A stretch of DNA of 64,000 nucleotides from Candidatus Iainarchaeum sp. (GTDB lineage: Archaea > Iainarchaeota > Iainarchaeia > Iainarchaeales > GCA-2688035). The translations under genes and the position numbers were made by a program. The stretch's first letter is position 1, and each line of letters begins with the position of its first letter. The stretch is from assembly GCA_002688035.1 (NCBI GenBank), contig NZBU01000002.1:24120-88119 (forward strand). Reading direction: 5' to 3'. Under the pieces are notes generated by a model. It worked only from the letters and a program-made list of their open reading frames with translations, did no database searches and was not told the DNA's origin. Of this stretch, positions 1-64,000 are shown in pieces.

Positions 1-907
1 CCACCAAGATATCGGCACAGCCACTTTTCCTCATTAGCTCCCAGGTTTCTTTCTTCATGTTTATGAGCTGTCTTGTCCTACCATTAACTCTGCCCCACTT
101 TATGTTCAAATTGCGCTTGATTATTTCTTTGCATATTTCCTGTACTCTCTTTTCACTTACAAAGAAATTGTCATCACTAAAAGTAACAAAGCCAACATCA
201 TGTTTCTTCACAAGCTTTTGTAAGTCTTCGCCAACACGCTTTGCACTCAGACCCTTCCACATTCTCTTGAAGACAAGCGGTTCTGCGCAGAAGCCGCAGT
301 CAAATGGACAGCCCTGGGAAGTAATGTAAACTAGTTCACGAAGTTCATCCCTGTCATCAATAAAATCTTCAACATTAATCAAGTCAACAGGCAAGGGTGG
401 GAAGTTATTTGGATCTTCAAACGGCCTTGGCTTGTTGAAAACAATTTTTTTGTTTTGATCCTTGTAGGCAATTCCCTGCAGGCCACGCAAAGATTTTCCT
501 GATGCAAGTCTCTCTGTAAGCTCTGCAAAAGTTCTTTCTCCCTGTCCAATTACAACAATGTCAGCATACTTGCTCTCCAAAGTTTGTTGAGGGAGAATTG
601 ATGCGTGCCAGCCACCCCAAATAATCGGTAACTTCGGGTTAGCCTTTCTAACTTTTTGTATCATGTCAATTGCATTCTGAATCTGATAACCCGTAAGACA
701 GCTAACTGAAAAACAAACAGCGTCCTTTGCGTGCTTCAAAAGCCTGGACTCAAAGTCATAGCGATCTGTAGCCGAGAAAACCTGCACATCAAACTTACTC
801 CTATCAATAAGAGAAGTAGTGCTAAGAACCGACAGTGGCATTGCATGGTGATAATCATGTTTATGCGGTTTGGGTAAGAACACTACTACTTTCTTCTTTT
901 CAACCAA
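1..907 (-). CDS. B12-binding domain radical SAM protein (truncated by left edge)
   Basis: Reading the minus strand myself from TTG at 907: LVEKKKVVVFLPKPHKHDYHH...IIWGGWHASILPQ...VYITSQGCPFDCGFCAEP; CxxxCxxC motif. Open to the window edge, absent from the ORF track. Confidence 0.88.
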   Translation of the reverse strand, partial: MVEKKKVVVFLPKPHKHDYHHAMPLSVLSTTSLIDRSKFDVQVFSATDRYDFESRLLKHAKDAVCFSVSCLTGYQIQNAIDMIQKVRKANPKLPIIWGGWHASILPQQTLESKYADIVVIGQGERTFAELTERLASGKSLRGLQGIAYKDQNKKIVFNKPRPFEDPNNFPPLPVDLINVEDFIDDRDELRELVYITSQGCPFDCGFCAEPLVFKRMWKGLSAKRVGEDLQKLVKKHDVGFVTFSDDNFFVSEKRVQEICKEIIKRNLNIKWGRVNGRTRQLINMKKETWELMRKSGCADILV

Positions 908-1062
908 TAGAAATCACGCCTTAGAAAGTTGGGGCTTTAAATGTTTTAAAAAGCTATTTGAAGCTGGTTTTTGATTATTGTACCATAGCCCATATATAAA
1001 GCTTTTCTGATAATTTTAGATACTGATTCAGTCGTTAAAGACTTGTTTTGGAGTGTTATAAT

Positions 1063-2580
1063 ATGGTCAAACTAATTGCTATTGGAGTCGATGGTGGAAC
1101 GCTAAGTATAATCAAAGACTTAGCGAATAAAGGAGAACTACCTGCATTCAAGAAAATCATGCAAAACGGTTCATATGGCAAGCTTAGAAGCCTAAATCCC
1201 CCTGTAACCTGCCCACTCTGGAAGAGTTATAGTACTGGAAAAAACTATGCAAAACTTGGTTCTTACGGTTGGATTGACGTTGACCTAGAAGAAAAAAGAA
1301 TGAGAGTCAATACTAGCAAGCACTTTAGAAAGTACACAGAGATCTGGGATTATGCAGGGGATGCTGGTTTAAAGTCTGGTGTAATAAACATGTCTCTTAG
1401 CTTTCCTCCGCAAAAAATTGATGGTTTTTTTATCTCAGGGAATGCTCCAAGTGACGAAGCCTCCTATACTTATCCAAAAAGTTTGAAAGAAGAGATTACA
1501 AAAAAACATAATTACAAGGTTTCAAAGTCAAAGCTCAAGATGTGGATTGAAACCCCTGAACTCGTGAAAGAAACAATGGAGGTAATAAAGTCCAGGTTTG
1601 ATGTTGCAAAGGCAAAGGTAAATGATGTTGATTTCATGCAAATAATTGCTTATAGGACAGATGCAGTAATGCACTTCATGTGGCAAAGCGATTTCATGAG
1701 AGACGTTTACAAGTTAATCGACAAAGAAATCGGTGAGCTGATGGATGCAGCAGGAAAAGACTGCGACTTTGTGATAATGTCAGACCATGGTTTTAGAACA
1801 CTTGACTGGATCTTTTACTCCAACAACTGGTTGAGGGAGCGCGGTTATTTGGTTGAGAAAAAAAATGCGGGAGATATTTTCAATAGGCTTGGGATCTCCA
1901 GAGATTTGCTCTTCAAAATTACTAATGCACTGCACCTCACAAAAATTTTCAAGAAACTGGTTCCAAAGTCCACGTTAAAAAGTATCAAAAGTTGGCATGG
2001 AGAGATTGGTGGAGCTGACACCATGTATATAATTGACTGGGATAAGAGTAAGATAATTGGACAGTCTGCAGGAGCATTTTACATCAACCGTGAGGGTAAG
2101 GAAAAGCAAGAGCTGATTGACCAGTTGGTTAAAGAACTTCGCGAGCTCAAGAATCCTGCGACAGGAGAAAAAGTAATTGGGGACATTGTTTTCAAAAAAG
2201 ATATTTACAATGGAGAATTTATTTCAACGGCACCTGACCTTATTGGAGAGCCAAGGGATAAAGTAGAGATTAACGGTTCACTAGGACCAAAAGGATTATT
2301 CTCCAATGAACACCATTGGCAGGCAACACACGCACTGAATGGAATGTTCTTCCTTTACGGCCCAAGCTTCAAAAATGTTAAAGAAGAAGGCAAAGCTTCA
2401 CTACTAGACATCATGCCAACAGTACTGCATGCAATGGGACAAGCTATTCCAACTGATGTTGACGGAAAAGTCTTGGAAGAATACTTTGTGAACAAGAAAA
2501 GCGTTGCTTTTAGAGATCCTCTCCCTGAAAAAGATGAGACCGTAACATCAACTGAAAAAGACAGCATTACCCCTGATTAA
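1063..2580 (+). CDS. Type I phosphodiesterase/nucleotide pyrophosphatase (alkaline phosphatase superfamily)
   Basis: ORF 1048..2580, likely start ATG 1063 (MVKLIAIGVDGGTLSII); PPVTCPLWKSYSTGKN nucleophile region, VIMSDHGFR and NEHHWQATHALNG metal-site motifs. Confidence 0.88.
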   Translation: MVKLIAIGVDGGTLSIIKDLANKGELPAFKKIMQNGSYGKLRSLNPPVTCPLWKSYSTGKNYAKLGSYGWIDVDLEEKRMRVNTSKHFRKYTEIWDYAGDAGLKSGVINMSLSFPPQKIDGFFISGNAPSDEASYTYPKSLKEEITKKHNYKVSKSKLKMWIETPELVKETMEVIKSRFDVAKAKVNDVDFMQIIAYRTDAVMHFMWQSDFMRDVYKLIDKEIGELMDAAGKDCDFVIMSDHGFRTLDWIFYSNNWLRERGYLVEKKNAGDIFNRLGISRDLLFKITNALHLTKIFKKLVPKSTLKSIKSWHGEIGGADTMYIIDWDKSKIIGQSAGAFYINREGKEKQELIDQLVKELRELKNPATGEKVIGDIVFKKDIYNGEFISTAPDLIGEPRDKVEINGSLGPKGLFSNEHHWQATHALNGMFFLYGPSFKNVKEEGKASLLDIMPTVLHAMGQAIPTDVDGKVLEEYFVNKKSVAFRDPLPEKDETVTSTEKDSITPD

Positions 2581-2599
2581 AAAAATAAGAATTGATACT

Positions 2600-3922
2600 A
2601 TGCAAAGTCTTGCAATTGGTTTGGTTGAACAAAGTCCTGGTTGGGAACAACTACTATCTCAAGAAGGGCTTTACTGGAAGAAATGTGATTTGAGCAAACC
2701 TGTTTCTGTAAAACAGTTCGCAGTAATAGTTGTGAACAGAAAGCTATCTGAGAAAGAACAAGACAATCTAGATGTGTTTGGATCTACTGGAGGAGAAGTA
2801 CTGCACAGTGTTGAAACCGAGAAAAAGATTGTGAGCGAGAAGATAGGGAGAAAGGGTTTCAGGGCGGCAGGAAAGTGTTTGCCGGAACAAGTTTCAAAAG
2901 TTGACAAGGGAACAGTTAGAAAAGAAGTTGCAAAAGAACTGCGAAGACTGTTGGCAAAAAGAAGACTTCCTTACGTTCAAAAATGGTTTTTTCCAAAGAA
3001 GAATGTTCTATCCTTTCACCTTGATGTAGACAATGATGATGTAGATGCCGTGCAACGTGTTTTGGAGAGTACAAAAGAGGCAAGATTAAAGCCAACTTGG
3101 TTTGTGAATGGAAAAGCTTGTAAAGAAAAACCAGTCATAGTTAGCTTGCTTGAACACCACAACCAAATAATTGGCTCGCATGGTTGGGAGCACTCAGTAC
3201 ACAAGTTGACTGCGCAGAACAGTGCAAGCATTAGAAAGAGCATTGATTTCTTGAAAAAGAATGGAGTGAAGAGTGTGAAAGGTTATTCTTCACCAGACGG
3301 ACACTGGAATACAGGCCTTGAAAAAGCAATGGAGTCAAACAAAATAGATTACGCTGTTTGCTTCGCAAAATCTTTCCTGGATTTACCATTTGAAATAAAC
3401 AAGACAATGATTCTGGGAAGTTATCCTATTTGTGTTGGAATCATGAAGACTCGTGATTTTAGCGAGAGAAAGATGAAGCAGTTTTTCAAAGAAGCAATCG
3501 ATAATTGTTTGGATGCAGAAATTCCCTGCCTACTCTATGGACATCCAAGCAAGAGAATGGAGCGCTATCCAAAAATTATAAATTTTATCGCAGATTATGG
3601 AAGAAAAAAGGGTTTGGACATTGTTTCACTCGAAGAATACACTGCTTGGTGGAGAAAGCGTTCGGGAAAGAACTTCCAGGCGTTTGTTGACAAGGGAAAT
3701 CTTGTTGTGAAAACAGGGAACAATGACAGCGACTTCAAGCTGCGCGTTGTAAGCGATGGAAAGCAAAGACTCATGCCGTTGAAGAGTGCGCGCGTTAGAT
3801 TAAAAGGAAGTTCATGGAAAAAGTTTTCAGAAAAGAAAACCAAGTTTACATGCAAGGGATTCACAAGGCCCGGTGTAAGGCACATTGGAAAGAGACTTGC
3901 TGGAAGAATACTGGGGAAATGA
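2600..3922 (+). CDS. Polysaccharide deacetylase (NodB-like) domain protein
   Basis: HLDVDNDD, TWFVNGKA, IGSHGWEHSVHKLT, KGYSSPDGHW typical of polysaccharide deacetylases. Confidence 0.8.
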   Translation: MQSLAIGLVEQSPGWEQLLSQEGLYWKKCDLSKPVSVKQFAVIVVNRKLSEKEQDNLDVFGSTGGEVLHSVETEKKIVSEKIGRKGFRAAGKCLPEQVSKVDKGTVRKEVAKELRRLLAKRRLPYVQKWFFPKKNVLSFHLDVDNDDVDAVQRVLESTKEARLKPTWFVNGKACKEKPVIVSLLEHHNQIIGSHGWEHSVHKLTAQNSASIRKSIDFLKKNGVKSVKGYSSPDGHWNTGLEKAMESNKIDYAVCFAKSFLDLPFEINKTMILGSYPICVGIMKTRDFSERKMKQFFKEAIDNCLDAEIPCLLYGHPSKRMERYPKIINFIADYGRKKGLDIVSLEEYTAWWRKRSGKNFQAFVDKGNLVVKTGNNDSDFKLRVVSDGKQRLMPLKSARVRLKGSSWKKFSEKKTKFTCKGFTRPGVRHIGKRLAGRILGK

Positions 3923-4827
3923 AAATGGAAAGACTAGTTTCAATCGTAATCCTCAACTGGAATGGGAAAAAAGATGTAGAACAGTGCATTGACTCACTCT
4001 ACAAGAACACTTCCTACAAAAACTTTGAAATAGTTCTCGTAGACAACGGGAGTAAAGATGGAAGCGTTGAAGTACTCAAAGAAATGAAAAAGAAAGGCCT
4101 CATACACCAACTAATTTTGAATGATGAGAACAAAGGATTTGGCGGTGGAAACAATCAAGGCATGGCAATCGCAAAGGGAGATTATATCTTCCTACTGAAC
4201 AACGACACTTTTGTAACCAAGAACTGGTTGAAGAACATTGTTACTGTTGCAGAGGCGAAGGAGGATGTTGGAATTGTTGGCCCACACTTTCCTTTAGTGG
4301 ATAATCCTGATTTCATCTTTGGTGGGGGATACATTGATGATGCTGGAAGAGCAATAAACATGTACAATAAAGATGACAGGGATGTGGAGCAGGTTAGTGG
4401 TGGCGCCTTCCTCATAAAGAAGCCAGTGTTGGACCGAGTAGGTTTTTTTGACCCAGGATTTTTTCCAATATACTTTGAGGAAAGCGATTATTGTGCAAGA
4501 GCTAGGAGAGCAGGATTCAAGATTTTCTTCACAACAAAGAGCAAAGTGCTACATAACGAAAGTGCTTCTACCAAGCGCCAGACAAGCAAATGGCAGTATG
4601 TAACCATAAACAAGAACAGGTTAAGGCACATGCTAATACACTTTCCAAAGTTGAGATTGGTTAAAAGTGTTTTCTGGGAGATATTGAGGTTTGTGAAAGA
4701 ACTAGGGCAGTTTAGGGCACACTGGTTGTTAGAAGCATGGTTTATCAACCTCAAAAGCACTAAAGACATTGTAAGCAAAAGGATTAATTATAAGAAAGGA
4801 AAACTTTTTGTAGAGGCAAAAGAATGA
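3919..4827 (+). CDS. Glycosyltransferase family 2
   Basis: MKMERLVSIVILNWNGKKDVEQCIDSLYKNT...VDNGSKDGS...LLNNDT; start at 3919 overlaps the upstream stop. Confidence 0.93.
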   Translation: MKMERLVSIVILNWNGKKDVEQCIDSLYKNTSYKNFEIVLVDNGSKDGSVEVLKEMKKKGLIHQLILNDENKGFGGGNNQGMAIAKGDYIFLLNNDTFVTKNWLKNIVTVAEAKEDVGIVGPHFPLVDNPDFIFGGGYIDDAGRAINMYNKDDRDVEQVSGGAFLIKKPVLDRVGFFDPGFFPIYFEESDYCARARRAGFKIFFTTKSKVLHNESASTKRQTSKWQYVTINKNRLRHMLIHFPKLRLVKSVFWEILRFVKELGQFRAHWLLEAWFINLKSTKDIVSKRINYKKGKLFVEAKE

Positions 4828-5840
4828 TTGAGATAAGAGAAGCCACAAACCTTGAAGCAGTAAAGGAACTTGAAGGGCAATGGCGAAAACTAGAGAAAAA
4901 CCTGTTTGTTTCCTTTGACTGGGTTGTTTCATGGTTTGAGTGTAAAAAAGACAGTAAACCATTTGTTCTCTCTGCATGGAACAACAACCAGCTTGTTGGA
5001 ATTGCCCCACTTGCACTAGAAAATGAGATACTGGTCTTTGCAGGACAGCAATATGGGAATCACCTTGACTTTATTTGTGAAAAACAAGAAGTTGCAAAAG
5101 CACTTGCCAAAAAAATATTGAACAGTTCCTGGAAGCGCGTTGAATTCAAACACTTGGTGGATGAACCCCTTTTCCTAAAATCTCTGAAAGATGGACTTAT
5201 CTTAAAGAAAGAACAGGGAGAAGGCAGTAATGTTATACACCTTGTAACCATGGAAAAATATTATGCAGGATTAAAGAAAAAGAACCGCAAGAACAATAGA
5301 AATGTTCTAAGCAAATTAGAGAGAGCTTACAAAATAGAGACAAGACTTGTGGGAAAAGATGAATTTAAAGAATCCTGGAATGCTTTTGTGGAAATGCACT
5401 TGGGCAATATTGCAGCACACAAAAACAAAACCATCTTGGAACAAGGTTGGTTCCAGTGTTTCTACAAGAATACGGCACAAAGAGCTTTGGCGCACGATAA
5501 ACTATTCTTGATGGAACTTCTGCTTGATGGAAAGCTTACCGGGAGTCTATTTGGGGTAGTGCAAGGAAAAACCTTGAATGTAATGAACATTGGTTACCTG
5601 GCTGGAGAAGAAAAGCAAAGTATTGGAACTGTATTGTTCTTGAAAGCAATGGAATTGTGCTGCAAGAAGAAGATTGGGAACTATGATTTGCTTTCAGGCG
5701 GGAAAGATTATAAGGAAAAACTTGGAGCACAAGAGAAAAGCACTTTGGAATTATACTTGTTCAGAAACAAGACAAGCGAGAAAACTTTTACCCTGAAGAA
5801 AAAGGTTAAAGGATTTGGAAAAAAGGTGCTAGGTAGATGA
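4824..5840 (+). CDS. GNAT/BioF2-like (CelD-type) acetyltransferase
   Basis: W-x-x-L tail, LVGIAPLAL, FKHLVDEPLF, KKKNRKNNRNVLSKLERAYKIE; resembles CelD/FemAB-like GNAT. Confidence 0.7.
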   Translation: MIEIREATNLEAVKELEGQWRKLEKNLFVSFDWVVSWFECKKDSKPFVLSAWNNNQLVGIAPLALENEILVFAGQQYGNHLDFICEKQEVAKALAKKILNSSWKRVEFKHLVDEPLFLKSLKDGLILKKEQGEGSNVIHLVTMEKYYAGLKKKNRKNNRNVLSKLERAYKIETRLVGKDEFKESWNAFVEMHLGNIAAHKNKTILEQGWFQCFYKNTAQRALAHDKLFLMELLLDGKLTGSLFGVVQGKTLNVMNIGYLAGEEKQSIGTVLFLKAMELCCKKKIGNYDLLSGGKDYKEKLGAQEKSTLELYLFRNKTSEKTFTLKKKVKGFGKKVLGR

Positions 5841-6922
5841 AGAAGCACATTGCAATAGTTCTTGGGACAAGACCCGAGATAATAAAACTTGTAGAACTCA
5901 TTACTAGATTAAAGAGTGATGATCGTGTTAAGACAACGGTTATTTTTACTGGACAACACTATGACTATAACCTCTGCCAAGTGTTCATGGATGATTTGAA
6001 GCTCCCAAAGATTGACAAAAACCTTGGAATTTCTGGAACAAGAAAAGAACAAGTCAAAAAAATGGTTTCAAATATCATTTCTTTCATCAAAGAGAACAAA
6101 GTTGATGTGGTTGTGGCTGAGGGAGACACAAACAGTGTTCTAGCAGCAGCGCTCGCAGCATACTACACAAAAACAAAGTTTGCGCACGTAGAAGCAGGGC
6201 TAAGAAGCTTTGACTCACGCATGCCGGAAGAATGGAACAGAGTTCTATCCGATAATATTTCATTTTACTCTTTCGCTCCAACAGAACTGGCTGCAAAAAA
6301 CCTCCAGAAGAGCAAGTGCTACAAGGGAGGAATAGTACTAACAGGCAACACAATTGTTGAAGCAGTTCAAAAGAACCTTGAGCAAGCCAAGAAATCAGAA
6401 ATACTAGACAAATTGAATTTACAGCCAGGAAAGTACGCCGTACTAACAGCCCACAGGCAGGAATATGTTGACACAAAAGAGAACCTGGAGCAACTGATAA
6501 AAGCACTCGGCAGAATTGATTTCGAAATAATCTTCCCAATACACCCACGCACAGAAAAAATGCTAAAAGAATTCAACTTACTCGAAAAGTTGAAGGGACT
6601 GAAGAACTTGCGCATTATAGAACCGGTTGGCTACTTTGATTTTTTGAAACTTTCTTCCAACAGCGCTTTCCTACTCTCAGATAGTGGGGGAATACAGGAA
6701 GAAGCAAGTGTTTACAAGCGATACGTCATTGTAATGAGAGACAACACTGAGAGACCGGAAATACTTGGAACTTTCGGGGAATTAACAGGTTACAACGCAG
6801 AAAAGATTGTTGACGCAGTTAGCAGAGCAGTGAACAGCAAGGGAAAACTTGATAACATTCCTTGTCCTTTTGGAGATGGAAAGGCCAGTGAGAGAATAGC
6901 AAATATTTTGGTGGAAAAATGA
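5837..6922 (+). CDS. wecB: UDP-N-acetylglucosamine 2-epimerase
   Basis: IVLGTRPEIIKL, GQHYDYNL, HVEAGLRS, PEEWNRVLSD, LLSDSGGIQEEA, RDNTERPE. Confidence 0.95.
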   Translation: MKKHIAIVLGTRPEIIKLVELITRLKSDDRVKTTVIFTGQHYDYNLCQVFMDDLKLPKIDKNLGISGTRKEQVKKMVSNIISFIKENKVDVVVAEGDTNSVLAAALAAYYTKTKFAHVEAGLRSFDSRMPEEWNRVLSDNISFYSFAPTELAAKNLQKSKCYKGGIVLTGNTIVEAVQKNLEQAKKSEILDKLNLQPGKYAVLTAHRQEYVDTKENLEQLIKALGRIDFEIIFPIHPRTEKMLKEFNLLEKLKGLKNLRIIEPVGYFDFLKLSSNSAFLLSDSGGIQEEASVYKRYVIVMRDNTERPEILGTFGELTGYNAEKIVDAVSRAVNSKGKLDNIPCPFGDGKASERIANILVEK

Positions 6923-7977
6923 AGAAACTGAAAGTCTTGTTCAACACTTCCAAAGGCTCCTTCGATAACCAGGGAGGCGGAGAAATACAATTACTTGAAA
7001 CAAAAGCCGGTTTGGAAAAATTAGGACACAGTGTAAAGATTTTTGAGCAAGAAAATTACTCCGTTGACATTGGAAACTTTGATATATTCCACAATTTTAA
7101 TATTCATAGAGACAACTATGGTTTTGTTGCCGAAGCGAAGGCTAAGGGGGTGCCTGTTGCAATTAGCACAATTTATTGGAGTGCACTTGGACGTGCCCTG
7201 TCTTGGAACACAAGCATTTCAGACAAACTAAAGCTTGTTGGAGTAGAGTTAATCAACAGGTTTGATTTTGCAAACTTGAGCAAAGTGAGAAAAATGGTGC
7301 AGATGGTAGATGTACTGCTCCCTAACAGTGTTGCTGAAGCAATGCAATTGGAAAAAATATTCGGTGTTGACAAGAATAAGATTAAGGTAGTACACAATGG
7401 GGTAGAAGAGAGGTTTGCAAAGGCGTCTCCAAAACTTTTTGAAGAGAATCATGACCTTGGAAGCTTCGCCCTATATGTTGGCAGAATAGAGGAGAGAAAA
7501 AACGTGTTAAAACTAATTAATTCGTTCAACTCCCTTGAGCGAAAGGAGAAACTCGTGATTATTGGTAGTGCTGCAGAAAAAGACCAACAGTATTTTGAAA
7601 AATGTCGGCGCACAGCAGGAGCCAACGTGCTTTTCTTACCCCCACTCCCTCATAATAGCAAGATGCTTGAGTCAATTTATGCCGCATGCAAAGTTTTCTG
7701 CCTACCGAGTTGGTATGAGACACCAGGATTGGCGGCACTTGAAGCAGGACTAGCCGGAGCAAACCTTGTTGTAACAAGTGAAGGCTGCACAAGAGAATAC
7801 TTTGGAGAACACGCACTCTACGCCAACCCAGCAGACAGTAAGGATATTGCAGAGAAGATTAAGATTGGCCTGGATAAAGCCAAGGGAAAAGCCCTTAGCA
7901 ATCACATTCAAGAAAACTTTTTATGGAAGAACGCTGCACTGGAAACAGTTGAAGCTTATGCAGGAGTGGTAAAATGA
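6919..7977 (+). CDS. Glycosyltransferase family 4
   Basis: VHNGVEERF, ALYVGRIEERKNVLKLI, CLPSWYETPGLAALEAGLAGANLVVT. Confidence 0.9.
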   Translation: MKKLKVLFNTSKGSFDNQGGGEIQLLETKAGLEKLGHSVKIFEQENYSVDIGNFDIFHNFNIHRDNYGFVAEAKAKGVPVAISTIYWSALGRALSWNTSISDKLKLVGVELINRFDFANLSKVRKMVQMVDVLLPNSVAEAMQLEKIFGVDKNKIKVVHNGVEERFAKASPKLFEENHDLGSFALYVGRIEERKNVLKLINSFNSLERKEKLVIIGSAAEKDQQYFEKCRRTAGANVLFLPPLPHNSKMLESIYAACKVFCLPSWYETPGLAALEAGLAGANLVVTSEGCTREYFGEHALYANPADSKDIAEKIKIGLDKAKGKALSNHIQENFLWKNAALETVEAYAGVVK

Positions 7978-9734
7978 CCAAACTACTGCTCGTAAACAGC
8001 AAGGAAGAGTTCTTTGAAGGGAAAAGTCTTGCAGGAAAAGATGCAATAGTACTTACAACAGACTACGAGGCAATGAAAGAAGCACAGAAGGCAGGCTGCA
8101 CTACAAAGATTCCAAGGGATTATTTAACATTTAAAGAGTGTGAAGCAATTGATGAGAAAGCCCAGTTTATTGACAGGCAATGGTATCGGCTTTCAAAGCA
8201 GAGGATTGTGTACAAGGGAGTAGAGCTCCCGTTGTTAGAGGAAAATACTTTGCTTGTTAGGCTCGTTTCTATACTCAAGCGTGTTTTTGCAACAAAAAAA
8301 GCAATTGAAAAGGAAAAGCCAGAAACAATTTTTTACTGCAAGGATAACGAAGTATTCAAAGAAGTTGTGAAGGGATTTGGAAAGCGCATTAAAACCAAAG
8401 TGTTTAAAGCCAAAAAAGTTGAGCGAAACTCTTTCAACAAAATTGACTTTGAGTGGATTAAGAAAAATTGGAAGCGTGCAGCAAAAAAAGTTATTACTCT
8501 ACAAGCTCCAAAAGAAGATCACAACAGAATTGTTATTGCGATGAAGGAAAGGGGTTTTGCAGGAGCACTCAAAGAAGCACTGGACAAAGATCCTAAAGTA
8601 GAACTATTGAATCTCGACGATTTTATTCTTGAAAAAACTTTTAGCCCACATTATTGGGGAAAAGGATTTGGTGCAAGCAAAAAAGAATTGCGTGAATTCA
8701 GCCAGGCTTGGAAAGAAATGTCAAGTATGCAGGTTTTTTTAGATGCAATGAAATTCAGGAACATTGACTTACTTCCTTTACTCAAACCAATTTTCGACAG
8801 TCTTTTCAAGGAAAGATTTGGAAAGATGACCGTTCTTATTGACGCTTTTGACTTTTGGATTAAAAGAGAGAAGCCGCGTATAATAGTTCTCTGGGCCGAT
8901 AATTTGCCTGTAGAGCGAATGATGGCGCTTGTTGCAAAACAAAACAATGTTCCAACAATGGTAGTAATGCATGGCATTGTTTCAAGAGGCCCAGGCTTTG
9001 TTCCAATATATGCGGATTACCTTGCTTCCTATGGTAAGGGAGATAAAAAGATTTTCAAAAAGCTTGGGGAAGATCCCAAAAAGGTTGTTCCCTTGGGAGC
9101 ACCAAGATTTGACGAACTTTTGCACAACAAGAAAAACCTGCATACCACACATGAATTCTATGCCAAGAATTTGTTTGATAGTAGGAAGAAGATTGTGGCA
9201 TTTGCAGCCCAACCTGTCATGAAAAAGAGGGCAGTAGACTTCCTTGATGACAAGGACCGAATAAATGAATTAATTATTGAAGCTTTCAATGAACTTAAAG
9301 ATGTGCAGCTTGTGATAAAGCCTCATCCTGCAGAATATCTTGGGAGCTACAACAATGTTATTGAGGCCCTTGGGAGCAGAGCCAAGGTACTGCGGGACAT
9401 AAATGTTTACGACATGCTGAATGCTTGCGAATTACTTATTACTGGAAGTTCAACCGTTGGATTGGAGGCAATGATTTTAGGAACGCCAATGATTGAAGTA
9501 AAGCCATCCAAGGCTGATGATAATTATCCTTACTGGGAGTCAGGAGCAGCACTCAAAGCAGAAACAGGGAAGCAGTTGGCAACAGCAATCAAAAAACTTT
9601 TGTTTGACAAGAAAGCACTTGCAAAAAACACGGTTAAAAGAAAGGCTTTCCTCAAAGAGTATGCAAGTGGAATTGATGGAAAAGCGACAAAGAAGACTGT
9701 GGAGTTTGTCAAAGAACTGGCTAAAAAGGCCTAA
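7974..9734 (+). CDS. Capsule/polysialyltransferase-like glycosyltransferase (CDP-glycerol/surface carbohydrate transferase fold)
   Basis: C-terminal VIKPHPAEYLGSYNNVIEALGS...LLITGSSTVGLEAMILGTPMIEV; MVVMHGIVSRGPGFVPIYADYLASYGKGDKKIF. Confidence 0.65.
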   Translation: MTKLLLVNSKEEFFEGKSLAGKDAIVLTTDYEAMKEAQKAGCTTKIPRDYLTFKECEAIDEKAQFIDRQWYRLSKQRIVYKGVELPLLEENTLLVRLVSILKRVFATKKAIEKEKPETIFYCKDNEVFKEVVKGFGKRIKTKVFKAKKVERNSFNKIDFEWIKKNWKRAAKKVITLQAPKEDHNRIVIAMKERGFAGALKEALDKDPKVELLNLDDFILEKTFSPHYWGKGFGASKKELREFSQAWKEMSSMQVFLDAMKFRNIDLLPLLKPIFDSLFKERFGKMTVLIDAFDFWIKREKPRIIVLWADNLPVERMMALVAKQNNVPTMVVMHGIVSRGPGFVPIYADYLASYGKGDKKIFKKLGEDPKKVVPLGAPRFDELLHNKKNLHTTHEFYAKNLFDSRKKIVAFAAQPVMKKRAVDFLDDKDRINELIIEAFNELKDVQLVIKPHPAEYLGSYNNVIEALGSRAKVLRDINVYDMLNACELLITGSSTVGLEAMILGTPMIEVKPSKADDNYPYWESGAALKAETGKQLATAIKKLLFDKKALAKNTVKRKAFLKEYASGIDGKATKKTVEFVKELAKKA

Positions 9735-9788
9735 AGGTTCAGGAATGTACCAAAAGCATTTATTAACCTTTTTTGGGAAGAGTTGAAT

Positions 9789-10811
9789 ATGGTTATGGAC
9801 GCAATGAAGAAGATTTTATCAGGAAAAACAGTGCTTGTCACAGGAGGCACAGGCTTCTTGGGGAGAGCACTTGTAGAAGAACTACTTAACTACGATGTGC
9901 AGAGCATCCGCGTGTTTAGCAGGGATGAGTTAAAGCACCACGAGGTTCAGGAAAAGTTTGAAAAGAACCCGAGAATTAGGAATCTTGTGGGAGATGTGCG
10001 CGACTACGACAGGCTAAACGAGGCTGTTAAGGGAGCAGATATAGTTATTCACGCTGCCGCAATGAAGAGAATCGATTTAATCGAGTACAATGTTGCAGAG
10101 GCAATTAAGACAAATGTTATAGGAACAATGAATGTTGCAAGAAGCTGTATTGAAAACAATGTTGAGAAAGCAGTTTTTGTTTCAACAGACAAAGCATGTT
10201 CCCCTGTGAACAGTTATGGCGCAACAAAGATGCTTGGTGAAAGAGTTTTCATTGAAAGCAATTACAGTAAGGGTGAGAGTAAGACAGCTCTTATCAGTGT
10301 GAGATATGGAAATGTTCTTGAGAGTACAGGAAGTGTAATTCCTTACTTTGTTGACAAGATTAAGAAGGGAGAAGAAATTCCTCTTACAGATGATCGAATG
10401 ACTCGTTTTATCATAACACCAAAGCGCTCAGTCCAACTTATTTTTGAAGCAATTGAGCATGGTGTGGGTGGAGAATTATTTGTTCCAAAGCTGGACAGTT
10501 TGAGTCTCGTTGGTTTGATAGATTTACTGCAGGAACACTACAAGGGAAAAAGTAAAGTAAAGACAGTTGGAATTAGACCCGGTGAAAAGATTCACGAAGA
10601 ACTCTTGAATGCAGAAGAGTGCAGGAGAGCTTTCGAATTGAATGACAACTATGTTGTTTTGAGCCAGATCGATCATTACCAAAAAAATGTTAAGTATCCT
10701 TATTTGAATGGAAAAAAACCGGTTGGCTTTTCCAAGTATGGCAGCGAAGACTTTGTGGCTGATAAAGCCAAGTTGAAGAAGCTTTTGGAAAATGCTAAAG
10801 TTCTAAATTGA
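9789..10811 (+). CDS. pseB: UDP-N-acetylglucosamine 4,6-dehydratase (PseB/FlaA1-like)
   Basis: TVLVTGGTGFLGRALVEELL...IHAAAMKRIDLIEYNVAEAIKTNVIGT...STDKACSPVNSYGATKMLGE; ORF opens at 9783 (TTG), ATG at 9789. Confidence 0.92.
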   Translation: MVMDAMKKILSGKTVLVTGGTGFLGRALVEELLNYDVQSIRVFSRDELKHHEVQEKFEKNPRIRNLVGDVRDYDRLNEAVKGADIVIHAAAMKRIDLIEYNVAEAIKTNVIGTMNVARSCIENNVEKAVFVSTDKACSPVNSYGATKMLGERVFIESNYSKGESKTALISVRYGNVLESTGSVIPYFVDKIKKGEEIPLTDDRMTRFIITPKRSVQLIFEAIEHGVGGELFVPKLDSLSLVGLIDLLQEHYKGKSKVKTVGIRPGEKIHEELLNAEECRRAFELNDNYVVLSQIDHYQKNVKYPYLNGKKPVGFSKYGSEDFVADKAKLKKLLENAKVLN

Positions 10812-11974
10812 AGAGTTGGATTATAATGCAGAAAAGGAAATCTTTTTTGCCCTATGGGCTACACTGGATCAATGAACAGGACATCAAAGCCGTCGAAGAA
10901 GTTTTGAAAGGATCTTGGATCACACAGGGTCCAAAAATAAAAGAGTTTGAGGACAAGCTCGCTAATTTTGTAGGAGCAGAACACGCTGTAGCGGTTAACA
11001 GCGGGACTGCAGCACTGGAGATTGCTGCTCGAGCCGTTGGAGTGGAAAATGGAACGGAACTAATCACTACTCCCTTGAGCTTTGTTGCAACCGCAAATGC
11101 CGCGCTATTCAACAATGCAGATGTTAAGTTTGTTGACATTGATGAGGAAACATTCAACCTTGATCCTAGTGCAATAGAAGCTGCTGTGGGGCCAGATACT
11201 AGGGCTATAGCGCCTGTACATTTTGCCGGACAGTGCGCCGAAATGACGAAAATTAGTCAAATTGCCAAAGAAAAAGGCCTATCTGTCATTGAAGATTCGT
11301 CCCATGCCTTGGGGGCAGAGCTTGATGGAAAGAAAGCAGGGGTATTTGGCGATGTGAGTTGTTTTTCCTTTCACCCAGTAAAACACATTACTGCAGGAGA
11401 AGGAGGAACCATAACAACCAACAGCAAAGAGCTGTATGAAGAACTCTTAAGGCTTAGAAATCACGGTATTACAAAGGATGCTCAAAAGAGACACGGAGCA
11501 GACGCAGGATATGCTTATGATGTTGTGGAACTTAGCAGGAATTTTCGCATAACAGATATTTCGTGCGCACTAGCATCAAGCCAGTTGAATAGAATTGAAG
11601 ACTTCCTAAAAAGAAGACAAGAGATTGCAGACAAGTACACAAAAGCATTTGAAGGAGTTGAGGGAGTAACTACTCCGATAGTCAAGGAAAATAGAAAGCA
11701 TGCTTGGCATCTTTATTGTGTGCAAGTTGAGAACAGGGACAAGTTGTTCAAGTTTTTGCGCGAGCAAAACATCGGAGTTAATGTTCACTATATTCCAATT
11801 TACAGGCACACTCTTTACAAAGAACGTTACAACCTTAATCCAAAGGACTTCCCAAATACAGAGCATGTGTTTGAAAGAATTCTCTCACTACCAATATTCC
11901 CAAAGATGACTGATGAGGATGTAGACTATGTTATTGCAAAAGTCGAAGAGGGAATCAAAGAGGTTTCAAAATGA
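10808..11974 (+). CDS. pseC: DegT/DnrJ/EryC1 aminotransferase, PseC-like
   Basis: FLPYGLHWINEQDIKAVEEVLKGSWITQGPKIKEFE...SFHPVKHITAGEGGTI PLP-lysine region; adjacent to pseB; start could be the internal ATG MQKRKS. Confidence 0.92.
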   Translation: MKSWIIMQKRKSFLPYGLHWINEQDIKAVEEVLKGSWITQGPKIKEFEDKLANFVGAEHAVAVNSGTAALEIAARAVGVENGTELITTPLSFVATANAALFNNADVKFVDIDEETFNLDPSAIEAAVGPDTRAIAPVHFAGQCAEMTKISQIAKEKGLSVIEDSSHALGAELDGKKAGVFGDVSCFSFHPVKHITAGEGGTITTNSKELYEELLRLRNHGITKDAQKRHGADAGYAYDVVELSRNFRITDISCALASSQLNRIEDFLKRRQEIADKYTKAFEGVEGVTTPIVKENRKHAWHLYCVQVENRDKLFKFLREQNIGVNVHYIPIYRHTLYKERYNLNPKDFPNTEHVFERILSLPIFPKMTDEDVDYVIAKVEEGIKEVSK

Positions 11975-13020
11975 GTGAGCTAAAAATTGGTGGAAAAAAA
12001 GTTGGAGGGAAAAACCCTTGCTTTGTAATTGCTGAAGCCGGAAGCAATCACAACAGAAAGCTCTCACAGGCAAAAAAGCTTATTGATGTTGCAGTTGAAG
12101 CCGGAGCTGATGCTGTAAAGTTTCAAACTTATTCTGCAGAATCCTTGTACAGTAAAAAAACCAAGAAAATGAAGTACTTGGAAAAAATAACTTCGGAAAA
12201 GCAAAGCGTTTGGGATTTGATTAAGGCAATTGAAATGCCGCGCGAGTGGCAATCCAAGCTCTCAAAGTACTGCAAGAAGAAAGGAATAATATTTTTGTCA
12301 ACTCCCTTTGACCTAAAAGCTGTTGACGAACTTGCTGCGCTAAAGGTTCCCGCTTACAAAATGGCTTCCTTTGAAATGCTTGACACTGTTCTCCTAAAGC
12401 ATGCTGCGAAAAAGAAGAAGCCGATGATTCTTTCAACCGGAATGGCTTCAATGGCAGAGGTAAAGGAAGCAGTTAGAACAGTTAAGTCCACGGGAAACAA
12501 AAAGATTGCATTACTGCACTGTAGCATTGGTTATCCCCCACCATTCAAGGACGTTAACCTTAACGCAATCAAAACAATGCAGAAAACATTTCCAGGGATA
12601 CCGATTGGTTATAGTGATCATACAATGAGCATTGCAATTCCTGCTGCAGCAGTAGCACTTGGCGCAAAGATTGTGGAGAAACACTTTACACTAAGCAGAA
12701 AACTTAAAGGTCCTGATCATCCTTTCGCTCTCGAGCCAAGTGAACTCAAGGCAATGGTCAAGGGAATTAGAGAAACAGAGCAAAGTCTTGGAACCGGAAA
12801 TAAAAAGTTGATGGCTTCTGAGCGTGAGATGCACAAGCTTGCCAGGAGAAGCGTTGTTTCTGCAACAGACATTCCAAAGGGAACAAAGATTATTAGAAAG
12901 ATGCTTACAACAAAGCGTCCTGGTTATGGTATTGCACCAAAGTTCTTTGAAAAGCTTATTGGGAAAAAAGCAAAACGCAACATCGAAGAGGACGAAGTTT
13001 TAACCTGGAAAGTGGTTTGA
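11971..13020 (+). CDS. pseI: Nonulosonic (pseudaminic) acid synthase, NeuB family with C-terminal SAF domain
   Basis: CFVIAEAGSNHNRKL...ADAVKFQTYSAE...LSTGMASMAEV...GYSDHTMSIAIPAAAVALGAKIVEKHFTLSR; SAF-like C-terminus. Confidence 0.93.
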   Translation: MSELKIGGKKVGGKNPCFVIAEAGSNHNRKLSQAKKLIDVAVEAGADAVKFQTYSAESLYSKKTKKMKYLEKITSEKQSVWDLIKAIEMPREWQSKLSKYCKKKGIIFLSTPFDLKAVDELAALKVPAYKMASFEMLDTVLLKHAAKKKKPMILSTGMASMAEVKEAVRTVKSTGNKKIALLHCSIGYPPPFKDVNLNAIKTMQKTFPGIPIGYSDHTMSIAIPAAAVALGAKIVEKHFTLSRKLKGPDHPFALEPSELKAMVKGIRETEQSLGTGNKKLMASEREMHKLARRSVVSATDIPKGTKIIRKMLTTKRPGYGIAPKFFEKLIGKKAKRNIEEDEVLTWKVV

Positions 13021-13776
13021 ATGATTGGCGCAATAATACAGGCGAGAATGGGTTCTACTCGACTGCCTGGAAAAAACATGAAGAAAGTTAATGGCAAGCC
13101 TTTGCTTTGGTTTGTTGTTGAAAGACTTAGAGAGTGCAAGAACCTTGACGAAATTGTTGTTGCAACTACTGACACAAAGAAAGATGATGTAATAGAAGAG
13201 TTCTGCAAGAAGAACAACATCAAGTGCTTTCGCGGTTCAGAGGAAAATGTTTTAGAGCGCTACTACCAAGCTGCAAGCGCCAATAATCTTGAAACAATTG
13301 TTAGAATTACCGCTGACTGCCCTCTAATTGACCCCATAACCGTTGACAAAGCTATAGATTTGTTTAGAGAGAGCAAAACAGATTATGTGAGCAATGTTGC
13401 TTCAAGAAGCTTTCCCCGCGGACTAGATGTAGAAGTTTTCTCCTTTCAAGCTTTAGAGAAAGCATTTAGCGAGGCAGAGAAAGATATGGACAAGGAGCAT
13501 GTTACACATTACATTTACAACAACAAGGACAAGTTTAAAACAACTGAATTGAAAGCAACAGACCACCTTTTTAGGCCGGAATTAAGACTTTGTGTTGACA
13601 CTGAAAACGACTTCAAGGTTGTAGAAGAGATTCTCTCGCACTTTGAATATCCAATGATTGAGATAATGCAGGTAATAGACTTTGTGGACAGTAAGCCAGA
13701 GCTCTTGAAGACAATTATAGCTGAAGAAGACAAATATAGGGATAAAAGCAAGGTAAAACAGAGGTTTTTGAAGTGA
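13021..13776 (+). CDS. pseF: Acylneuraminate cytidylyltransferase-like (SpsF/PseF)
   Basis: MIGAIIQARMGSTRLPGKNMKKVNGKPLLWFVVERL...FRGSEENVLERY...RITADCPLIDP. Confidence 0.88.
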   Translation: MIGAIIQARMGSTRLPGKNMKKVNGKPLLWFVVERLRECKNLDEIVVATTDTKKDDVIEEFCKKNNIKCFRGSEENVLERYYQAASANNLETIVRITADCPLIDPITVDKAIDLFRESKTDYVSNVASRSFPRGLDVEVFSFQALEKAFSEAEKDMDKEHVTHYIYNNKDKFKTTELKATDHLFRPELRLCVDTENDFKVVEEILSHFEYPMIEIMQVIDFVDSKPELLKTIIAEEDKYRDKSKVKQRFLK

Positions 13777-14768
13777 AAGTCGCAATAAGAGTCGATGGAA
13801 ACAAGGAAATGGGCTTTGGGCACATGTATAGGCAAAGGTCTTTGTCACAGGCCTTTCCAAAAGACACAAAAATATTTTTTCTAACAAAAACGCCCTTGGA
13901 TGCAAAAGCAGTTATTGGAGAAGCACAGATAATTGCTCTTGAGGAAAACGATTTAGAGCAGGTTCTATCCTTTGTAAAAGAAAACTCAATAGATGTTGTT
14001 ATAACAGACAATTATAATCTTGACGAAAACTATCTAAGCGAATTGCACAGGGCTTGTGCTGTTGCAACAGTGGATGACTTAAACCACTTGGAAAAATATG
14101 ATGTTGACTTAATCATAAACCAGAACATTTATGGAAAAGACCTTGATTACAACTGTGGAAACTGCAAGGTTCTGGGGGGGACAGAATACGCAATCATTGG
14201 AGAAAATTTTGTTGAGCTGGACAGGGAAGAAAAACTTGTGAACGAAACTCCTAAAATGCTTGTAACTTTTGGCGGAGCAGACAAACATCACTTGGCTGTG
14301 AAGGTTGCTGACGCGCTCAGCGATTTTGAGGAAAAGATTCACGCAGTATTTGTTCTTGGAAACGGATTTGAAGACAAAGAGCTGCTTAACAAAGAATTGG
14401 AGAGCTGGAGCAATTCTTTTGAAATATTGCATGACGTAAAGAACATGGCTCCGGTCATACTTGGATGCGATTTTGCGGTTAGCGCTGCAGGCACAACAAC
14501 ATACGAGCTAGCTTACTGCGGCACACCAACAATAAGCATTTGCCAGGCAGACAACCAAAAAGACATTGCCGCAGGAATGCAAAAAGCAGAATTTTCAATT
14601 AATTTGGGCGATGCGCAGGATGTTTTGGCAGAAGAAATTAGAGACGCGGTACAACTTATCCTACTTGACAAAGAGCTAAGGGAAAGAATGGCTAATGTGG
14701 GGAAAAACCTTGTTGATGGCAGGGGAGCAGAGCGTGTAGCAGAAGCAATTGCGGGGTTAGCAAAATGA
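13773..14768 (+). CDS. pseG: UDP-2,4-diacetamido-2,4,6-trideoxy-altropyranose hydrolase-like
   Basis: KVAIRVDGNKEMGFGHMYRQRSLSQAF...VITDNYNLD...VTFGGADKHHLAVKVADAL; position after pseF. Confidence 0.88.
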   Translation: MKVAIRVDGNKEMGFGHMYRQRSLSQAFPKDTKIFFLTKTPLDAKAVIGEAQIIALEENDLEQVLSFVKENSIDVVITDNYNLDENYLSELHRACAVATVDDLNHLEKYDVDLIINQNIYGKDLDYNCGNCKVLGGTEYAIIGENFVELDREEKLVNETPKMLVTFGGADKHHLAVKVADALSDFEEKIHAVFVLGNGFEDKELLNKELESWSNSFEILHDVKNMAPVILGCDFAVSAAGTTTYELAYCGTPTISICQADNQKDIAAGMQKAEFSINLGDAQDVLAEEIRDAVQLILLDKELRERMANVGKNLVDGRGAERVAEAIAGLAK

Positions 14769-15298
14769 AAATACTTTTTTACGGCGCACAGCAGGCCGGA
14801 GAAATAGTCTTGAAAAAGCTCGTTAGCCTTGGACACGAAGTTATTGTTGTGCCTGATAAAAAGGATGAGCATGTTGGCCCAGTAGCCAAAGAACTTGGTT
14901 TAGAAATGTTAGAGCATGATTCCCTTAACTCAAAAGAGTTCTTGGAAAAAGCTAGGGCACTAAAACCAGATCTTCTTGTTTCATGCCATGGCCGCGAAAT
15001 AATCGGAAAAGAACTCTTGGACATCCCAAGCAAGGGAGCAATAAACATGCATCCCTGCAAATACAAGTATCCTGGAGCAAGACCAATCAAAAGAATGCTG
15101 GAGGGTGGAGAAAAGCGGGCTTCTGTCGCAGTCCACTGCATGACAGAGGAAGTTGACAAGGGAGAAACGATTTGCGAACTATTCCTAGATGTTGAGGGCG
15201 CAGGAACAGAAGAAGAAGTCTACAAACTGCTTTACCCCCTCTATAAAGATGCGATTGAGAAGGCATTGGACGAGTTAAACAGCCAACAGAAAGATTAA
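14765..15298 (+). CDS. Formyltransferase family (methionyl-tRNA/amino-sugar formyltransferase-like)
   Basis: AINMHPCKYKYPGARPIKRML...VDKGETI: Asn/His/Asp catalytic elements of the formyl_trans_N fold; overlaps the pseG stop. Confidence 0.85.
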   Translation: MKILFYGAQQAGEIVLKKLVSLGHEVIVVPDKKDEHVGPVAKELGLEMLEHDSLNSKEFLEKARALKPDLLVSCHGREIIGKELLDIPSKGAINMHPCKYKYPGARPIKRMLEGGEKRASVAVHCMTEEVDKGETICELFLDVEGAGTEEEVYKLLYPLYKDAIEKALDELNSQQKD

Positions 15299-15328
15299 AT
15301 ACTATAAACTGATTATTATTCGAATAAT

Positions 15329-15520
15329 ATGGAAGATATAAAACCTATCGAAAAGACAACTGGTAAGAAGTCCAAATCATTCTTTTTGAAGGGCGGCGCG
15401 TTATCGGCACTAATTGGAGGCATTTTGTTCGCAGCAGGCCACAGCCTTGCAATTGCGTTTATAGCAGCTGCAGTGGTATTTTTAGTGATTACTGCATTCT
15501 TTGGAAGCCTTTTTAGTTAA
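15329..15520 (+). CDS. Small membrane protein
   Basis: 63 aa with two hydrophobic segments (ALSALIGGILFAAGHSLAIAFIAAAVVFLVITAFF). Confidence 0.5.
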   Translation: MEDIKPIEKTTGKKSKSFFLKGGALSALIGGILFAAGHSLAIAFIAAAVVFLVITAFFGSLFS

Positions 15521-15662
15521 TGTGACGAGCTAATTGAAAAGGCATTAGAAGAATTTCTAGATAAATTCTTTTCAGTTCCCAAAACATTTAAATCTTCGGG
15601 GTAACTACAATATGGCTACATGTTAGATATGTTTATAAACTTGTAGTCACATAGTTTTTGTT

Positions 15663-16583
15663 ATGGTTTTTGTTGAGAAAAGAAAGATGAAGGGGAAGAC
15701 GCAATATTACCTGGTTAAGTCGTTCAGGGAAAAGGGAAAAGTCCGGAAGAAGAGTGTTTTCCTTGGAACTGATTTGAATGCCACGCAACTGGGGAAACTG
15801 GTTGAGGATGCAAAAGTTGTTCTGGGCGAGATAAACTTTGACAAAGTTTTGGATGGAAAAGAGATTGGAGAGTTTGAGAAATTGAAAAACCGGCTTGGCA
15901 AGCAGATTAGAGAGATGGATGCAGACAGCTTTTACCAGCATTTCCTGGCAGAGTTTACTTATGACTCAAATGCCATTGAGGGTTCAAGTCTTACTCTGCA
16001 GGAAACCACAAACGTGCTGTTTGAAGAGATTTCACCTGAAAACAAGCCCATGAAGCATGTGCAAGAGGCAAAGAACCACAAGAATGCTTTCGATTTTGTA
16101 ATGGCTCTGAAACAGGAAAGACTGAATAACAGCATTATTTGCCGCACACAAGAAAAGGTTGTTGAAAAAACCCTTCCGAAGCATCTTAGCGATTTTGGGG
16201 GAAAGCTCAGGCGTTCAAATGTAAGGGTTGGAACTCACATTGCCCCATCTTACTACTCTGTGCCAAGAAAGCTGGGGGCTCTCATAAAATGGTTCAACGC
16301 AAATAACAAAAAATACCATCCGATTATTGTGGCAGCATACTTTCACTCAGAATTTGAGAACATCCACCCATTTGTTGACGGCAATGGCAGGACAGGAAGG
16401 CTCTTAATAAATTTCATGTTGCAAAATGCCGGCTACCCCCCAATAACAATCTTCTTCAAATACAGGCAAAAATATTATCAAGCCCTTGAAAAAGCTAGAA
16501 AAGATAAAAACCTGGAACCGCTGATAAAAATAATGGAAAAATGTTACCAAGACATGCTCAAGCTATACTCGCCAAAAGTATGA
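15663..16583 (+). CDS. Fic family protein (class II-like, N-terminal inhibitory motif)
   Basis: HPFVDGNGRTGRLL Fic core; YDSNAIEGSSLT matches [ST]xxxE[GN] inhibitory motif. Confidence 0.95.
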   Translation: MVFVEKRKMKGKTQYYLVKSFREKGKVRKKSVFLGTDLNATQLGKLVEDAKVVLGEINFDKVLDGKEIGEFEKLKNRLGKQIREMDADSFYQHFLAEFTYDSNAIEGSSLTLQETTNVLFEEISPENKPMKHVQEAKNHKNAFDFVMALKQERLNNSIICRTQEKVVEKTLPKHLSDFGGKLRRSNVRVGTHIAPSYYSVPRKLGALIKWFNANNKKYHPIIVAAYFHSEFENIHPFVDGNGRTGRLLINFMLQNAGYPPITIFFKYRQKYYQALEKARKDKNLEPLIKIMEKCYQDMLKLYSPKV

Positions 16584-16607
16584 CTTAAGGAATTAGGAAA
16601 ATACACT

Positions 16608-18140
16608 CTAAATAAACCGCTCAACAAACGAATTCAAGAACCCGAGTTGTATCCCTATTTTTTTCTCGAACAGCAAGAGCAGTTCGAAGTCCTCTTTCTC
16701 AAAGCCCTTGAGCAAAAGAAGTATTAGCAAGTAGAGTGCCATATATGCCAAGCCCAATCCGACCAACAATGGCAAGGAATCAAAGTTGAATAAGCCTGAA
16801 ACAATGAACAAGGGAGCAGTGGCAATAATTCCTGCTGCAATTGATTTCACATAGTTCAAATTGTATGGGTGCATTCCTGTTTCAAAGAAGACCTCTACAA
16901 GGCTTAACAGGTTCCACAGGGCATAAGAGGCTGCGGTTGCTGTTGCCGCACCCACTATCCCGTAGACAGGAATTAGAATCCAGTTGAGTGCAATGTTGGT
17001 TGTTCCTGCTATAACAGTGTTAATCAAGTCATACTTTGTTTTTCCTACTGCCCTAAGCATGCTTTGTGTTGGGCCAACTGCGGCTATAACAAAAAAACCT
17101 AGTGCGAGAATTGAGAGCGCCATAAAACCTGAAGCATACTCTTGCCCATAGAAAGCAACAATAATCTGCGGAGCAAAAATGAAGAAGAAAAGCAATGGTG
17201 GAAGGGAGAGCGAGAAAATCCATCTTGTAATCAGTTGGAATGCCTGTTTCATCTCCTGCTTTTTGCCCAGGGCAAAGTATCCGGTTACAATCGGCAGGAA
17301 CAAAACAACCAAACTATTGTATGCAAGCAATTGAAGTCTTGCAATTGTCTCAGCCACACTGTAAACACCAACACTAGCCGTGTCAATGAAATAACCCAGC
17401 ATGAAAGAGTCAATGCTTGTAAGCATGAATGCAAAAAATGAGGCAGCCAAAAGAGGCCAAGAGAAGTTAAACAACTTTCTAAAATCATAATCTGCCTTGA
17501 CCTTTGTTCTAACAAATGGGTAAACCTTTTTTTGCACAAAGTAAAATGATATAATCAAAGAGATCGCATAACTCAGAAGTAAAGAAAGCGCTGCTCCCAT
17601 AAGAGTGAATCCTAACAGGAAGAATGCTCCGTACAAAACAATCTTTGAAATGTTTTCAATAAAGTTTCTGATGTAGATTTTGTACTTGATTTTCTTGAAT
17701 CCCTCCATTGCTAACAGTAGAGAGGTTACGATTGTTCCAAGTGGAACTATGAATGCAAATATTCTGAGTATATCGGCAAGCAGTGGCTGGTTGTAGATTG
17801 TGATTCCAATGAAATCTGCCGACAGATACAAGAGTGTTGCAAAGAATGCTGATGAAACAATGTTTATGAGAATTCCGGAAACCAGTGTTCCCTTGACCTT
17901 TTCCTCTTCTCCCTTGCTCCTGTAAAACGCGATGTAGCGACTGATTGCATAAGGGAGACCTAGGTTTGCAAACATTATTGAAAATCCTAGTACTCCAAGA
18001 GCAATTGAGAATATTCCAAGTAGTTCCGGGCCAAGAGTTCTGGCCAAGAGGATACTGTAAATGTATCCAAAGACTTTGCTTGCTAAAAAGCCAATGAAGG
18101 TTATGCCTGCTCCCTTAACGATTATCGAGAAATCTTTCAT
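16608..18140 (-). CDS. Polysaccharide flippase (Wzx/MOP superfamily)
   Basis: Polytopic; GAGITFIGFLASKVFGYIYSILLARTLGPELLGIFSIALG, LRAVGKTKYDLINTVIAGTTNIALNWILIPVYGIVGAATAT. Confidence 0.92.
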   Translation of the reverse strand: MKDFSIIVKGAGITFIGFLASKVFGYIYSILLARTLGPELLGIFSIALGVLGFSIMFANLGLPYAISRYIAFYRSKGEEEKVKGTLVSGILINIVSSAFFATLLYLSADFIGITIYNQPLLADILRIFAFIVPLGTIVTSLLLAMEGFKKIKYKIYIRNFIENISKIVLYGAFFLLGFTLMGAALSLLLSYAISLIISFYFVQKKVYPFVRTKVKADYDFRKLFNFSWPLLAASFFAFMLTSIDSFMLGYFIDTASVGVYSVAETIARLQLLAYNSLVVLFLPIVTGYFALGKKQEMKQAFQLITRWIFSLSLPPLLFFFIFAPQIIVAFYGQEYASGFMALSILALGFFVIAAVGPTQSMLRAVGKTKYDLINTVIAGTTNIALNWILIPVYGIVGAATATAASYALWNLLSLVEVFFETGMHPYNLNYVKSIAAGIIATAPLFIVSGLFNFDSLPLLVGLGLAYMALYLLILLLLKGFEKEDFELLLLFEKKIGIQLGFLNSFVERFI

Positions 18141-19714
18141 GTCAAGCCACCATTAACCTTGTAGAGTGCAGCACACTCCTCCCTGAAAAGCTCTTCCAGT
18201 GCTCCCTTGTTGTGCATCTCCCTTACAGCGTCAATGTCCCAAGGGTTATCAACACAGGTTACTGCAAAGTGCGTAATCTCAAGTTCTTTTAAGCGCGAGT
18301 ATATTTCTTCCTGCGACAAAGCCATTACAATCGGAATTGGATCATCCTGCTTGCTAATTACAAATGCTTCCTCTGGCCCCAGCGCATTTCTCTCGCTGAA
18401 GTAGCGCACAGCTCTAACATGGTTTCCGGCAACAATTATCATGCTATCAACAGGTGTTTCTCCAATAGCATCGTAGAGTGCTGTGCTCTGCTGGAAACTA
18501 TTTCCATAGTAAACCGAAAGCAAAGCAATGTTTAGGAAACTGTAGACTGCAATCAAAACCGTGAGGGCGACTAGAATCTTTTTCTTGTTCCCTGTAAGAT
18601 TCCTAAGGCCCTGTGCAAATGTAATTGCAAGCAAAGGCACTACAGGGAAAAGCATTCGAGCCTTTGGAAAAAACCTGCTTCTAAGTAGCACCGCAATCAT
18701 TGCAATGGAAAACAAGAACAGCAAAGCAATAGCATATGGTTCTTTGTTCTTAGCCTGCTTTAGCAAACTCACTACCAAAAAAAGAGAGAGCGGAATTGTA
18801 AGTAGTGAGAATAGCAGGAAGTATGTTTCATATGGAAGCGCGTTTATGAATGGGAAAATGTTTTGTGCAAAGCCACTTTGAAATGCAGGCTCAGGTGGGA
18901 AAGCCCAGAAGTTAGCGTTAAGATCAATCCAGAAAACAAGTGGGCTTAGACTGCTTGCTGATGAGAGGCCCCAAGCAGGATAACTTGCAACATGCTCAAT
19001 AACTCCGGGATTCGAAGAAAAAAGCTCTCCAGTATTAAGAAAGTCTAGAACAAACCATCCCCCTGAAAGCACAAGCGCTAAAATTACAAAGATTGCAATT
19101 GGTTTGGTTTGCAAATTCTTCTTTTTTGCCGTAAAAGCAAACAATAAAACAAATATCGGAAGAAGTAACGCAGCATTTAGCTTTGTTACACTCATGGCGG
19201 CCAATGGAAAAATACTAACCCACATAAACTTGTTCTGCCCAGTTTCCCTGAATTTCACATAAAGCCAAAAGGCAAACATCACAAATATTGTGACAAGTGT
19301 TTCAACATAGTTTACTCCCCCAAATTTCGTAATTAATGGAAGTATTGTGAAGAAGACCATTCCATAAACCCAGTGCTCAGGGAAAAGCTTTCTGAGGAGT
19401 ACAAATGCGAGGAGCAGCTGTACAAGTGAAACAAGCAGCGTAAAGTGCACTGCGTGGACAAATTGGATTGGTTGACCCAAAAGAATTGATCCTACTGCCA
19501 CAAAAGTGTGGAATAGTGGTGGGGGAAGAGCACTTATTTCAAAGATTCCTGCTGCCCCTGTTTGAAAAAAGCCTGTTTCTACTGCTCCCTTGGCTATTGT
19601 CAAGTGGTAGAGAGTATCGCTTAGAGCAGAGTCTGGCAAAGCTACGGCAGTAAAAAGCCTGACGGCAACGCCAACGATAAATATGAGTAAAAATAGCTTT
19701 CTATAATCAGACAT
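18137..19714 (-). CDS. GT39-like membrane glycosyltransferase (ArnT/PMT superfamily)
   Basis: ~10 hydrophobic segments; N-terminal DSALSDTLYHLTIAKGAVETG and PPPLFHTFVAVGSILLG acidic loop typical of GT-C. Confidence 0.72.
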   Translation of the reverse strand: MSDYRKLFLLIFIVGVAVRLFTAVALPDSALSDTLYHLTIAKGAVETGFFQTGAAGIFEISALPPPLFHTFVAVGSILLGQPIQFVHAVHFTLLVSLVQLLLAFVLLRKLFPEHWVYGMVFFTILPLITKFGGVNYVETLVTIFVMFAFWLYVKFRETGQNKFMWVSIFPLAAMSVTKLNAALLLPIFVLLFAFTAKKKNLQTKPIAIFVILALVLSGGWFVLDFLNTGELFSSNPGVIEHVASYPAWGLSSASSLSPLVFWIDLNANFWAFPPEPAFQSGFAQNIFPFINALPYETYFLLFSLLTIPLSLFLVVSLLKQAKNKEPYAIALLFLFSIAMIAVLLRSRFFPKARMLFPVVPLLAITFAQGLRNLTGNKKKILVALTVLIAVYSFLNIALLSVYYGNSFQQSTALYDAIGETPVDSMIIVAGNHVRAVRYFSERNALGPEEAFVISKQDDPIPIVMALSQEEIYSRLKELEITHFAVTCVDNPWDIDAVREMHNKGALEELFREECAALYKVNGGLT

Positions 19715-19830
19715 CTTAGATAGACTAATTGCGAAAAGATATATAAATCATTTACGGAATCTGCTGGTACAAAAATCGAATCCCTGTTTTGAGAAGCTAT
19801 TTATTGTTTTCGCCAGCTACTTGATTTAAC

Positions 19831-20793
19831 ATGCCTGCAAATAAACTGATTGTACTAATACCCGCATTCAACGAAGAGAACACAATCGCTTCAGTTGTAA
19901 AATCAATTCCCAGAAAAATCACAGGAATTGGAAAGGTAGAAGTGCTAGTACTAGATGATGGGAGCAAAGATAGAACCGTTGCAAAAGCAAAGAGCGCGGG
20001 GGCAACAAAAGTAGTTTCCCACCCAAAAAACCTTGGACTAGGAATTGCCTTTCAGGATGGAGTATGGGAAGCACTCAAAATGAAAGCCGACATCATAGTA
20101 AACATTGATGCCGACGGCCAATTCAACCCCAACGATATCCCAAAACTAATTGCGCCAATTCTTAACCAGCAGGTAGACGTAACAACCTGCACGCGCTTCA
20201 AAGACAAGGCACTAGAACCAAAAATGCCCTGGGTAAAAAAGTTTGGCAACAACCTATTCACCAAACTAATCAACTACCTAACAAAAAGCAATTTTACCGA
20301 CACGCAGTGCGGCTTTCGAGCATACACAAAAGACGCCGCACTCAAAATGAACCTCTTTGGAAAATTCACTTACACGCAAGAAGCACTTATGGACCTAATC
20401 CACAAAGGAATGACAGTAGTCGAAGTCCCCTGCAAGGTTGTGGGCGAGCGCGACGGCAAAAGCCGTGTAGTAAAACACTGGTACAGCTACGGCATAAAAG
20501 CGCTCATCATAATCACAAGAGCACTTCGCGACCACAAACCACTCAAGTTCTTCGGGGGGCTAGGAGTACTATTCGCAGGAGCAGGAATCATCTACGGCGC
20601 ACTCCTATGGGTCATCTCTCTCACACCAGGAGTCGACATCGCATTCTGGAGAATAATCCTAGTATTCTTACTAATCCTACTCGGAGTACTAATGGGCGGA
20701 TTTGGACTGCTCGCAGACATGAGCGACAGACAAAAGAAAATACAAGAAGAGATTCTTTATAGGATGAAGAAAGGGGAAATTGAAGGAAAGTAG
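19831..20793 (+). CDS. DPM-synthase-like glycosyltransferase family 2 with C-terminal TM segments
   Basis: LIPAFNEENTIASVVKSIP...LDDGSKDRT...NIDADGQFNP...TDTQCGFRAYT; two C-terminal TM helices. Confidence 0.92.
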   Translation: MPANKLIVLIPAFNEENTIASVVKSIPRKITGIGKVEVLVLDDGSKDRTVAKAKSAGATKVVSHPKNLGLGIAFQDGVWEALKMKADIIVNIDADGQFNPNDIPKLIAPILNQQVDVTTCTRFKDKALEPKMPWVKKFGNNLFTKLINYLTKSNFTDTQCGFRAYTKDAALKMNLFGKFTYTQEALMDLIHKGMTVVEVPCKVVGERDGKSRVVKHWYSYGIKALIIITRALRDHKPLKFFGGLGVLFAGAGIIYGALLWVISLTPGVDIAFWRIILVFLLILLGVLMGGFGLLADMSDRQKKIQEEILYRMKKGEIEGK

Positions 20794-20808
20794 TGCCGGG
20801 AAAAGATT

Positions 20809-21072
20809 TTATTTTCTCGCGTGTTTCAGAGTTTTTCTGAGTTTTTTTGCTCTTCTTTTTCTTTTTGCCTTGATTGCTCTGTAACGGAGTCTTGTTAACT
20901 CTGGTTTTATTCTTCCACGCGCTCTTTCCATTAAGGTCCTGCCTGAAAGATCCACTGCCGCCCTGTAGGGTATCATTCGTTTGAGAGTAGGGAGATGAAT
21001 TGCGCCAGCCAGCACAAACTGTGGCTTTTGGTTTTGCAGTCTTTTTCTCCAGCGGGCTTCTCGAACAGGCAT
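20809..21072 (-). CDS. Hypothetical very basic protein
   Basis: 87 aa ORF ending AIKAKRKRRAKKLRKTLKHARK; between a convergent neighbour and a co-directional ORF. Confidence 0.5.
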   Translation of the reverse strand: MPVREARWRKRLQNQKPQFVLAGAIHLPTLKRMIPYRAAVDLSGRTLMERARGRIKPELTRLRYRAIKAKRKRRAKKLRKTLKHARK

Positions 21073-21086
21073 CTTTAACAGAGCCT

Positions 21087-21545
21087 CTAATCTTTCTTTT
21101 TTTTGTCCCGCTTTCCCTTTCCCAGCAAAGTTATATGGTCATGCGACAAATCTGTCATTTTTCTTGCCATTGCCCTTGATTCAAGCGGCAAAAACCTCAC
21201 TTTTTTTGAAATAAAAAATTTTTGAATCTCTACTTGGAAAATCAGGTCTTGCTTTACACTCTGGAGCTCAAGCTTGCGAGCCACCAACTCTTCTTGGTTT
21301 GCACCCTTTTCCCTCATTCGCTCCCCTGTTTCCGCAACCTTGGTGTCAATTGCATTTAAAATCCTTCCAACTTTTCCCTCTTCAATTAGATTGGTTATAA
21401 ACTCCACGTTTGCTCTGGATTCCTCCCTTGCCACAAGGTCTCCTTTTTTGATCCCACATTTCTCCAATTCATCAATCACTCTATTAGCATTATCTAGTCC
21501 GCTATGTACAAAGCCAATTAACACTGCCCCGCCCTTGCTTTTCAT
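21087..21545 (-). CDS. Hypothetical protein
   Basis: 152 aa ORF, start MKSKGGAVLIGFVHSGLDNANRVIDELEKCG; no family recognised. Confidence 0.55.
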   Translation of the reverse strand: MKSKGGAVLIGFVHSGLDNANRVIDELEKCGIKKGDLVAREESRANVEFITNLIEEGKVGRILNAIDTKVAETGERMREKGANQEELVARKLELQSVKQDLIFQVEIQKFFISKKVRFLPLESRAMARKMTDLSHDHITLLGKGKRDKKKKD

Positions 21546-21615
21546 GAAAAGAATTAGCTTTATTCAAGTATTTTAATGTTCCTGCCAACAACTAACGGCA
21601 CAGCAGTGCCAGAGT

Positions 21616-22902
21616 CTACTTTTTCTTGAAGATGTTGGCAAAGGCTTTTGCTCCTGAGAAGAGCAACTTTGGATTCTTGATAATGCGTTTAAGGGCGTAG
21701 CCTGGCCTAAAGTAAATTTCTCTGTAGGCTTTTTTGTACATGCGCTCTACTAGCTCGCGCTTGATTGCACCATACTCATAGTAGGCTTTGCCACTGTAGC
21801 TTCCAAACTCTGCCCAGTCATCAACCAGGAAGCGACCTTCGTCATCGATGAGGTGGTAGAGTTGTGTTCCAGGATATGGCACGGTAATTGTAAACTGCAC
21901 AAGATCCAGTGGAAGTGATTTTGCAAAGTCAATTGTTTGCTGCATTGTTTCCTCTGTGTCGTAAGGGAGGCCAATCATGAAGAAGCCGATTGTTTCTATT
22001 CCCGCTTCTTTTGCCCACTTTACTGCATCGCGGACCTGCTCTAGCTTTATTCCCTTGCCAACCTTGTTCAAGACTTCCTGGTTTCCTGATTCGATTCCAA
22101 AGGATAGCTGGTAGCAACCAGCTTTCTTCATTAACTTTAGGAGTGAGAGATCAAGTGTGTCAACGCGCACGCCGTTTGGGCAATTCCAATCAAATTTTAA
22201 TTTTCTTTGAATTATTTCACGGCAAATGTCAATTGTGCGCTGCCTGTTCTGTGAAAAGTTATCATCGATGAATGCAATTTCTTTGCAGCCATACTCTTTC
22301 TGAAGATACTCTACCTCATCAACCACATTCTTTGGAGAACGCATCCTATAGTATCTACCAAAGACTCCCTTGAAACAATAAATGCAACCATAAGGACAAC
22401 CACGCGAAGTCATAATTTTCAGGTAAGGATGTTTTCTAGTTGGAGAAGTATATTTTTCTAGTGGCAAGCCATGCCAGTTAGGAAATGGAATTGAATCAAT
22501 GTCTTTGATTAATTCGTTTTGAAGTATTTTCTTTTTGGAAGTGAATATTTCTAAAACACTTTTTTCACCTTCCCCTAAAACCACTTTGTCCGCGTGCTTA
22601 AGCGCTTCTTTTGGAAGAATTGAAACATGCGGTCCCCCAAGCATTACCTTTTTTCCTGCGGCGCGAAGCTTGTCAGCCAAGTCATATGCATTCTTCGCAG
22701 TTGGAGTAAAAACTGTTAGGCCAACCCACTCGGAATCAATCTTTTTAATGTCAACTTCCATTCCGGCTGTCTCATCAATTATTTCTGTGCGAATACCATT
22801 CTTTTCCAAGATTGCCTTCAAGTAGGCAATTCCAAGCGGAGGACTAGGATGTGAAACATATACCCCAAAAGCCGGATTGATTAGTGTAATAGATTTTCCC
22901 AT
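21616..22902 (-). CDS. B12-binding domain radical SAM protein
   Basis: MGKSITLINPAFGVYVSHPSPPLGIAYLKAIL; VMLGGPHVSILPKEAL; MTSRGCPYGCIYCFKGVFG; internal Met at 22902 preferred. Confidence 0.93.
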   Translation of the reverse strand: MGKSITLINPAFGVYVSHPSPPLGIAYLKAILEKNGIRTEIIDETAGMEVDIKKIDSEWVGLTVFTPTAKNAYDLADKLRAAGKKVMLGGPHVSILPKEALKHADKVVLGEGEKSVLEIFTSKKKILQNELIKDIDSIPFPNWHGLPLEKYTSPTRKHPYLKIMTSRGCPYGCIYCFKGVFGRYYRMRSPKNVVDEVEYLQKEYGCKEIAFIDDNFSQNRQRTIDICREIIQRKLKFDWNCPNGVRVDTLDLSLLKLMKKAGCYQLSFGIESGNQEVLNKVGKGIKLEQVRDAVKWAKEAGIETIGFFMIGLPYDTEETMQQTIDFAKSLPLDLVQFTITVPYPGTQLYHLIDDEGRFLVDDWAEFGSYSGKAYYEYGAIKRELVERMYKKAYREIYFRPGYALKRIIKNPKLLFSGAKAFANIFKKK

Positions 22903-23013
22903 AGCAAATATTTGTCTATGCAAAGCTTTTATTGTATTGTTTTTCAATGATTGCACCAATATCTTTTATAAAAACTTAATTTGATGAGTTTAGTATAAGG
23001 AGACTGATTTTTC

Positions 23014-24651
23014 TTGAAACTCTTGATAATTGGTTTGGATGGTGCTTCCCCAGAACTAATAAAAAAGTGGGCGCTTGAGGGAAAGCTCCCTTACTTCAAA
23101 AAGCTTATTGGCAATGGCTGCTTTGCAAGACTTGAATCTACAATACACCCTATTACCGGACCGGCCTGGACTACATTCTTGACGGGAAAGAATCCTGGAA
23201 AACATGGGATTTATGATTGGAGTTCTAGAAAAGAAGGGAGCTATGACATCGAGTTAAACTACCAGAGGAAAAAGGAGTCATACACTTTCTTCCACCTGCT
23301 CGGAGAAAAAGGAAAGCGAGTCGGCCTGCTAAACGTTCCAAGCACATTTCCACCAACAAAAATTAATGGTTTTATTGTCAGCGGTTTTCTTACACCCGAT
23401 ACCGATACAGAATTCACTTTCCCAAAACCACTTAGAAAAGAACTCCTAGAACAGTTCCCCGATTATTTCTTCTCACCCAAGAACAAGTTTGAGCCAGATG
23501 CTAAAAGTGCAAAAGGCTTTTTGAGCGAAGTCAACAAAATGACAGAGCAAAGAAAGCAGGCCTCCCTTTACTTGATGGATAAGAAGAATATGGATGTTTT
23601 TATGGTTACCTTCATGGGCCTTGATCACTTACAGCACTACTTTTGGAGGTTTATGGATGAAAAACATCCAAGATATGACCCTATGCTTGGGAAAGAGTTT
23701 GGTGACGCGATCCTAAAGCTTTACCAGAGAATTGACGGAATTGTGAAAGAACTTCATGAGAAAGCCGGAAGTACTACTCCCTTGTTGATGATGTCTGATC
23801 ATGGGATGGGAAGGCATGAGAAAGCGGTTTACATTAACAATTGGCTGCATAAAAAGGGTTTGCTTGTTCTCAAGAAGAGTTTTGGTGCTTCTGTTAAGAG
23901 GGCAATGCATGGAATTGGTTTTACTCCAAAGAATCTTTTTAGTCTAATGTTAAAACTTGGGTTGGGAAGACTTATTGCGGTTGTTCCCGCCTCTAAGAGA
24001 AAGAAGATGTTAGAAAAGACAACTCTTTCCTTTGGTGACATTGATTGGAGCAAAACTAAGGCTTACAGCTTTGGTTATTTTGGTAGAATATTTTTAAACC
24101 TCAAGGGCAGGGAACCGCAGGGAATTGTTGAAGAAAAGGATTACGATAAAATTAGGGGTGAAGTAATAAGAGAGCTTGAGAAATTCAAAGATCCTTCAAC
24201 AAACAAGAATGTTGTGGATAGGATTTGGAAGCGAGAAGAATTATTCAAAGGTCCTTATGTGAATGAAGCTGCAGATATTTTGTTCAGCATGCAAGACTAT
24301 GCTTTCAACAGCTCACTGCACTTTGCATTTGGCTCTAACAAGATTTTTGACGAACACATCATCAGCAAGAGCGGAGATCATCGCTTGCACGGCCTTTTTA
24401 TTGCGGCTGGAAAAGGAATCAAAAAGGGCAAAGAGATTAAGGCAAAGATTGTTGATGTAGCGCCAACCGCACTACACTTGCTCAGCACTGCTGTTCCAAG
24501 CAATATGGATGGTAAAGTATTGCCAATTTTTGTGAACAAGAAGGCTGTGAAGAAGCAAGCCGCGGTTGGAGTAAAGACCAATGGCGAAATCTTCAAGGAT
24601 GCAGAGAAAGAGAAGATAAAGAAGAGGCTTGCCGACCTTGGTTATCTCTAG
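23014..24651 (+). CDS. Type I phosphodiesterase/nucleotide pyrophosphatase; C-terminal LGY tail
   Basis: LLIIGLDGASPELI, HPITGPAWTTFLTGKNPGKHGIYDW, MMSDHGMGRHEK, SGDHRLHGLFIAAG; ends IKKRLADLGYL. Confidence 0.93.
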   Translation: MKLLIIGLDGASPELIKKWALEGKLPYFKKLIGNGCFARLESTIHPITGPAWTTFLTGKNPGKHGIYDWSSRKEGSYDIELNYQRKKESYTFFHLLGEKGKRVGLLNVPSTFPPTKINGFIVSGFLTPDTDTEFTFPKPLRKELLEQFPDYFFSPKNKFEPDAKSAKGFLSEVNKMTEQRKQASLYLMDKKNMDVFMVTFMGLDHLQHYFWRFMDEKHPRYDPMLGKEFGDAILKLYQRIDGIVKELHEKAGSTTPLLMMSDHGMGRHEKAVYINNWLHKKGLLVLKKSFGASVKRAMHGIGFTPKNLFSLMLKLGLGRLIAVVPASKRKKMLEKTTLSFGDIDWSKTKAYSFGYFGRIFLNLKGREPQGIVEEKDYDKIRGEVIRELEKFKDPSTNKNVVDRIWKREELFKGPYVNEAADILFSMQDYAFNSSLHFAFGSNKIFDEHIISKSGDHRLHGLFIAAGKGIKKGKEIKAKIVDVAPTALHLLSTAVPSNMDGKVLPIFVNKKAVKKQAAVGVKTNGEIFKDAEKEKIKKRLADLGYL

Positions 24652-26105
24652 AACAAGGCGTTTTTGACAACGTTTATGTCAACTGGTTTTATTTCACGCA
24701 GCAAGAACAATAGTACTGCGTAAACTCCCATTAGCACAATGTACTCTACTATGAGCATTCCACCTGAAAGTGGGAATAGGATTGCGGGAACCATTGCGAC
24801 TCCTGCCGCAATAAAAATTTTGAGTGCGCTTCTAAGTGGGAATACTCTGAACCTATGGAATACAAATCCGAGGGAGACTAGGGCTGCCAAAGCCATTGCT
24901 ACAAGACTTGAAATCGCTGCTCCCTTAATTCCAAACAATGGAACTAGATATGAGTTTAGCGCAAAGTCGAGCAAAAGAATTGCTGCGCCGAGAAGGAACA
25001 TTCTTTTTGGATGCCCACTTGCAACAATTATTGTTGATGCAATCGAGAATAAAGCGAAGAAAATGTAAGCTATCAGTAGAATGGATAGGGCTTCTGCTCC
25101 CACACCATACTTTGCGCCGTAGAACAGACTTATCAGCTGTGGCGCTGTTACTGAAGCTATTAGTGCTGCCGGCACAATAAACATTAGGGCATAGCGAAAA
25201 GAGTGCATTACATAGAATTTTGCTTTCTCAATCATTTGGGAGAAAGTTGTCTCGCTCACAAGTGGGAATAGCACAAGAGTAATTGTTAGAACTACTTCGA
25301 AGGGAAGTTTTCCAAGGGTTACTGCTGCAACATAGTAGCCTGCCTGTGCTCCCTCAGCCACAAGTGCTTTTACAAAGAAAACATCAAGCTGCATCATTAA
25401 ACTCTGCAGAAAAGAGAATGCGATTACCGGCAGAGCAAAAACCAGGAGTGTTTTGCTTGCAAAGACTTGCCCTGGCTTGATTCTAGGAAAGCCTGCGATC
25501 AAGATTGCTACTGCAAGTGCGAGAGCGGCTGCCAAAGCAATTCCGCCAAACACTCCGACAAGTGAGAAGCCTGCGAGCGCCAGGGCAATTGGAAGAACAA
25601 GGCGCAAAGTTCTTGCAATAATTGAAAGAACGGCTTCTTCCTTAAACTTCTTGAGGCCGTTGATGTAACCGCGAAGAACATTGAACAATGGTTGGAAGAA
25701 AACGCTTACAGCAGAAATCTGAATTAAAATTGTTAGACTTGGATCGTTAAACATTGCTGCTAGGAAGGGCGCAGCAATAACGTAGGCCACAAAAATTATT
25801 GAAGAAAGCCCTAATTGTAATTGGAATGCTTTTGCTCTAACTGTTTCAGCAATCTCCCTTTGCGCGGAAACAAATTTGCTAACAGACTGCCGTATTCCAC
25901 GAACTAGTACTACGTTTGTAATGCTTACAAGGCCAATTACTACTCCAAATACTCCGAATTGTTCCGGTGTGAGTAAGAAGCGACCTAGTGCAAGGTATAG
26001 TAGATAACCTGTTAGGAAGAATATTATTCTTGAAACAAGGAGGTACATTGAGCCCTTTTCTATTGTAGCCATTTGCCAAAACCACTCGCTATATCTATAA
26101 AACAA
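24648..26105 (-). CDS. Polysaccharide flippase (Wzx/MOP superfamily)
   Basis: Polytopic; LVSRIIFFLTGYLLYLALGRFLLTPEQFGVFGVVIGLV; internal start MATIEKG (26072) possible. Confidence 0.9.
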   Translation of the reverse strand: MFYRYSEWFWQMATIEKGSMYLLVSRIIFFLTGYLLYLALGRFLLTPEQFGVFGVVIGLVSITNVVLVRGIRQSVSKFVSAQREIAETVRAKAFQLQLGLSSIIFVAYVIAAPFLAAMFNDPSLTILIQISAVSVFFQPLFNVLRGYINGLKKFKEEAVLSIIARTLRLVLPIALALAGFSLVGVFGGIALAAALALAVAILIAGFPRIKPGQVFASKTLLVFALPVIAFSFLQSLMMQLDVFFVKALVAEGAQAGYYVAAVTLGKLPFEVVLTITLVLFPLVSETTFSQMIEKAKFYVMHSFRYALMFIVPAALIASVTAPQLISLFYGAKYGVGAEALSILLIAYIFFALFSIASTIIVASGHPKRMFLLGAAILLLDFALNSYLVPLFGIKGAAISSLVAMALAALVSLGFVFHRFRVFPLRSALKIFIAAGVAMVPAILFPLSGGMLIVEYIVLMGVYAVLLFLLREIKPVDINVVKNALF

Positions 26106-26153
26106 GGCATTTAAAAGCTTATTAAATCAATTGGTATAATAGTCGTTGGAGCT

Positions 26154-27398
26154 GTGAGAATGAAGCCAAATGTAGTTCTGATCGTTGTTGACTGTTTTAG
26201 AGCCCAAAGCTTTTTGGGAGAGGGCTCTGCAAAAATTCCTTTCCTAGACTCCCTTAGAAAAAAGGGAACTGCTTTCACACAAGCAATTAGCACTAGTTCT
26301 ACTACAAGTCCTTGCTTTGCAAGCATTTTAACCGGGAAGTATAGCTTCAAGCATGGGGTGAGAACTATTGGTGGCTATGCTCTTAACCCAAATGTGAGCA
26401 CTATTGCAAAAGCGTTCAAGGACGCTGGTTATCATACTATTGCAGAGGTAACAGGACCACTTCTTGAGGAAGTTAACATGGGCAGTGGCTTTGACGATTA
26501 CAATTTTAGGGAGACAAACCAAACACTCTACAGTGATTGGGGAGAAAATCTTGCCGCAAAATTAGCTGCTTCCAAAAAACCTTACTTTTTGTTCTTGCAT
26601 TTGTGGGATTTGCACAGGCCGCGCTATATGACTAAAGAGTTCAACAAGCCAAAGTATGGAAAGATTGCTTATGAGAGAAGTGTGAGTTGCATGGACTCCT
26701 ACTTGCAAAAGTTGTTGTCAAGTTTGGACAAGGACACTGTTATTGTTATCACAGGAGATCATGGAGAGAAAATTCCAAGCAACAAGGGAGAAGAGTATTT
26801 CAACCACCTGTGTATTGGATTCTATGCTGTACTGCGCCGGTTCGGTCTTTCTAAGAAGTACTGTGAAAGGGAGAGCCATGGTTTTGATGTTAGCGAAGAC
26901 GTAATCAAGATTCCGCTTTTCTTCAAGGGAACCGTGTTTCCAAAGGGAAAAGTTGTAGGGCAACAGGTTGGACAAGTTGATATTGTGCCGACAATTGCAG
27001 ACGCACTCGGACTAAAGCTTGACAGTGATGTTGATGGAAAGAGTTTAGTCCCACTCACACAGGGGAAGAACGTTGAGGAGAAACCTGTTTTCATTGAAGC
27101 TTGCGGAATAAAGATTGCGAGCAAAGAATCCTGGTTAGAGGGAATTAGAACAAGCAAGTGGAAGTACTTGCACGGAGCATTTAACTCAGAAATTCCTAAA
27201 CAGCTTTACGATCTCGAGAATGATCCTGAGGAGAAGAACAATCTTGCTCAAAAGGAAACCAGTGTTGTTGGGAAGATGCGCACAAAGCTTGAATCCTTAA
27301 AGAGCGCAAAACAGAGAAAAGAGCTTGTCGGCAAGAAGCTCGAGGGAGCAGACAAGAAAAAGCTCGAGGAAAGGCTTAGGAAGCTTGGCTATTTGTAA
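26154..27398 (+). CDS. Sulfatase-family (PF00884-like) alkaline phosphatase superfamily protein lacking the formylglycine motif; C-terminal LGY tail
   Basis: NVVLIVVDCFRAQSF, STTSPCFASILTGKYSFKHGVRT, VIVITGDHGEK, KWKYLHGAF..PKQLYDLENDPEEKNNLA; ends LEERLRKLGYL. Confidence 0.9.
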   Translation: MRMKPNVVLIVVDCFRAQSFLGEGSAKIPFLDSLRKKGTAFTQAISTSSTTSPCFASILTGKYSFKHGVRTIGGYALNPNVSTIAKAFKDAGYHTIAEVTGPLLEEVNMGSGFDDYNFRETNQTLYSDWGENLAAKLAASKKPYFLFLHLWDLHRPRYMTKEFNKPKYGKIAYERSVSCMDSYLQKLLSSLDKDTVIVITGDHGEKIPSNKGEEYFNHLCIGFYAVLRRFGLSKKYCERESHGFDVSEDVIKIPLFFKGTVFPKGKVVGQQVGQVDIVPTIADALGLKLDSDVDGKSLVPLTQGKNVEEKPVFIEACGIKIASKESWLEGIRTSKWKYLHGAFNSEIPKQLYDLENDPEEKNNLAQKETSVVGKMRTKLESLKSAKQRKELVGKKLEGADKKKLEERLRKLGYL

Positions 27399-27455
27399 AT
27401 TCGATTGTTGTACGCGAGCCTTTAAAAAGCCTATTAAGTATTATTAGTTATTATT

Positions 27456-27662
27456 ATGGCTAAACATACTACTATCTCGATTCCAGAGCCACTATACCAG
27501 AAAGTCAAAGAGTTTATAGAGGGCACAGGATTTACCTCTTCTTCCGACTTTGTAACATTTGTGCTGCGCGAGATATTCATGGATGCAGAGCTAAAACAGA
27601 AGAACACGAAAGACAAAAAGTTGATTTACGAGAGACTCAAAGCACTAGGATATGTAAAATAG
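27456..27662 (+). CDS. Ribbon-helix-helix (CopG-like) small protein with C-terminal LGY tail
   Basis: HTTISIPEPLYQKVKEFIEGTGFTSSSDFVTFVLREIF is RHH-like; ends IYERLKALGYVK. Confidence 0.78.
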   Translation: MAKHTTISIPEPLYQKVKEFIEGTGFTSSSDFVTFVLREIFMDAELKQKNTKDKKLIYERLKALGYVK

Positions 27663-27671
27663 GTGTAGAAC

Positions 27672-28472
27672 ATGGATCATTTGGACGAGCTGGAAAACAA
27701 AAGCATTTACGTTATTAGAGAGGCCTACAAACAGTACAAGAACATTGCACTACTCTGGAGTATTGGAAAAGATTCAACTGCACTACTCTGGCTTTGCAGG
27801 AAAGCTTTCTATGGGAAAATTCCTTTCCCTGCAGTGCACCTTGACACAAGCTACAAGTTCAAAGAAATTTATGAGTTCAGGGAAAAATATGCAAAGGAGT
27901 GGGACTTGAACCTAGTTGTAGGGAGAAACGAGGAAGCAATAAAGGAAGGAATGTGCCATGACAAGGGAGCACTGGCCTGCTGTAATGCCCTCAAGACAAA
28001 CTGTTTGAAGAAAGTTATTGCCGAGAAGAAATATCGTGCATTACTACTTGCAATTAGAAGAGATGAACATGGGATAAGATCAAAGGAGCGTTACTTCTCC
28101 CCGAGGGACATTGATTTCCAGTGGAACTACAAGGACCAGCCACCCGAGCTCTGGGACCAGTACAAGAGCAAGCAAAGCGAGGAACAGCATTTGAGAATAC
28201 ACCCAATGCTGCACTGGACTGAGCTAGATATTTGGCGTTACATGCAGCGCGAGAACATTCCTGTTACAAGTCTTTACTTTGCAAAAGATGGGAAGAGGTA
28301 TAGGAGCATTGGCTGCGAGCCATGCTGCAAGCCAATGGATAGCGAGGCTGATACCATTGACAAAATCGTGGAAGAGCTACAGACTACTGATGTCTCAGAG
28401 AGAAGTGGAAGAGCGCAGGACAAGGAAAACGCTTATATGATGCAAAAATTAAGAAGCCTTGGATATATGTGA
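27672..28472 (+). CDS. cysD: Sulfate adenylyltransferase subunit 2-like (CysD/PAPS-reductase family)
   Basis: IALLWSIGKDSTALLWLCRKAF PP-loop, HLDTSYKFKEIYEFREKYAKEW, RRDEHGIRSKERYFSPRD, SIGCEPCCKPMDSEADTIDKIVEEL; ends MMQKLRSLGYM. Confidence 0.92.
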   Translation: MDHLDELENKSIYVIREAYKQYKNIALLWSIGKDSTALLWLCRKAFYGKIPFPAVHLDTSYKFKEIYEFREKYAKEWDLNLVVGRNEEAIKEGMCHDKGALACCNALKTNCLKKVIAEKKYRALLLAIRRDEHGIRSKERYFSPRDIDFQWNYKDQPPELWDQYKSKQSEEQHLRIHPMLHWTELDIWRYMQRENIPVTSLYFAKDGKRYRSIGCEPCCKPMDSEADTIDKIVEELQTTDVSERSGRAQDKENAYMMQKLRSLGYM

Positions 28473-28483
28473 GGAATTTGGGT

Positions 28484-29713
28484 ATGGAAAACGAAGATAT
28501 GAAGATTGTGATTGTTGGTCACGTAGACCACGGTAAGAGCACACTAATTGGAAGGCTTTTATTTGATACTGGGTCTCTCCCAGAATCGAAGATCGATGAA
28601 TTGAAGAGAACCTGCGAAGCTTTGGGTAGGGAACTGGAGTTTGGATTTGTAATGGATAGCTTGGAGGAAGAGCGCGACCAGGCAATAACCATTGACACAG
28701 CACAAACATTCTTCAAAACAGACAAACGAGATTATGTTATCATTGATGCGCCTGGACACAAAGAGTTCATAAAAAATATGATTACCGGGGCCTCCCTTGC
28801 ACAGGCAGCAATACTGCTTGTTGACGCAAAAGAAGGAGTGCAAGAACAGACTAAAAGGCACGCATACATTCTGAGTTTACTTGGAATGAAACAAGTTATT
28901 GTTGCAATAAACAAAATGGACTTGGTTGAATATAAGCAGGAGAGGTTCGAAGAAGTTAAGGGAGACGTTGAAAAGTTTTTAGAATCAATTGATGTAAAGC
29001 CCGAATATGTTATTCCTGTTTCGGCAAAAGAAGGGGACAATATTGCAAAGAAAGGCGAGAACATGAGTTGGTGGGCTGAGGATACAATCTTGCAGTCACT
29101 TGATTCTTTTATTGTTGAAAAGAGAGAAGCTTCAACAGCTCTGAGGTTTCCGGTGCAAGATGTTTACCATATTGATGGCAAGCGCATTGTTGCAGGGAGA
29201 ATTGAAAGTGGGAAAATTAGTGTTGGAGACAAAGTTGTTCTACAACCAACCAATATTGAGGCAACTGTGAAGACCATTGAAGTATTCATGGACGAGGACA
29301 GGAAAGAAGCTGGCGCAGGAGAATCAATTGGAATTACTACAGAGGAACCAATTTTTGCTGATAGAGGACAAGTTATTTGCACAAAAGAAGCTTTGCCAGG
29401 AATTGGGAACGAAGTAGAGGCAAACATTTTCTGGATGTCAAAAACTCCACTTGAAAAAGGCGAAAGGATTACATTGAAGTGCGCAACACAGGAAATTGCT
29501 TGCAGTGTTGCAGAAATTAGAAAGAAGTTTGATAGTAGTTCACTAGAACAGCTTGAAGAGAATGCTGAGCAGTTGAAAGAAACCGAGGTCGGAGAAGTTC
29601 TAATTAAAACTGACAAATCAATTGCATTTGATTCTTTCAATGATATTCAGGAGACAGGGCGCTTTGTGCTTGAGCGTGGAATGGATACTGTTGCAGGCGG
29701 GATAATAGACTAG
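28484..29713 (+). CDS. cysN: Sulfate adenylyltransferase subunit 1-like GTPase (CysN/EF-1A family)
   Basis: IVIVGHVDHGKSTLIGRLLFDTGSLPESKI...MDSLEEERDQAITIDTA...DAPGHKEFIKNMITGA...INKMDLV; no APS-kinase domain attached. Confidence 0.93.
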   Translation: MENEDMKIVIVGHVDHGKSTLIGRLLFDTGSLPESKIDELKRTCEALGRELEFGFVMDSLEEERDQAITIDTAQTFFKTDKRDYVIIDAPGHKEFIKNMITGASLAQAAILLVDAKEGVQEQTKRHAYILSLLGMKQVIVAINKMDLVEYKQERFEEVKGDVEKFLESIDVKPEYVIPVSAKEGDNIAKKGENMSWWAEDTILQSLDSFIVEKREASTALRFPVQDVYHIDGKRIVAGRIESGKISVGDKVVLQPTNIEATVKTIEVFMDEDRKEAGAGESIGITTEEPIFADRGQVICTKEALPGIGNEVEANIFWMSKTPLEKGERITLKCATQEIACSVAEIRKKFDSSSLEQLEENAEQLKETEVGEVLIKTDKSIAFDSFNDIQETGRFVLERGMDTVAGGIID

Positions 29714-29721
29714 GTGATAGC

Positions 29722-30432
29722 ATGACGATAATAATTGGAATTGACGGATTAGAGTATGAGTATGTCAAAGAGTTTGGCTGCAAAGACTTGATGCAGAAAA
29801 GTTTTGGTAAAACAAACATTGAAGAGTATGAGGAACCACGCACAATTGTTTTGTGGAGCTCTTTTTTGGCTGGGCAGAATCTTGAGGAAAAGATTGTTGC
29901 AATGGGCAACGAGAAAATGTGGGACTTTGCACTAAAACCGGAGGAAACTTTTTTCAAACACTTTGAATCCTTCAAAGCAGTTGATGTTCCAGGATACAAT
30001 TATGGAAGGGAGCAGCATGTGCTGGAAAGAGAGATGCTAAAAAAGTTTTTCGCTGAAGAAATTACTGTCGAGGAATTTGACAAGCCAGTTTTTGATTACC
30101 ATCGAAAATTAAAGGAGCAATTCTTCGAGGACTTGGAGAAAGACTATGACCTCCTGTTCTACTATTTTAATGCCGCAGATGTTCTCGGACACTTGAGCTT
30201 TGGAATGAAGAGTAAGATGAAGCTAATCTACCAAGACATGAATGATATTGCTGCGAAAGCCGCTGCTAAGGGAGAGCCAATGTTGATTCTCTCAGACCAC
30301 GGGATGAAATCTGTGGGCCGGTATGGGGATCATCAGGAAGGATATGGTTTCTGGTCAAACAGTTTGGGAAAAGATTTAGGAAATCCAAAGATAACAGAGC
30401 TCGCGGAATTTGTGGCAAATGAAATGAAGTAA
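29722..30432 (+). CDS. Compact alkaline-phosphatase-superfamily protein
   Basis: IIIGIDGLEYEYVKEF, EPRTIVLWSSFLAGQ, LFYYFNAADVLGHLSFG, LILSDHGMKSVGRYGDHQEGYGFWS; 236 aa only. Confidence 0.85.
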   Translation: MTIIIGIDGLEYEYVKEFGCKDLMQKSFGKTNIEEYEEPRTIVLWSSFLAGQNLEEKIVAMGNEKMWDFALKPEETFFKHFESFKAVDVPGYNYGREQHVLEREMLKKFFAEEITVEEFDKPVFDYHRKLKEQFFEDLEKDYDLLFYYFNAADVLGHLSFGMKSKMKLIYQDMNDIAAKAAAKGEPMLILSDHGMKSVGRYGDHQEGYGFWSNSLGKDLGNPKITELAEFVANEMK

Positions 30433-30535
30433 TGTCATTTGTTTTGAGCATTGTACCAATTTCATTAAATTAATAAACTAACCTTTTTCTTAAATAGATA
30501 AGCACAAAGAAAGCTTTTTTTTTGGTGTAAAAAAA

Positions 30536-31951
30536 ATGAATATTTCTTTTCTAAATCCACCATTCAGAGGAACCTATAACAGGGAAGTCAGGTTTCAAGC
30601 TGTAAGCCCGCAAAAAGCACTGCACCCGCCAATAATGCTAGGTTATGCTGCTGCTATTTGTAGGGATGCGGGACACAAAGTGGATTTAATTGATGCTCCT
30701 GCCCTCGAAATAACTTTTGACGAGACTATTGCAAAGCTCAAGGAGAATAGTCCTGACTATGTTGTAATGCTTACATCAACAGCATCTGTTGAAAGTGATG
30801 GAGGGTTTGCAGAGGCAATTGCAAGGGACACAGGAGCAAAGACCATTGTTGTTGGAAGCCATGCAACAGCAGTTCCAGAGGATACTCTCAATTACGGATT
30901 TGATATTGTCGCTCGAGGAGAATATGATTATACTATCAGAGATATTGCTTCCGGAAAAAAATTGGAAGAAATTGACGGGATCACTTTCAAAAAAGCAGGC
31001 AAACTTATACATAACAAAGATCGTTCTCTCATCCAAAATTTAGATGAATTACCTTTCCCTGCAATAGAATTCCTTCCAAACGAAAAATATTATTCTGCAC
31101 TCTACAAGAATCCATTCACATTTATTTTAGCAGGGAGAGGTTGCCCACACGGGTGCATTTACTGTGCCGGACCACAACTAATGTCAGGTAGGGGCTATAG
31201 ATTTAGAAGTGTTAAAAACGTTGTAGCAGAAATGAAGGATAGAAAAAAACGTTTTAACCTCAAGAGTATTTTGTTCAACGATGACACGCTCAATGTTAAC
31301 AAAAAGCACATCCTCGAATTATGCGACCTCATCATTAAAGAGAAAGTTGACTTGCCCTGGGCTGCATACAGCAGAGTTGATTCTGTTGACGCAGAAATTG
31401 CAGAAGCAATGAAGAAAGCAGGCTGCTTTTTAGTCAAAATCGGTTTCGAGTCAGGCTGCGACGAGCAACTCAAGACCATGAAGAAGGGCGCAAGAGCTAC
31501 GATAGAGCAAGCAAGAAAAGCTGCAAAGTATTTCAAGGATGCCGGAATACAGATTCATGGAACATTTGTTTTCGGAATGCCTGGAGAAACTGTTGAGAGC
31601 ATTAGAAAGAGCATTGCGCTTGCAAAAGAACTGGATTTAGATTTTGTGCAGTTCAGTGTTGCACAACCATATCCTGGAACAGAATTCTACCAGTACTTGG
31701 AGAAAAATGGTTTCATGAAGTTTGAGAAATGGAGCGACTACTTGGATGAAAAGGGCTGCATTGAACCAATTTTCGAATACCCTAATTTGAGCAAAGAGGA
31801 AATGGAAGGTTTGCTCAAAGAAGCTTACAGAGAATATTATCTAAGACCGCATTACATTGCAAAGGCAATAAAGCAAAGACTTACAAACTGGAACTTATTC
31901 AAAACAAGTTTGAGAAGTGCCTGGAGTCTTTTGCAGTACATTAAAGATTAG
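30536..31951 (+). CDS. B12-binding domain radical SAM protein
   Basis: PPIMLGYAAAICRDAGHKVDLIDAPA; IVVGSHATAVPE; ILAGRGCPHGCIYCAGPQLM. Confidence 0.94.
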   Translation: MNISFLNPPFRGTYNREVRFQAVSPQKALHPPIMLGYAAAICRDAGHKVDLIDAPALEITFDETIAKLKENSPDYVVMLTSTASVESDGGFAEAIARDTGAKTIVVGSHATAVPEDTLNYGFDIVARGEYDYTIRDIASGKKLEEIDGITFKKAGKLIHNKDRSLIQNLDELPFPAIEFLPNEKYYSALYKNPFTFILAGRGCPHGCIYCAGPQLMSGRGYRFRSVKNVVAEMKDRKKRFNLKSILFNDDTLNVNKKHILELCDLIIKEKVDLPWAAYSRVDSVDAEIAEAMKKAGCFLVKIGFESGCDEQLKTMKKGARATIEQARKAAKYFKDAGIQIHGTFVFGMPGETVESIRKSIALAKELDLDFVQFSVAQPYPGTEFYQYLEKNGFMKFEKWSDYLDEKGCIEPIFEYPNLSKEEMEGLLKEAYREYYLRPHYIAKAIKQRLTNWNLFKTSLRSAWSLLQYIKD

Positions 31952-31955
31952 GTGA

Positions 31956-33116
31956 TTGACCTTGAAAAAAATCTGTTTACTTTCAACAAATCTCACATTT
32001 GAGGGAAACGTTGTATTCTATTTAGCCAGACTTCTCTCCGAGAATGGTTTTAATGTAACTCTTGTAGCGCCACATGGCAAAGGACTTGATCGAAGGGAGA
32101 GTGTAGATGGCATTAAGATAAAAAGATTCCACTATTGCCTCCCTAGTTTTGAAACACTTGCACTGGGCTCAGGAATTCCCGAAAACCTAAAGAGAAATCC
32201 ATTGAACTGGCTGCTTGTACCCTGGTTCATGCTCGCGCTATCTTTGAAAGCTATTATTGAGGCGAGAAAGTGTGACGTGCTTCACGCGCACTGGTTGCCA
32301 GCCGGAATAGCAGCGCTCCCTGCAAAGTATTTGTTGGAAAAACCAGTTGTTCTAACTCTGCATGGCAGCGATGTTAGGAACAAGTCTCCCGGAATTGTAG
32401 GATTTTTCCTTAGAAGATTTGACGCGATAATTACTGGGCACGACGAACTGCTTGCAATTGTAAAGAAAAGTGCTCCAAAAAAGAGTCATCTGATTAGGAA
32501 TGCTGTTGACTTCAGTGCATTGGACAAAATACTTTCAAAGCTGGCTGCAAAGAAGAGACTTGGAGTTGGTGGAAAGACTGTAATGTTTGTTGGTAGAATT
32601 AACAACATCAAACGCCCACTGGATTTTATAAAAGCTATTCCAATTGTTCTGAAGAAACGAAAGGATGTAAAGTTTGTTTTGGTTGGAGACGGACCTTTGG
32701 AAGAAGAGTGTAAAGAATTGGCAAGAGAACTTGGAATCGAGAAAAATGTGATTTTCACTGGCAGGATTAAGGACACTTTCAATCATTTAGCCGCCGCCGA
32801 GGTCTTTACTGCTCTAAGCGATTTTGAGAATGCCTTCTCTGTTTCATTGGTTGAAGCAATGCTTGCATCCGTTCCCTGTGTTATAACAAAGGCAGGCACT
32901 ACAGAGAAATTCTTCTCACACAAAAAGGACTGTATGTTAATACCGTCAAAGAATCCAGAAGAATTAGCTAAGGCAATTCTTTTCCTAATTGAAAATAACG
33001 CTAAAGCTAAACAAATTGGTATAGTTGGAAAAGAACTTGCCGAAAAACTTGGGTTTGGAAAAGAGAGTATTATTAACCAGACCTTAGAAATATATGATAG
33101 GGTGTTGCAAAAATGA
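31956..33116 (+). CDS. Glycosyltransferase family 4
   Basis: VLTLHGSDVRN, VMFVGRINNIKRPLDFIKAIP, VGDGPLEEECKELARELGIEKNVIFTGRI; TTG start. Confidence 0.93.
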   Translation: MTLKKICLLSTNLTFEGNVVFYLARLLSENGFNVTLVAPHGKGLDRRESVDGIKIKRFHYCLPSFETLALGSGIPENLKRNPLNWLLVPWFMLALSLKAIIEARKCDVLHAHWLPAGIAALPAKYLLEKPVVLTLHGSDVRNKSPGIVGFFLRRFDAIITGHDELLAIVKKSAPKKSHLIRNAVDFSALDKILSKLAAKKRLGVGGKTVMFVGRINNIKRPLDFIKAIPIVLKKRKDVKFVLVGDGPLEEECKELARELGIEKNVIFTGRIKDTFNHLAAAEVFTALSDFENAFSVSLVEAMLASVPCVITKAGTTEKFFSHKKDCMLIPSKNPEELAKAILFLIENNAKAKQIGIVGKELAEKLGFGKESIINQTLEIYDRVLQK

Positions 33117-34114
33117 AGATTGCTGTTATTGGTTGCGGCCATTGGGGTCCAAACCTTGTGAGAAACTTTGCTTCAATTGAAAGCGTAGACAAGGTTGTCG
33201 CAGTTGATAGTAATGATGAAGCTCTTTCAAAAATTGATAAAAGTAGTGGCAAGATTGAATTAAAAAAAGACGCTTTAAAGGCAATAGAAGACAGTAGCAT
33301 TAATGCAATTGTTGTTGCAACTCCACCGGAAACACATTTTGATTTGGCAAAGAAAGCATTGGAACAGAACAAGCATGTTTTTGTAGAAAAGCCCCTTGCA
33401 TTAAATTCAAAGGATTCAGAAGAACTAATCGCTTTAGCCGACGAGAAAAAGCTTACTTTAATGGTTGGGCATTTGATGCTTTACCACCCTGCAATAAAAA
33501 AGCTAAAGGAACTTGTGGATAGTGGAGAGCTTGGAGATATCTGCTATGCTTACAGTTGGAGATTAAACCTTGGGTTATACCAGAGAAACATGAATGTTTT
33601 ATGGGATCTAGGACCTCATGACATTTCAATGCTTCTTTTTTTAATGCAAAAAAATCCATTGGAAGCAAACTGTTCAGGAAGATCCTTCTTTGGAAACCGG
33701 CAAGAAGACGTTATATTTGGAAATCTCTCATTCGAAGGAGATATTTTCTGCAATATGCATTTGAGCTGGCTTGACCCACTAAAAGTTAGAAAAATGGTTT
33801 TGGTTGGAAGCAAGAAGATGGCTGTTTTTGATGATATGCACGAGCAAAAGCTAAGGCTCTTTGACAAGGGCGTTGTTTCACAGAAATATTTTGAGAACAT
33901 AGAGGAATGGAAGTTAGGATACAAGACAGGGGAAACAATCGCGCCTAAAATTGAAGATGGCGAGCCTTTGAACATTGAATGCAATCATTTTGTTGAATGC
34001 ATTGAAACCGGAAAGACGCCTTTGAGCGATGGCCGAAACGGATTAGAAGTTGTAAAGGTTTTAGAGGCAATGCAGAACTCTCTTGAAAAGAAGGGAGAGA
34101 ACGTTTCAGTTTAA
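33113..34114 (+). CDS. Gfo/Idh/MocA family oxidoreductase
   Basis: KIAVIGCGHWGPNLVRNFASI...NAIVVATPPETHFDLAKKALEQNKHVFVEKPLAL...WDLGPHDISMLLFLM. Confidence 0.95.
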   Translation: MKIAVIGCGHWGPNLVRNFASIESVDKVVAVDSNDEALSKIDKSSGKIELKKDALKAIEDSSINAIVVATPPETHFDLAKKALEQNKHVFVEKPLALNSKDSEELIALADEKKLTLMVGHLMLYHPAIKKLKELVDSGELGDICYAYSWRLNLGLYQRNMNVLWDLGPHDISMLLFLMQKNPLEANCSGRSFFGNRQEDVIFGNLSFEGDIFCNMHLSWLDPLKVRKMVLVGSKKMAVFDDMHEQKLRLFDKGVVSQKYFENIEEWKLGYKTGETIAPKIEDGEPLNIECNHFVECIETGKTPLSDGRNGLEVVKVLEAMQNSLEKKGENVSV

Positions 34115-35497
34115 CTTTTTCTTTGAAAAAAAGCTTGCTGCACCAGATGCAAATTGTAAAACTTTTCCAATGCCACCGCGAGCATATCCATCTCTAATAG
34201 TGTTTAGGAAAATTGTTGGATTAGTTACTCTTGGAAAAATCTGTAGCCATTTCCTTGCCTTAAGCAAATCCTCTTTTGTTAGGGGTGGGACTACCATCAA
34301 TGGCTCGTAGTAACTTGGGGACATCCAGTAGTTCTCCGGCTTATCTTCTACTTTTAACCATCCGTTCTTCTTTGTCTGATCGTAAAGCTCTGTTCCAGGA
34401 TAAGGAATTGGGAAAAGAACATTGTAATTCCAAGGCTTTAGTTCCACAATGAAATCTTTCAATTCTTTAAGCGTTTGTTTTGTTTCCCCTGGCAGTCCAA
34501 TTATAAAAGGAGTGACAACAGGAATCCCTATCTTCTGCGTGAGCTTTACAGCCCTTAGAACTTCTTCTTTGTCCTGGCTTTTATGCATGTTTTTCAGTAT
34601 CTCGTCACTAATGTGTTCGATGCCATAAAAAATTCTGTCACAACCGGTTTCCTTCATCCTTTTGAGCAACTCTGGCTGGGCACTTTCAACTCTACTGTCA
34701 CAGTGCCAAGTAAAGTTTAAGCCGCGTTTCTCTATCTCGTCACAAAAGCCAAAAACATAATTCTTGTCAATCGTAAAGTTCTGATCAGGAAACCCAATGC
34801 TTTTGAAGCCATACTTGTTTACAAGCAATTCAACTTCATCGGCTGTCTGCTCTGGTTTTTTGCTTCTCCACTTGCTATGTCCCCAAAAACAAAAAGTGCA
34901 TTGAAAAGGACAACCGCGAGATGAAATCAAAAGCGCGTCGCGCTTTACATAACTGTCCATTGGAGCAAGTTCAAAAGCTGGGAGAGGAAGCTCACTATAA
35001 TCATGCGGCTTTGTAAGCTTCTTTTCAACTGCTTTACCCTGTTCCCTAAAAGCAATCCCACTAATGTTTGAAAAGTCTTTTCCTTTTTCAATAGCTGAAG
35101 CAATTTTCTTTAGAACAAATTCGCGATCATCCAAAGCAATAGCATCAATATACAAAAACCTTTCAAGAACCTGTGTTGTAAGAATTGGCGGATTTAGAAC
35201 AAGGACTGTTGCAATACCTTTTGCTTTCGCAAATTCCAAAATCGGTATGTCCTTCAAATAGCTGTAAGAAGTACTCCACACCACAATCATTTCTGGTTTG
35301 AAGGAATTGGTTTCTTTTTGTACTGCTTCCCTTGAAAGCCCTAATGCTTTTGCATCCAAAAGCTTTACTTCAAAGCTTTGTTTCAGAGAACCCGCAGTGT
35401 TGATTATTTCATAGGGCATTAGGTTAACCGGATTAAATCCGTCACAGCATGGCTCACTAATTATTGGTGAGTTTGGAAAAACAAGCAATACCTTCAT
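34106..35497 (-). CDS. B12-binding domain radical SAM protein
   Basis: Internal start MKVLLVFPNSPIISEPCCDGFNP; LISSRGCPFQCTFCFWGHSKWR; convergent 9-nt overlap with the Gfo/Idh gene. Confidence 0.92.
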   Translation of the reverse strand: MKVLLVFPNSPIISEPCCDGFNPVNLMPYEIINTAGSLKQSFEVKLLDAKALGLSREAVQKETNSFKPEMIVVWSTSYSYLKDIPILEFAKAKGIATVLVLNPPILTTQVLERFLYIDAIALDDREFVLKKIASAIEKGKDFSNISGIAFREQGKAVEKKLTKPHDYSELPLPAFELAPMDSYVKRDALLISSRGCPFQCTFCFWGHSKWRSKKPEQTADEVELLVNKYGFKSIGFPDQNFTIDKNYVFGFCDEIEKRGLNFTWHCDSRVESAQPELLKRMKETGCDRIFYGIEHISDEILKNMHKSQDKEEVLRAVKLTQKIGIPVVTPFIIGLPGETKQTLKELKDFIVELKPWNYNVLFPIPYPGTELYDQTKKNGWLKVEDKPENYWMSPSYYEPLMVVPPLTKEDLLKARKWLQIFPRVTNPTIFLNTIRDGYARGGIGKVLQFASGAASFFSKKKLN

Positions 35498-35565
35498 AAG
35501 AAAAATTAGAGGCTGGAAGCATTTAAAATGCTTTTTTTGCGAGGATTGCACCAAAAAGCTTGGGT

Positions 35566-36189
35566 TTAAAGTAGTCCCTGATCAATAGCTTCTTTTAGGT
35601 TCTCAACAAGGTAATCTGGTTTAAGCATTTCCAGAACTGCTTTTCTTCGCATCCCGGAATTAACCGCAATACATTTTATTTTGTGTTCTTGCGCGATTCG
35701 CACTTCTACCTCGGTGTCTCCAACAATAATTGAGTTTGAAGGGTCAAAGCCAGGAATCACATCAAGTTTTTCTTCCTTTTCCTCTGAAACAATCACTTGG
35801 TCAAAGAAGTCTGCAATTTGTTTCTCCTCAATCTCTTTATGAAGCTCTTTTTTGTTGGAGCGTGCCGTCCAAAGAACAATAGTGTGCTTTTCCTTTAGTC
35901 TTTTGAGACAGTCGATTGAGAAATCAAACAATTTGTCCTGGGATAAGTATTCCTGCGTTTCGATTAACTCAAGTCTTCTTTGCAAATACTCCTCAGTATT
36001 TTCCCCAAGCAAGGGTGTGACAAATTCTGACTCTTTAACCGGCTTTCTTTTGAGATCGCGGTATTCTTCATAGTCAAGGGGAGTTGCACCATACTCTTCA
36101 AACAAATCTTTATGGATTGCGTAAAGCCTTGGCATTGGATCCACCAATACTCCATCAAAGTCTAGGATAACTAGGATTTTCTCACCCAC
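35566..36189 (-). CDS. HAD family hydrolase
   Basis: ILVILDFDGVLVDPMPRLYA, VLWTARSNKKEL, IIVGDTEVEVRIAQ; probable GTG start at 36189 overlapping the next gene. Confidence 0.85.
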   Translation of the reverse strand: MGEKILVILDFDGVLVDPMPRLYAIHKDLFEEYGATPLDYEEYRDLKRKPVKESEFVTPLLGENTEEYLQRRLELIETQEYLSQDKLFDFSIDCLKRLKEKHTIVLWTARSNKKELHKEIEEKQIADFFDQVIVSEEKEEKLDVIPGFDPSNSIIVGDTEVEVRIAQEHKIKCIAVNSGMRRKAVLEMLKPDYLVENLKEAIDQGLL

Positions 36190-37037
36190 ACAATCTGTTT
36201 TCCAAGCCCGTCTGCAATACTGGTTTTTGGTTCCCATTCAAGCTCGCTTCTTGCCTTGGAGATATCTACTGTAATTTTGGGTTCTGGTTCCTTGCTTTCT
36301 GAAAACGATATTTTTGAACTGCTTTTGCTTAGCTCAACAATCTTTTCTACAATCTCTTTAATTGAAACTGTTTTACCGCTTGCAATGCAGTACACTCTCT
36401 TGCCAACAAGCAATGCGCTTTTGATTGCTTCAACACAGTCCCCTATCCACAAATAATCTTTTTCCATTGAACCATTGCCATTAATTTCAATTGGCTTGTT
36501 TTCAAGCGCAAGGCTAATTGTGTTGGGAATTAGTCCCGCCGCTTTCTGTCCTGGACCGTAAACAGATGTTGCTCTAAGCACAACAAGTTTCTCACTGTTC
36601 TGTGAGACTATTTCTTCAAGAATCTGTTCGTCCTCAAGCTTTGTTTTTCCGTAAAGCGAGTTTGGTTCAAGCGCTGTTTCCTCATCCAACTCGATTGATT
36701 TGGTTAAATCATATACAACTGTTCCGCTTAGAAAGAGAAACTTTTTTAGCGCGCCAGTCTTAACGGCTGCTTCGGCAAGGTTTTTTGTGAACTCCTTATC
36801 TTCTTCGCATTTTTGCTGGTCAAACTCCTGGTTCTTGTGAAATGGAGTTGCAGCTGCAAGGTGAGCAATAAATTCAACTCCCTCCAGCTCTAATGCAAGC
36901 GATTCTTTAGGAAGAGTGTGTGAAATTACCTTTACCACTGCGCCCTCAAGCTCCAATGCTTCAACTAGGTTTGAGCCAATAAATCCGCTGGCCCCGGTTA
37001 CTGCAACAATTTTGCCTTCTAGGCTTTCGGTTTGCAT
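36171..37037 (-). CDS. NAD-dependent epimerase/dehydratase (extended SDR)
   Basis: IVAVTGASGFIGSNLVEALELEG, SLYGKTKLEDEQI YxxxK, VLRATSVYGPGQ. Confidence 0.92.
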   Translation of the reverse strand: MQTESLEGKIVAVTGASGFIGSNLVEALELEGAVVKVISHTLPKESLALELEGVEFIAHLAAATPFHKNQEFDQQKCEEDKEFTKNLAEAAVKTGALKKFLFLSGTVVYDLTKSIELDEETALEPNSLYGKTKLEDEQILEEIVSQNSEKLVVLRATSVYGPGQKAAGLIPNTISLALENKPIEINGNGSMEKDYLWIGDCVEAIKSALLVGKRVYCIASGKTVSIKEIVEKIVELSKSSSKISFSESKEPEPKITVDISKARSELEWEPKTSIADGLGKQIVWVRKS

Positions 37038-38101
37038 ACTCTTTTTAGCCTCTCATCTAGTTCTGTTTGTGCAGCATCAATTATTTTCATGTCGGTTAGA
37101 ATGGGCAAAAAATCAACGCCTCTAATCCAAGCAAGGTCATCTTTCAAAGGATTGATTTTTTTCTTGATTTCAGGAATCTTTTCACCAAAAGCTAGCTTTG
37201 TGAAAATGTATGGCATGTTCAAACCTGCTTGTGTGAAAAACTCGTGTGTTGTAAAGAATCTTGCAATGTTTATCTCGGTTGGGTTTGGTATACCCTTACC
37301 ATCAAATGTTAAGTCAACGGCAAAGATTCCATTTGGCTCTTTGTCGACTGCAAAAATCGTTTTTTGCGCTATATCATCCAGGCTTTGGTCTGAAACTGTT
37401 TGACCTGTCCCGGTTATTCCGCTTATTCCGCTTGGAGCAAGCTTTCCCATCTCCCAGTAAACCCTCTTCCTACTTTGCGCAACTACTAGTTCTCCGTCCT
37501 TCCAAATTGAAAGCCAGGTTATTGATTGTGGTTGTAGGCATTCTGCAGCAGTGAATTTTCCCCAACCCTGCTTGAAGTTAATCCATGCCTTGGCTTGTTT
37601 AAAGTCTGTTGCCGGAAAGCTTCCCCGGCCACCAGCTCCACTAATTTCACGAATCCAAATCTTACCATCATACTTTTCTAATGCCTTCTCCAGGTCCTTT
37701 TCATCGTTTAGCATCATTGTTTCAGGCACAACTATTCCTGCCTTTTTCCAATGTTCATAGCTCTGCATTTTGTCTTGGCAAATCTCAACTGTTTTGTGTT
37801 TTGGGAAGAAGATACTTGCATTCAGTTTGTCTCTCTCCCTTGAAACCACTTCAATTTCAGTATCATTTTGAACATGCATGAATCCAATATCGGATTGCTT
37901 GATTATATCATTCAATACATCAATGTAGCCTTCTTTTGAAGCCCATGGAACAAGATATCTTTCATCAACCTCTGCTCTTTGCAAATAATATTTGTCTGCG
38001 TCTGTTCCAATCAAGTGAAACTCTTCAGGAGACGCTCTTAAAGATCGCGTAAAGTTTACTGCAGGTGAGCCGCCGGCTCCAAGGATCATCATTTTCTTCA
38101 T
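37019..38101 (-). CDS. ATP-grasp protein (carbamoyl-phosphate synthase large-subunit-like)
   Basis: MMILGAGGSPAVNFTRSLRAS...KIWIREISGAGGRGSFPATDF...IFAVDLTFDGKGIPNPTEINIARFFTT. Confidence 0.82.
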   Translation of the reverse strand: MKKMMILGAGGSPAVNFTRSLRASPEEFHLIGTDADKYYLQRAEVDERYLVPWASKEGYIDVLNDIIKQSDIGFMHVQNDTEIEVVSRERDKLNASIFFPKHKTVEICQDKMQSYEHWKKAGIVVPETMMLNDEKDLEKALEKYDGKIWIREISGAGGRGSFPATDFKQAKAWINFKQGWGKFTAAECLQPQSITWLSIWKDGELVVAQSRKRVYWEMGKLAPSGISGITGTGQTVSDQSLDDIAQKTIFAVDKEPNGIFAVDLTFDGKGIPNPTEINIARFFTTHEFFTQAGLNMPYIFTKLAFGEKIPEIKKKINPLKDDLAWIRGVDFLPILTDMKIIDAAQTELDERLKRVCKPKA

Positions 38102-39378
38102 CTTCCCACTCCTTTGTAGTATATTTTTTGTTTTTCAATTCCTTCTTTATCGAGGACATTTCTAGTATCAATCACGGCCTTGATTCCCCTGCTTTTGATA
38201 AAAGAAGGAGAGAGGGTTTCAACAAGTTCTTTATGGTGCGTTGTCAAAACCAAGATATCTGAATCTTTTAAAGCCTCTTCAAGTGTTTTTGAATTGCTTT
38301 CATTTAGTATAAATGGGTCAAAGGATTTTGCTTTGATCTTTTTCTCTTCAAGAATTGAAATGATTTTAGTTGCAGAGCTCTCCCTTAAATCATCAACCTC
38401 TGGTTTGTATGCAAGGCCAATTATTGAGACAGTTGCCTGCTCTTCTCCAACACCAATTTCTTTTAACGCTCCTTCGACAAGCGAAACAATGTGCGCGGGC
38501 ATGCTCTCGTTTATCTCCCTTGCAAGTGCTAGGAAGCTGTGCTGGAAACCGCTTTGCCTTGCGCGCTCAATCAAATAATATGGGTCTTGTGCAATGCAGT
38601 GCCCTCCAACTCCTGGCCCGGGGTAAAAAGGCATGTATCCAAATGGTTTGGTTGATGCTCCCTTAATCACTTCAACCAAGTCAATTCCCATTTTGTCAAA
38701 ACTCTTTGCAAGTTCATTTACAAATGCAATGTTCACATCCCTAAAAGTGTTCTCAACCACCTTTACTGCCTCAGCAGCCTTAACATCTTTCAAAACGGTT
38801 ATTGGTGCTGCTATAATCGAACTATAGAATTTTTTCGCTTGCTCGGCTCCCTTGGGAGAAATGCATGCGAGAACCCTTGGAATCTTTTCCAACGTAAACT
38901 TTGTGTTCCCGGGATCAATTCTCTCAGGGCAGTGCCCTAGGAAAAAATCTTCTCCTGCCTTGAGCCCGCTTTTTTCTAAAAGTGGTTTTACAATTGTTTC
39001 AACGGTCCCAGGGTAAACGGTTGACTCTATAATCACAAGTTGCCCTTTTCGCAGTATTTCTGAGAGTTCTGCTACCGCAGCTTCTACAAAAGAAAGATCA
39101 GGCTTATCATTTTTTGCAGGAGTTGGAACACAAACAAGAATTATTTCCGCTTTCCCTACTTTGGCCAAGTCGTCTGTTGCGAAAATCTTTCCTTCCAATG
39201 CCTTAACTTCTTTCTCGAGGAAATCATTTTTTATCGGACTTTTTCCGGAATTAACCTGCTCAATCTTTGCAGTGCTCTTCTCAAAGCCAATTACTTTGTG
39301 ACCTTTTCTAGCGCATAGACATGCTAGGGGTAAACCCACATAGCCCAGTCCTACTATTGTAACCGTTTTCTTTTCCAT
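38098..39378 (-). CDS. wecC: UDP-N-acetyl-D-hexosamine (ManNAc/GlcNAc) 6-dehydrogenase
   Basis: TVTIVGLGYVGLPLACLCARKGHKVIGFE; VESTVYPGTVE-like (IESTVYPGTVE); ILPGGPGVGGHCIAQDPYY region (FYPGPGVGGHCIAQDPYYLI). Confidence 0.9.
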   Translation of the reverse strand: MEKKTVTIVGLGYVGLPLACLCARKGHKVIGFEKSTAKIEQVNSGKSPIKNDFLEKEVKALEGKIFATDDLAKVGKAEIILVCVPTPAKNDKPDLSFVEAAVAELSEILRKGQLVIIESTVYPGTVETIVKPLLEKSGLKAGEDFFLGHCPERIDPGNTKFTLEKIPRVLACISPKGAEQAKKFYSSIIAAPITVLKDVKAAEAVKVVENTFRDVNIAFVNELAKSFDKMGIDLVEVIKGASTKPFGYMPFYPGPGVGGHCIAQDPYYLIERARQSGFQHSFLALAREINESMPAHIVSLVEGALKEIGVGEEQATVSIIGLAYKPEVDDLRESSATKIISILEEKKIKAKSFDPFILNESNSKTLEEALKDSDILVLTTHHKELVETLSPSFIKSRGIKAVIDTRNVLDKEGIEKQKIYYKGVGR

Positions 39379-39403
39379 ATAAATCACATCAATAAAAAAC
39401 ATT

Positions 39404-40738
39404 TTAAACGAGTGAAATCGCCCTCACAATGCTTATTTTTCCAATTAGCCTTGCTGGCAACTCAAGCAGTCTTCCATCTGCAAGCCAGAATGCTATAAGA
39501 CTCTGCAAGTTAAATGGATCAGCCAACTGTGGCGTTGAGGCAATGAAAAGCACGAAAAGCAATAAGGTGTAAGCCGATAGCACTATGAGTGGCACCTTTA
39601 GTTTTGGTTTTTGTTTAAGCAGTTGTGCTATTCCAAGAACAATCAATGGGAAAAGGATAATGACAAACCTGTTTCCAAAACTCCATCCTGAGTGCCACGC
39701 AGTCCATGCACTGTATACCCAGAAATTCAATCCAACAAAGGAAAGTAAAAGCCATTTTTTCTCATTTGAGAAAAACCATAGGCCTGCGATTCCCACGAGA
39801 ACCAATGGAGCCCACCACAAGACTCCATGACTCAAATCAAAGAGAACCTCGACAATATGAACCGGCAAAAAAGAATCAAACACGGCTGGATTATTGGCTG
39901 CAGTGGTATTAAATCCTGCCAAAAAAGGACTTCCAAACTGCACAGTGAAATAAAGCATCATTAGAATCACAAATGGTATGAATGACCCTAGGAAAATTGC
40001 AGCGTTCTTGTATTGTTTCTTGAATAAATAAAATAGAACCATGGGCAGCGCAAAAATTCCGGCAGTATAACGCGTAATTGTAAGCAATCCAAGAATAATG
40101 CCCTCCTTTTTTGCGCTAGGACTTTTCAAGATAGTATAAATAAACCAAGTCATTAGGCCCACTTCAAATGCATGACTATAAGCAATGTCTGCAGAAGCAT
40201 ACCAAAGTAGTGGTGTTCCAAAAAAAGCAAGAAGAACTGCTAAAGAAGCATTTTTCCCAAAATATTCTCTAACAAACTTTACCAACAGAACTAGTCCACC
40301 TAAAACAAATAATAGGGCTGTGAGAGTAAACCCAAGTTGATTGACTAAGGGAGCGCCTCTTTCATTGACAAAGAAGTCATCAGCAATACGAAGCAGGGGG
40401 ACCTCTGCTAATCCAAGGGAAACTATGTATAAAGGTAAAGAAAATAATGCAGACCCTGGTGCATAGTGTGTAACATATTTTTTTGTCACTTCGTTGAATC
40501 GCACAAAATTTGGAGTGGCCTCAGGTTCCCCAGGACTAGCGATAGCATTGAAGCGAATTTGATTCTCAAGATTTGGAGGAAAAGTGTGATCTTTTCCAAT
40601 TGATTCTAGCAAAGCATAGTAACCAAATCCATCCCCTGAAACAACCGGTGAGAAGAATAAGAATATGAATAGTACAATGGAACTGATTACTGCAAGCTCT
40701 TGTTTTGAGTATTGTTTGAAGTTCAAGTAGTCACCCAA
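39404..40738 (-). CDS. Polytopic membrane protein, GT-C/GT39-like glycosyltransferase
   Basis: Many TM segments, DGFGYYALLESI acidic motif in first loop, HYAPGSALFSLPLYI. Confidence 0.65.
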   Translation of the reverse strand: MGDYLNFKQYSKQELAVISSIVLFIFLFFSPVVSGDGFGYYALLESIGKDHTFPPNLENQIRFNAIASPGEPEATPNFVRFNEVTKKYVTHYAPGSALFSLPLYIVSLGLAEVPLLRIADDFFVNERGAPLVNQLGFTLTALLFVLGGLVLLVKFVREYFGKNASLAVLLAFFGTPLLWYASADIAYSHAFEVGLMTWFIYTILKSPSAKKEGIILGLLTITRYTAGIFALPMVLFYLFKKQYKNAAIFLGSFIPFVILMMLYFTVQFGSPFLAGFNTTAANNPAVFDSFLPVHIVEVLFDLSHGVLWWAPLVLVGIAGLWFFSNEKKWLLLSFVGLNFWVYSAWTAWHSGWSFGNRFVIILFPLIVLGIAQLLKQKPKLKVPLIVLSAYTLLLFVLFIASTPQLADPFNLQSLIAFWLADGRLLELPARLIGKISIVRAISLV

Positions 40739-41426
40739 AAATCTTTATTCTCAGTAGCACAAACGCGGCTTTTATTCCGTCGCTTACTCCAATCTTCTTC
40801 TCTTCTTTTTCTCTTGCATCGTATGAGATTGGCAGTTCTAGTATTTGGTGCCCTGCTTTCATGAACTTGGCTGTAAGTTCAGGCTCAATATCAAAACCAT
40901 TTGCGCTCAAAGAGATTTTGTCTAGCGCGCCCTTTGTAAAAACCTTTTGACAAGTTTCCATATCAGTTATCTCCTGCCCAAACAGTAGCGAGGTTAGAAC
41001 TGAAAGGAATTTGTTTCCAAAGTAGAATGTGAAAGTCATTTTCTTTGGCTTTCCCTTAAATCGCGAGCCAAATACCACGTTGTGCCCGCTCAAAATTTCT
41101 TTCAAAAGAAGAGAGATATTGGTTGGATCATATTCCAAGTCTGCGTCCTGTATTGCTATTACGCTTCCCTTTGCTTCTTTGAAACCTTGGCGTAGAGCAA
41201 AACCTTTACCCCTATTCTCTGCGTAAGAAACCAGTTTGATTCCCTTAACTTTTTTGAGGATTCCAAGTGTGTTGTCCCTACTCCCGTCGTTAACTATGAT
41301 GATTTCTTTTTCAAAACCGTGTTCTGCAAAGCTCGCTTGCTTCAGCTCTTCAAGTGCCTGTGCAATCCTAGACTCCTCGTTGTATGCAGGCACAATTATT
41401 GAAACAAGTTTTTCCATGGGTCTCAC
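40731..41426 (-). CDS. DPM-synthase-like glycosyltransferase family 2
   Basis: VSIIVPAYNEESRIAQALEEL...IVNDGSRDNT...ENRGKGFALRQGFKEAKGSVIAIQDADLEYDP. Confidence 0.94.
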   Translation of the reverse strand: MRPMEKLVSIIVPAYNEESRIAQALEELKQASFAEHGFEKEIIIVNDGSRDNTLGILKKVKGIKLVSYAENRGKGFALRQGFKEAKGSVIAIQDADLEYDPTNISLLLKEILSGHNVVFGSRFKGKPKKMTFTFYFGNKFLSVLTSLLFGQEITDMETCQKVFTKGALDKISLSANGFDIEPELTAKFMKAGHQILELPISYDAREKEEKKIGVSDGIKAAFVLLRIKIFG

Positions 41427-42374
41427 TCAGATAGGTTTTTTCATTGAATTGAACAACAAGAAGCCTATTGCTGCTTGTATAATATTGAATAACAATACTG
41501 TTAAAGAGAATGAAGTGGCTGCTGCTGCTCCCACCCCTAGGAAGCTTAGCATTAGTATTGCGGCTGCTTCTCTTGCACCTAGTCCGCCAAAGGATATTGG
41601 TAGTGCTTCCACTAAAAGAATTATTGGCAGAACTAGGATGAAGGAGGCGAAAGAAATGTTGATTGAAAGCGCTATCGCCAGTAAATAAAATTGTCCAAAC
41701 ACTATAAGCCAGGAGATTGCAGTGAGCAATCCTGCTGAGAATGAAACTTTTTTATGCACTGAGTAGGAGAAAACCGCTTCGTAAAAGTCGTTGAACCCTT
41801 CTTTCAAACTTGCTTTGAACTTTTCTGGTGCAAAGAAGTTGAAGAATGGCCTGATAACAATTCTAACAAGGCTCTTGTTTAGCATCACGAGGATTACGAC
41901 AACGAAGATTGCGAAGAATGCGACCAGGGAAACAAATATGGTGTTTGTAATTCCTGCCGGCAACCCCAGCATGACTACTCCCATGAATGCAAACGCAAAC
42001 AAGAAAACCAGGTCAAATATTCTTTCCAGGAATACTGTTGCTAGTCCCTGTCCAAGGGAGATGCTAAATGAATCTTTCAAGTATAGGGCTCGTACGGTGT
42101 CCCCTGATTTTGCAGGGGAAGCTGTTCCAAAAAAGAATCCAATTAGCCAGATTTTTGTGTTTTCTACAAGGGAGCTAGCGCTTTCAAATGGTTTGAGTAG
42201 GATTTTTTGTTTTAATCCCTTCAAGAATAAACTTGGTATCAGTAATACCAATGCGGAAGAGAAGATAAGCAGGTCTAAACCTAGCAAGCTGCCTATGATT
42301 GCCTCTATTCCTACAGTGTATAGGATGTAAAGGAACAACAGCAGTCCAAGAATTGAAAAAACGGTTTTTTTCAT
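41427..42374 (-). CDS. UPF0104/AglD-LPG synthase TM family membrane protein
   Basis: Polytopic; GFFFGTASPAKSGDTVRALYLKD, EALPISFGGLGAREAAAILML. Confidence 0.87.
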   Translation of the reverse strand: MKKTVFSILGLLLFLYILYTVGIEAIIGSLLGLDLLIFSSALVLLIPSLFLKGLKQKILLKPFESASSLVENTKIWLIGFFFGTASPAKSGDTVRALYLKDSFSISLGQGLATVFLERIFDLVFLFAFAFMGVVMLGLPAGITNTIFVSLVAFFAIFVVVILVMLNKSLVRIVIRPFFNFFAPEKFKASLKEGFNDFYEAVFSYSVHKKVSFSAGLLTAISWLIVFGQFYLLAIALSINISFASFILVLPIILLVEALPISFGGLGAREAAAILMLSFLGVGAAAATSFSLTVLLFNIIQAAIGFLLFNSMKKPI

Positions 42375-42447
42375 CTAATAACCGATAAAACTTGTAAATT
42401 AATGTTTTTAAAATACTGCTGATACAATCCTCGAATTTGCCCGAGAA

Positions 42448-43380
42448 TTAGGTGTTTTCCTTGAACCAATCAATGGTTTTCTTCAAACCATCAACCCAGT
42501 CAACCTTTGGCTCCCAGCCAAGCTGCTGCTTTGCAAGGGATATATCAGGCTTTCTTCTTGTAGGATCGTCCTTTGGCAGAGGATTGTGAACAATCTCACT
42601 TTTACTGCCGCAGAGTTCAACCATTTTCTCTGCGAGCTCGAGAATTGTTATCTCTGCAGGATTCCCAATGTTAACAGGATTAGTATAATTTGAAGCCATC
42701 AAAGCCATTAGGCCACGCACGTTGTCATCCACGTAACAGAAAGACCTTGTTTGGTCTCCTTCTCCAAAGACAGTTATTGGCTTGTCTCCAAGAGCCTGCT
42801 TTACAAATGTTGGAATAACTCTTCCATCGTTTGGTCTCATCTTTGGTCCAAAAGTATTGAAGATTCGCACAATTCTAATGTCGACATCGTGAACTCTGTG
42901 ATATGCCATCATCATTGCCTCTGCAAAACGCTTTGACTCATCATAGCAGGAGCGAAGGCCAATCGGGTTAACATTTCCCCAGTAAGATTCTTTTTGTGGA
43001 TGCTCCAGTGGATCGCCGTAAACCTCGCTTGTAGAAGATTGGAGTATACGTGCCTTGTTCTTCCAGGTAAGGTCTAACAAATTCTTAATGCCATAAGAGC
43101 CAGCCAGAAGTGTTTCGATTGGAATAACCTGGTAGTCAATTGGTGATGCAGGGGAAGCAAGGTTGTAGATCTCGCTAACTTTCTCGTTCAAATCAATTGG
43201 CTGTGAAATATCATGTTTGATGAACTCATAGTTCTTGTTGTCCATGAAGTCCTGAATGTTTTTCTCGGTTCCTGTCACAAGGTTGTCCATGCAAATTACT
43301 CTGTTGCCCTCGTCCAATAGTTTTTCTGTTAAGTGCGAACCAATAAAGCCCGCTCCACCGCTAACCAAAATCGTTTTCAT
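42448..43380 (-). CDS. UDP-glucuronate decarboxylase-like SDR (UDP-xylose synthase family)
   Basis: ILVSGGAGFIGSHLTEKLLDEGNRVICMDNLVTG...YNLASPASPIDYQ...STSEVYGDPLEHPQKESYWGNVNPIGLRSCYDESKRFAE...RIFNTFGPKMRPNDGRVI. Confidence 0.93.
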   Translation of the reverse strand: MKTILVSGGAGFIGSHLTEKLLDEGNRVICMDNLVTGTEKNIQDFMDNKNYEFIKHDISQPIDLNEKVSEIYNLASPASPIDYQVIPIETLLAGSYGIKNLLDLTWKNKARILQSSTSEVYGDPLEHPQKESYWGNVNPIGLRSCYDESKRFAEAMMMAYHRVHDVDIRIVRIFNTFGPKMRPNDGRVIPTFVKQALGDKPITVFGEGDQTRSFCYVDDNVRGLMALMASNYTNPVNIGNPAEITILELAEKMVELCGSKSEIVHNPLPKDDPTRRKPDISLAKQQLGWEPKVDWVDGLKKTIDWFKENT

Positions 43381-43384
43381 TCAA

Positions 43385-44137
43385 TCACCCTGGAAAATCC
43401 TTTTTTGCTTCTTCATAAGTTTCTAAACTGCCAATGTCAAACCACTTGTCTTCTGGCTTGTCAAACACAAAGCCGTAAACCGGAGTTCTTTGATACAACC
43501 AGTCTACAAAGTCCCCTGTTTTGTCTGGTGGGTTTCCCTCGTCCAAATATTGTTTTATCATTGCAACTCCTTCTTTTGTGTAAGCGTAAATTCCCACACT
43601 ACAAAGAGTTGACTTTGGCTCAGGTGGCTTCTCAACAAAGCCAACCACGCGATTAGAATCATCAATTTCTGGATTACCCATTTTTTTGGCTTCCTCAATA
43701 CTTCTAGTATCATACAACCCGATTACAGGCGTTCCCTTTTCCTTGAAGAACTCTGTTAGATCTGTTAGCTCGAATGTGAAAAGGTTGTCAGAGTTAACAA
43801 TAATTATTTCTTCCTCGATTTTCTCACTTTCAATTACAAAATTTATGTCTCCCATGCTCCCAAGCCGATCTTCATTACTTGTTGTACCATCATTAAGTAT
43901 TTTGATTGGAATCTTTGACTCAAAGCCCTTGCTCCACTCTACAAACTGGTCGTAGAACTTTGCGTTTGTAACCACAAAAATTTCGTTCACATCACTAATC
44001 TCAGAAATCTTTCCAATAACATGCTCAACCATTTTCTTTCCCTTAACTTCTAGCAAGGGCTTGGCCTTGTCTTTTGTAAGTGGATACATTCTCGTCGCGT
44101 ACCCAGCCGCGGGAATTATTGCCTTCATCACATACAC
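43385..44137 (-). CDS. Sugar-phosphate nucleotidyltransferase
   Basis: KAIIPAAGYATRMYPLTKDKAKPLLEVKGKKMVEHVI; IVNSDNLF. Confidence 0.92.
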   Translation of the reverse strand: MYVMKAIIPAAGYATRMYPLTKDKAKPLLEVKGKKMVEHVIGKISEISDVNEIFVVTNAKFYDQFVEWSKGFESKIPIKILNDGTTSNEDRLGSMGDINFVIESEKIEEEIIIVNSDNLFTFELTDLTEFFKEKGTPVIGLYDTRSIEEAKKMGNPEIDDSNRVVGFVEKPPEPKSTLCSVGIYAYTKEGVAMIKQYLDEGNPPDKTGDFVDWLYQRTPVYGFVFDKPEDKWFDIGSLETYEEAKKDFPG

Positions 44138-44138
44138 C

Positions 44139-45065
44139 TCAAGAAACTATTTTTGGTTTGAAACAATTAAATTTCTCACTTAACACATTAAAAGCATTAT
44201 CATTTTCGTAAAGGATTGCGATTGCGCCACCGCTTCCCGCAAGCTTGGCGCCCAGTGCTCCCTCAGCCAAAGCGGTTTCAATTATCTCCAAGTCTGCCTC
44301 ATCAACAGTAAAGTACTTCTTTCTAAATTCAAAGTTCTTGTTCATTAGTTTCCCGAGGCCTTTCCAGTCCTGATTCGCCAAACATTTCTTTCCTTCAGTA
44401 CAAAGGGAAGCAAGTTTGTCCATTTCTTCTTTTATCCAGTTCTCGCCGCGCAAAAACCTGTTTCGCAAATCATTGTGTACAAGCGCACTCTTTTTGGAGA
44501 GATCACTGCAGGCAATAAAGAATGGAACCTCATTGAAATCCAATGGCTCTATTCTTGCAAATGGATCTGCTTCTTTTTGGAATTCTTTGCCTGCAAAGTC
44601 CATGAAAGCAATTCCCTGGAATGAAATAATATAGCGATCCTGTGGCCCACATGCAATTCCCAGTTCGTTTGTCTCAATTTTCATTGCAAGCTCAGCCATA
44701 TCATACTTGCTCAGCTTTATTCCTGAGAATCCTTGGAGCGCGCGCAGCGCTGCCATAATAATTGCAGTGCTACCAGCTAAACCAGATTCCTTTGGAATAG
44801 TAGAATTATATGTGATCTCAAATGGCTGGTTCTGCAAACCCAAATAGTTAATGCAAGCCTTAACCAAATCATGCTTTCCATTATAGTGGGTATTGTGTTT
44901 CTCTGTTCCCTCATAATTAGAATTCAAAACTAAATCGTGGTTTTTTTTAAGTGAAAGTTCTACTCCCTTATCTATTGTGCAGCTAATTCCCTTGCCACCA
45001 TAGATGTCGCTTGGGTTACCCAGCAAGCCAACGCGTGCAAAAGCCTTAGTCTCTATTGTATTCAC
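44139..45065 (-). CDS. GHMP kinase, glucuronokinase-like
   Basis: RVGLLGNPSDIYGGKGISCTI, IPKESGLAGSTAIIMAALRAL, ELGIACGPQDR, FMDF, NRFLRGENWIKEEMDKLASLCTEGKKCL...LMNKNFEFRKKYF, LAGSGGAIAIL; closely follows the plant GlcAK architecture as I recall it. Confidence 0.82.
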   Translation of the reverse strand: MNTIETKAFARVGLLGNPSDIYGGKGISCTIDKGVELSLKKNHDLVLNSNYEGTEKHNTHYNGKHDLVKACINYLGLQNQPFEITYNSTIPKESGLAGSTAIIMAALRALQGFSGIKLSKYDMAELAMKIETNELGIACGPQDRYIISFQGIAFMDFAGKEFQKEADPFARIEPLDFNEVPFFIACSDLSKKSALVHNDLRNRFLRGENWIKEEMDKLASLCTEGKKCLANQDWKGLGKLMNKNFEFRKKYFTVDEADLEIIETALAEGALGAKLAGSGGAIAILYENDNAFNVLSEKFNCFKPKIVS

Positions 45066-46357
45066 TTGCCCACACCAACGTATTCAAATCCCAATTCTTT
45101 TAAATTAGCCTCGTCAAGGAAGTTTCGGCCATCAAACACGAGTTTTCCGCGCATAAGTTCCTTGACTTTTGCGAAGTCCAATTCGCCAAATTGCTTCCAC
45201 TCTGTAAGTAGGAGCAATGCGTCTGCTCCCTTAACTGCTTCATAAGCGTCATCATTCAACTCTATTTTGTCCCCGAATATTCTCTTCGCGTTTTCTTCTG
45301 CCTCAGGATCTGTTGCCGCAACAACCGCATTCTCTGCCAGCAAAGCATTGATAATGTCAATGCTTGGCGCAAAACGCATATCATCAGTATTAGGTTTGAA
45401 AGCTAGTCCCAGAACCGCAACCCTCTTGTCTTTCAGAATCCAGAGTTTTTCCTCTATCTTTTTCACAAAGTTTTTTCTTTGCTGTTTGTTCACTTTCTGC
45501 ACCTCTTTTAGAATTCCGAAATCATAACCATTTTTTTCTGCAATGCTGACAAAAGCATCAACATCCTTTGGAAAACAAAATCCACCATAGCCAATTCCTG
45601 CATTCAAAAAACTTTTTCCAATCCTATTGTCTAAGCCCATTCCTTTTGAAACATGTTCAATGTTGGCCCCTGTTTTCTCACAGAGGTTTGCAACCGCATT
45701 AATGAAAGAAATTTTTGTTGCAAGGAAACTGTTTGAAGCGTGCTTGATTATTTCTGCACTTCTAATGTCGGTAAAAACAATGTTTGATTTGAATGGCGCA
45801 TATAATTCTTCCATAACCTTTTTTGCATGCTCGCTGTCTGTTCCAATAACAATTCTATCTGGTTTCATAAAGTCTTCAACCGCACTTCCTTCTCTTAGAA
45901 ATTCTGGGTTGCTCACGACCTCAAACTTCACATTATGGGGATTATAATCATGCAAAACTTTGTTGACTCTTTCACCTGTCTCAACTGGAACAGTACTTTT
46001 CTCCACTACCACTTTTGGTGTTTCTGCGGCCTCCGCAATGCTTCGCGCAACGTTCTCCACAAAACTCAAGTCTGCTTCTCCGTTTTCTTTTGGAGGGGTG
46101 CCAACTGCAATAAAAATTACGTCGGATGCTTTTACCGCGGAATCAAAATCAGTTGTGAAAGATAGTCTTCCGGCCTTTGCATTCTTTTCAATTACTTCCT
46201 CAATGCCTGGCTCGTAAATTGGTGAGATGCCTTTGTTGAGTTTCTCTATTTTGCTCTCGTCAATGTCAACACAAACAACCTTATGCCCAATCTCGCTCAA
46301 GCAAGCTCCACTAACTAATCCGACATAACCTGTTCCAATTACCGCTACATTCAACAA
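45062..46357 (-). CDS. ugd: UDP-glucose 6-dehydrogenase
   Basis: NVAVIGTGYVGLVSGACLSEIGHKVVCVDID; VVEKSTVPVETGERV; GIGYGGFCFPKDVDAF; LGLAFKPNTDDMRFAPSIDII. Confidence 0.95.
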   Translation of the reverse strand: MLNVAVIGTGYVGLVSGACLSEIGHKVVCVDIDESKIEKLNKGISPIYEPGIEEVIEKNAKAGRLSFTTDFDSAVKASDVIFIAVGTPPKENGEADLSFVENVARSIAEAAETPKVVVEKSTVPVETGERVNKVLHDYNPHNVKFEVVSNPEFLREGSAVEDFMKPDRIVIGTDSEHAKKVMEELYAPFKSNIVFTDIRSAEIIKHASNSFLATKISFINAVANLCEKTGANIEHVSKGMGLDNRIGKSFLNAGIGYGGFCFPKDVDAFVSIAEKNGYDFGILKEVQKVNKQQRKNFVKKIEEKLWILKDKRVAVLGLAFKPNTDDMRFAPSIDIINALLAENAVVAATDPEAEENAKRIFGDKIELNDDAYEAVKGADALLLLTEWKQFGELDFAKVKELMRGKLVFDGRNFLDEANLKELGFEYVGVGK

Positions 46358-46413
46358 AAACCGCCTCTAGGCAAATAAGCTATGAAAAAAGGAAAGATGG
46401 AAAGCTTTTAATA

Positions 46414-46448
46414 TGTGAATGCCTCATATATAGTATGATAAAGTATGA
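46414..46448. promoter_or_regulatory. Candidate RHH operator: four half-sites phased at 10 bp (TGTGA, TCATA, TATGA, TATGA)
   Basis: 46414 tgtga, 46424 tcata, 46434 tatga, 46444 tatga, overlapping a TATA-like element and the start codon of the RHH-nucleotidyltransferase gene. Confidence 0.45.
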
Positions 46449-47260
46449 CAAGAGAAAGAGTTACAATTACGATCCGGAACGATTTACTCAGGCAAGTTGA
46501 CAGACTAGTTGATGGCCTAACCATTAGAAGCAGAAGCCAGGCTATGGAGTTCCTGTTAAGCAAGCATTTGAGCGACTTCAAGCTGGGCAAAGCCCTAATT
46601 TTGGCAGGTGGCAGAAAGAAAGATGTCTCAATTAAGGGAGCGCCCAAATTCGCAGCAAAGCTAAATGGGAAATGTCTGTTGCATGAGGTGATGGACAGTA
46701 TTCACGAGTATAATGTTAGCAGTTTCATGGTTTATGTGGACAGTTTTGCCGATACAATAAGAGACAGAATTAATTCCGAGGACCCACACTACCATGTTGA
46801 CTTCTTAGAGGGAAAAGCAGGCAGCGGAACTATTGCTCCCCTCCTGCAAGCAAAAAGTAGCCTTAAAGATACATTCCTCCTTGCCTACGGTGATACCCTA
46901 ACAAGCATTAACCTAAACGACATGCTTGCATTCCACAGAAAGAACAATGCGATCGCAACAATTGCCCTCACAACTGTCAGTAATCCAAAGGATTATGGAG
47001 TGGCAGTACTGCAGGGCGACAAGATTGTGGAATTTGAGCAAAAGCCAAAGAAAGAAGCACATAGCTTCATGGTTAATGCTGGCTACTTCCTCTTCGAGCC
47101 AGAGATATTTAGGCATATAGGGAGGGACATGAAGAACATTGAAAGAGATTTGTTTCCAACACTTGCAAAACGCGGTCTTCTTTATGGTTACACTTTCCAG
47201 GGCCGCTACCTCAACATCAATTCTGCAACAGACTTAGAAAATGCAAAGGCATTATTCTAA
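46445..47260 (+). CDS. Ribbon-helix-helix domain fused to nucleotidyltransferase-like domain (putative sugar-nucleotide-responsive regulator)
   Basis: N-terminus RVTITIRNDLLRQVDRLVDGLTIRSRSQAMEFLLSKHL (RHH); then ALILAGG...KLNGKCLLHEVMDSI...LLAYGDTLTSINL...YGVAVLQGDKIVEFEQKPKKEAHSFMVNAGYFLFEPEIF (NTP transferase fold). Confidence 0.88.
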   Translation: MTRERVTITIRNDLLRQVDRLVDGLTIRSRSQAMEFLLSKHLSDFKLGKALILAGGRKKDVSIKGAPKFAAKLNGKCLLHEVMDSIHEYNVSSFMVYVDSFADTIRDRINSEDPHYHVDFLEGKAGSGTIAPLLQAKSSLKDTFLLAYGDTLTSINLNDMLAFHRKNNAIATIALTTVSNPKDYGVAVLQGDKIVEFEQKPKKEAHSFMVNAGYFLFEPEIFRHIGRDMKNIERDLFPTLAKRGLLYGYTFQGRYLNINSATDLENAKALF

Positions 47261-48115
47261 AATTTGTTCAACAAGTTTTTTCTCAAAGACAATTTCTTTC
47301 TTGCTAACATCATTGCCGTGCTCGAAAATTAGTGGAATATTCTTTACCTGCGGAACCTTCTCCAAAAAAGAAAGCTGTTCAATGCTAGTGAATGCCTTGT
47401 GATCATTAAGACTGTTTCCAGGAGTAATCCCTGGGAAGTGGTGGATGTGCATCTCCCTTACTTTGTCCACCAGCAAAAGAAGTTCCTCAATGTTCCCTGA
47501 AACCATTGCATGGCCCACATCCAAAAGCAAGCCAAGCCCAGAGAATTTCTCAAAAAGTTTCTGGAAATCCTGTGCATGAAAGAGCGTTGCTTTTAGGGGC
47601 TCGTTTGGAATGCTCTCAATTGCAAAGTCACAGCCAATCTCCCTTGCCTTTGGCAGCGCAAAAGAAACAACTTCCTCCAAACCCTTAACTGCCTTCTCCC
47701 TTGAAATTTCTTCCCCGATCGTCGGCATTGCAAAGCCACTTCTGGCTCCACCAAAACCAACCTTGTTCAAAAAGCCGGGGTGAATACCAACAACCTTTGC
47801 TTCTGTAATCTCGGCAGCTTTGAATAATGCTTCAATTGTTTTCTTGTTCAAGGAAGTTAGGCCAATAGAAGGATTAAACCAGAATTTTTCTTCCTGCGGA
47901 GGAAAAAGACCGTGTACTGTAAAATTTGTGCCGGAAAAGTCCCCTCGGATCTTTTTCACTGTGCTCCAAACATCCTGCTCATAGCTGTGTGCTGCCCCAA
48001 GTTCCACAGTATTGAAACCCATATCCAGAACACTTTCAACTGAATCGTAAATGTTTTTGCCCTGGATCGCAAAATAAGTTGTGCTTAAACCAACAAGATT
48101 AGTCATACAAATCAA
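47252..48115 (-). CDS. Sugar phosphate isomerase/epimerase (AP endonuclease 2-type TIM barrel)
   Basis: VGLSTTYFAIQGKNIYDSVESVLDMGFNTVELGAAHSYE, VVGIHPGF, GLLLDVGHAMVSGN, EMHIHHFPG, PLIFEHGND. Confidence 0.88.
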   Translation of the reverse strand: MICMTNLVGLSTTYFAIQGKNIYDSVESVLDMGFNTVELGAAHSYEQDVWSTVKKIRGDFSGTNFTVHGLFPPQEEKFWFNPSIGLTSLNKKTIEALFKAAEITEAKVVGIHPGFLNKVGFGGARSGFAMPTIGEEISREKAVKGLEEVVSFALPKAREIGCDFAIESIPNEPLKATLFHAQDFQKLFEKFSGLGLLLDVGHAMVSGNIEELLLLVDKVREMHIHHFPGITPGNSLNDHKAFTSIEQLSFLEKVPQVKNIPLIFEHGNDVSKKEIVFEKKLVEQILE

Positions 48116-48128
48116 ATTATCTTTGCCA

Positions 48129-48863
48129 TTACATTTTTCTCAAAGCCAGTATTGTATTCCAATCTAACTTTTTTTTCAATTCGCCGGAATATTGAGAGAC
48201 AATGTTTCCCACAATTGCCTCTCTTAAAGAGAAGAGATTTCCACGTAACGCCTCTGCTCCTTTAATATGCTCAATAAGATAAGCAAGGCTGTTTGCAACC
48301 GTCCACAGCTCGTTGTGAAACTTTTTTACAATCCACTTCTTTGTCGGCTTCTTAGGAATCTTGGCCATTCTTGCCGCGCTCAAATCTAAGAGAACTATCT
48401 GGCCCTTGCGAGTTAGAGCAATATTCCCGCCATGCAAGTGATTGTGGGTTATTCCGAGAGAATGCATTTTTCCAACAAGCTCCTCGATTCTTAGCATGAA
48501 ACCAAGTGGGTCTTTGGAAAATATTTTCTGACCCTCCAGGGAATCCAATCCAAAGCCTGTTCTTTCAAACAACCCTCTACCCCTCCCCAATTCCTACATA
48601 AGTTTCTCTGTTCTAATTCCATTCTTTTCAAGCAGGTCTCTAACCTTTTTCGTTCTCGCACTAAATGGCTTAGTATAGTACTGTGCTTCGTGCGCAATTT
48701 TTCTAAGAGCCTTTGTTTTTCCGTGTGTGCCCTTTTTCAAGCGCGTGCCTTTCAAAACAAAGGCCTTTGTGCCCTTTTGCTGGGTCCTCCCTAAAGGAGA
48801 AGTGCTCACTGCTTTTGGCACCCAAAGCTTGAGGCCTTTTTTCGCAGGTTTTTTCGCAGGCAT
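48129..48863 (-). pseudogene. Protein kinase-like gene (RIO/Bud32-like loop) interrupted by an in-frame TAG at 48594-48596
   Basis: ORFs 48594..48992 and 48129..48590 are in the same frame; joined they read ...KNGIRTEKLM[TAG]ELGRGRGLFERTGFGLDSLEG...SLGITHNHLHGGNIALTRKGQIVLLDLSAAR. Pseudogene, recoding, sequencing error or two genes are all possible. Confidence 0.55.
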
Positions 48864-48924
48864 ACTAATTAGTTCACTAATAAATAATATAAATTCTTTA
48901 TTGCCATATTTAGTTGGTTTTAGC

Positions 48925-49647
48925 ATGAATCTTGGAATCAAAAAAGCATTTATTTTGGCAGGTGGAGAGGGCACTCGCTTGCGCCCTATCACTTATGAAA
49001 TGCAAAAGGCCATGATGCCTGTCCATGGCAAACCAGTTTTGCAGTGGAACATCGAACTTTGCAAGCGCTATGATGTGAAAGAAGTTGTGCTTGCCATTGG
49101 CTACAAACACGAGCAAATCGAGGACTATTTTGGGAATGGGAAAAAGTTTGGCTTGAAAATCAAGTATAATGTTGAGAAAAAATTTTTGGGAACGGCCGGA
49201 GCACTAAAGTTTGCTGAGAAGGATTTCAAGCGCGAGAAAAAGTTCATCATGATGAATGGTGATGAGTGCAAGACCGTTGACTTCAAGGCTTTAGATGGTG
49301 TGTTTGAAAGAAATGGGGCAACTGCCGCAATCGCACTCACCCCAATTAACTATACTGCTGCCGGCGGCCTTGTTAAAACCAGAAACGAAAAAATACTTGA
49401 CTTTGATGAGAAGCCAAAGGGTGAGAGAAAGGGCAGGAAGATGATTAATGCCGGCGCATACATCTTGTCATCAAAGATTTTGGATTATATTCCTGCAAGG
49501 AAAATGATTTCAATTGAGAAAGAAACTTTCCCACAGCTTGTTGAGGAAGGAAAAGCCTTTGCAAAGCCCTGTGTAAAACAGTTCTTCCAAACAGATACTT
49601 TTGAAAGATATGAGAAGGCAATCTTCAATTGGAAAGGATGGAAATAA
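48925..49647 (+). CDS. Sugar-phosphate nucleotidyltransferase
   Basis: Start ATG 48925: MNLGIKKAFILAGGEGTRLRPITYEMQKAMMPVHGKPVLQWNIEL. Confidence 0.94.
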   Translation: MNLGIKKAFILAGGEGTRLRPITYEMQKAMMPVHGKPVLQWNIELCKRYDVKEVVLAIGYKHEQIEDYFGNGKKFGLKIKYNVEKKFLGTAGALKFAEKDFKREKKFIMMNGDECKTVDFKALDGVFERNGATAAIALTPINYTAAGGLVKTRNEKILDFDEKPKGERKGRKMINAGAYILSSKILDYIPARKMISIEKETFPQLVEEGKAFAKPCVKQFFQTDTFERYEKAIFNWKGWK

Positions 49648-49672
49648 AAATTTTAGCCCAGGAGATTTACTT

Positions 49673-50200
49673 ATGGATTTAAGCGAAAAGATTAGGACTG
49701 TTCCGAATTTTCCAAAAGAAGGGATAATGTTTAAGGATATCACCACATTACTGCAGGACAGTGTAGCGTTTCGAAAAGCGGTTGATGACATTGTGGAATA
49801 CTTTATGCAAAAGGACCTACACTTTGATAAAGTTGTTTCAACAGAGGCCCGCGGATTTATCTTGGGCTCTGTTCTTGCCTATGAATTCCACGCAGGATTT
49901 GTTCCACTGCGAAAGCCTGGAAAACTTCCTGCTGAGAAGATAAAGCAGGAGTTTAAGACAGAATATAGTACCGATGCTTTTGAAATTCACAAAGACGCGG
50001 TTAAAGAAGGTGAGAGTGTGCTTGTTGTAGACGATCTCATTGCAACCGGGGGAACGCTAAAGGCCTCAGTTGACCTAGTGGAGAAACTTGGTGGAAAAGT
50101 TAATGGAATAGCAGCGCTTGTCGAACTTACTTTCTTAAATGGCAGGGACAAGGTAAAGGGCTATGACATTTGTTCCCTCATAAAATACGATAAGGAATAA
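49673..50200 (+). CDS. apt: Adenine phosphoribosyltransferase
   Basis: MDLSEKIRTVPNFPKEGIMFKDITTLLQD...EARGFILGSVLAYEF...VLVVDDLIATGGTLKASVDLVEKLG. Confidence 0.95.
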   Translation: MDLSEKIRTVPNFPKEGIMFKDITTLLQDSVAFRKAVDDIVEYFMQKDLHFDKVVSTEARGFILGSVLAYEFHAGFVPLRKPGKLPAEKIKQEFKTEYSTDAFEIHKDAVKEGESVLVVDDLIATGGTLKASVDLVEKLGGKVNGIAALVELTFLNGRDKVKGYDICSLIKYDKE

Positions 50201-50215
50201 TCTTTGGTGATCTAA

Positions 50216-51121
50216 TTGGTTGACGTGATTACTCTTGGAAGCATGGCTCTTGATTCACTTGAAACTCCTTTTGGAAAAGCAGAGAATGCACTGGGTGGAA
50301 GTGCTACATATGCTTCTACTGCAGCTTCACTCTTTGCAAAGCCTGGAATTGTAAGTGTTGTTGGAAAAGACTTCCCACAAGAACACATGGACTTTTTGCA
50401 GGAACGAGGCATCGACTTGGCAGGAGTCGAGAAAGCAGAGGGCAACACATTCTACTGGAAAGGCAAATACGGTTTTGATATTAATGTTGCTGAAACACTT
50501 GATGTTCAGCTTGGAGTTGTAGAAGGATTTAAACCAAAAGTTCCAGAGGAGTATAAGGATGCAGAGTACTTGTTCTTAGGAAACTTTGAGCCCGCAGTGC
50601 AGAAAAGTGTGCTGGAACAAATGAACAAGAGACCAAAACTTGTTGTGTCGGACACAATGAACTTTTACATTGACAAAGATCCTGAAGCGGTAAAGGAGAT
50701 GGTTAAACTTTCCGACATCGCACTAATGAATGACGGTGAAGCAAGGCAGTTGTTTGGAACAACCAATCTCATGAAAGCAGCGCGCGAAATCCTGAAGCTT
50801 GATTCAGAACTTGCGATTATTAAGAAGGGAGAGCATGGAGCAATCTTTATGACAAAAGATTCCTTCTTCTCAGCACCAGGCTATCCTTTGGAGAATGTTG
50901 TTGATCCTACTGGGGCGGGGGACAGCTTTGCAGGAACATTAACGGGTTATTTGGCAAAAACAGGGGATTTGGGTGAAGAAAATATTAGAAAGGCTTTGAT
51001 TTACGCGAGCAGTGTTGCAAGCTATAATGCTGAGGGCTTCTCCCTTGACAGGCTAAAAGATATTTCGCAGGAAGATATAGATAAAAGGTTTAACGAATTC
51101 AAGAAGATAGTGGACTTTTAA
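50216..51121 (+). CDS. PfkB family carbohydrate/nucleoside kinase
   Basis: ALGGSATYASTAASLFAKPGIVSVVGKDFPQEH; VVDPTGAGDSFAGTLTGYLA. Confidence 0.93.
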   Translation: MVDVITLGSMALDSLETPFGKAENALGGSATYASTAASLFAKPGIVSVVGKDFPQEHMDFLQERGIDLAGVEKAEGNTFYWKGKYGFDINVAETLDVQLGVVEGFKPKVPEEYKDAEYLFLGNFEPAVQKSVLEQMNKRPKLVVSDTMNFYIDKDPEAVKEMVKLSDIALMNDGEARQLFGTTNLMKAAREILKLDSELAIIKKGEHGAIFMTKDSFFSAPGYPLENVVDPTGAGDSFAGTLTGYLAKTGDLGEENIRKALIYASSVASYNAEGFSLDRLKDISQEDIDKRFNEFKKIVDF

Positions 51122-51131
51122 GTGATTTGAA

Positions 51132-51887
51132 ATGATTGGAATTATTGGCGGCTCAGGTTTGGATGACCCAGACATTCTAAAGAATGCAAAGGATGTTGAA
51201 GTTGAAACTTCTTTTGGAAAACCTAGTTCTCCCTTAAAGATTGGTGAGATTGGAGGAGTAAAGGTTTGTTTGATTGCAAGACACGGGAGAAAGCATACCA
51301 TCCCTCCAACGCAGGTCAACAACAGAGCAAACATCCAAGCATTGAAAGATCAGGGTTGTAAAGCAATTTTGGCTACAACTGCCTGCGGTTCCTTGCGAAA
51401 AGAAATTGGTAGGGGCGACCTTGTAATACTTGACCAGTTCATTGATTTCACAAGACTTAGAAAGCTCACTTTCTTTGAGGAATTCCAAGAGGGCGGGGGC
51501 GGTCCAAAGCATGTTGCAATGCCAGAGCCATTTGCACAAGAGCTAAGGGAGCTACTGATTGGAACTTGCAAGGATTTGAAGCTGAAGTTCCATGAGAAAG
51601 GAACTGTTGTCACAATTGAGGGCCCAAGGTTTTCTACGAGGGCAGAATCAAGGATGTTTAGAACCTGGGGTGCAGATGTAATTAATATGTCTGTTGCACC
51701 AGAGTGCATTTTGGCTAACGAGGCAGAAATTCCTTATGCTGCTATTGCCATGAGCACTGATTATGATAGTTGGTGTATTGAGGAAGCGCCAGTAGAGTGG
51801 AAAGAAATATTAAGAGTATTCGGTGCGAACGTAGAAAAAGTAACAACTCTAATTGTAAAGACAATTCCAAGTATTATTGAAAACTAA
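51132..51887 (+). CDS. mtnP: S-methyl-5'-thioadenosine phosphorylase
   Basis: IGIIGGSGLDDPDIL, ARHGRKHTIPPTQVNNRANI, EGPRFSTRAESRMFRTWGADVINMSVAPECILANEAEIPYAAIAMSTDYD. Confidence 0.94.
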   Translation: MIGIIGGSGLDDPDILKNAKDVEVETSFGKPSSPLKIGEIGGVKVCLIARHGRKHTIPPTQVNNRANIQALKDQGCKAILATTACGSLRKEIGRGDLVILDQFIDFTRLRKLTFFEEFQEGGGGPKHVAMPEPFAQELRELLIGTCKDLKLKFHEKGTVVTIEGPRFSTRAESRMFRTWGADVINMSVAPECILANEAEIPYAAIAMSTDYDSWCIEEAPVEWKEILRVFGANVEKVTTLIVKTIPSIIEN

Positions 51888-52740
51888 TAAGGGGCAAGAA
51901 ATCATATTGCTCTCTTAGATCTTCATAATCTTCTGGAACCCACCCATATTCAATATTCTTCTTTATCTGACAAGGCGTTTTCATTCCATAAATCCAAGAG
52001 CGATAAGTTTCCCAATGCATACCCAATTCCTTAGCCGATCCTCTAAGACTTTTTCCACTATGAAGATAGTGTCTCAAAACGTCCCAGTACTTCTCAGAGT
52101 CATGAGCTTTGCAATTTCTCAAATAAGCGATAGCTTCAGAAAGCTTTTTTCTTTTGTAACTTATAGCAAATCCAATATATTCTTGATATAATTCCAGATT
52201 TCTTAATAGTGATATTATCAATTTAGCCGAACCAAATTTTTTTATTACTACTTTACTTTGAATCCCAATATCTAACAAAAGCTGCTTGATTTGTTTAAGC
52301 AATGAAACATTATTTTGTGTAATAACTATCTGTCTTCGGTTATAAATCACGTCAACACTTCCCTCGGCATCTGAAAATCCCCTAATAAATCTGGCTTTTA
52401 TAAACTTGTCACCTTTAAGAATAAAGTCTGGAATTTCCTTATTATTTCTTGTTAGATTAATAAGTCTTTCAGCAAGGTTTGTACTATGAACAAAACAAGT
52501 AGGGTACTTTTTCAGTTTAATGGGTGCGAAAAGCCCATACGTTTTTGCAATAAGCTTTGCAAAATGTTGACAGAAGTCTAACTCCCTTACTTTCAATCTA
52601 ACTAAATTGTTTTTATAGATATAACCATCACCTAAAATTATGCCAACTATCTCCGCCTCATCAAGATTATCCTCGTAAGTCTGAGGAATTTCAATTTTTT
52701 TAAAGTTTGCAGGTCTTCTCAAAGGAAAACACCCCTGCAA
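51874..52740 (-). mobile_element. Free-standing LAGLIDADG homing endonuclease-like ORF
   Basis: EAEIVGIILGDGYIYKNNLVRLKVRELDFCQHF and KARFIRGFSDAEGSVDV are two LAGLIDADG-like motifs; 14-nt convergent overlap with mtnP. Confidence 0.82.
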
Positions 52741-52802
52741 GAAATTAAGTTATTCTCTTTTAAAAGATTTGGAGAGAGTGGATTTCCACTGTTCAGGGCA
52801 TT

Positions 52803-53261
52803 CTACAAAAAGCGGATTACTCCAAGCGAAAGAGCCGTTACTATTGCTCCTGCTATCAGCACACCCAATAGATTGGCTATTGCAAACTTCCTATGGCTTA
52901 GTCCAAGAAGATATGCTGCAAGGGCACCGCTCCAAGATCCGCTACCTGGCAAGGGAATGGCAACAAAGAGCGCAATTCCAAGCAAACCATACTTTTCAAC
53001 ATAGGGGAATGCTTTGCGCTGAGTCTTCTTTATTATTCTATTATATATATAGTCAACAAAATCTATCTTGCGGGCGAAGGGCAAGAGCTTGTCAAGACCA
53101 AAATATACTAGGGGCCCGAGGACTGCGTTGGTTGCAACAGCGGTTATGAAAACAAGCTGCCAAGGCAAACCCATACTTATGCCAACAGGAATGCTTGCGC
53201 GAAGTTCTATCCACGGCACTAAGGTTATAAGAAAAACGTAAAACAAATTATGTAAAGTCAC
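52803..53261 (-). CDS. Small multidrug export-like membrane protein (COG2426/PF06695 type)
   Basis: VPWIELRASIPVGISMGLPW...YGLLGIALFVAIPLPGSGSWSGALAAYLLG. Confidence 0.87.
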   Translation of the reverse strand: MTLHNLFYVFLITLVPWIELRASIPVGISMGLPWQLVFITAVATNAVLGPLVYFGLDKLLPFARKIDFVDYIYNRIIKKTQRKAFPYVEKYGLLGIALFVAIPLPGSGSWSGALAAYLLGLSHRKFAIANLLGVLIAGAIVTALSLGVIRFL

Positions 53262-53400
53262 TGTAAATCACTTGATATATTGGAAAATAAAAAAAGTATT
53301 AAAAAGAGTTAGTATGCAAATATATATGCCTAGAAAAATCGGATGCCTTATTTAAGCATCTTATACATAACATTGGCTCCTGCAAAGGAGCGTTGGGGGA

Positions 53401-56292
53401 TTGGGAGTGATAAAAAAATTTGCCTTCGTGTTAATTGCATTCTTGCTAGTTACCTCTTTTGTCTTTGCAACTTCCCCCACAATAACTATTATTTCTCCAA
53501 ACGGAGCATCATACCTTAACGGCTCTGCCAATATTGTTGTTTCTCTTGTAGATACAAACGCAAACGCGCAGATTGACCTGAATTTGGGTGTTGGCGGATC
53601 TGATAGTAATGTTCTAACAAACTTCAGGCTCACAGATTCCGGGAATTGCTCAAATTACACCGGAGACGCTACAAGCCTGTTTGAGTGCACTGTGAGTGTT
53701 AATACTACTTTGTTTGATGACGGAAACTACACTATTACAGGAACAGCCTTTGACCTGTTCAACTCTGCTACAAACAACAGCGATTCAAGCGATGCCACTG
53801 TACAATTTGACAATACTGCTCCAGTTGTTACAGCAGACCAATATGATTCAGATTGGAACAGCATGAGCCAAAACATTCACTTTACTTGTGCCGATGCACT
53901 ATCAACCTGTGAAAAAATCAATGTTAACGGAACTGATTATCCAGGAGCTGAAATCTGGGTCCTTATAACAGATGACGGAAACAACCAGGTTTCATTCTAC
54001 GGTGTTGACGTAGTTGGAAACCAGGGAAACGCAAAAGTTGTTGGCGCACCAATAGACGGAGAAGGCCCTACTATTAGCAACCACTCTCCAAGCAACGGAA
54101 ACTATGTCAACGATGCAACTCCAGAAGTAATTTTCCACATTACAGATGGCGGAAGCGGAGTAACACCCACCACAAACGATGTAAACGTAATAGTTATCGA
54201 TGGAGTAATAGTTCCTCTTGGGAGTTTCACCATCACCCCTACAACAGACGGAAACATTTACTCTTACACTCTACCAAGCGCAAAGTCAAGCGGCGACTCA
54301 ATCTTAGTGCAGGTAGATGTAAACGATTCACTTGAAAACAACACAAATGAAACCTGGAACTTCATAATAGATACAGAAGCTCCTACAAGCACGTCAATTA
54401 GCGCTTCAAGCCCTACAAACGATGAAACACCAGAATTTGATTTGGGTGCAACAGACTCTGGATCAGGAATGGGTGGGGGGAAGATGAAGTTCTCCTGTGA
54501 CAATTCAAACTGGGCCAGCGAAGTCAATTACAGTAGCTCTTACTCAAGCTTTAACATTACAAGTGGCTCAGGATGCACCAATTCCGAGGGAGACAAGACA
54601 ATTTATGTTCAATTCAGGGATGCTGCAGGAAACTGGAACACTAGTTCAAGCAGCGCAACAATCAGCTATGACACTAGTGCGCCTGGAACACCATCAGGTT
54701 TGAGCGCAAGCGCAGGAAATGAAGAAGTAACATTATCCTGGAATTCTGTAAGCGGAGCAAGCGAGTACAGAATATACCAAAACGGAAGCCAGAAGGCAAC
54801 AACCTCAAACACCTCTTACACTATAACCAACCTTTCAAACGGTACAACCTATGATTTTAGAATTAGTGCAGTTGATGGTGCAGGAAATGAAGGAAGCCAG
54901 AGCGATGAAGTAAGTGCAATTCCATCAAGTGATGGCGGAAGCACTAATGCAGACACAACCGATCCAACCATTTCATGGGATAACCCTGATAGTGGAGACA
55001 CTGTTTCAGGAATCATAGAACTTAGAGTTAGAGCAGATGATGACGACTCTGGACTCTCACAAGTAAAGTTTTACGTTGACAACAGAATTATTGACACGGT
55101 TAGAAGCAGAAGCAATGGCTTTTACAGGATTGATTGGAATTCTATGACCGTGGGAGATGGTTCTCACGCCCTTAAAGCACTTGCACTTGATCGCGCTGAA
55201 AACCCAAACAGCGCAAGCACAAGTATCAATATTACAACAGAGAACAACGGACATAGTGTTGATGGTCCAACAGGAGACGAGGCCGAGGCACAAGAAGCAA
55301 TAAAAGAAGCCAAGGATGCAAAAGCAGAGCTTGATGAAGATTTGGACATACTGGAGAAGCGCGGAATAGAAGTTTCTGATGATACTGATGAGGCAATTGA
55401 CAGTGCAAAAAGCAAACTGCGCAATGCAGATGACCAGTTTGATGACGAGAACTATGATGGGGCAAAAACCCTTGCAGAGAACGCAAAGCAGGGCTTTGAA
55501 ACAGCCAAGACAATGCTGAGCATTGAAACATACTCTGAAACAGATTACACTTACAATCCAAACACTCTTGTGATTATCCTGCAGGGATTGGGCATGAGCC
55601 AAGCAATTGCTGAAGAGTCTGCTGCCTTCCTTGAGAACATGACTGTTGAAAGAACACTTGAAATCCTAAAGGTCGTTGACGGAAGCACAACCAGGTACTT
55701 TGCAAGCATCAAAATCGTTGTAGAGAACAACGGAGAGGCCCAGAACCTAAAGGTCCTTGAGATTATTCCAAAAGGATTTATTGAGAACGCCAGCGACATT
55801 GTCGGCATGCAGGACTTTGATATTATCGAGGAAGATCCAACCATTTCATTTGATTTAAGTATTGCAAACAGTGAGACCATTGAAATATTCTACGGTTTGG
55901 GTGAAGAAATGAGAAAGAGCGATGCAGACAATTTGCTCGGACAAGAAGTCCTAAATGATTTCATGGCTCCACCACTCCTCTTGAACCAGGACACGGCTGC
56001 TGACGGAGCTGCACTTGGAGGCGTAGGAGCAGGATTCTTTGCACTACCAGGCCTGGGAGACTTAGCTTACCTTGTCACAATTGTAATAGTCGCACTAATA
56101 GTTCTCGCAATCGTTGTTTTCCTTGCACTAAACTATTTACAGAACAAGGATAACGATGATGACAATGTCTTTGGAATGGGTTATTCTTCAGAGGAAAAAC
56201 CATTCTACGAAGGCCTTGTCGGCTCAATCAAAGACAAGATGTCAAAAGAACCTCAAGAAGACCAAGGTCCAAAGTGGGCTTACAGAAACTAA
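53401..56292 (+). CDS. Secreted/anchored surface protein with Ig-like and fibronectin type III repeats and a C-terminal TM
   Basis: Signal-like FAFVLIAFLLVTSFVFA; FN3-like PGTPSGLSASAGNEEVTLSWNSVSGASEYRIYQNG...TYDFRISAVDGAGNEG; C-terminal TM LAYLVTIVIVALIVLAIVVFLALNYL; about 20 N-x-S/T sequons by eye. Confidence 0.88.
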   Translation: MGVIKKFAFVLIAFLLVTSFVFATSPTITIISPNGASYLNGSANIVVSLVDTNANAQIDLNLGVGGSDSNVLTNFRLTDSGNCSNYTGDATSLFECTVSVNTTLFDDGNYTITGTAFDLFNSATNNSDSSDATVQFDNTAPVVTADQYDSDWNSMSQNIHFTCADALSTCEKINVNGTDYPGAEIWVLITDDGNNQVSFYGVDVVGNQGNAKVVGAPIDGEGPTISNHSPSNGNYVNDATPEVIFHITDGGSGVTPTTNDVNVIVIDGVIVPLGSFTITPTTDGNIYSYTLPSAKSSGDSILVQVDVNDSLENNTNETWNFIIDTEAPTSTSISASSPTNDETPEFDLGATDSGSGMGGGKMKFSCDNSNWASEVNYSSSYSSFNITSGSGCTNSEGDKTIYVQFRDAAGNWNTSSSSATISYDTSAPGTPSGLSASAGNEEVTLSWNSVSGASEYRIYQNGSQKATTSNTSYTITNLSNGTTYDFRISAVDGAGNEGSQSDEVSAIPSSDGGSTNADTTDPTISWDNPDSGDTVSGIIELRVRADDDDSGLSQVKFYVDNRIIDTVRSRSNGFYRIDWNSMTVGDGSHALKALALDRAENPNSASTSINITTENNGHSVDGPTGDEAEAQEAIKEAKDAKAELDEDLDILEKRGIEVSDDTDEAIDSAKSKLRNADDQFDDENYDGAKTLAENAKQGFETAKTMLSIETYSETDYTYNPNTLVIILQGLGMSQAIAEESAAFLENMTVERTLEILKVVDGSTTRYFASIKIVVENNGEAQNLKVLEIIPKGFIENASDIVGMQDFDIIEEDPTISFDLSIANSETIEIFYGLGEEMRKSDADNLLGQEVLNDFMAPPLLLNQDTAADGAALGGVGAGFFALPGLGDLAYLVTIVIVALIVLAIVVFLALNYLQNKDNDDDNVFGMGYSSEEKPFYEGLVGSIKDKMSKEPQEDQGPKWAYRN

Positions 56293-56298
56293 TTGCAA

Positions 56299-56634
56299 TT
56301 AGTATTTGAATTTTCTTTCGTATTTTTTGTGGTCAAGCCATTCCAGTATCACACTTAGAATAATAACCTCATCTCTTTCAACAGCATAGAGAAGCCGCCA
56401 AGCATTTGGCAAGTTATACTTCCAGCAATTATCAATTCCGTATTTTAAGGCATATTCTTTTGGAATTTGTTTTTTAGGAATTTGAATTCCTGCAAAAGCA
56501 TTTTCTTCAAGATTCTTAAATGCCTGAACCAAGAACTGGTAAAACTGTTTCTCCTCAACCTTAGAGTGTTCTAATTCTTCAAAAGCTTTCTTAATCTTGC
56601 TATCTGCGAATTTAATTTTTGATGACAATCTCAT
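56299..56634 (-). CDS. RelE/ParE-superfamily toxin-like protein
   Basis: MRLSSKIKFADSKIKKAFEEL...YGIDNCWKYNLPNAWRLLYAVERDEVIILSVILEWLDHKKYERKF; ATGA overlap with the upstream gene. Confidence 0.8.
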   Translation of the reverse strand: MRLSSKIKFADSKIKKAFEELEHSKVEEKQFYQFLVQAFKNLEENAFAGIQIPKKQIPKEYALKYGIDNCWKYNLPNAWRLLYAVERDEVIILSVILEWLDHKKYERKFKY

Positions 56635-56918
56635 TTCTTTGAACCCCAACTCAAGTCCGTTCTTTTTAGATATTTTTGGACAAGAGCAGGATTATAAATC
56701 CAGCCAATCTTTCGTTCTTTGTCGACGACAATCTTCCCTGATTCCAACAAGTAGTCAATTGTAGTGCAATATGTTTGATACATCATTTTTCGTGGTAGGC
56801 TTTCCCACAATTTTCTCTTTTTGAATTCTCCACTGTGCTCTCGAATAAAGTTTTCAACCATTAGCACAGTGTCAAGCCTAGGATATCTGATAAGCTGTGT
56901 TTCTTTTTTTTGCATCAA
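56631..56918 (-). CDS. Putative cognate antitoxin / winged-helix-like small protein
   Basis: FKKRKLWESLPRKMMYQTYCTTIDYLLESGKIVVDKERKIGWIYNP resembles a wHTH; immediately upstream of the RelE-like ORF. Confidence 0.65.
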   Translation of the reverse strand: MMQKKETQLIRYPRLDTVLMVENFIREHSGEFKKRKLWESLPRKMMYQTYCTTIDYLLESGKIVVDKERKIGWIYNPALVQKYLKRTDLSWGSKK

Positions 56919-56972
56919 AACACCTTGTTATATCAGTTAATATAACAAGATTATTTAAGCCTTTCTAGTGCA

Positions 56973-57317
56973 CTATTTCAGACTAGGAATTAGTGGAACT
57001 GCTTCCTCTTTGCTTAACTGTTCTATGAAAGGAACTTTGAAAACCCCTGTTCTTGCAAAGTAACCAGCCAACCCAAGAACTACAAGCGCTCCAAATGTGC
57101 CCCAAACAGAAGCAGCATTGATTGGAATCCCAACCAATTGATTCTCAATCAGCACGAGCAATGGTAAAAAGGTAATGCTTAGCACAAAAGAGAAAAGAAT
57201 TCTCTCAATTCCATCAATTTCATCCTTTCTCGTGAAAAAAACCAGTCCAAGGAAATACCCAGGGATAAATAGTACTGCTACAAGAGAAACAAAGGCTATT
57301 GCAATATCAAGAACCAT
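56973..57317 (-). CDS. DUF1616-like membrane protein
   Basis: Three TM segments; LFIPGYFLGLVFFTRKDEIDGIERILFSFVLSITFLPLLVL. Confidence 0.7.
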   Translation of the reverse strand: MVLDIAIAFVSLVAVLFIPGYFLGLVFFTRKDEIDGIERILFSFVLSITFLPLLVLIENQLVGIPINAASVWGTFGALVVLGLAGYFARTGVFKVPFIEQLSKEEAVPLIPSLK

Positions 57318-57380
57318 GCTAACAATTAAGCGTAATCTTTTTTTAAAACTCTCGTTTATATAATATATAAGATAGGTTCA

Positions 57381-58544
57381 TTGGGAGTTGAAAAATTGTC
57401 TTTAGTAACCGTTATAGGGGCTGGTCCAGCCGGACTGCGTTGCGCAGAACTAATTGCAAACGAGGGCTTTGAGGTAACAGTGCTTGAAGAGCACACAACG
57501 GTTGGCAGACCAGTACAGTGCGCAGGGCTTGTAAGCGAAACAGGTTTGAGTGAGCTAGAACTTGGCCTAAACCAAGAGGACTATGTTGTAAACAGCATTT
57601 ACGGCGCAAAGATGGTTTCACCGCACAATGTCGTGCTTAAAGTGCGAAAGAAAAAGCCTGTGGCACAGGTAATAGATAGGTTCAAGTTTGACCAACTTCT
57701 CTACAAAAGGGCTTTGAAGGCTGGAGCAAAAGTAGCGCTAGGCACAAAACTCATTGATATAACCGAGAGCAGCCTTTTCCTCGAAGCCAAGGGCCGTGGA
57801 GAACTAATGAAGAGCAATGTTGTTGTTGCTGCAGACGGGCCAAATAGCCTTGTTAGGAATACAACACACCCAAAGATTGGTGGAGAAAGCTTTGTGCATG
57901 GATTCCAGTACAGGGTAGAGGGTTCTTTTGACAAAAAGATGGTTGAACTGCATTTTGGCAGTTATGCAAAAGGGTTTTTTGCATGGGTAATTCCGGAATC
58001 CGAAACCATTGCAAGAATTGGAATAGGGGCAAAGCTTGGGCAGGACATTGAAAAGAGAATGAAGGTCTTCATGCAGGAGAAAAAGTTCGATGTAAAGATT
58101 TTAAGTAAAAGCAGTGCGCTAATCCCTGTGATAAATCCCCTGAAGCAACTGGTTGGAACCAATACCTTGCTTTTGGGGGATGCCGCCTTCCAAACAAAAG
58201 CAACAACAGGCGGAGGAATAGTAATGGGTCTGAATGCAGCAGAGATTGCGGCTGAGAGTGTTGCCAACAACCTGAAGCACAATTCCCCTCTAAAAGAATA
58301 TGAAAACAATATTGCCCCAGTAAACAAAGAACTCGCGCTGCACTGGAAGATTAGAGCATACTTAAACTCTTTGAATGATCACAAGCTGGATGACCTCTTT
58401 GCAAAGGCCAAAAATGCTGGCATCGAAGCCTTTTTGGAGGAACACGGGGACATGGATAAGCCAAGTCGCTTTGTAAAGAAAATTCTTTTGAAGCCAAGGC
58501 TCTGGGGACTTGCCCCAACAGCAATGCGGTTTATCCTAGGATAG
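57381..58544 (+). CDS. Geranylgeranyl reductase family FAD protein
   Basis: VTVIGAGPAGLRCAELIANEGFEVTVLEEHTTVGRPVQCAGLVS...VVAADGPNSLVRN...LLLGDAAFQTKATTGGGIVMGLNAAEIAAE. Confidence 0.93.
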   Translation: MGVEKLSLVTVIGAGPAGLRCAELIANEGFEVTVLEEHTTVGRPVQCAGLVSETGLSELELGLNQEDYVVNSIYGAKMVSPHNVVLKVRKKKPVAQVIDRFKFDQLLYKRALKAGAKVALGTKLIDITESSLFLEAKGRGELMKSNVVVAADGPNSLVRNTTHPKIGGESFVHGFQYRVEGSFDKKMVELHFGSYAKGFFAWVIPESETIARIGIGAKLGQDIEKRMKVFMQEKKFDVKILSKSSALIPVINPLKQLVGTNTLLLGDAAFQTKATTGGGIVMGLNAAEIAAESVANNLKHNSPLKEYENNIAPVNKELALHWKIRAYLNSLNDHKLDDLFAKAKNAGIEAFLEEHGDMDKPSRFVKKILLKPRLWGLAPTAMRFILG

Positions 58545-58639
58545 CCTAAATTCAAAGAACATTAACTATCGAAGGTTAAGGGATGAAAGCTCTTAGCTTT
58601 TCAAATGGTTTTTAGGCAACTGGTTTCTTTTTCGAATGT

Positions 58640-58760
58640 AGCAGTATTATATATTCGGTCGCACTTATTATTGACGGGTTTATCACCCCCGAATTCTGTA
58701 ACAAGAAGGCAAAAAGGCAAAGGAGGAAAGTTTTCGAACTTTCCTCTTATTTTCACTCCC
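58640..58760 (+). ncRNA. Candidate structured small RNA (promoter plus two hairpins)
   Basis: TATA-like tattatatatt at 58645-58655; ggg-tttatca-ccc mini-hairpin; tandem AAGGCAAA x2 (58706-58721); perfect GAGGAAAGTT-TTCG-AACTTTCCTC stem-loop at 58723-58746. Confidence 0.4.
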
Positions 58761-58830
58761 TAATTGACAATAAATTTTTAACCTGCTCTGGACAAATTAG
58801 TATATAGTCTTTCTTAGGGTGATAAATAAA

Positions 58831-59010
58831 ATGGATTTTGGAAAATATATCAAAAAAAGCAATAACTCTGACAATGTTCCGGCTCCACCAAAGGCCTGCA
58901 GGGAGTGCGGAAAAGAGATTGACAGGGAAAGAGCAGGTCACCTCTACTACCATGGGTTTTGTTCACACTCATGCAAGGAAAAATATGTTGGCCACGAGCT
59001 TGAAGAATAA
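58831..59010 (+). CDS. Small zinc-finger protein
   Basis: MDFGKYIKKSNNSDNVPAPPKACRECGKEIDRERAGHLYYHGFCSHSCKEKYVGHELEE: CxxC + CxxxC; own TATA (tagtatatag) about 26 nt upstream. Confidence 0.75.
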   Translation: MDFGKYIKKSNNSDNVPAPPKACRECGKEIDRERAGHLYYHGFCSHSCKEKYVGHELEE

Positions 59011-59012
59011 CC

Positions 59013-59537
59013 TTAGACCTTTTTGTTGTAGTATTTCAATAATTTGAAGGTGTTCCAAGGAACCAGGCTTTTCTCTGAAAAACCAAGCTTTTTGGCAACA
59101 GCCACAACTCTTTGTTGTGATGGCGCTTCTATCTCAATAAAATCTGGAATACCCTTAATGCGCTCTAACTCAATTCTTGCACGCCCAAGTTTGAATGATT
59201 TTCGCTTCTTTTTTATGTTCAGTTTCTCAACAAAACCTAGAGACTTTATTACTGCTTGAGCCTTCTTAAAATCCTTGACCTGGACTTCGCGCTCGTCAAG
59301 GCTCTTCACCTTTCCTTTCACAGGCTTGCTTTTAATGCACAGAATATTTTTCTTCCCGTCTGAGCGCAAGCGAAACGCAATCTTGTTCTTCTGAAGGCTT
59401 TTGTTTGGAAAATCAAAGTAAATTGCGTGGAGTGTTCCATCAAAAGCCTTTTTTGCACCAAGCGCCCTTAAATCTGCTTCAACTTTTTTCAGATTAACTT
59501 CCAAAACCTTTGCTTCAATCTCACGCAATTCTACCAC
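59013..59537 (-). CDS. CYTH domain protein (class IV adenylate cyclase-like)
   Basis: REIEAKVLEVNLKKVEADLRALGAKK...KNKIAFRLRSDGKKNILCIKSK; ARIELERIKGIPDFIEIEAPS. Confidence 0.92.
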   Translation of the reverse strand: MVELREIEAKVLEVNLKKVEADLRALGAKKAFDGTLHAIYFDFPNKSLQKNKIAFRLRSDGKKNILCIKSKPVKGKVKSLDEREVQVKDFKKAQAVIKSLGFVEKLNIKKKRKSFKLGRARIELERIKGIPDFIEIEAPSQQRVVAVAKKLGFSEKSLVPWNTFKLLKYYNKKV

Positions 59538-59896
59538 CCTAGTTCATCACCAATAGAAATGCCCTTGCTTTTTCCGACAGGGAGCTCGATGAAGAACTTG
59601 CTTGGTTTTTTTGGGGAGCATGACGGAGTAAATGGCTGCAAATTTTGTACAATATCAACAACCTTCTTGTTCTTGTCCAAGTAAACAACATCTATTGGAA
59701 AGAAAACAAACAGCATGTGAATTGTTGCCATTGCAATTGATTCTCTAGGCAGAGGAAACACTAGGGCATAGTCAAACTGCTGTTGGTTCTCAAACATCAG
59801 GCCCTTGAGCTTATACCACGAACTAGAGGCAATCCTGACTTTGGGCATTATCTCTTTTTTCTTTTTTCTGTTGAAAAGCATTAGAAATCCTTTCAC
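59531..59896 (-). CDS. DUF192 family protein
   Basis: KVRIASSSWYKLKGLMFENQQQFDYALVFPLPRE...TIHMLFVFFPIDVVYLDKNKKVVDIVQNLQPFT. Confidence 0.92.
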   Translation of the reverse strand: MKGFLMLFNRKKKKEIMPKVRIASSSWYKLKGLMFENQQQFDYALVFPLPRESIAMATIHMLFVFFPIDVVYLDKNKKVVDIVQNLQPFTPSCSPKKPSKFFIELPVGKSKGISIGDELGW

Positions 59897-60105
59897 TTCT
59901 TTGGATTGCCTTCTTTGAGAAGCTCCAAAGATGGCACCTTTATTTCTTCAAGCAGTTCACGGCTCTTTCGCAGAGAAGAGGTAAGCCTTATTTCCTTGAC
60001 ATCCAAATCCTTTTTCAGCTCGTCAAGCTCATGCATCCTCTTCTGCAAATCCTTTACTATCCCAAGCATCTTGGTTTTTTGCTTTGCATCCGTGTTTGGG
60101 CTCAT
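59893..60105 (-). CDS. Hypothetical coiled-coil protein
   Basis: 70 aa, heptad-rich LQKRMHELDELKKDLDVKEIRLTSSLRKSRELLEEI; 4-nt overlap with the DUF192 gene. Confidence 0.55.
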   Translation of the reverse strand: MSPNTDAKQKTKMLGIVKDLQKRMHELDELKKDLDVKEIRLTSSLRKSRELLEEIKVPSLELLKEGNPKK

Positions 60106-60275
60106 GGCAATCGCTATAATAGACCACTTTACAGAATTTAAAGCTATAGTTTTAAAAGTTTTCCAGGCAACAATTCTATTACAAAGTCCTTGGCAACTGG
60201 TAATGCGAAGGATGTACTAATAAGCTTTATATAGTGGTTGAATCTTTTAAATCCTAGTAGACGTGGTGTTAATAT

Positions 60276-60971
60276 ATGTCGCTTGAGCGAATCGCATTTA
60301 TTCCTGATGGTAATAGGCGTTATGCAAGAAAAGTCGGAATATCCTATGCAAAGGCCTACCAAATGGGTACAAGAAAGGCTTGGGATGTAATCGACTGGAT
60401 GTGCGAGTACCCCAAAATAAAGGCGGGAACATTCTACACTCTTTCCCTGGAAAACCTTTCTCGAAGCAAGCTTGAGCTAAAGGTCCTAATGAAAATTTTT
60501 GAACGAGAACTTGACAAGGTAAAAACCAAGAAGGTTTTTGAGGAACAGGGAATCAAACTGCGTTTCCTAGGTAGACTTGGAGCGCTCCCAAATGGAATCC
60601 AAAAGAAGATAAAGGAAGTAGAGGATTACACTTCCGAATTTGACGAGAAAGAAGTTAACCTTGCGCTAGGATACAATGGGAGAGCGGAAATAGTTGACGC
60701 GGCCAAAAAGTTTGCAGAAGAATGCAAGAAAGGAGAAACAACTCTGGATAATTTGGATGAAACTTCTTTTGGAGAATACCTTTACAGCAGCAATTCTCCC
60801 GACCTTATCGTACGAACTAGTGGCACGCAGAGACTCTCAGGCTTCCTAACATACCAGAGTGCTTACTCTGAATTCCACTTCACTCAAAAGTACTGGCCCG
60901 AGTTCGAACAGCAGGACTTGGATACCGCGGTGCATGAGTTTGATGCAAGAGAAAGGCGCTTTGGCAAATAG
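60276..60971 (+). CDS. uppS: cis-prenyltransferase (undecaprenyl/dolichyl diphosphate synthase family)
   Basis: RIAFIPDGNRRYARKVG...GTFYTLSLENLSRS...PDLIVRTSGTQRLSGFLTYQSAYSEFHF. Confidence 0.95.
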   Translation: MSLERIAFIPDGNRRYARKVGISYAKAYQMGTRKAWDVIDWMCEYPKIKAGTFYTLSLENLSRSKLELKVLMKIFERELDKVKTKKVFEEQGIKLRFLGRLGALPNGIQKKIKEVEDYTSEFDEKEVNLALGYNGRAEIVDAAKKFAEECKKGETTLDNLDETSFGEYLYSSNSPDLIVRTSGTQRLSGFLTYQSAYSEFHFTQKYWPEFEQQDLDTAVHEFDARERRFGK

Positions 60972-61430
60972 GTGCTAAAAATGAGTATTTCTCCAGCCGC
61001 TGCAAGAGCTATTAAAGCTAGGTTGGCAAAAATGAAGGCGCAGCAAACTGCTGTGAAACGACTGCCGAGCCGAAACACCTTAGAAGCCGGAATCGAAGCG
61101 CAGAAACAGAAGGCAAGGCAATTTATGAAGAATTATCTGCAAGTCCCCCGCGGCGGCAAAAGGAAAAGAGAGGCACAGGCCGTAAAACGCATTAGAATTG
61201 CCCAGAAAAAATTGCTCGCAGCACAACAACAACTTCAAACTGCAAAAACCGCGGCTGAAAAAAATTCTGCAAGAGGAGAGATAAGGGCACAGAAAAAGGA
61301 ACTTGTTTTCTACTATGGAATCGGATTGGTTATGGTGGCGGAGGCCCCAAGAGAGTGGCGCAGGCTTGTGAAAGAAACCGGGCTGGGCAACAAAATATTG
61401 GAAGAAGTGAGGACACAAATCTTTTCCTAA
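60972..61430 (+). CDS. Hypothetical basic alpha-helical protein
   Basis: 152 aa Ala/Lys/Gln-rich ORF directly after uppS. Confidence 0.55.
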   Translation: MLKMSISPAAARAIKARLAKMKAQQTAVKRLPSRNTLEAGIEAQKQKARQFMKNYLQVPRGGKRKREAQAVKRIRIAQKKLLAAQQQLQTAKTAAEKNSARGEIRAQKKELVFYYGIGLVMVAEAPREWRRLVKETGLGNKILEEVRTQIFS

Positions 61431-61479
61431 TTTCTTAAACAGAAAACTTAAAATCATTTGCAAAGCAATTTCTTAATAT

Positions 61480-61552
61480 AGCCCCGTAGTCTAGTGGCCA
61501 AGGATGCCGGGTTCTGGACCCGGTGACAGGAGTTCGAATCTCCTCGGGGCTA
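61480..61552 (+). tRNA. tRNA-Gln (anticodon CTG, positions 61514-61516)
   Basis: agccccg/cggggct acceptor, ccggg-ttctgga-cccgg anticodon arm, aggag-ttcgaat-ctcct T-arm. Confidence 0.95.
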
Positions 61553-61561
61553 TTCCTTTTT

Positions 61562-64000
61562 TTAATCAATTTCATCCGGAGTAATTGAAACAATGTACTT
61601 TGTTATCACTCTGGAAATCATCCATGCAATTGCGAGGAATCCTAGAAGCACACCCCATAGTCCGATTGGAATTTGGGCAAATGGTGTTACATTGAGGAAG
61701 GTTGCAAGAGGCTGGTTCAATACAAGGAACTGTAATACTAGTGAGAAGCCTACTGCGGCAGCCAGCCACTTGTTTGAGAATAAGCCAAGCTTTTCTTGGG
61801 AGCGAATTACCGCAATCCTGACAAACTCGAAGAGGATGAGGGAAGTGAAAACCATTGTTTGTGCGAGAACAATGCCACCCTGCCTTAGTGCAATAAAGAA
61901 CATTGCAACAGTTAAAATTGTTAGGAGAAAACCGATTGCAACAATCATATAGACAAGCCTTGTGTTTATTACCCCTTCCCCTCGCTTACGAGGCTTTTGT
62001 TTCATCACATCGGGGAGAGGGGGATCCACTCCAAGGGCAAGTGCGGGAAAACCATCAGTCATTAGGTTAATCCAAAGCAGTTGCACTGCCGCAATTGGGA
62101 GGAATCCTGCAAGGCTAACGAAAAACACCACGAAGACCTCGGCAAAATTGGAGGTGAGAAGATAGTTCACAAACTTCCTAATATTGGTGAAAATTGTTCG
62201 ACCCTCTGCAATGGCCTCCTGAATAGTAGTAAAGTTATCGTCAAGCAAAATCATGTCAGAGGTTTCCCTTGCAACATCTGTTCCCCTAGAACCCATTGCT
62301 ATTCCAACGTCAGCACTCTTGAGTGCAGGAGCATCGTTTACCCCATCCCCTGTCATTGCAACAATATGCCCATTGTCTTTGAGTGCTGCAAGAACCCTTT
62401 GCTTGTGAACAGGGGAAACCCTTGCAAATACATCGGTTTTTGTAACCAATTCCCGCAAGGCAAAGTTGTCCATTGAATCAAGCTCTGAGCCCAAGCAAGC
62501 GCGATTTCCAATACCAACCTGCGAAGCAATAGCCTTTGCAGTATCAAGATTATCCCCTGTAAGCATTACAACTCGGATTCCCGCAGTCTTACAAGTTGAA
62601 ATACTTGCTTTCACTTCTTTTCGCGGGGGATCAATCATTGCCTGCAAGCCAAGGAAAACCAGGTCCTTCTCAAGGCCTGACTTCTTATGGTCTTTTTTAA
62701 CATCCTTAAATGCAAAACCTAGTACGCGAAGAGCGCTCCCGGCAAACTTTTGGTTTGCAACAAGAATCTGCTTTCTCTTTGCATCAGTAAGCTTGACAAT
62801 TTTTCCGTTCTCAAAAATTTTAGTGCAATCCTGCAGCACTACCTCTGGCGCACCCTTCATGAAAGCAATTAGTTTACCCTGGCTTTTGTGCAGGGTAGTC
62901 ATCTTCTTGCGCTCGCTTGAAAAAGGAATCTCATCAACAGGCTCATAAGTACTACGCAACCTTTGCTCTCCCAAACCTGCTTTCCTTGCTGAAACAACCA
63001 GTGCTATTTCCGTTGGATCCCCAACAAAATTTGTTTCTTCACCCATCGTGGAAATTTCAGTGTCATTACAAAGAGCACCGCATTTTAGGAGCAATGAGAT
63101 CTCTTTTGGGTCAATCGGAATCTTCCCAAGCTTGAACTCCCCGCTTAACTCATAACCACCTCCTTCAACATCAATTACATTGCCGTTTGCAAAAATCTTT
63201 TTCACAGTCATCCTATTCTCTGTGAGCGTTCCGGTTTTGTCAGTGCAAATAACATCAACACTTCCAAGACTTTCAACTACAGCGAGTTTTCTAACAAGAC
63301 TTTTCTTTGCAAGCATCTTTTTGGTTCCAAAGGCAAGGCTTAGTGTAACTATTGCCGGCAAGCCCTCTGGAATTGCCGCTACCGCCAGCGAGATGGCTGT
63401 CAGGAAAATTGTCACAAGGTCTGAGACTTGCGCCAAATACTGGACGATCGCAATGAAAACGATTATACCAAGAACGGCCAAACCAAGCTTTTTGCCAAGG
63501 TGATCAAGCTCTATTTGGAACGGAGTCATCTTTGGCGGAACCTGTTGTATGCTCTCAGCAATCCTACCTAGTTCTGTATCCAATCCTGTTCCAACGACCA
63601 TTGCAACTGCCTTCCCCCTTGAAACAACAGTGTTCTTGAACACCATGTCCATTTTCTCGTGCAAAGCCGCTTTTGCCAGAACCGCTTTAACTTGCTTTGA
63701 AACAGGACTGCTCTCCCCTGTGAGCAGGGATTCGTCAACTCTTAGATTGTTCTCGCTTATCAGACGCGCATCTGCCCCAACCTTATCCCCGGCCTCAAGT
63801 AAGATTATGTCCCCTGGAACTAGCTCTGCGGCATCAATTACACCTTTTTGGCCTCCCCTTCTTACTCTAACTTTTTCAGGACTCAGCTTTTTGAGTGCGT
63901 CAATACTCTTCTCAGCATTATACTCTTGCATAAAGCCAAAGATTCCGTTTGCAAAAACAATGAAGAGAATTAATATTGAGTCAGTGAGATGTGGCTCTTG
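61562..64000 (-). CDS. P-type cation-transporting ATPase (Ca2+-ATPase-like), truncated by right edge
   Basis: DKTGTLTENRMTV, LTGESSPVSKQV, MLTGDNLDTAKAIA, TGDGVNDAPALKSADVGIAMG. Frame stays open past 63931 to the edge (QEPHLTDSILILFIVFANGIFGFMQEYNAEKS...), so the ORF-track Met is internal. Confidence 0.96.
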   Translation of the reverse strand, partial: QEPHLTDSILILFIVFANGIFGFMQEYNAEKSIDALKKLSPEKVRVRRGGQKGVIDAAELVPGDIILLEAGDKVGADARLISENNLRVDESLLTGESSPVSKQVKAVLAKAALHEKMDMVFKNTVVSRGKAVAMVVGTGLDTELGRIAESIQQVPPKMTPFQIELDHLGKKLGLAVLGIIVFIAIVQYLAQVSDLVTIFLTAISLAVAAIPEGLPAIVTLSLAFGTKKMLAKKSLVRKLAVVESLGSVDVICTDKTGTLTENRMTVKKIFANGNVIDVEGGGYELSGEFKLGKIPIDPKEISLLLKCGALCNDTEISTMGEETNFVGDPTEIALVVSARKAGLGEQRLRSTYEPVDEIPFSSERKKMTTLHKSQGKLIAFMKGAPEVVLQDCTKIFENGKIVKLTDAKRKQILVANQKFAGSALRVLGFAFKDVKKDHKKSGLEKDLVFLGLQAMIDPPRKEVKASISTCKTAGIRVVMLTGDNLDTAKAIASQVGIGNRACLGSELDSMDNFALRELVTKTDVFARVSPVHKQRVLAALKDNGHIVAMTGDGVNDAPALKSADVGIAMGSRGTDVARETSDMILLDDNFTTIQEAIAEGRTIFTNIRKFVNYLLTSNFAEVFVVFFVSLAGFLPIAAVQLLWINLMTDGFPALALGVDPPLPDVMKQKPRKRGEGVINTRLVYMIVAIGFLLTILTVAMFFIALRQGGIVLAQTMVFTSLILFEFVRIAVIRSQEKLGLFSNKWLAAAVGFSLVLQFLVLNQPLATFLNVTPFAQIPIGLWGVLLGFLAIAWMISRVITKYIVSITPDEID

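Follow-up and report, generated by a model that had tools for sequence, protein, structure and literature searches.

We identified, on the forward strand of the window (the whole 64,000-nucleotide stretch of DNA that was analysed), a gene in which a ribbon-helix-helix (RHH) DNA-binding domain is fused to a nucleotidyltransferase (NTase) domain that has lost catalytic residues and is maintained by purifying selection. It forms a conserved pair with a divergently oriented UDP-glucose 6-dehydrogenase gene, and a conserved operator lies in the spacer between them; each of these features is directly evident in the sequences compared. The product is likely to be a one-component regulator that occupies an array of half-sites through its RHH domain and exerts feedback through the dead NTase, which would sense a sugar phosphate or NDP-sugar.

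Results

An RHH domain is fused to a nucleotidyltransferase-like domain

The gene (46445-47260, + strand) has an ATG start, a 271 aa product and orthologues in ~20 related genomes. The original prediction, made before any database search, placed an RHH domain at residues ~1-45 of this reading frame, fused to a degenerate NTase; this held, with the ORF exact and with support from Pfam, conservation and fold. The RHH domain (residues 1-46; 46445-46582, +) matched the Pfam profile RHH_1 (PF01402) over residues 5-42 at 17.9 bits, slightly below the curated cut-off of 20.5. Although this score is sub-threshold, the assignment is secure because 23 of the 39 members of the RHH-NTase family matched RHH_1 independently, the segment varies least of all parts of the protein within the degenerate clade (mean column entropy 0.87), the RHH domain of E. 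coli NikR was its sole sequence match in the PDB (weak by itself, E 0.46), and residues 1-49 are predicted to fold as an extended strand followed by helices at 12-23 and 30-47, the beta-alpha-alpha arrangement consistent with RHH. NikR also ranked best, again weakly (E 0.92), in a Foldseek search with the predicted residues 1-49. The segment contains a beta strand (RVTITI) with recognition residues R5/T7/T9 and a helix-B N-cap at R30-S31, and R5, T7, R30 and S31 were each invariant (19/19) in the degenerate-clade alignment. Membership of the RHH superfamily, defined by a beta-alpha-alpha fold, a conserved strand and helix-B N-cap, and a profile match, was met. Chance resemblance was rejected, the domain being kept in all orthologues and tied to the operator described below.

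The remainder of the protein (residues 48-271; 46586-47257, +), presumed to be the ligand sensor, matched the NTP_transferase profile PF00483 over residues 49-233 (E 1.3e-17, 64.6 bits vs a cut-off of 21.2), which establishes homology to sugar-1-phosphate nucleotidyltransferase domains, and its best sequence match in the PDB was GMPP beta. The full-length AlphaFold model, built from four sequences, was poor (mean pLDDT 54) and unsuitable for ligand docking; its Foldseek matches were NTases, but with TM scores of only 0.3-0.4. Pfam searches gave no match to the nickel-binding domain NikR_C, so the protein does not meet the definition of the NikR family. A domain search likewise gave no match to a left-handed beta-helix domain, and the protein ends after the NTase domain.

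The window comes from an archaeal bin of 745 kb that is 61% complete. Close, full-length orthologues (49-72% identity) were found in 20 of 92 genomes of the phylum, spanning several of its families, with one of the 20 a fragment at a contig end; a relative in a Candidatus Diapherotrites MAG shared 62% identity, and a single orthologue was found outside the phylum (G136, 43-44% identity). More distant fusions (25-37% identity) are widespread, with whole-length matches in ~22 of 29 genomes of another archaeal phylum. Homologues without the N-terminal segment could have refuted the original prediction, but each of the 19 non-redundant, full-length sequences in the degenerate clade carries the RHH domain, as do about 20 more distant fusions. 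No report of an RHH-NTase fusion was found in the literature searched, which excluded most subscription papers. The orthologue of one genome (G012; L039 about 8558, -) has ATA where its relatives have the ATG start, with the RHH reading frame kept and an in-frame stop just upstream, and may reflect a sequencing error, an unusual start or loss of the start codon.

The nucleotidyltransferase domain is very probably a pseudoenzyme under selection

Residues of the 19 full-length degenerate members were mapped by alignment to the Arabidopsis GMPase VTC1, whose numbering is used here and whose residue roles were taken from PMC9168903. The pyrophosphate loop (residues 55-68, GGRKKDVSIKGAPK; 46607-46648, +) has lost the GTR motif and is at least two residues shorter, with Lys68 kept. 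The window protein reads LAGGRKKDV--SIKGAPKF in place of LAGGxGTRLxPxTxxxPKP, and the claim that the GxGTRLxPxTxxxPK signature had been replaced thus held, the altered sequence being as originally quoted. Arg at position 60 was found in 0/19 degenerate members vs 10/11 G-loop-intact fusions; Thr at the Thr12 position and Arg at the Arg13 position were each absent from all 19 degenerate members, and the Thr and Arg of this loop were present in 10 of the 11 intact fusions. Codon 257 (47213-47215, +) encodes Asn instead of the second catalytic Asp (VTC1 Asp219), as in every degenerate member (19/19). On the base side, the Asn109 position carried Asn in just one of the 19, and the loss of base-contacting residues at the Asp80 and Asn109 positions makes nucleotide binding of any kind uncertain. 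Residues kept in all 19 included the first catalytic Asp (VTC1 Asp111), Gly85, Glu195 and, on the sugar side, Gly146 and Lys163; the sugar-side Glu162 position held Glu or Gln and the Lys23 position Lys or Arg throughout. The sugar-side Asn173 position was Asn in 15 members and Ser in 4, and the Lys196 position was Lys or Arg in 17/19.

The domain does not meet the definition of an active sugar-1-phosphate nucleotidyltransferase (a GxGTR loop and two catalytic Asp), nor, with catalytic residues lost, does the protein meet that of a PutA-type trigger enzyme (RHH plus a competent enzyme domain). Enzyme function is very likely gone from the degenerate clade, an inference made from sequence alone without an activity assay; on the same footing, the fold has very likely been retained and sugar binding may have been. 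Column entropy within the clade was greatest in the nucleotide-side regions of residues 47-125 (1.47-1.73; the loop and the rest of the N-terminal half), vs 0.97 on the sugar side, and was lowest in the RHH segment. Because dN/dS of the NTase part was 0.04-0.13 in close pairs with unsaturated dS, pseudogene decay was rejected; with catalytic residues gone, the domain is read as a pseudoenzyme maintained by purifying selection.

The gene is divergent from a nucleotide-sugar dehydrogenase operon

In all 18 genomes with enough flanking sequence, the RHH-NTase gene is divergent from a gene for UDP-glucose 6-dehydrogenase (45062-46357, -), its presumed target. The dehydrogenase scored 580 bits with the NCBIfam TuaD model, short of the cut-off of 700, and passed the cut-off of a nucleotide sugar dehydrogenase subfamily model. 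Genes 2 to 4 of the operon, all on the minus strand, encode a GHMP-family sugar kinase (44139-45065; PF00288/PF08544), a conventional NTase (43385-44137; PF00483, E 9.7e-33) in which AAGYATRMYPLT...WFDIG is intact in the alignment, and a nucleotide-sugar epimerase/dehydratase of the SDR family (42448-43380; PF16363/PF01370). The original prediction had described a divergent operon for UDP-GlcA and UDP-xylose formation with a true NTase; the dehydrogenase and the NTase held, and the identification of the SDR as a UDP-xylose synthase is merely putative. Operon content varies, with fructose-bisphosphatase or aldolase/phosphatase genes elsewhere in place of the kinase, NTase and SDR of the window. 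In one family (L049, L051, L052), an RHH-free NTase directly follows the dead RHH-NTase gene, and the divergent operon includes a fructose-1,6-bisphosphate aldolase/phosphatase (identified in L049), which ties the circuit to gluconeogenesis. Elsewhere in the window, a LAGLIDADG-domain protein (51874-52740, -; PF14528, E 2.2e-15), possibly a homing endonuclease remnant, is encoded beside a nucleoside phosphorylase-like gene.

A conserved putative operator lies in the divergent spacer

The spacer contains a putative operator, TCATATATAGTATGATAAAGTATGA (46424-46448, +), that had been missed in the original prediction, as had the RHH-bearing relatives with an intact NTase and the apparent split of a bifunctional ancestor considered below. 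It comprises three 5-bp half-sites 10 bp apart, TCATA (46424-46428), TATGA (46434-46438) and TATGA (46444-46448, overlapping the ATG), and the consensus TCATA-N4-GTATGA-N4-GTATGA or a close variant was found in all orthologous spacers. The 15 half-site positions were almost invariant across 19 orthologues and, in 12 divergent genomes, carried 1.21 bits per position vs 0.19-0.23 in the flanks. A possible, weak fourth half-site (TGTGA, 46414-46418, +) lies 10 bp upstream of the first, an offset at which about half of the orthologues have TATGA, TGTGA or AATGA. The start-codon context does not account for GTATGA: the other two half-sites are located further upstream, and genomes whose third half-site does not coincide with the start codon (L005, L036, L038, L039) retain it nonetheless. 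A near-palindromic TATA-like box (TTTTAA, 46406-46411, +) lies 18 bp upstream of the operator, and such a hexamer was found 17-19 bp upstream in 18/19 orthologues; from this spacing, the expected start site falls within the operator, which extends as far as the ATG. Being near-palindromic, the box could possibly serve the divergent dehydrogenase promoter as well.

The window contained one operator match at ≤3 mismatches (0.03 expected). When 40 whole genomes were scanned at ≤2 mismatches, all 19 genomes with a dead orthologue were matched, and the 20 matches were all at RHH-NTase promoters. In two of these genomes (G038, G056) the match sits at a G-loop-intact paralogue, the dead gene's own site having >2 mismatches, and in G062 both genes were matched. 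At this threshold there was no match in any of the 20 genomes that lack the gene or in G049, where only an intact paralogue was found, and the reversed pattern, run as a control, matched at 7 scattered places. Since matches were confined to RHH-NTase promoters, we infer that the regulatory link is likely local, involving one regulator and one divergent spacer, together with the intact paralogue in genomes that have it. No further sites indicative of a wider regulon were found at ≤2 mismatches in the 40 genomes, although weaker, two-half-site targets are not excluded. A search of the window for the two-half-site motif gave 5 matches counting both strands vs 0.66 expected; single-mismatch copies of TCATA-N4-GTATGA lie at 28767-28781 and 39967-39981.

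The RHH strand and the half-site pair as in NikR

The NikR operator is GTATGA-N16-TCATAC (PMC7055735), and its half-site is identical to the one found here. Among RHH-NTase genes of the wider family that encode an R-x-T-x-T type strand, 24 were captured by the search pattern, and 16 of these had at least two half-sites in 10-bp register upstream (0.1 expected), vs 0/5 of the genes with other strands; the pattern missed some genes, that of the window among them. In NikR, the corresponding contacts are made by Arg3/Thr5/Thr7. Exactly 10 bp separates successive copies of TCATAC, four in all, in G052. Because strand and half-site pair as they do in NikR, the RHH domain of this protein is likely to read the spacer site, an inference for which there are no binding data. 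NikR itself was rejected as the binder for most genomes, as profile searches found no NikR_C in 6 of the 8 tested (motif-bearing G000, G028, G018, G060, G066 and G032, of which G000, the source of the window, is just 61% complete).

Fusions L095 and L097, which have other RHH strands (KITIKL/EITIDI), share the upstream element AAAACATATAACTAA, possibly an operator of altered specificity. A second, separately degenerated RHH-NTase lineage (L069:3493-4239, L068:496-1266, L066:8198-8932), with the pyrophosphate loop largely deleted, is divergent from nucleotide-sugar epimerase-like genes, and L069 has four TCATAC half-sites upstream in an exact 10 bp repeat.

Intact fusions and a paralogue without RHH

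Fusions of RHH to a G-loop-intact NTase occur in other archaea (L094-L108, L054, L057; L055 and relatives), and those of another phylum precede a PgmG-type phosphoglucomutase/phosphomannomutase. In two NTase-domain trees, the dead clade formed one group (support 100/99-100). The window also encodes a paralogous NTase without RHH, with an intact GxGTRLxP loop (48925-49647, +), and its clade nests among proteins that bear RHH and mostly have an intact G-loop (supports 96/89, 96/86 and 99/97 in one of the trees), from which we infer RHH loss. A single origin of the fusion was not rejected (AU p 0.47), nor was it proven, and whether the dead and intact fusions arose in separate events is not settled by the tree. 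In the paralogue clade (the window copy, L044, L045, L046, L048, L055), W-x-D-x-G has become x-x-(P/Q)-T-D or P-I-D; the second catalytic Asp is apparently shifted by two residues, and activity should not be assumed.

Discussion

The original prediction, a transcription factor that senses a sugar ligand through a repurposed enzyme domain, is supported by these analyses, none of the refuting conditions that could be checked having held; its DNA binding, its ligand and its lack of pyrophosphorylase activity are inferred. The RHH domain would bind the array of TATGA/TCATA half-sites, which recur once per helical turn in the spacer shared with the dehydrogenase operon. Because the operator covers the gene's own start site and overlaps its ATG, the bound protein is expected to act as an autorepressor. 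Support for DNA binding and for autoregulation is good, and both are likely, in the absence of data on dimerisation or binding. That the protein also controls the dehydrogenase operon is an inference from the shared spacer. Co-repression is predicted there, as the array abuts the divergent TATA/BRE region, lying over the BRE position and near the TATA box at 46406-46411; activation is less likely but remains possible, since the array is upstream of that promoter's TATA box. Occupancy of the DNA, the ligand and the sign of control at the dehydrogenase promoter all remain inferences from MAG data, with no experiment.

The C-terminal domain would descend from a GDP-mannose-pyrophosphorylase-like NTase, noncatalytic and with the sugar-1-phosphate side of the pocket kept, and would bind a sugar phosphate or NDP-sugar of the pathway. 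UDP-glucose and UDP-glucuronate, substrate and product of the divergent enzyme, are the most plausible ligands, with a sugar-1-phosphate a further candidate; this suggestion rests on gene neighbourhood only and is no more than possible. Ligand binding would alter how the RHH dimers are spaced or oligomerised and so provide feedback control.

Two alternatives are unlikely but survive best. The protein could be a regulatory subunit resembling GMPPA, forming a hetero-oligomer with an active paralogue (48925-49647 or 43385-44137) and reporting its occupancy to DNA instead of sensing a ligand alone. GMPPA is indeed an inactive, GDP-mannose-binding paralogue that regulates GMPPB (PMC11228364), and in the family of L049, L051 and L052 the active paralogue is the gene immediately after the regulator; however, GMPPA-GMPPB assembly is driven by a left-handed beta-helix domain (PMC9168903), which this protein lacks, and paralogue and regulator are not adjacent in the window. 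Alternatively, the NTase remnant could serve oligomerisation only, making the protein a ligand-independent autorepressor that constitutively restrains the divergent promoters. Such an oligomerising role is common among NTase-fold proteins and no ligand has been demonstrated, but the greater conservation of the sugar side than of nucleotide-side residues 47-125 fits a pocket better than a scaffold.

A bifunctional trigger enzyme like PutA, with an NTase still active through a re-built site and an RHH domain adding autoregulation, is very unlikely. RHH-bearing, G-loop-intact NTases in related archaea, beside phosphoglucomutase/phosphomannomutase, and retention of the first catalytic Asp, the EKP Lys and the Glu-Lys pair speak for it; against it are the lost or deleted GTR loop and the Asp-to-Asn change, both in 19/19, the altered base-side residues, and the conventional NTases in the same locus. 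A different RHH regulator, NikR for example, could be the one that uses the motif, with the gene's own RHH doing something else; this is suggested by the shared half-site and is all but excluded by the six motif-bearing genomes without NikR_C (one incomplete), the 10-bp instead of N16 spacing, and the restriction of the motif to RHH-NTase genes.

Our preferred reading, a feedback regulator with a dead-enzyme sensor, has partial precedents. Like NikR (PMC7055735), the protein would be a one-component regulator with an N-terminal RHH domain containing an RVTIT- strand, a C-terminal sensor and a GTATGA/TCATAC half-site; unlike in NikR, the sensor has an NTase fold instead of the metal-binding NikR_C domain, and half-sites recur every 10 bp, whereas the two of NikR are separated by 16 bp. 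Trifunctional PutA also joins RHH to a metabolic enzyme domain and represses its own gene (PMC5293562), but PutA is an active, proline-oxidising enzyme, whereas the enzyme domain here is dead and unrelated. GMPPA offers an analogy for a catalytically dead NTase as NDP-sugar sensor (PMC11228364), NDP-sugar binding being inferred here; GMPPA differs in acting on an enzyme by protein contact, in having a beta-helix domain and in lacking a DNA-binding domain. The intact RHH-NTase fusions share domain order, length, a homologous RHH and, in R-x-T-x-T members, similar upstream half-sites, and differ in their intact GxGTRLxPxT loop and, in one phylum, their PgmG-type mutase neighbours.

The simplest history, which is possible, is that a bifunctional RHH-NTase ancestor split into a regulator and an enzyme. 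A bolder reading, against which we would lean slightly, is that an early archaeal RHH-NTase trigger enzyme was a self-regulating NDP-sugar synthase that was duplicated in this phylum, the RHH-bearing copy becoming the dead-enzyme NDP-sugar sensor and the RHH-free copy (48925-49647) the enzyme. If true, this would be a sequence-traceable case of subfunctionalisation, in which a trigger enzyme gave rise to a repressor and a separate enzyme.

To our knowledge, little is known of NDP-sugar sensing by a dedicated transcription factor in archaea, and the regulators of DPANN archaea are almost uncharacterised. The locus is a complete, testable unit, consisting of a protein, the operon that it presumably targets, an operator resolved to the base pair and a few candidate ligands, and it joins in one protein two precedents, the RHH-enzyme fusion of PutA and the dead-NTase sensor of GMPPA. 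With RHH-NTases ranging from intact to dead among living archaea, the evolution of an enzyme into a sensor could be followed.
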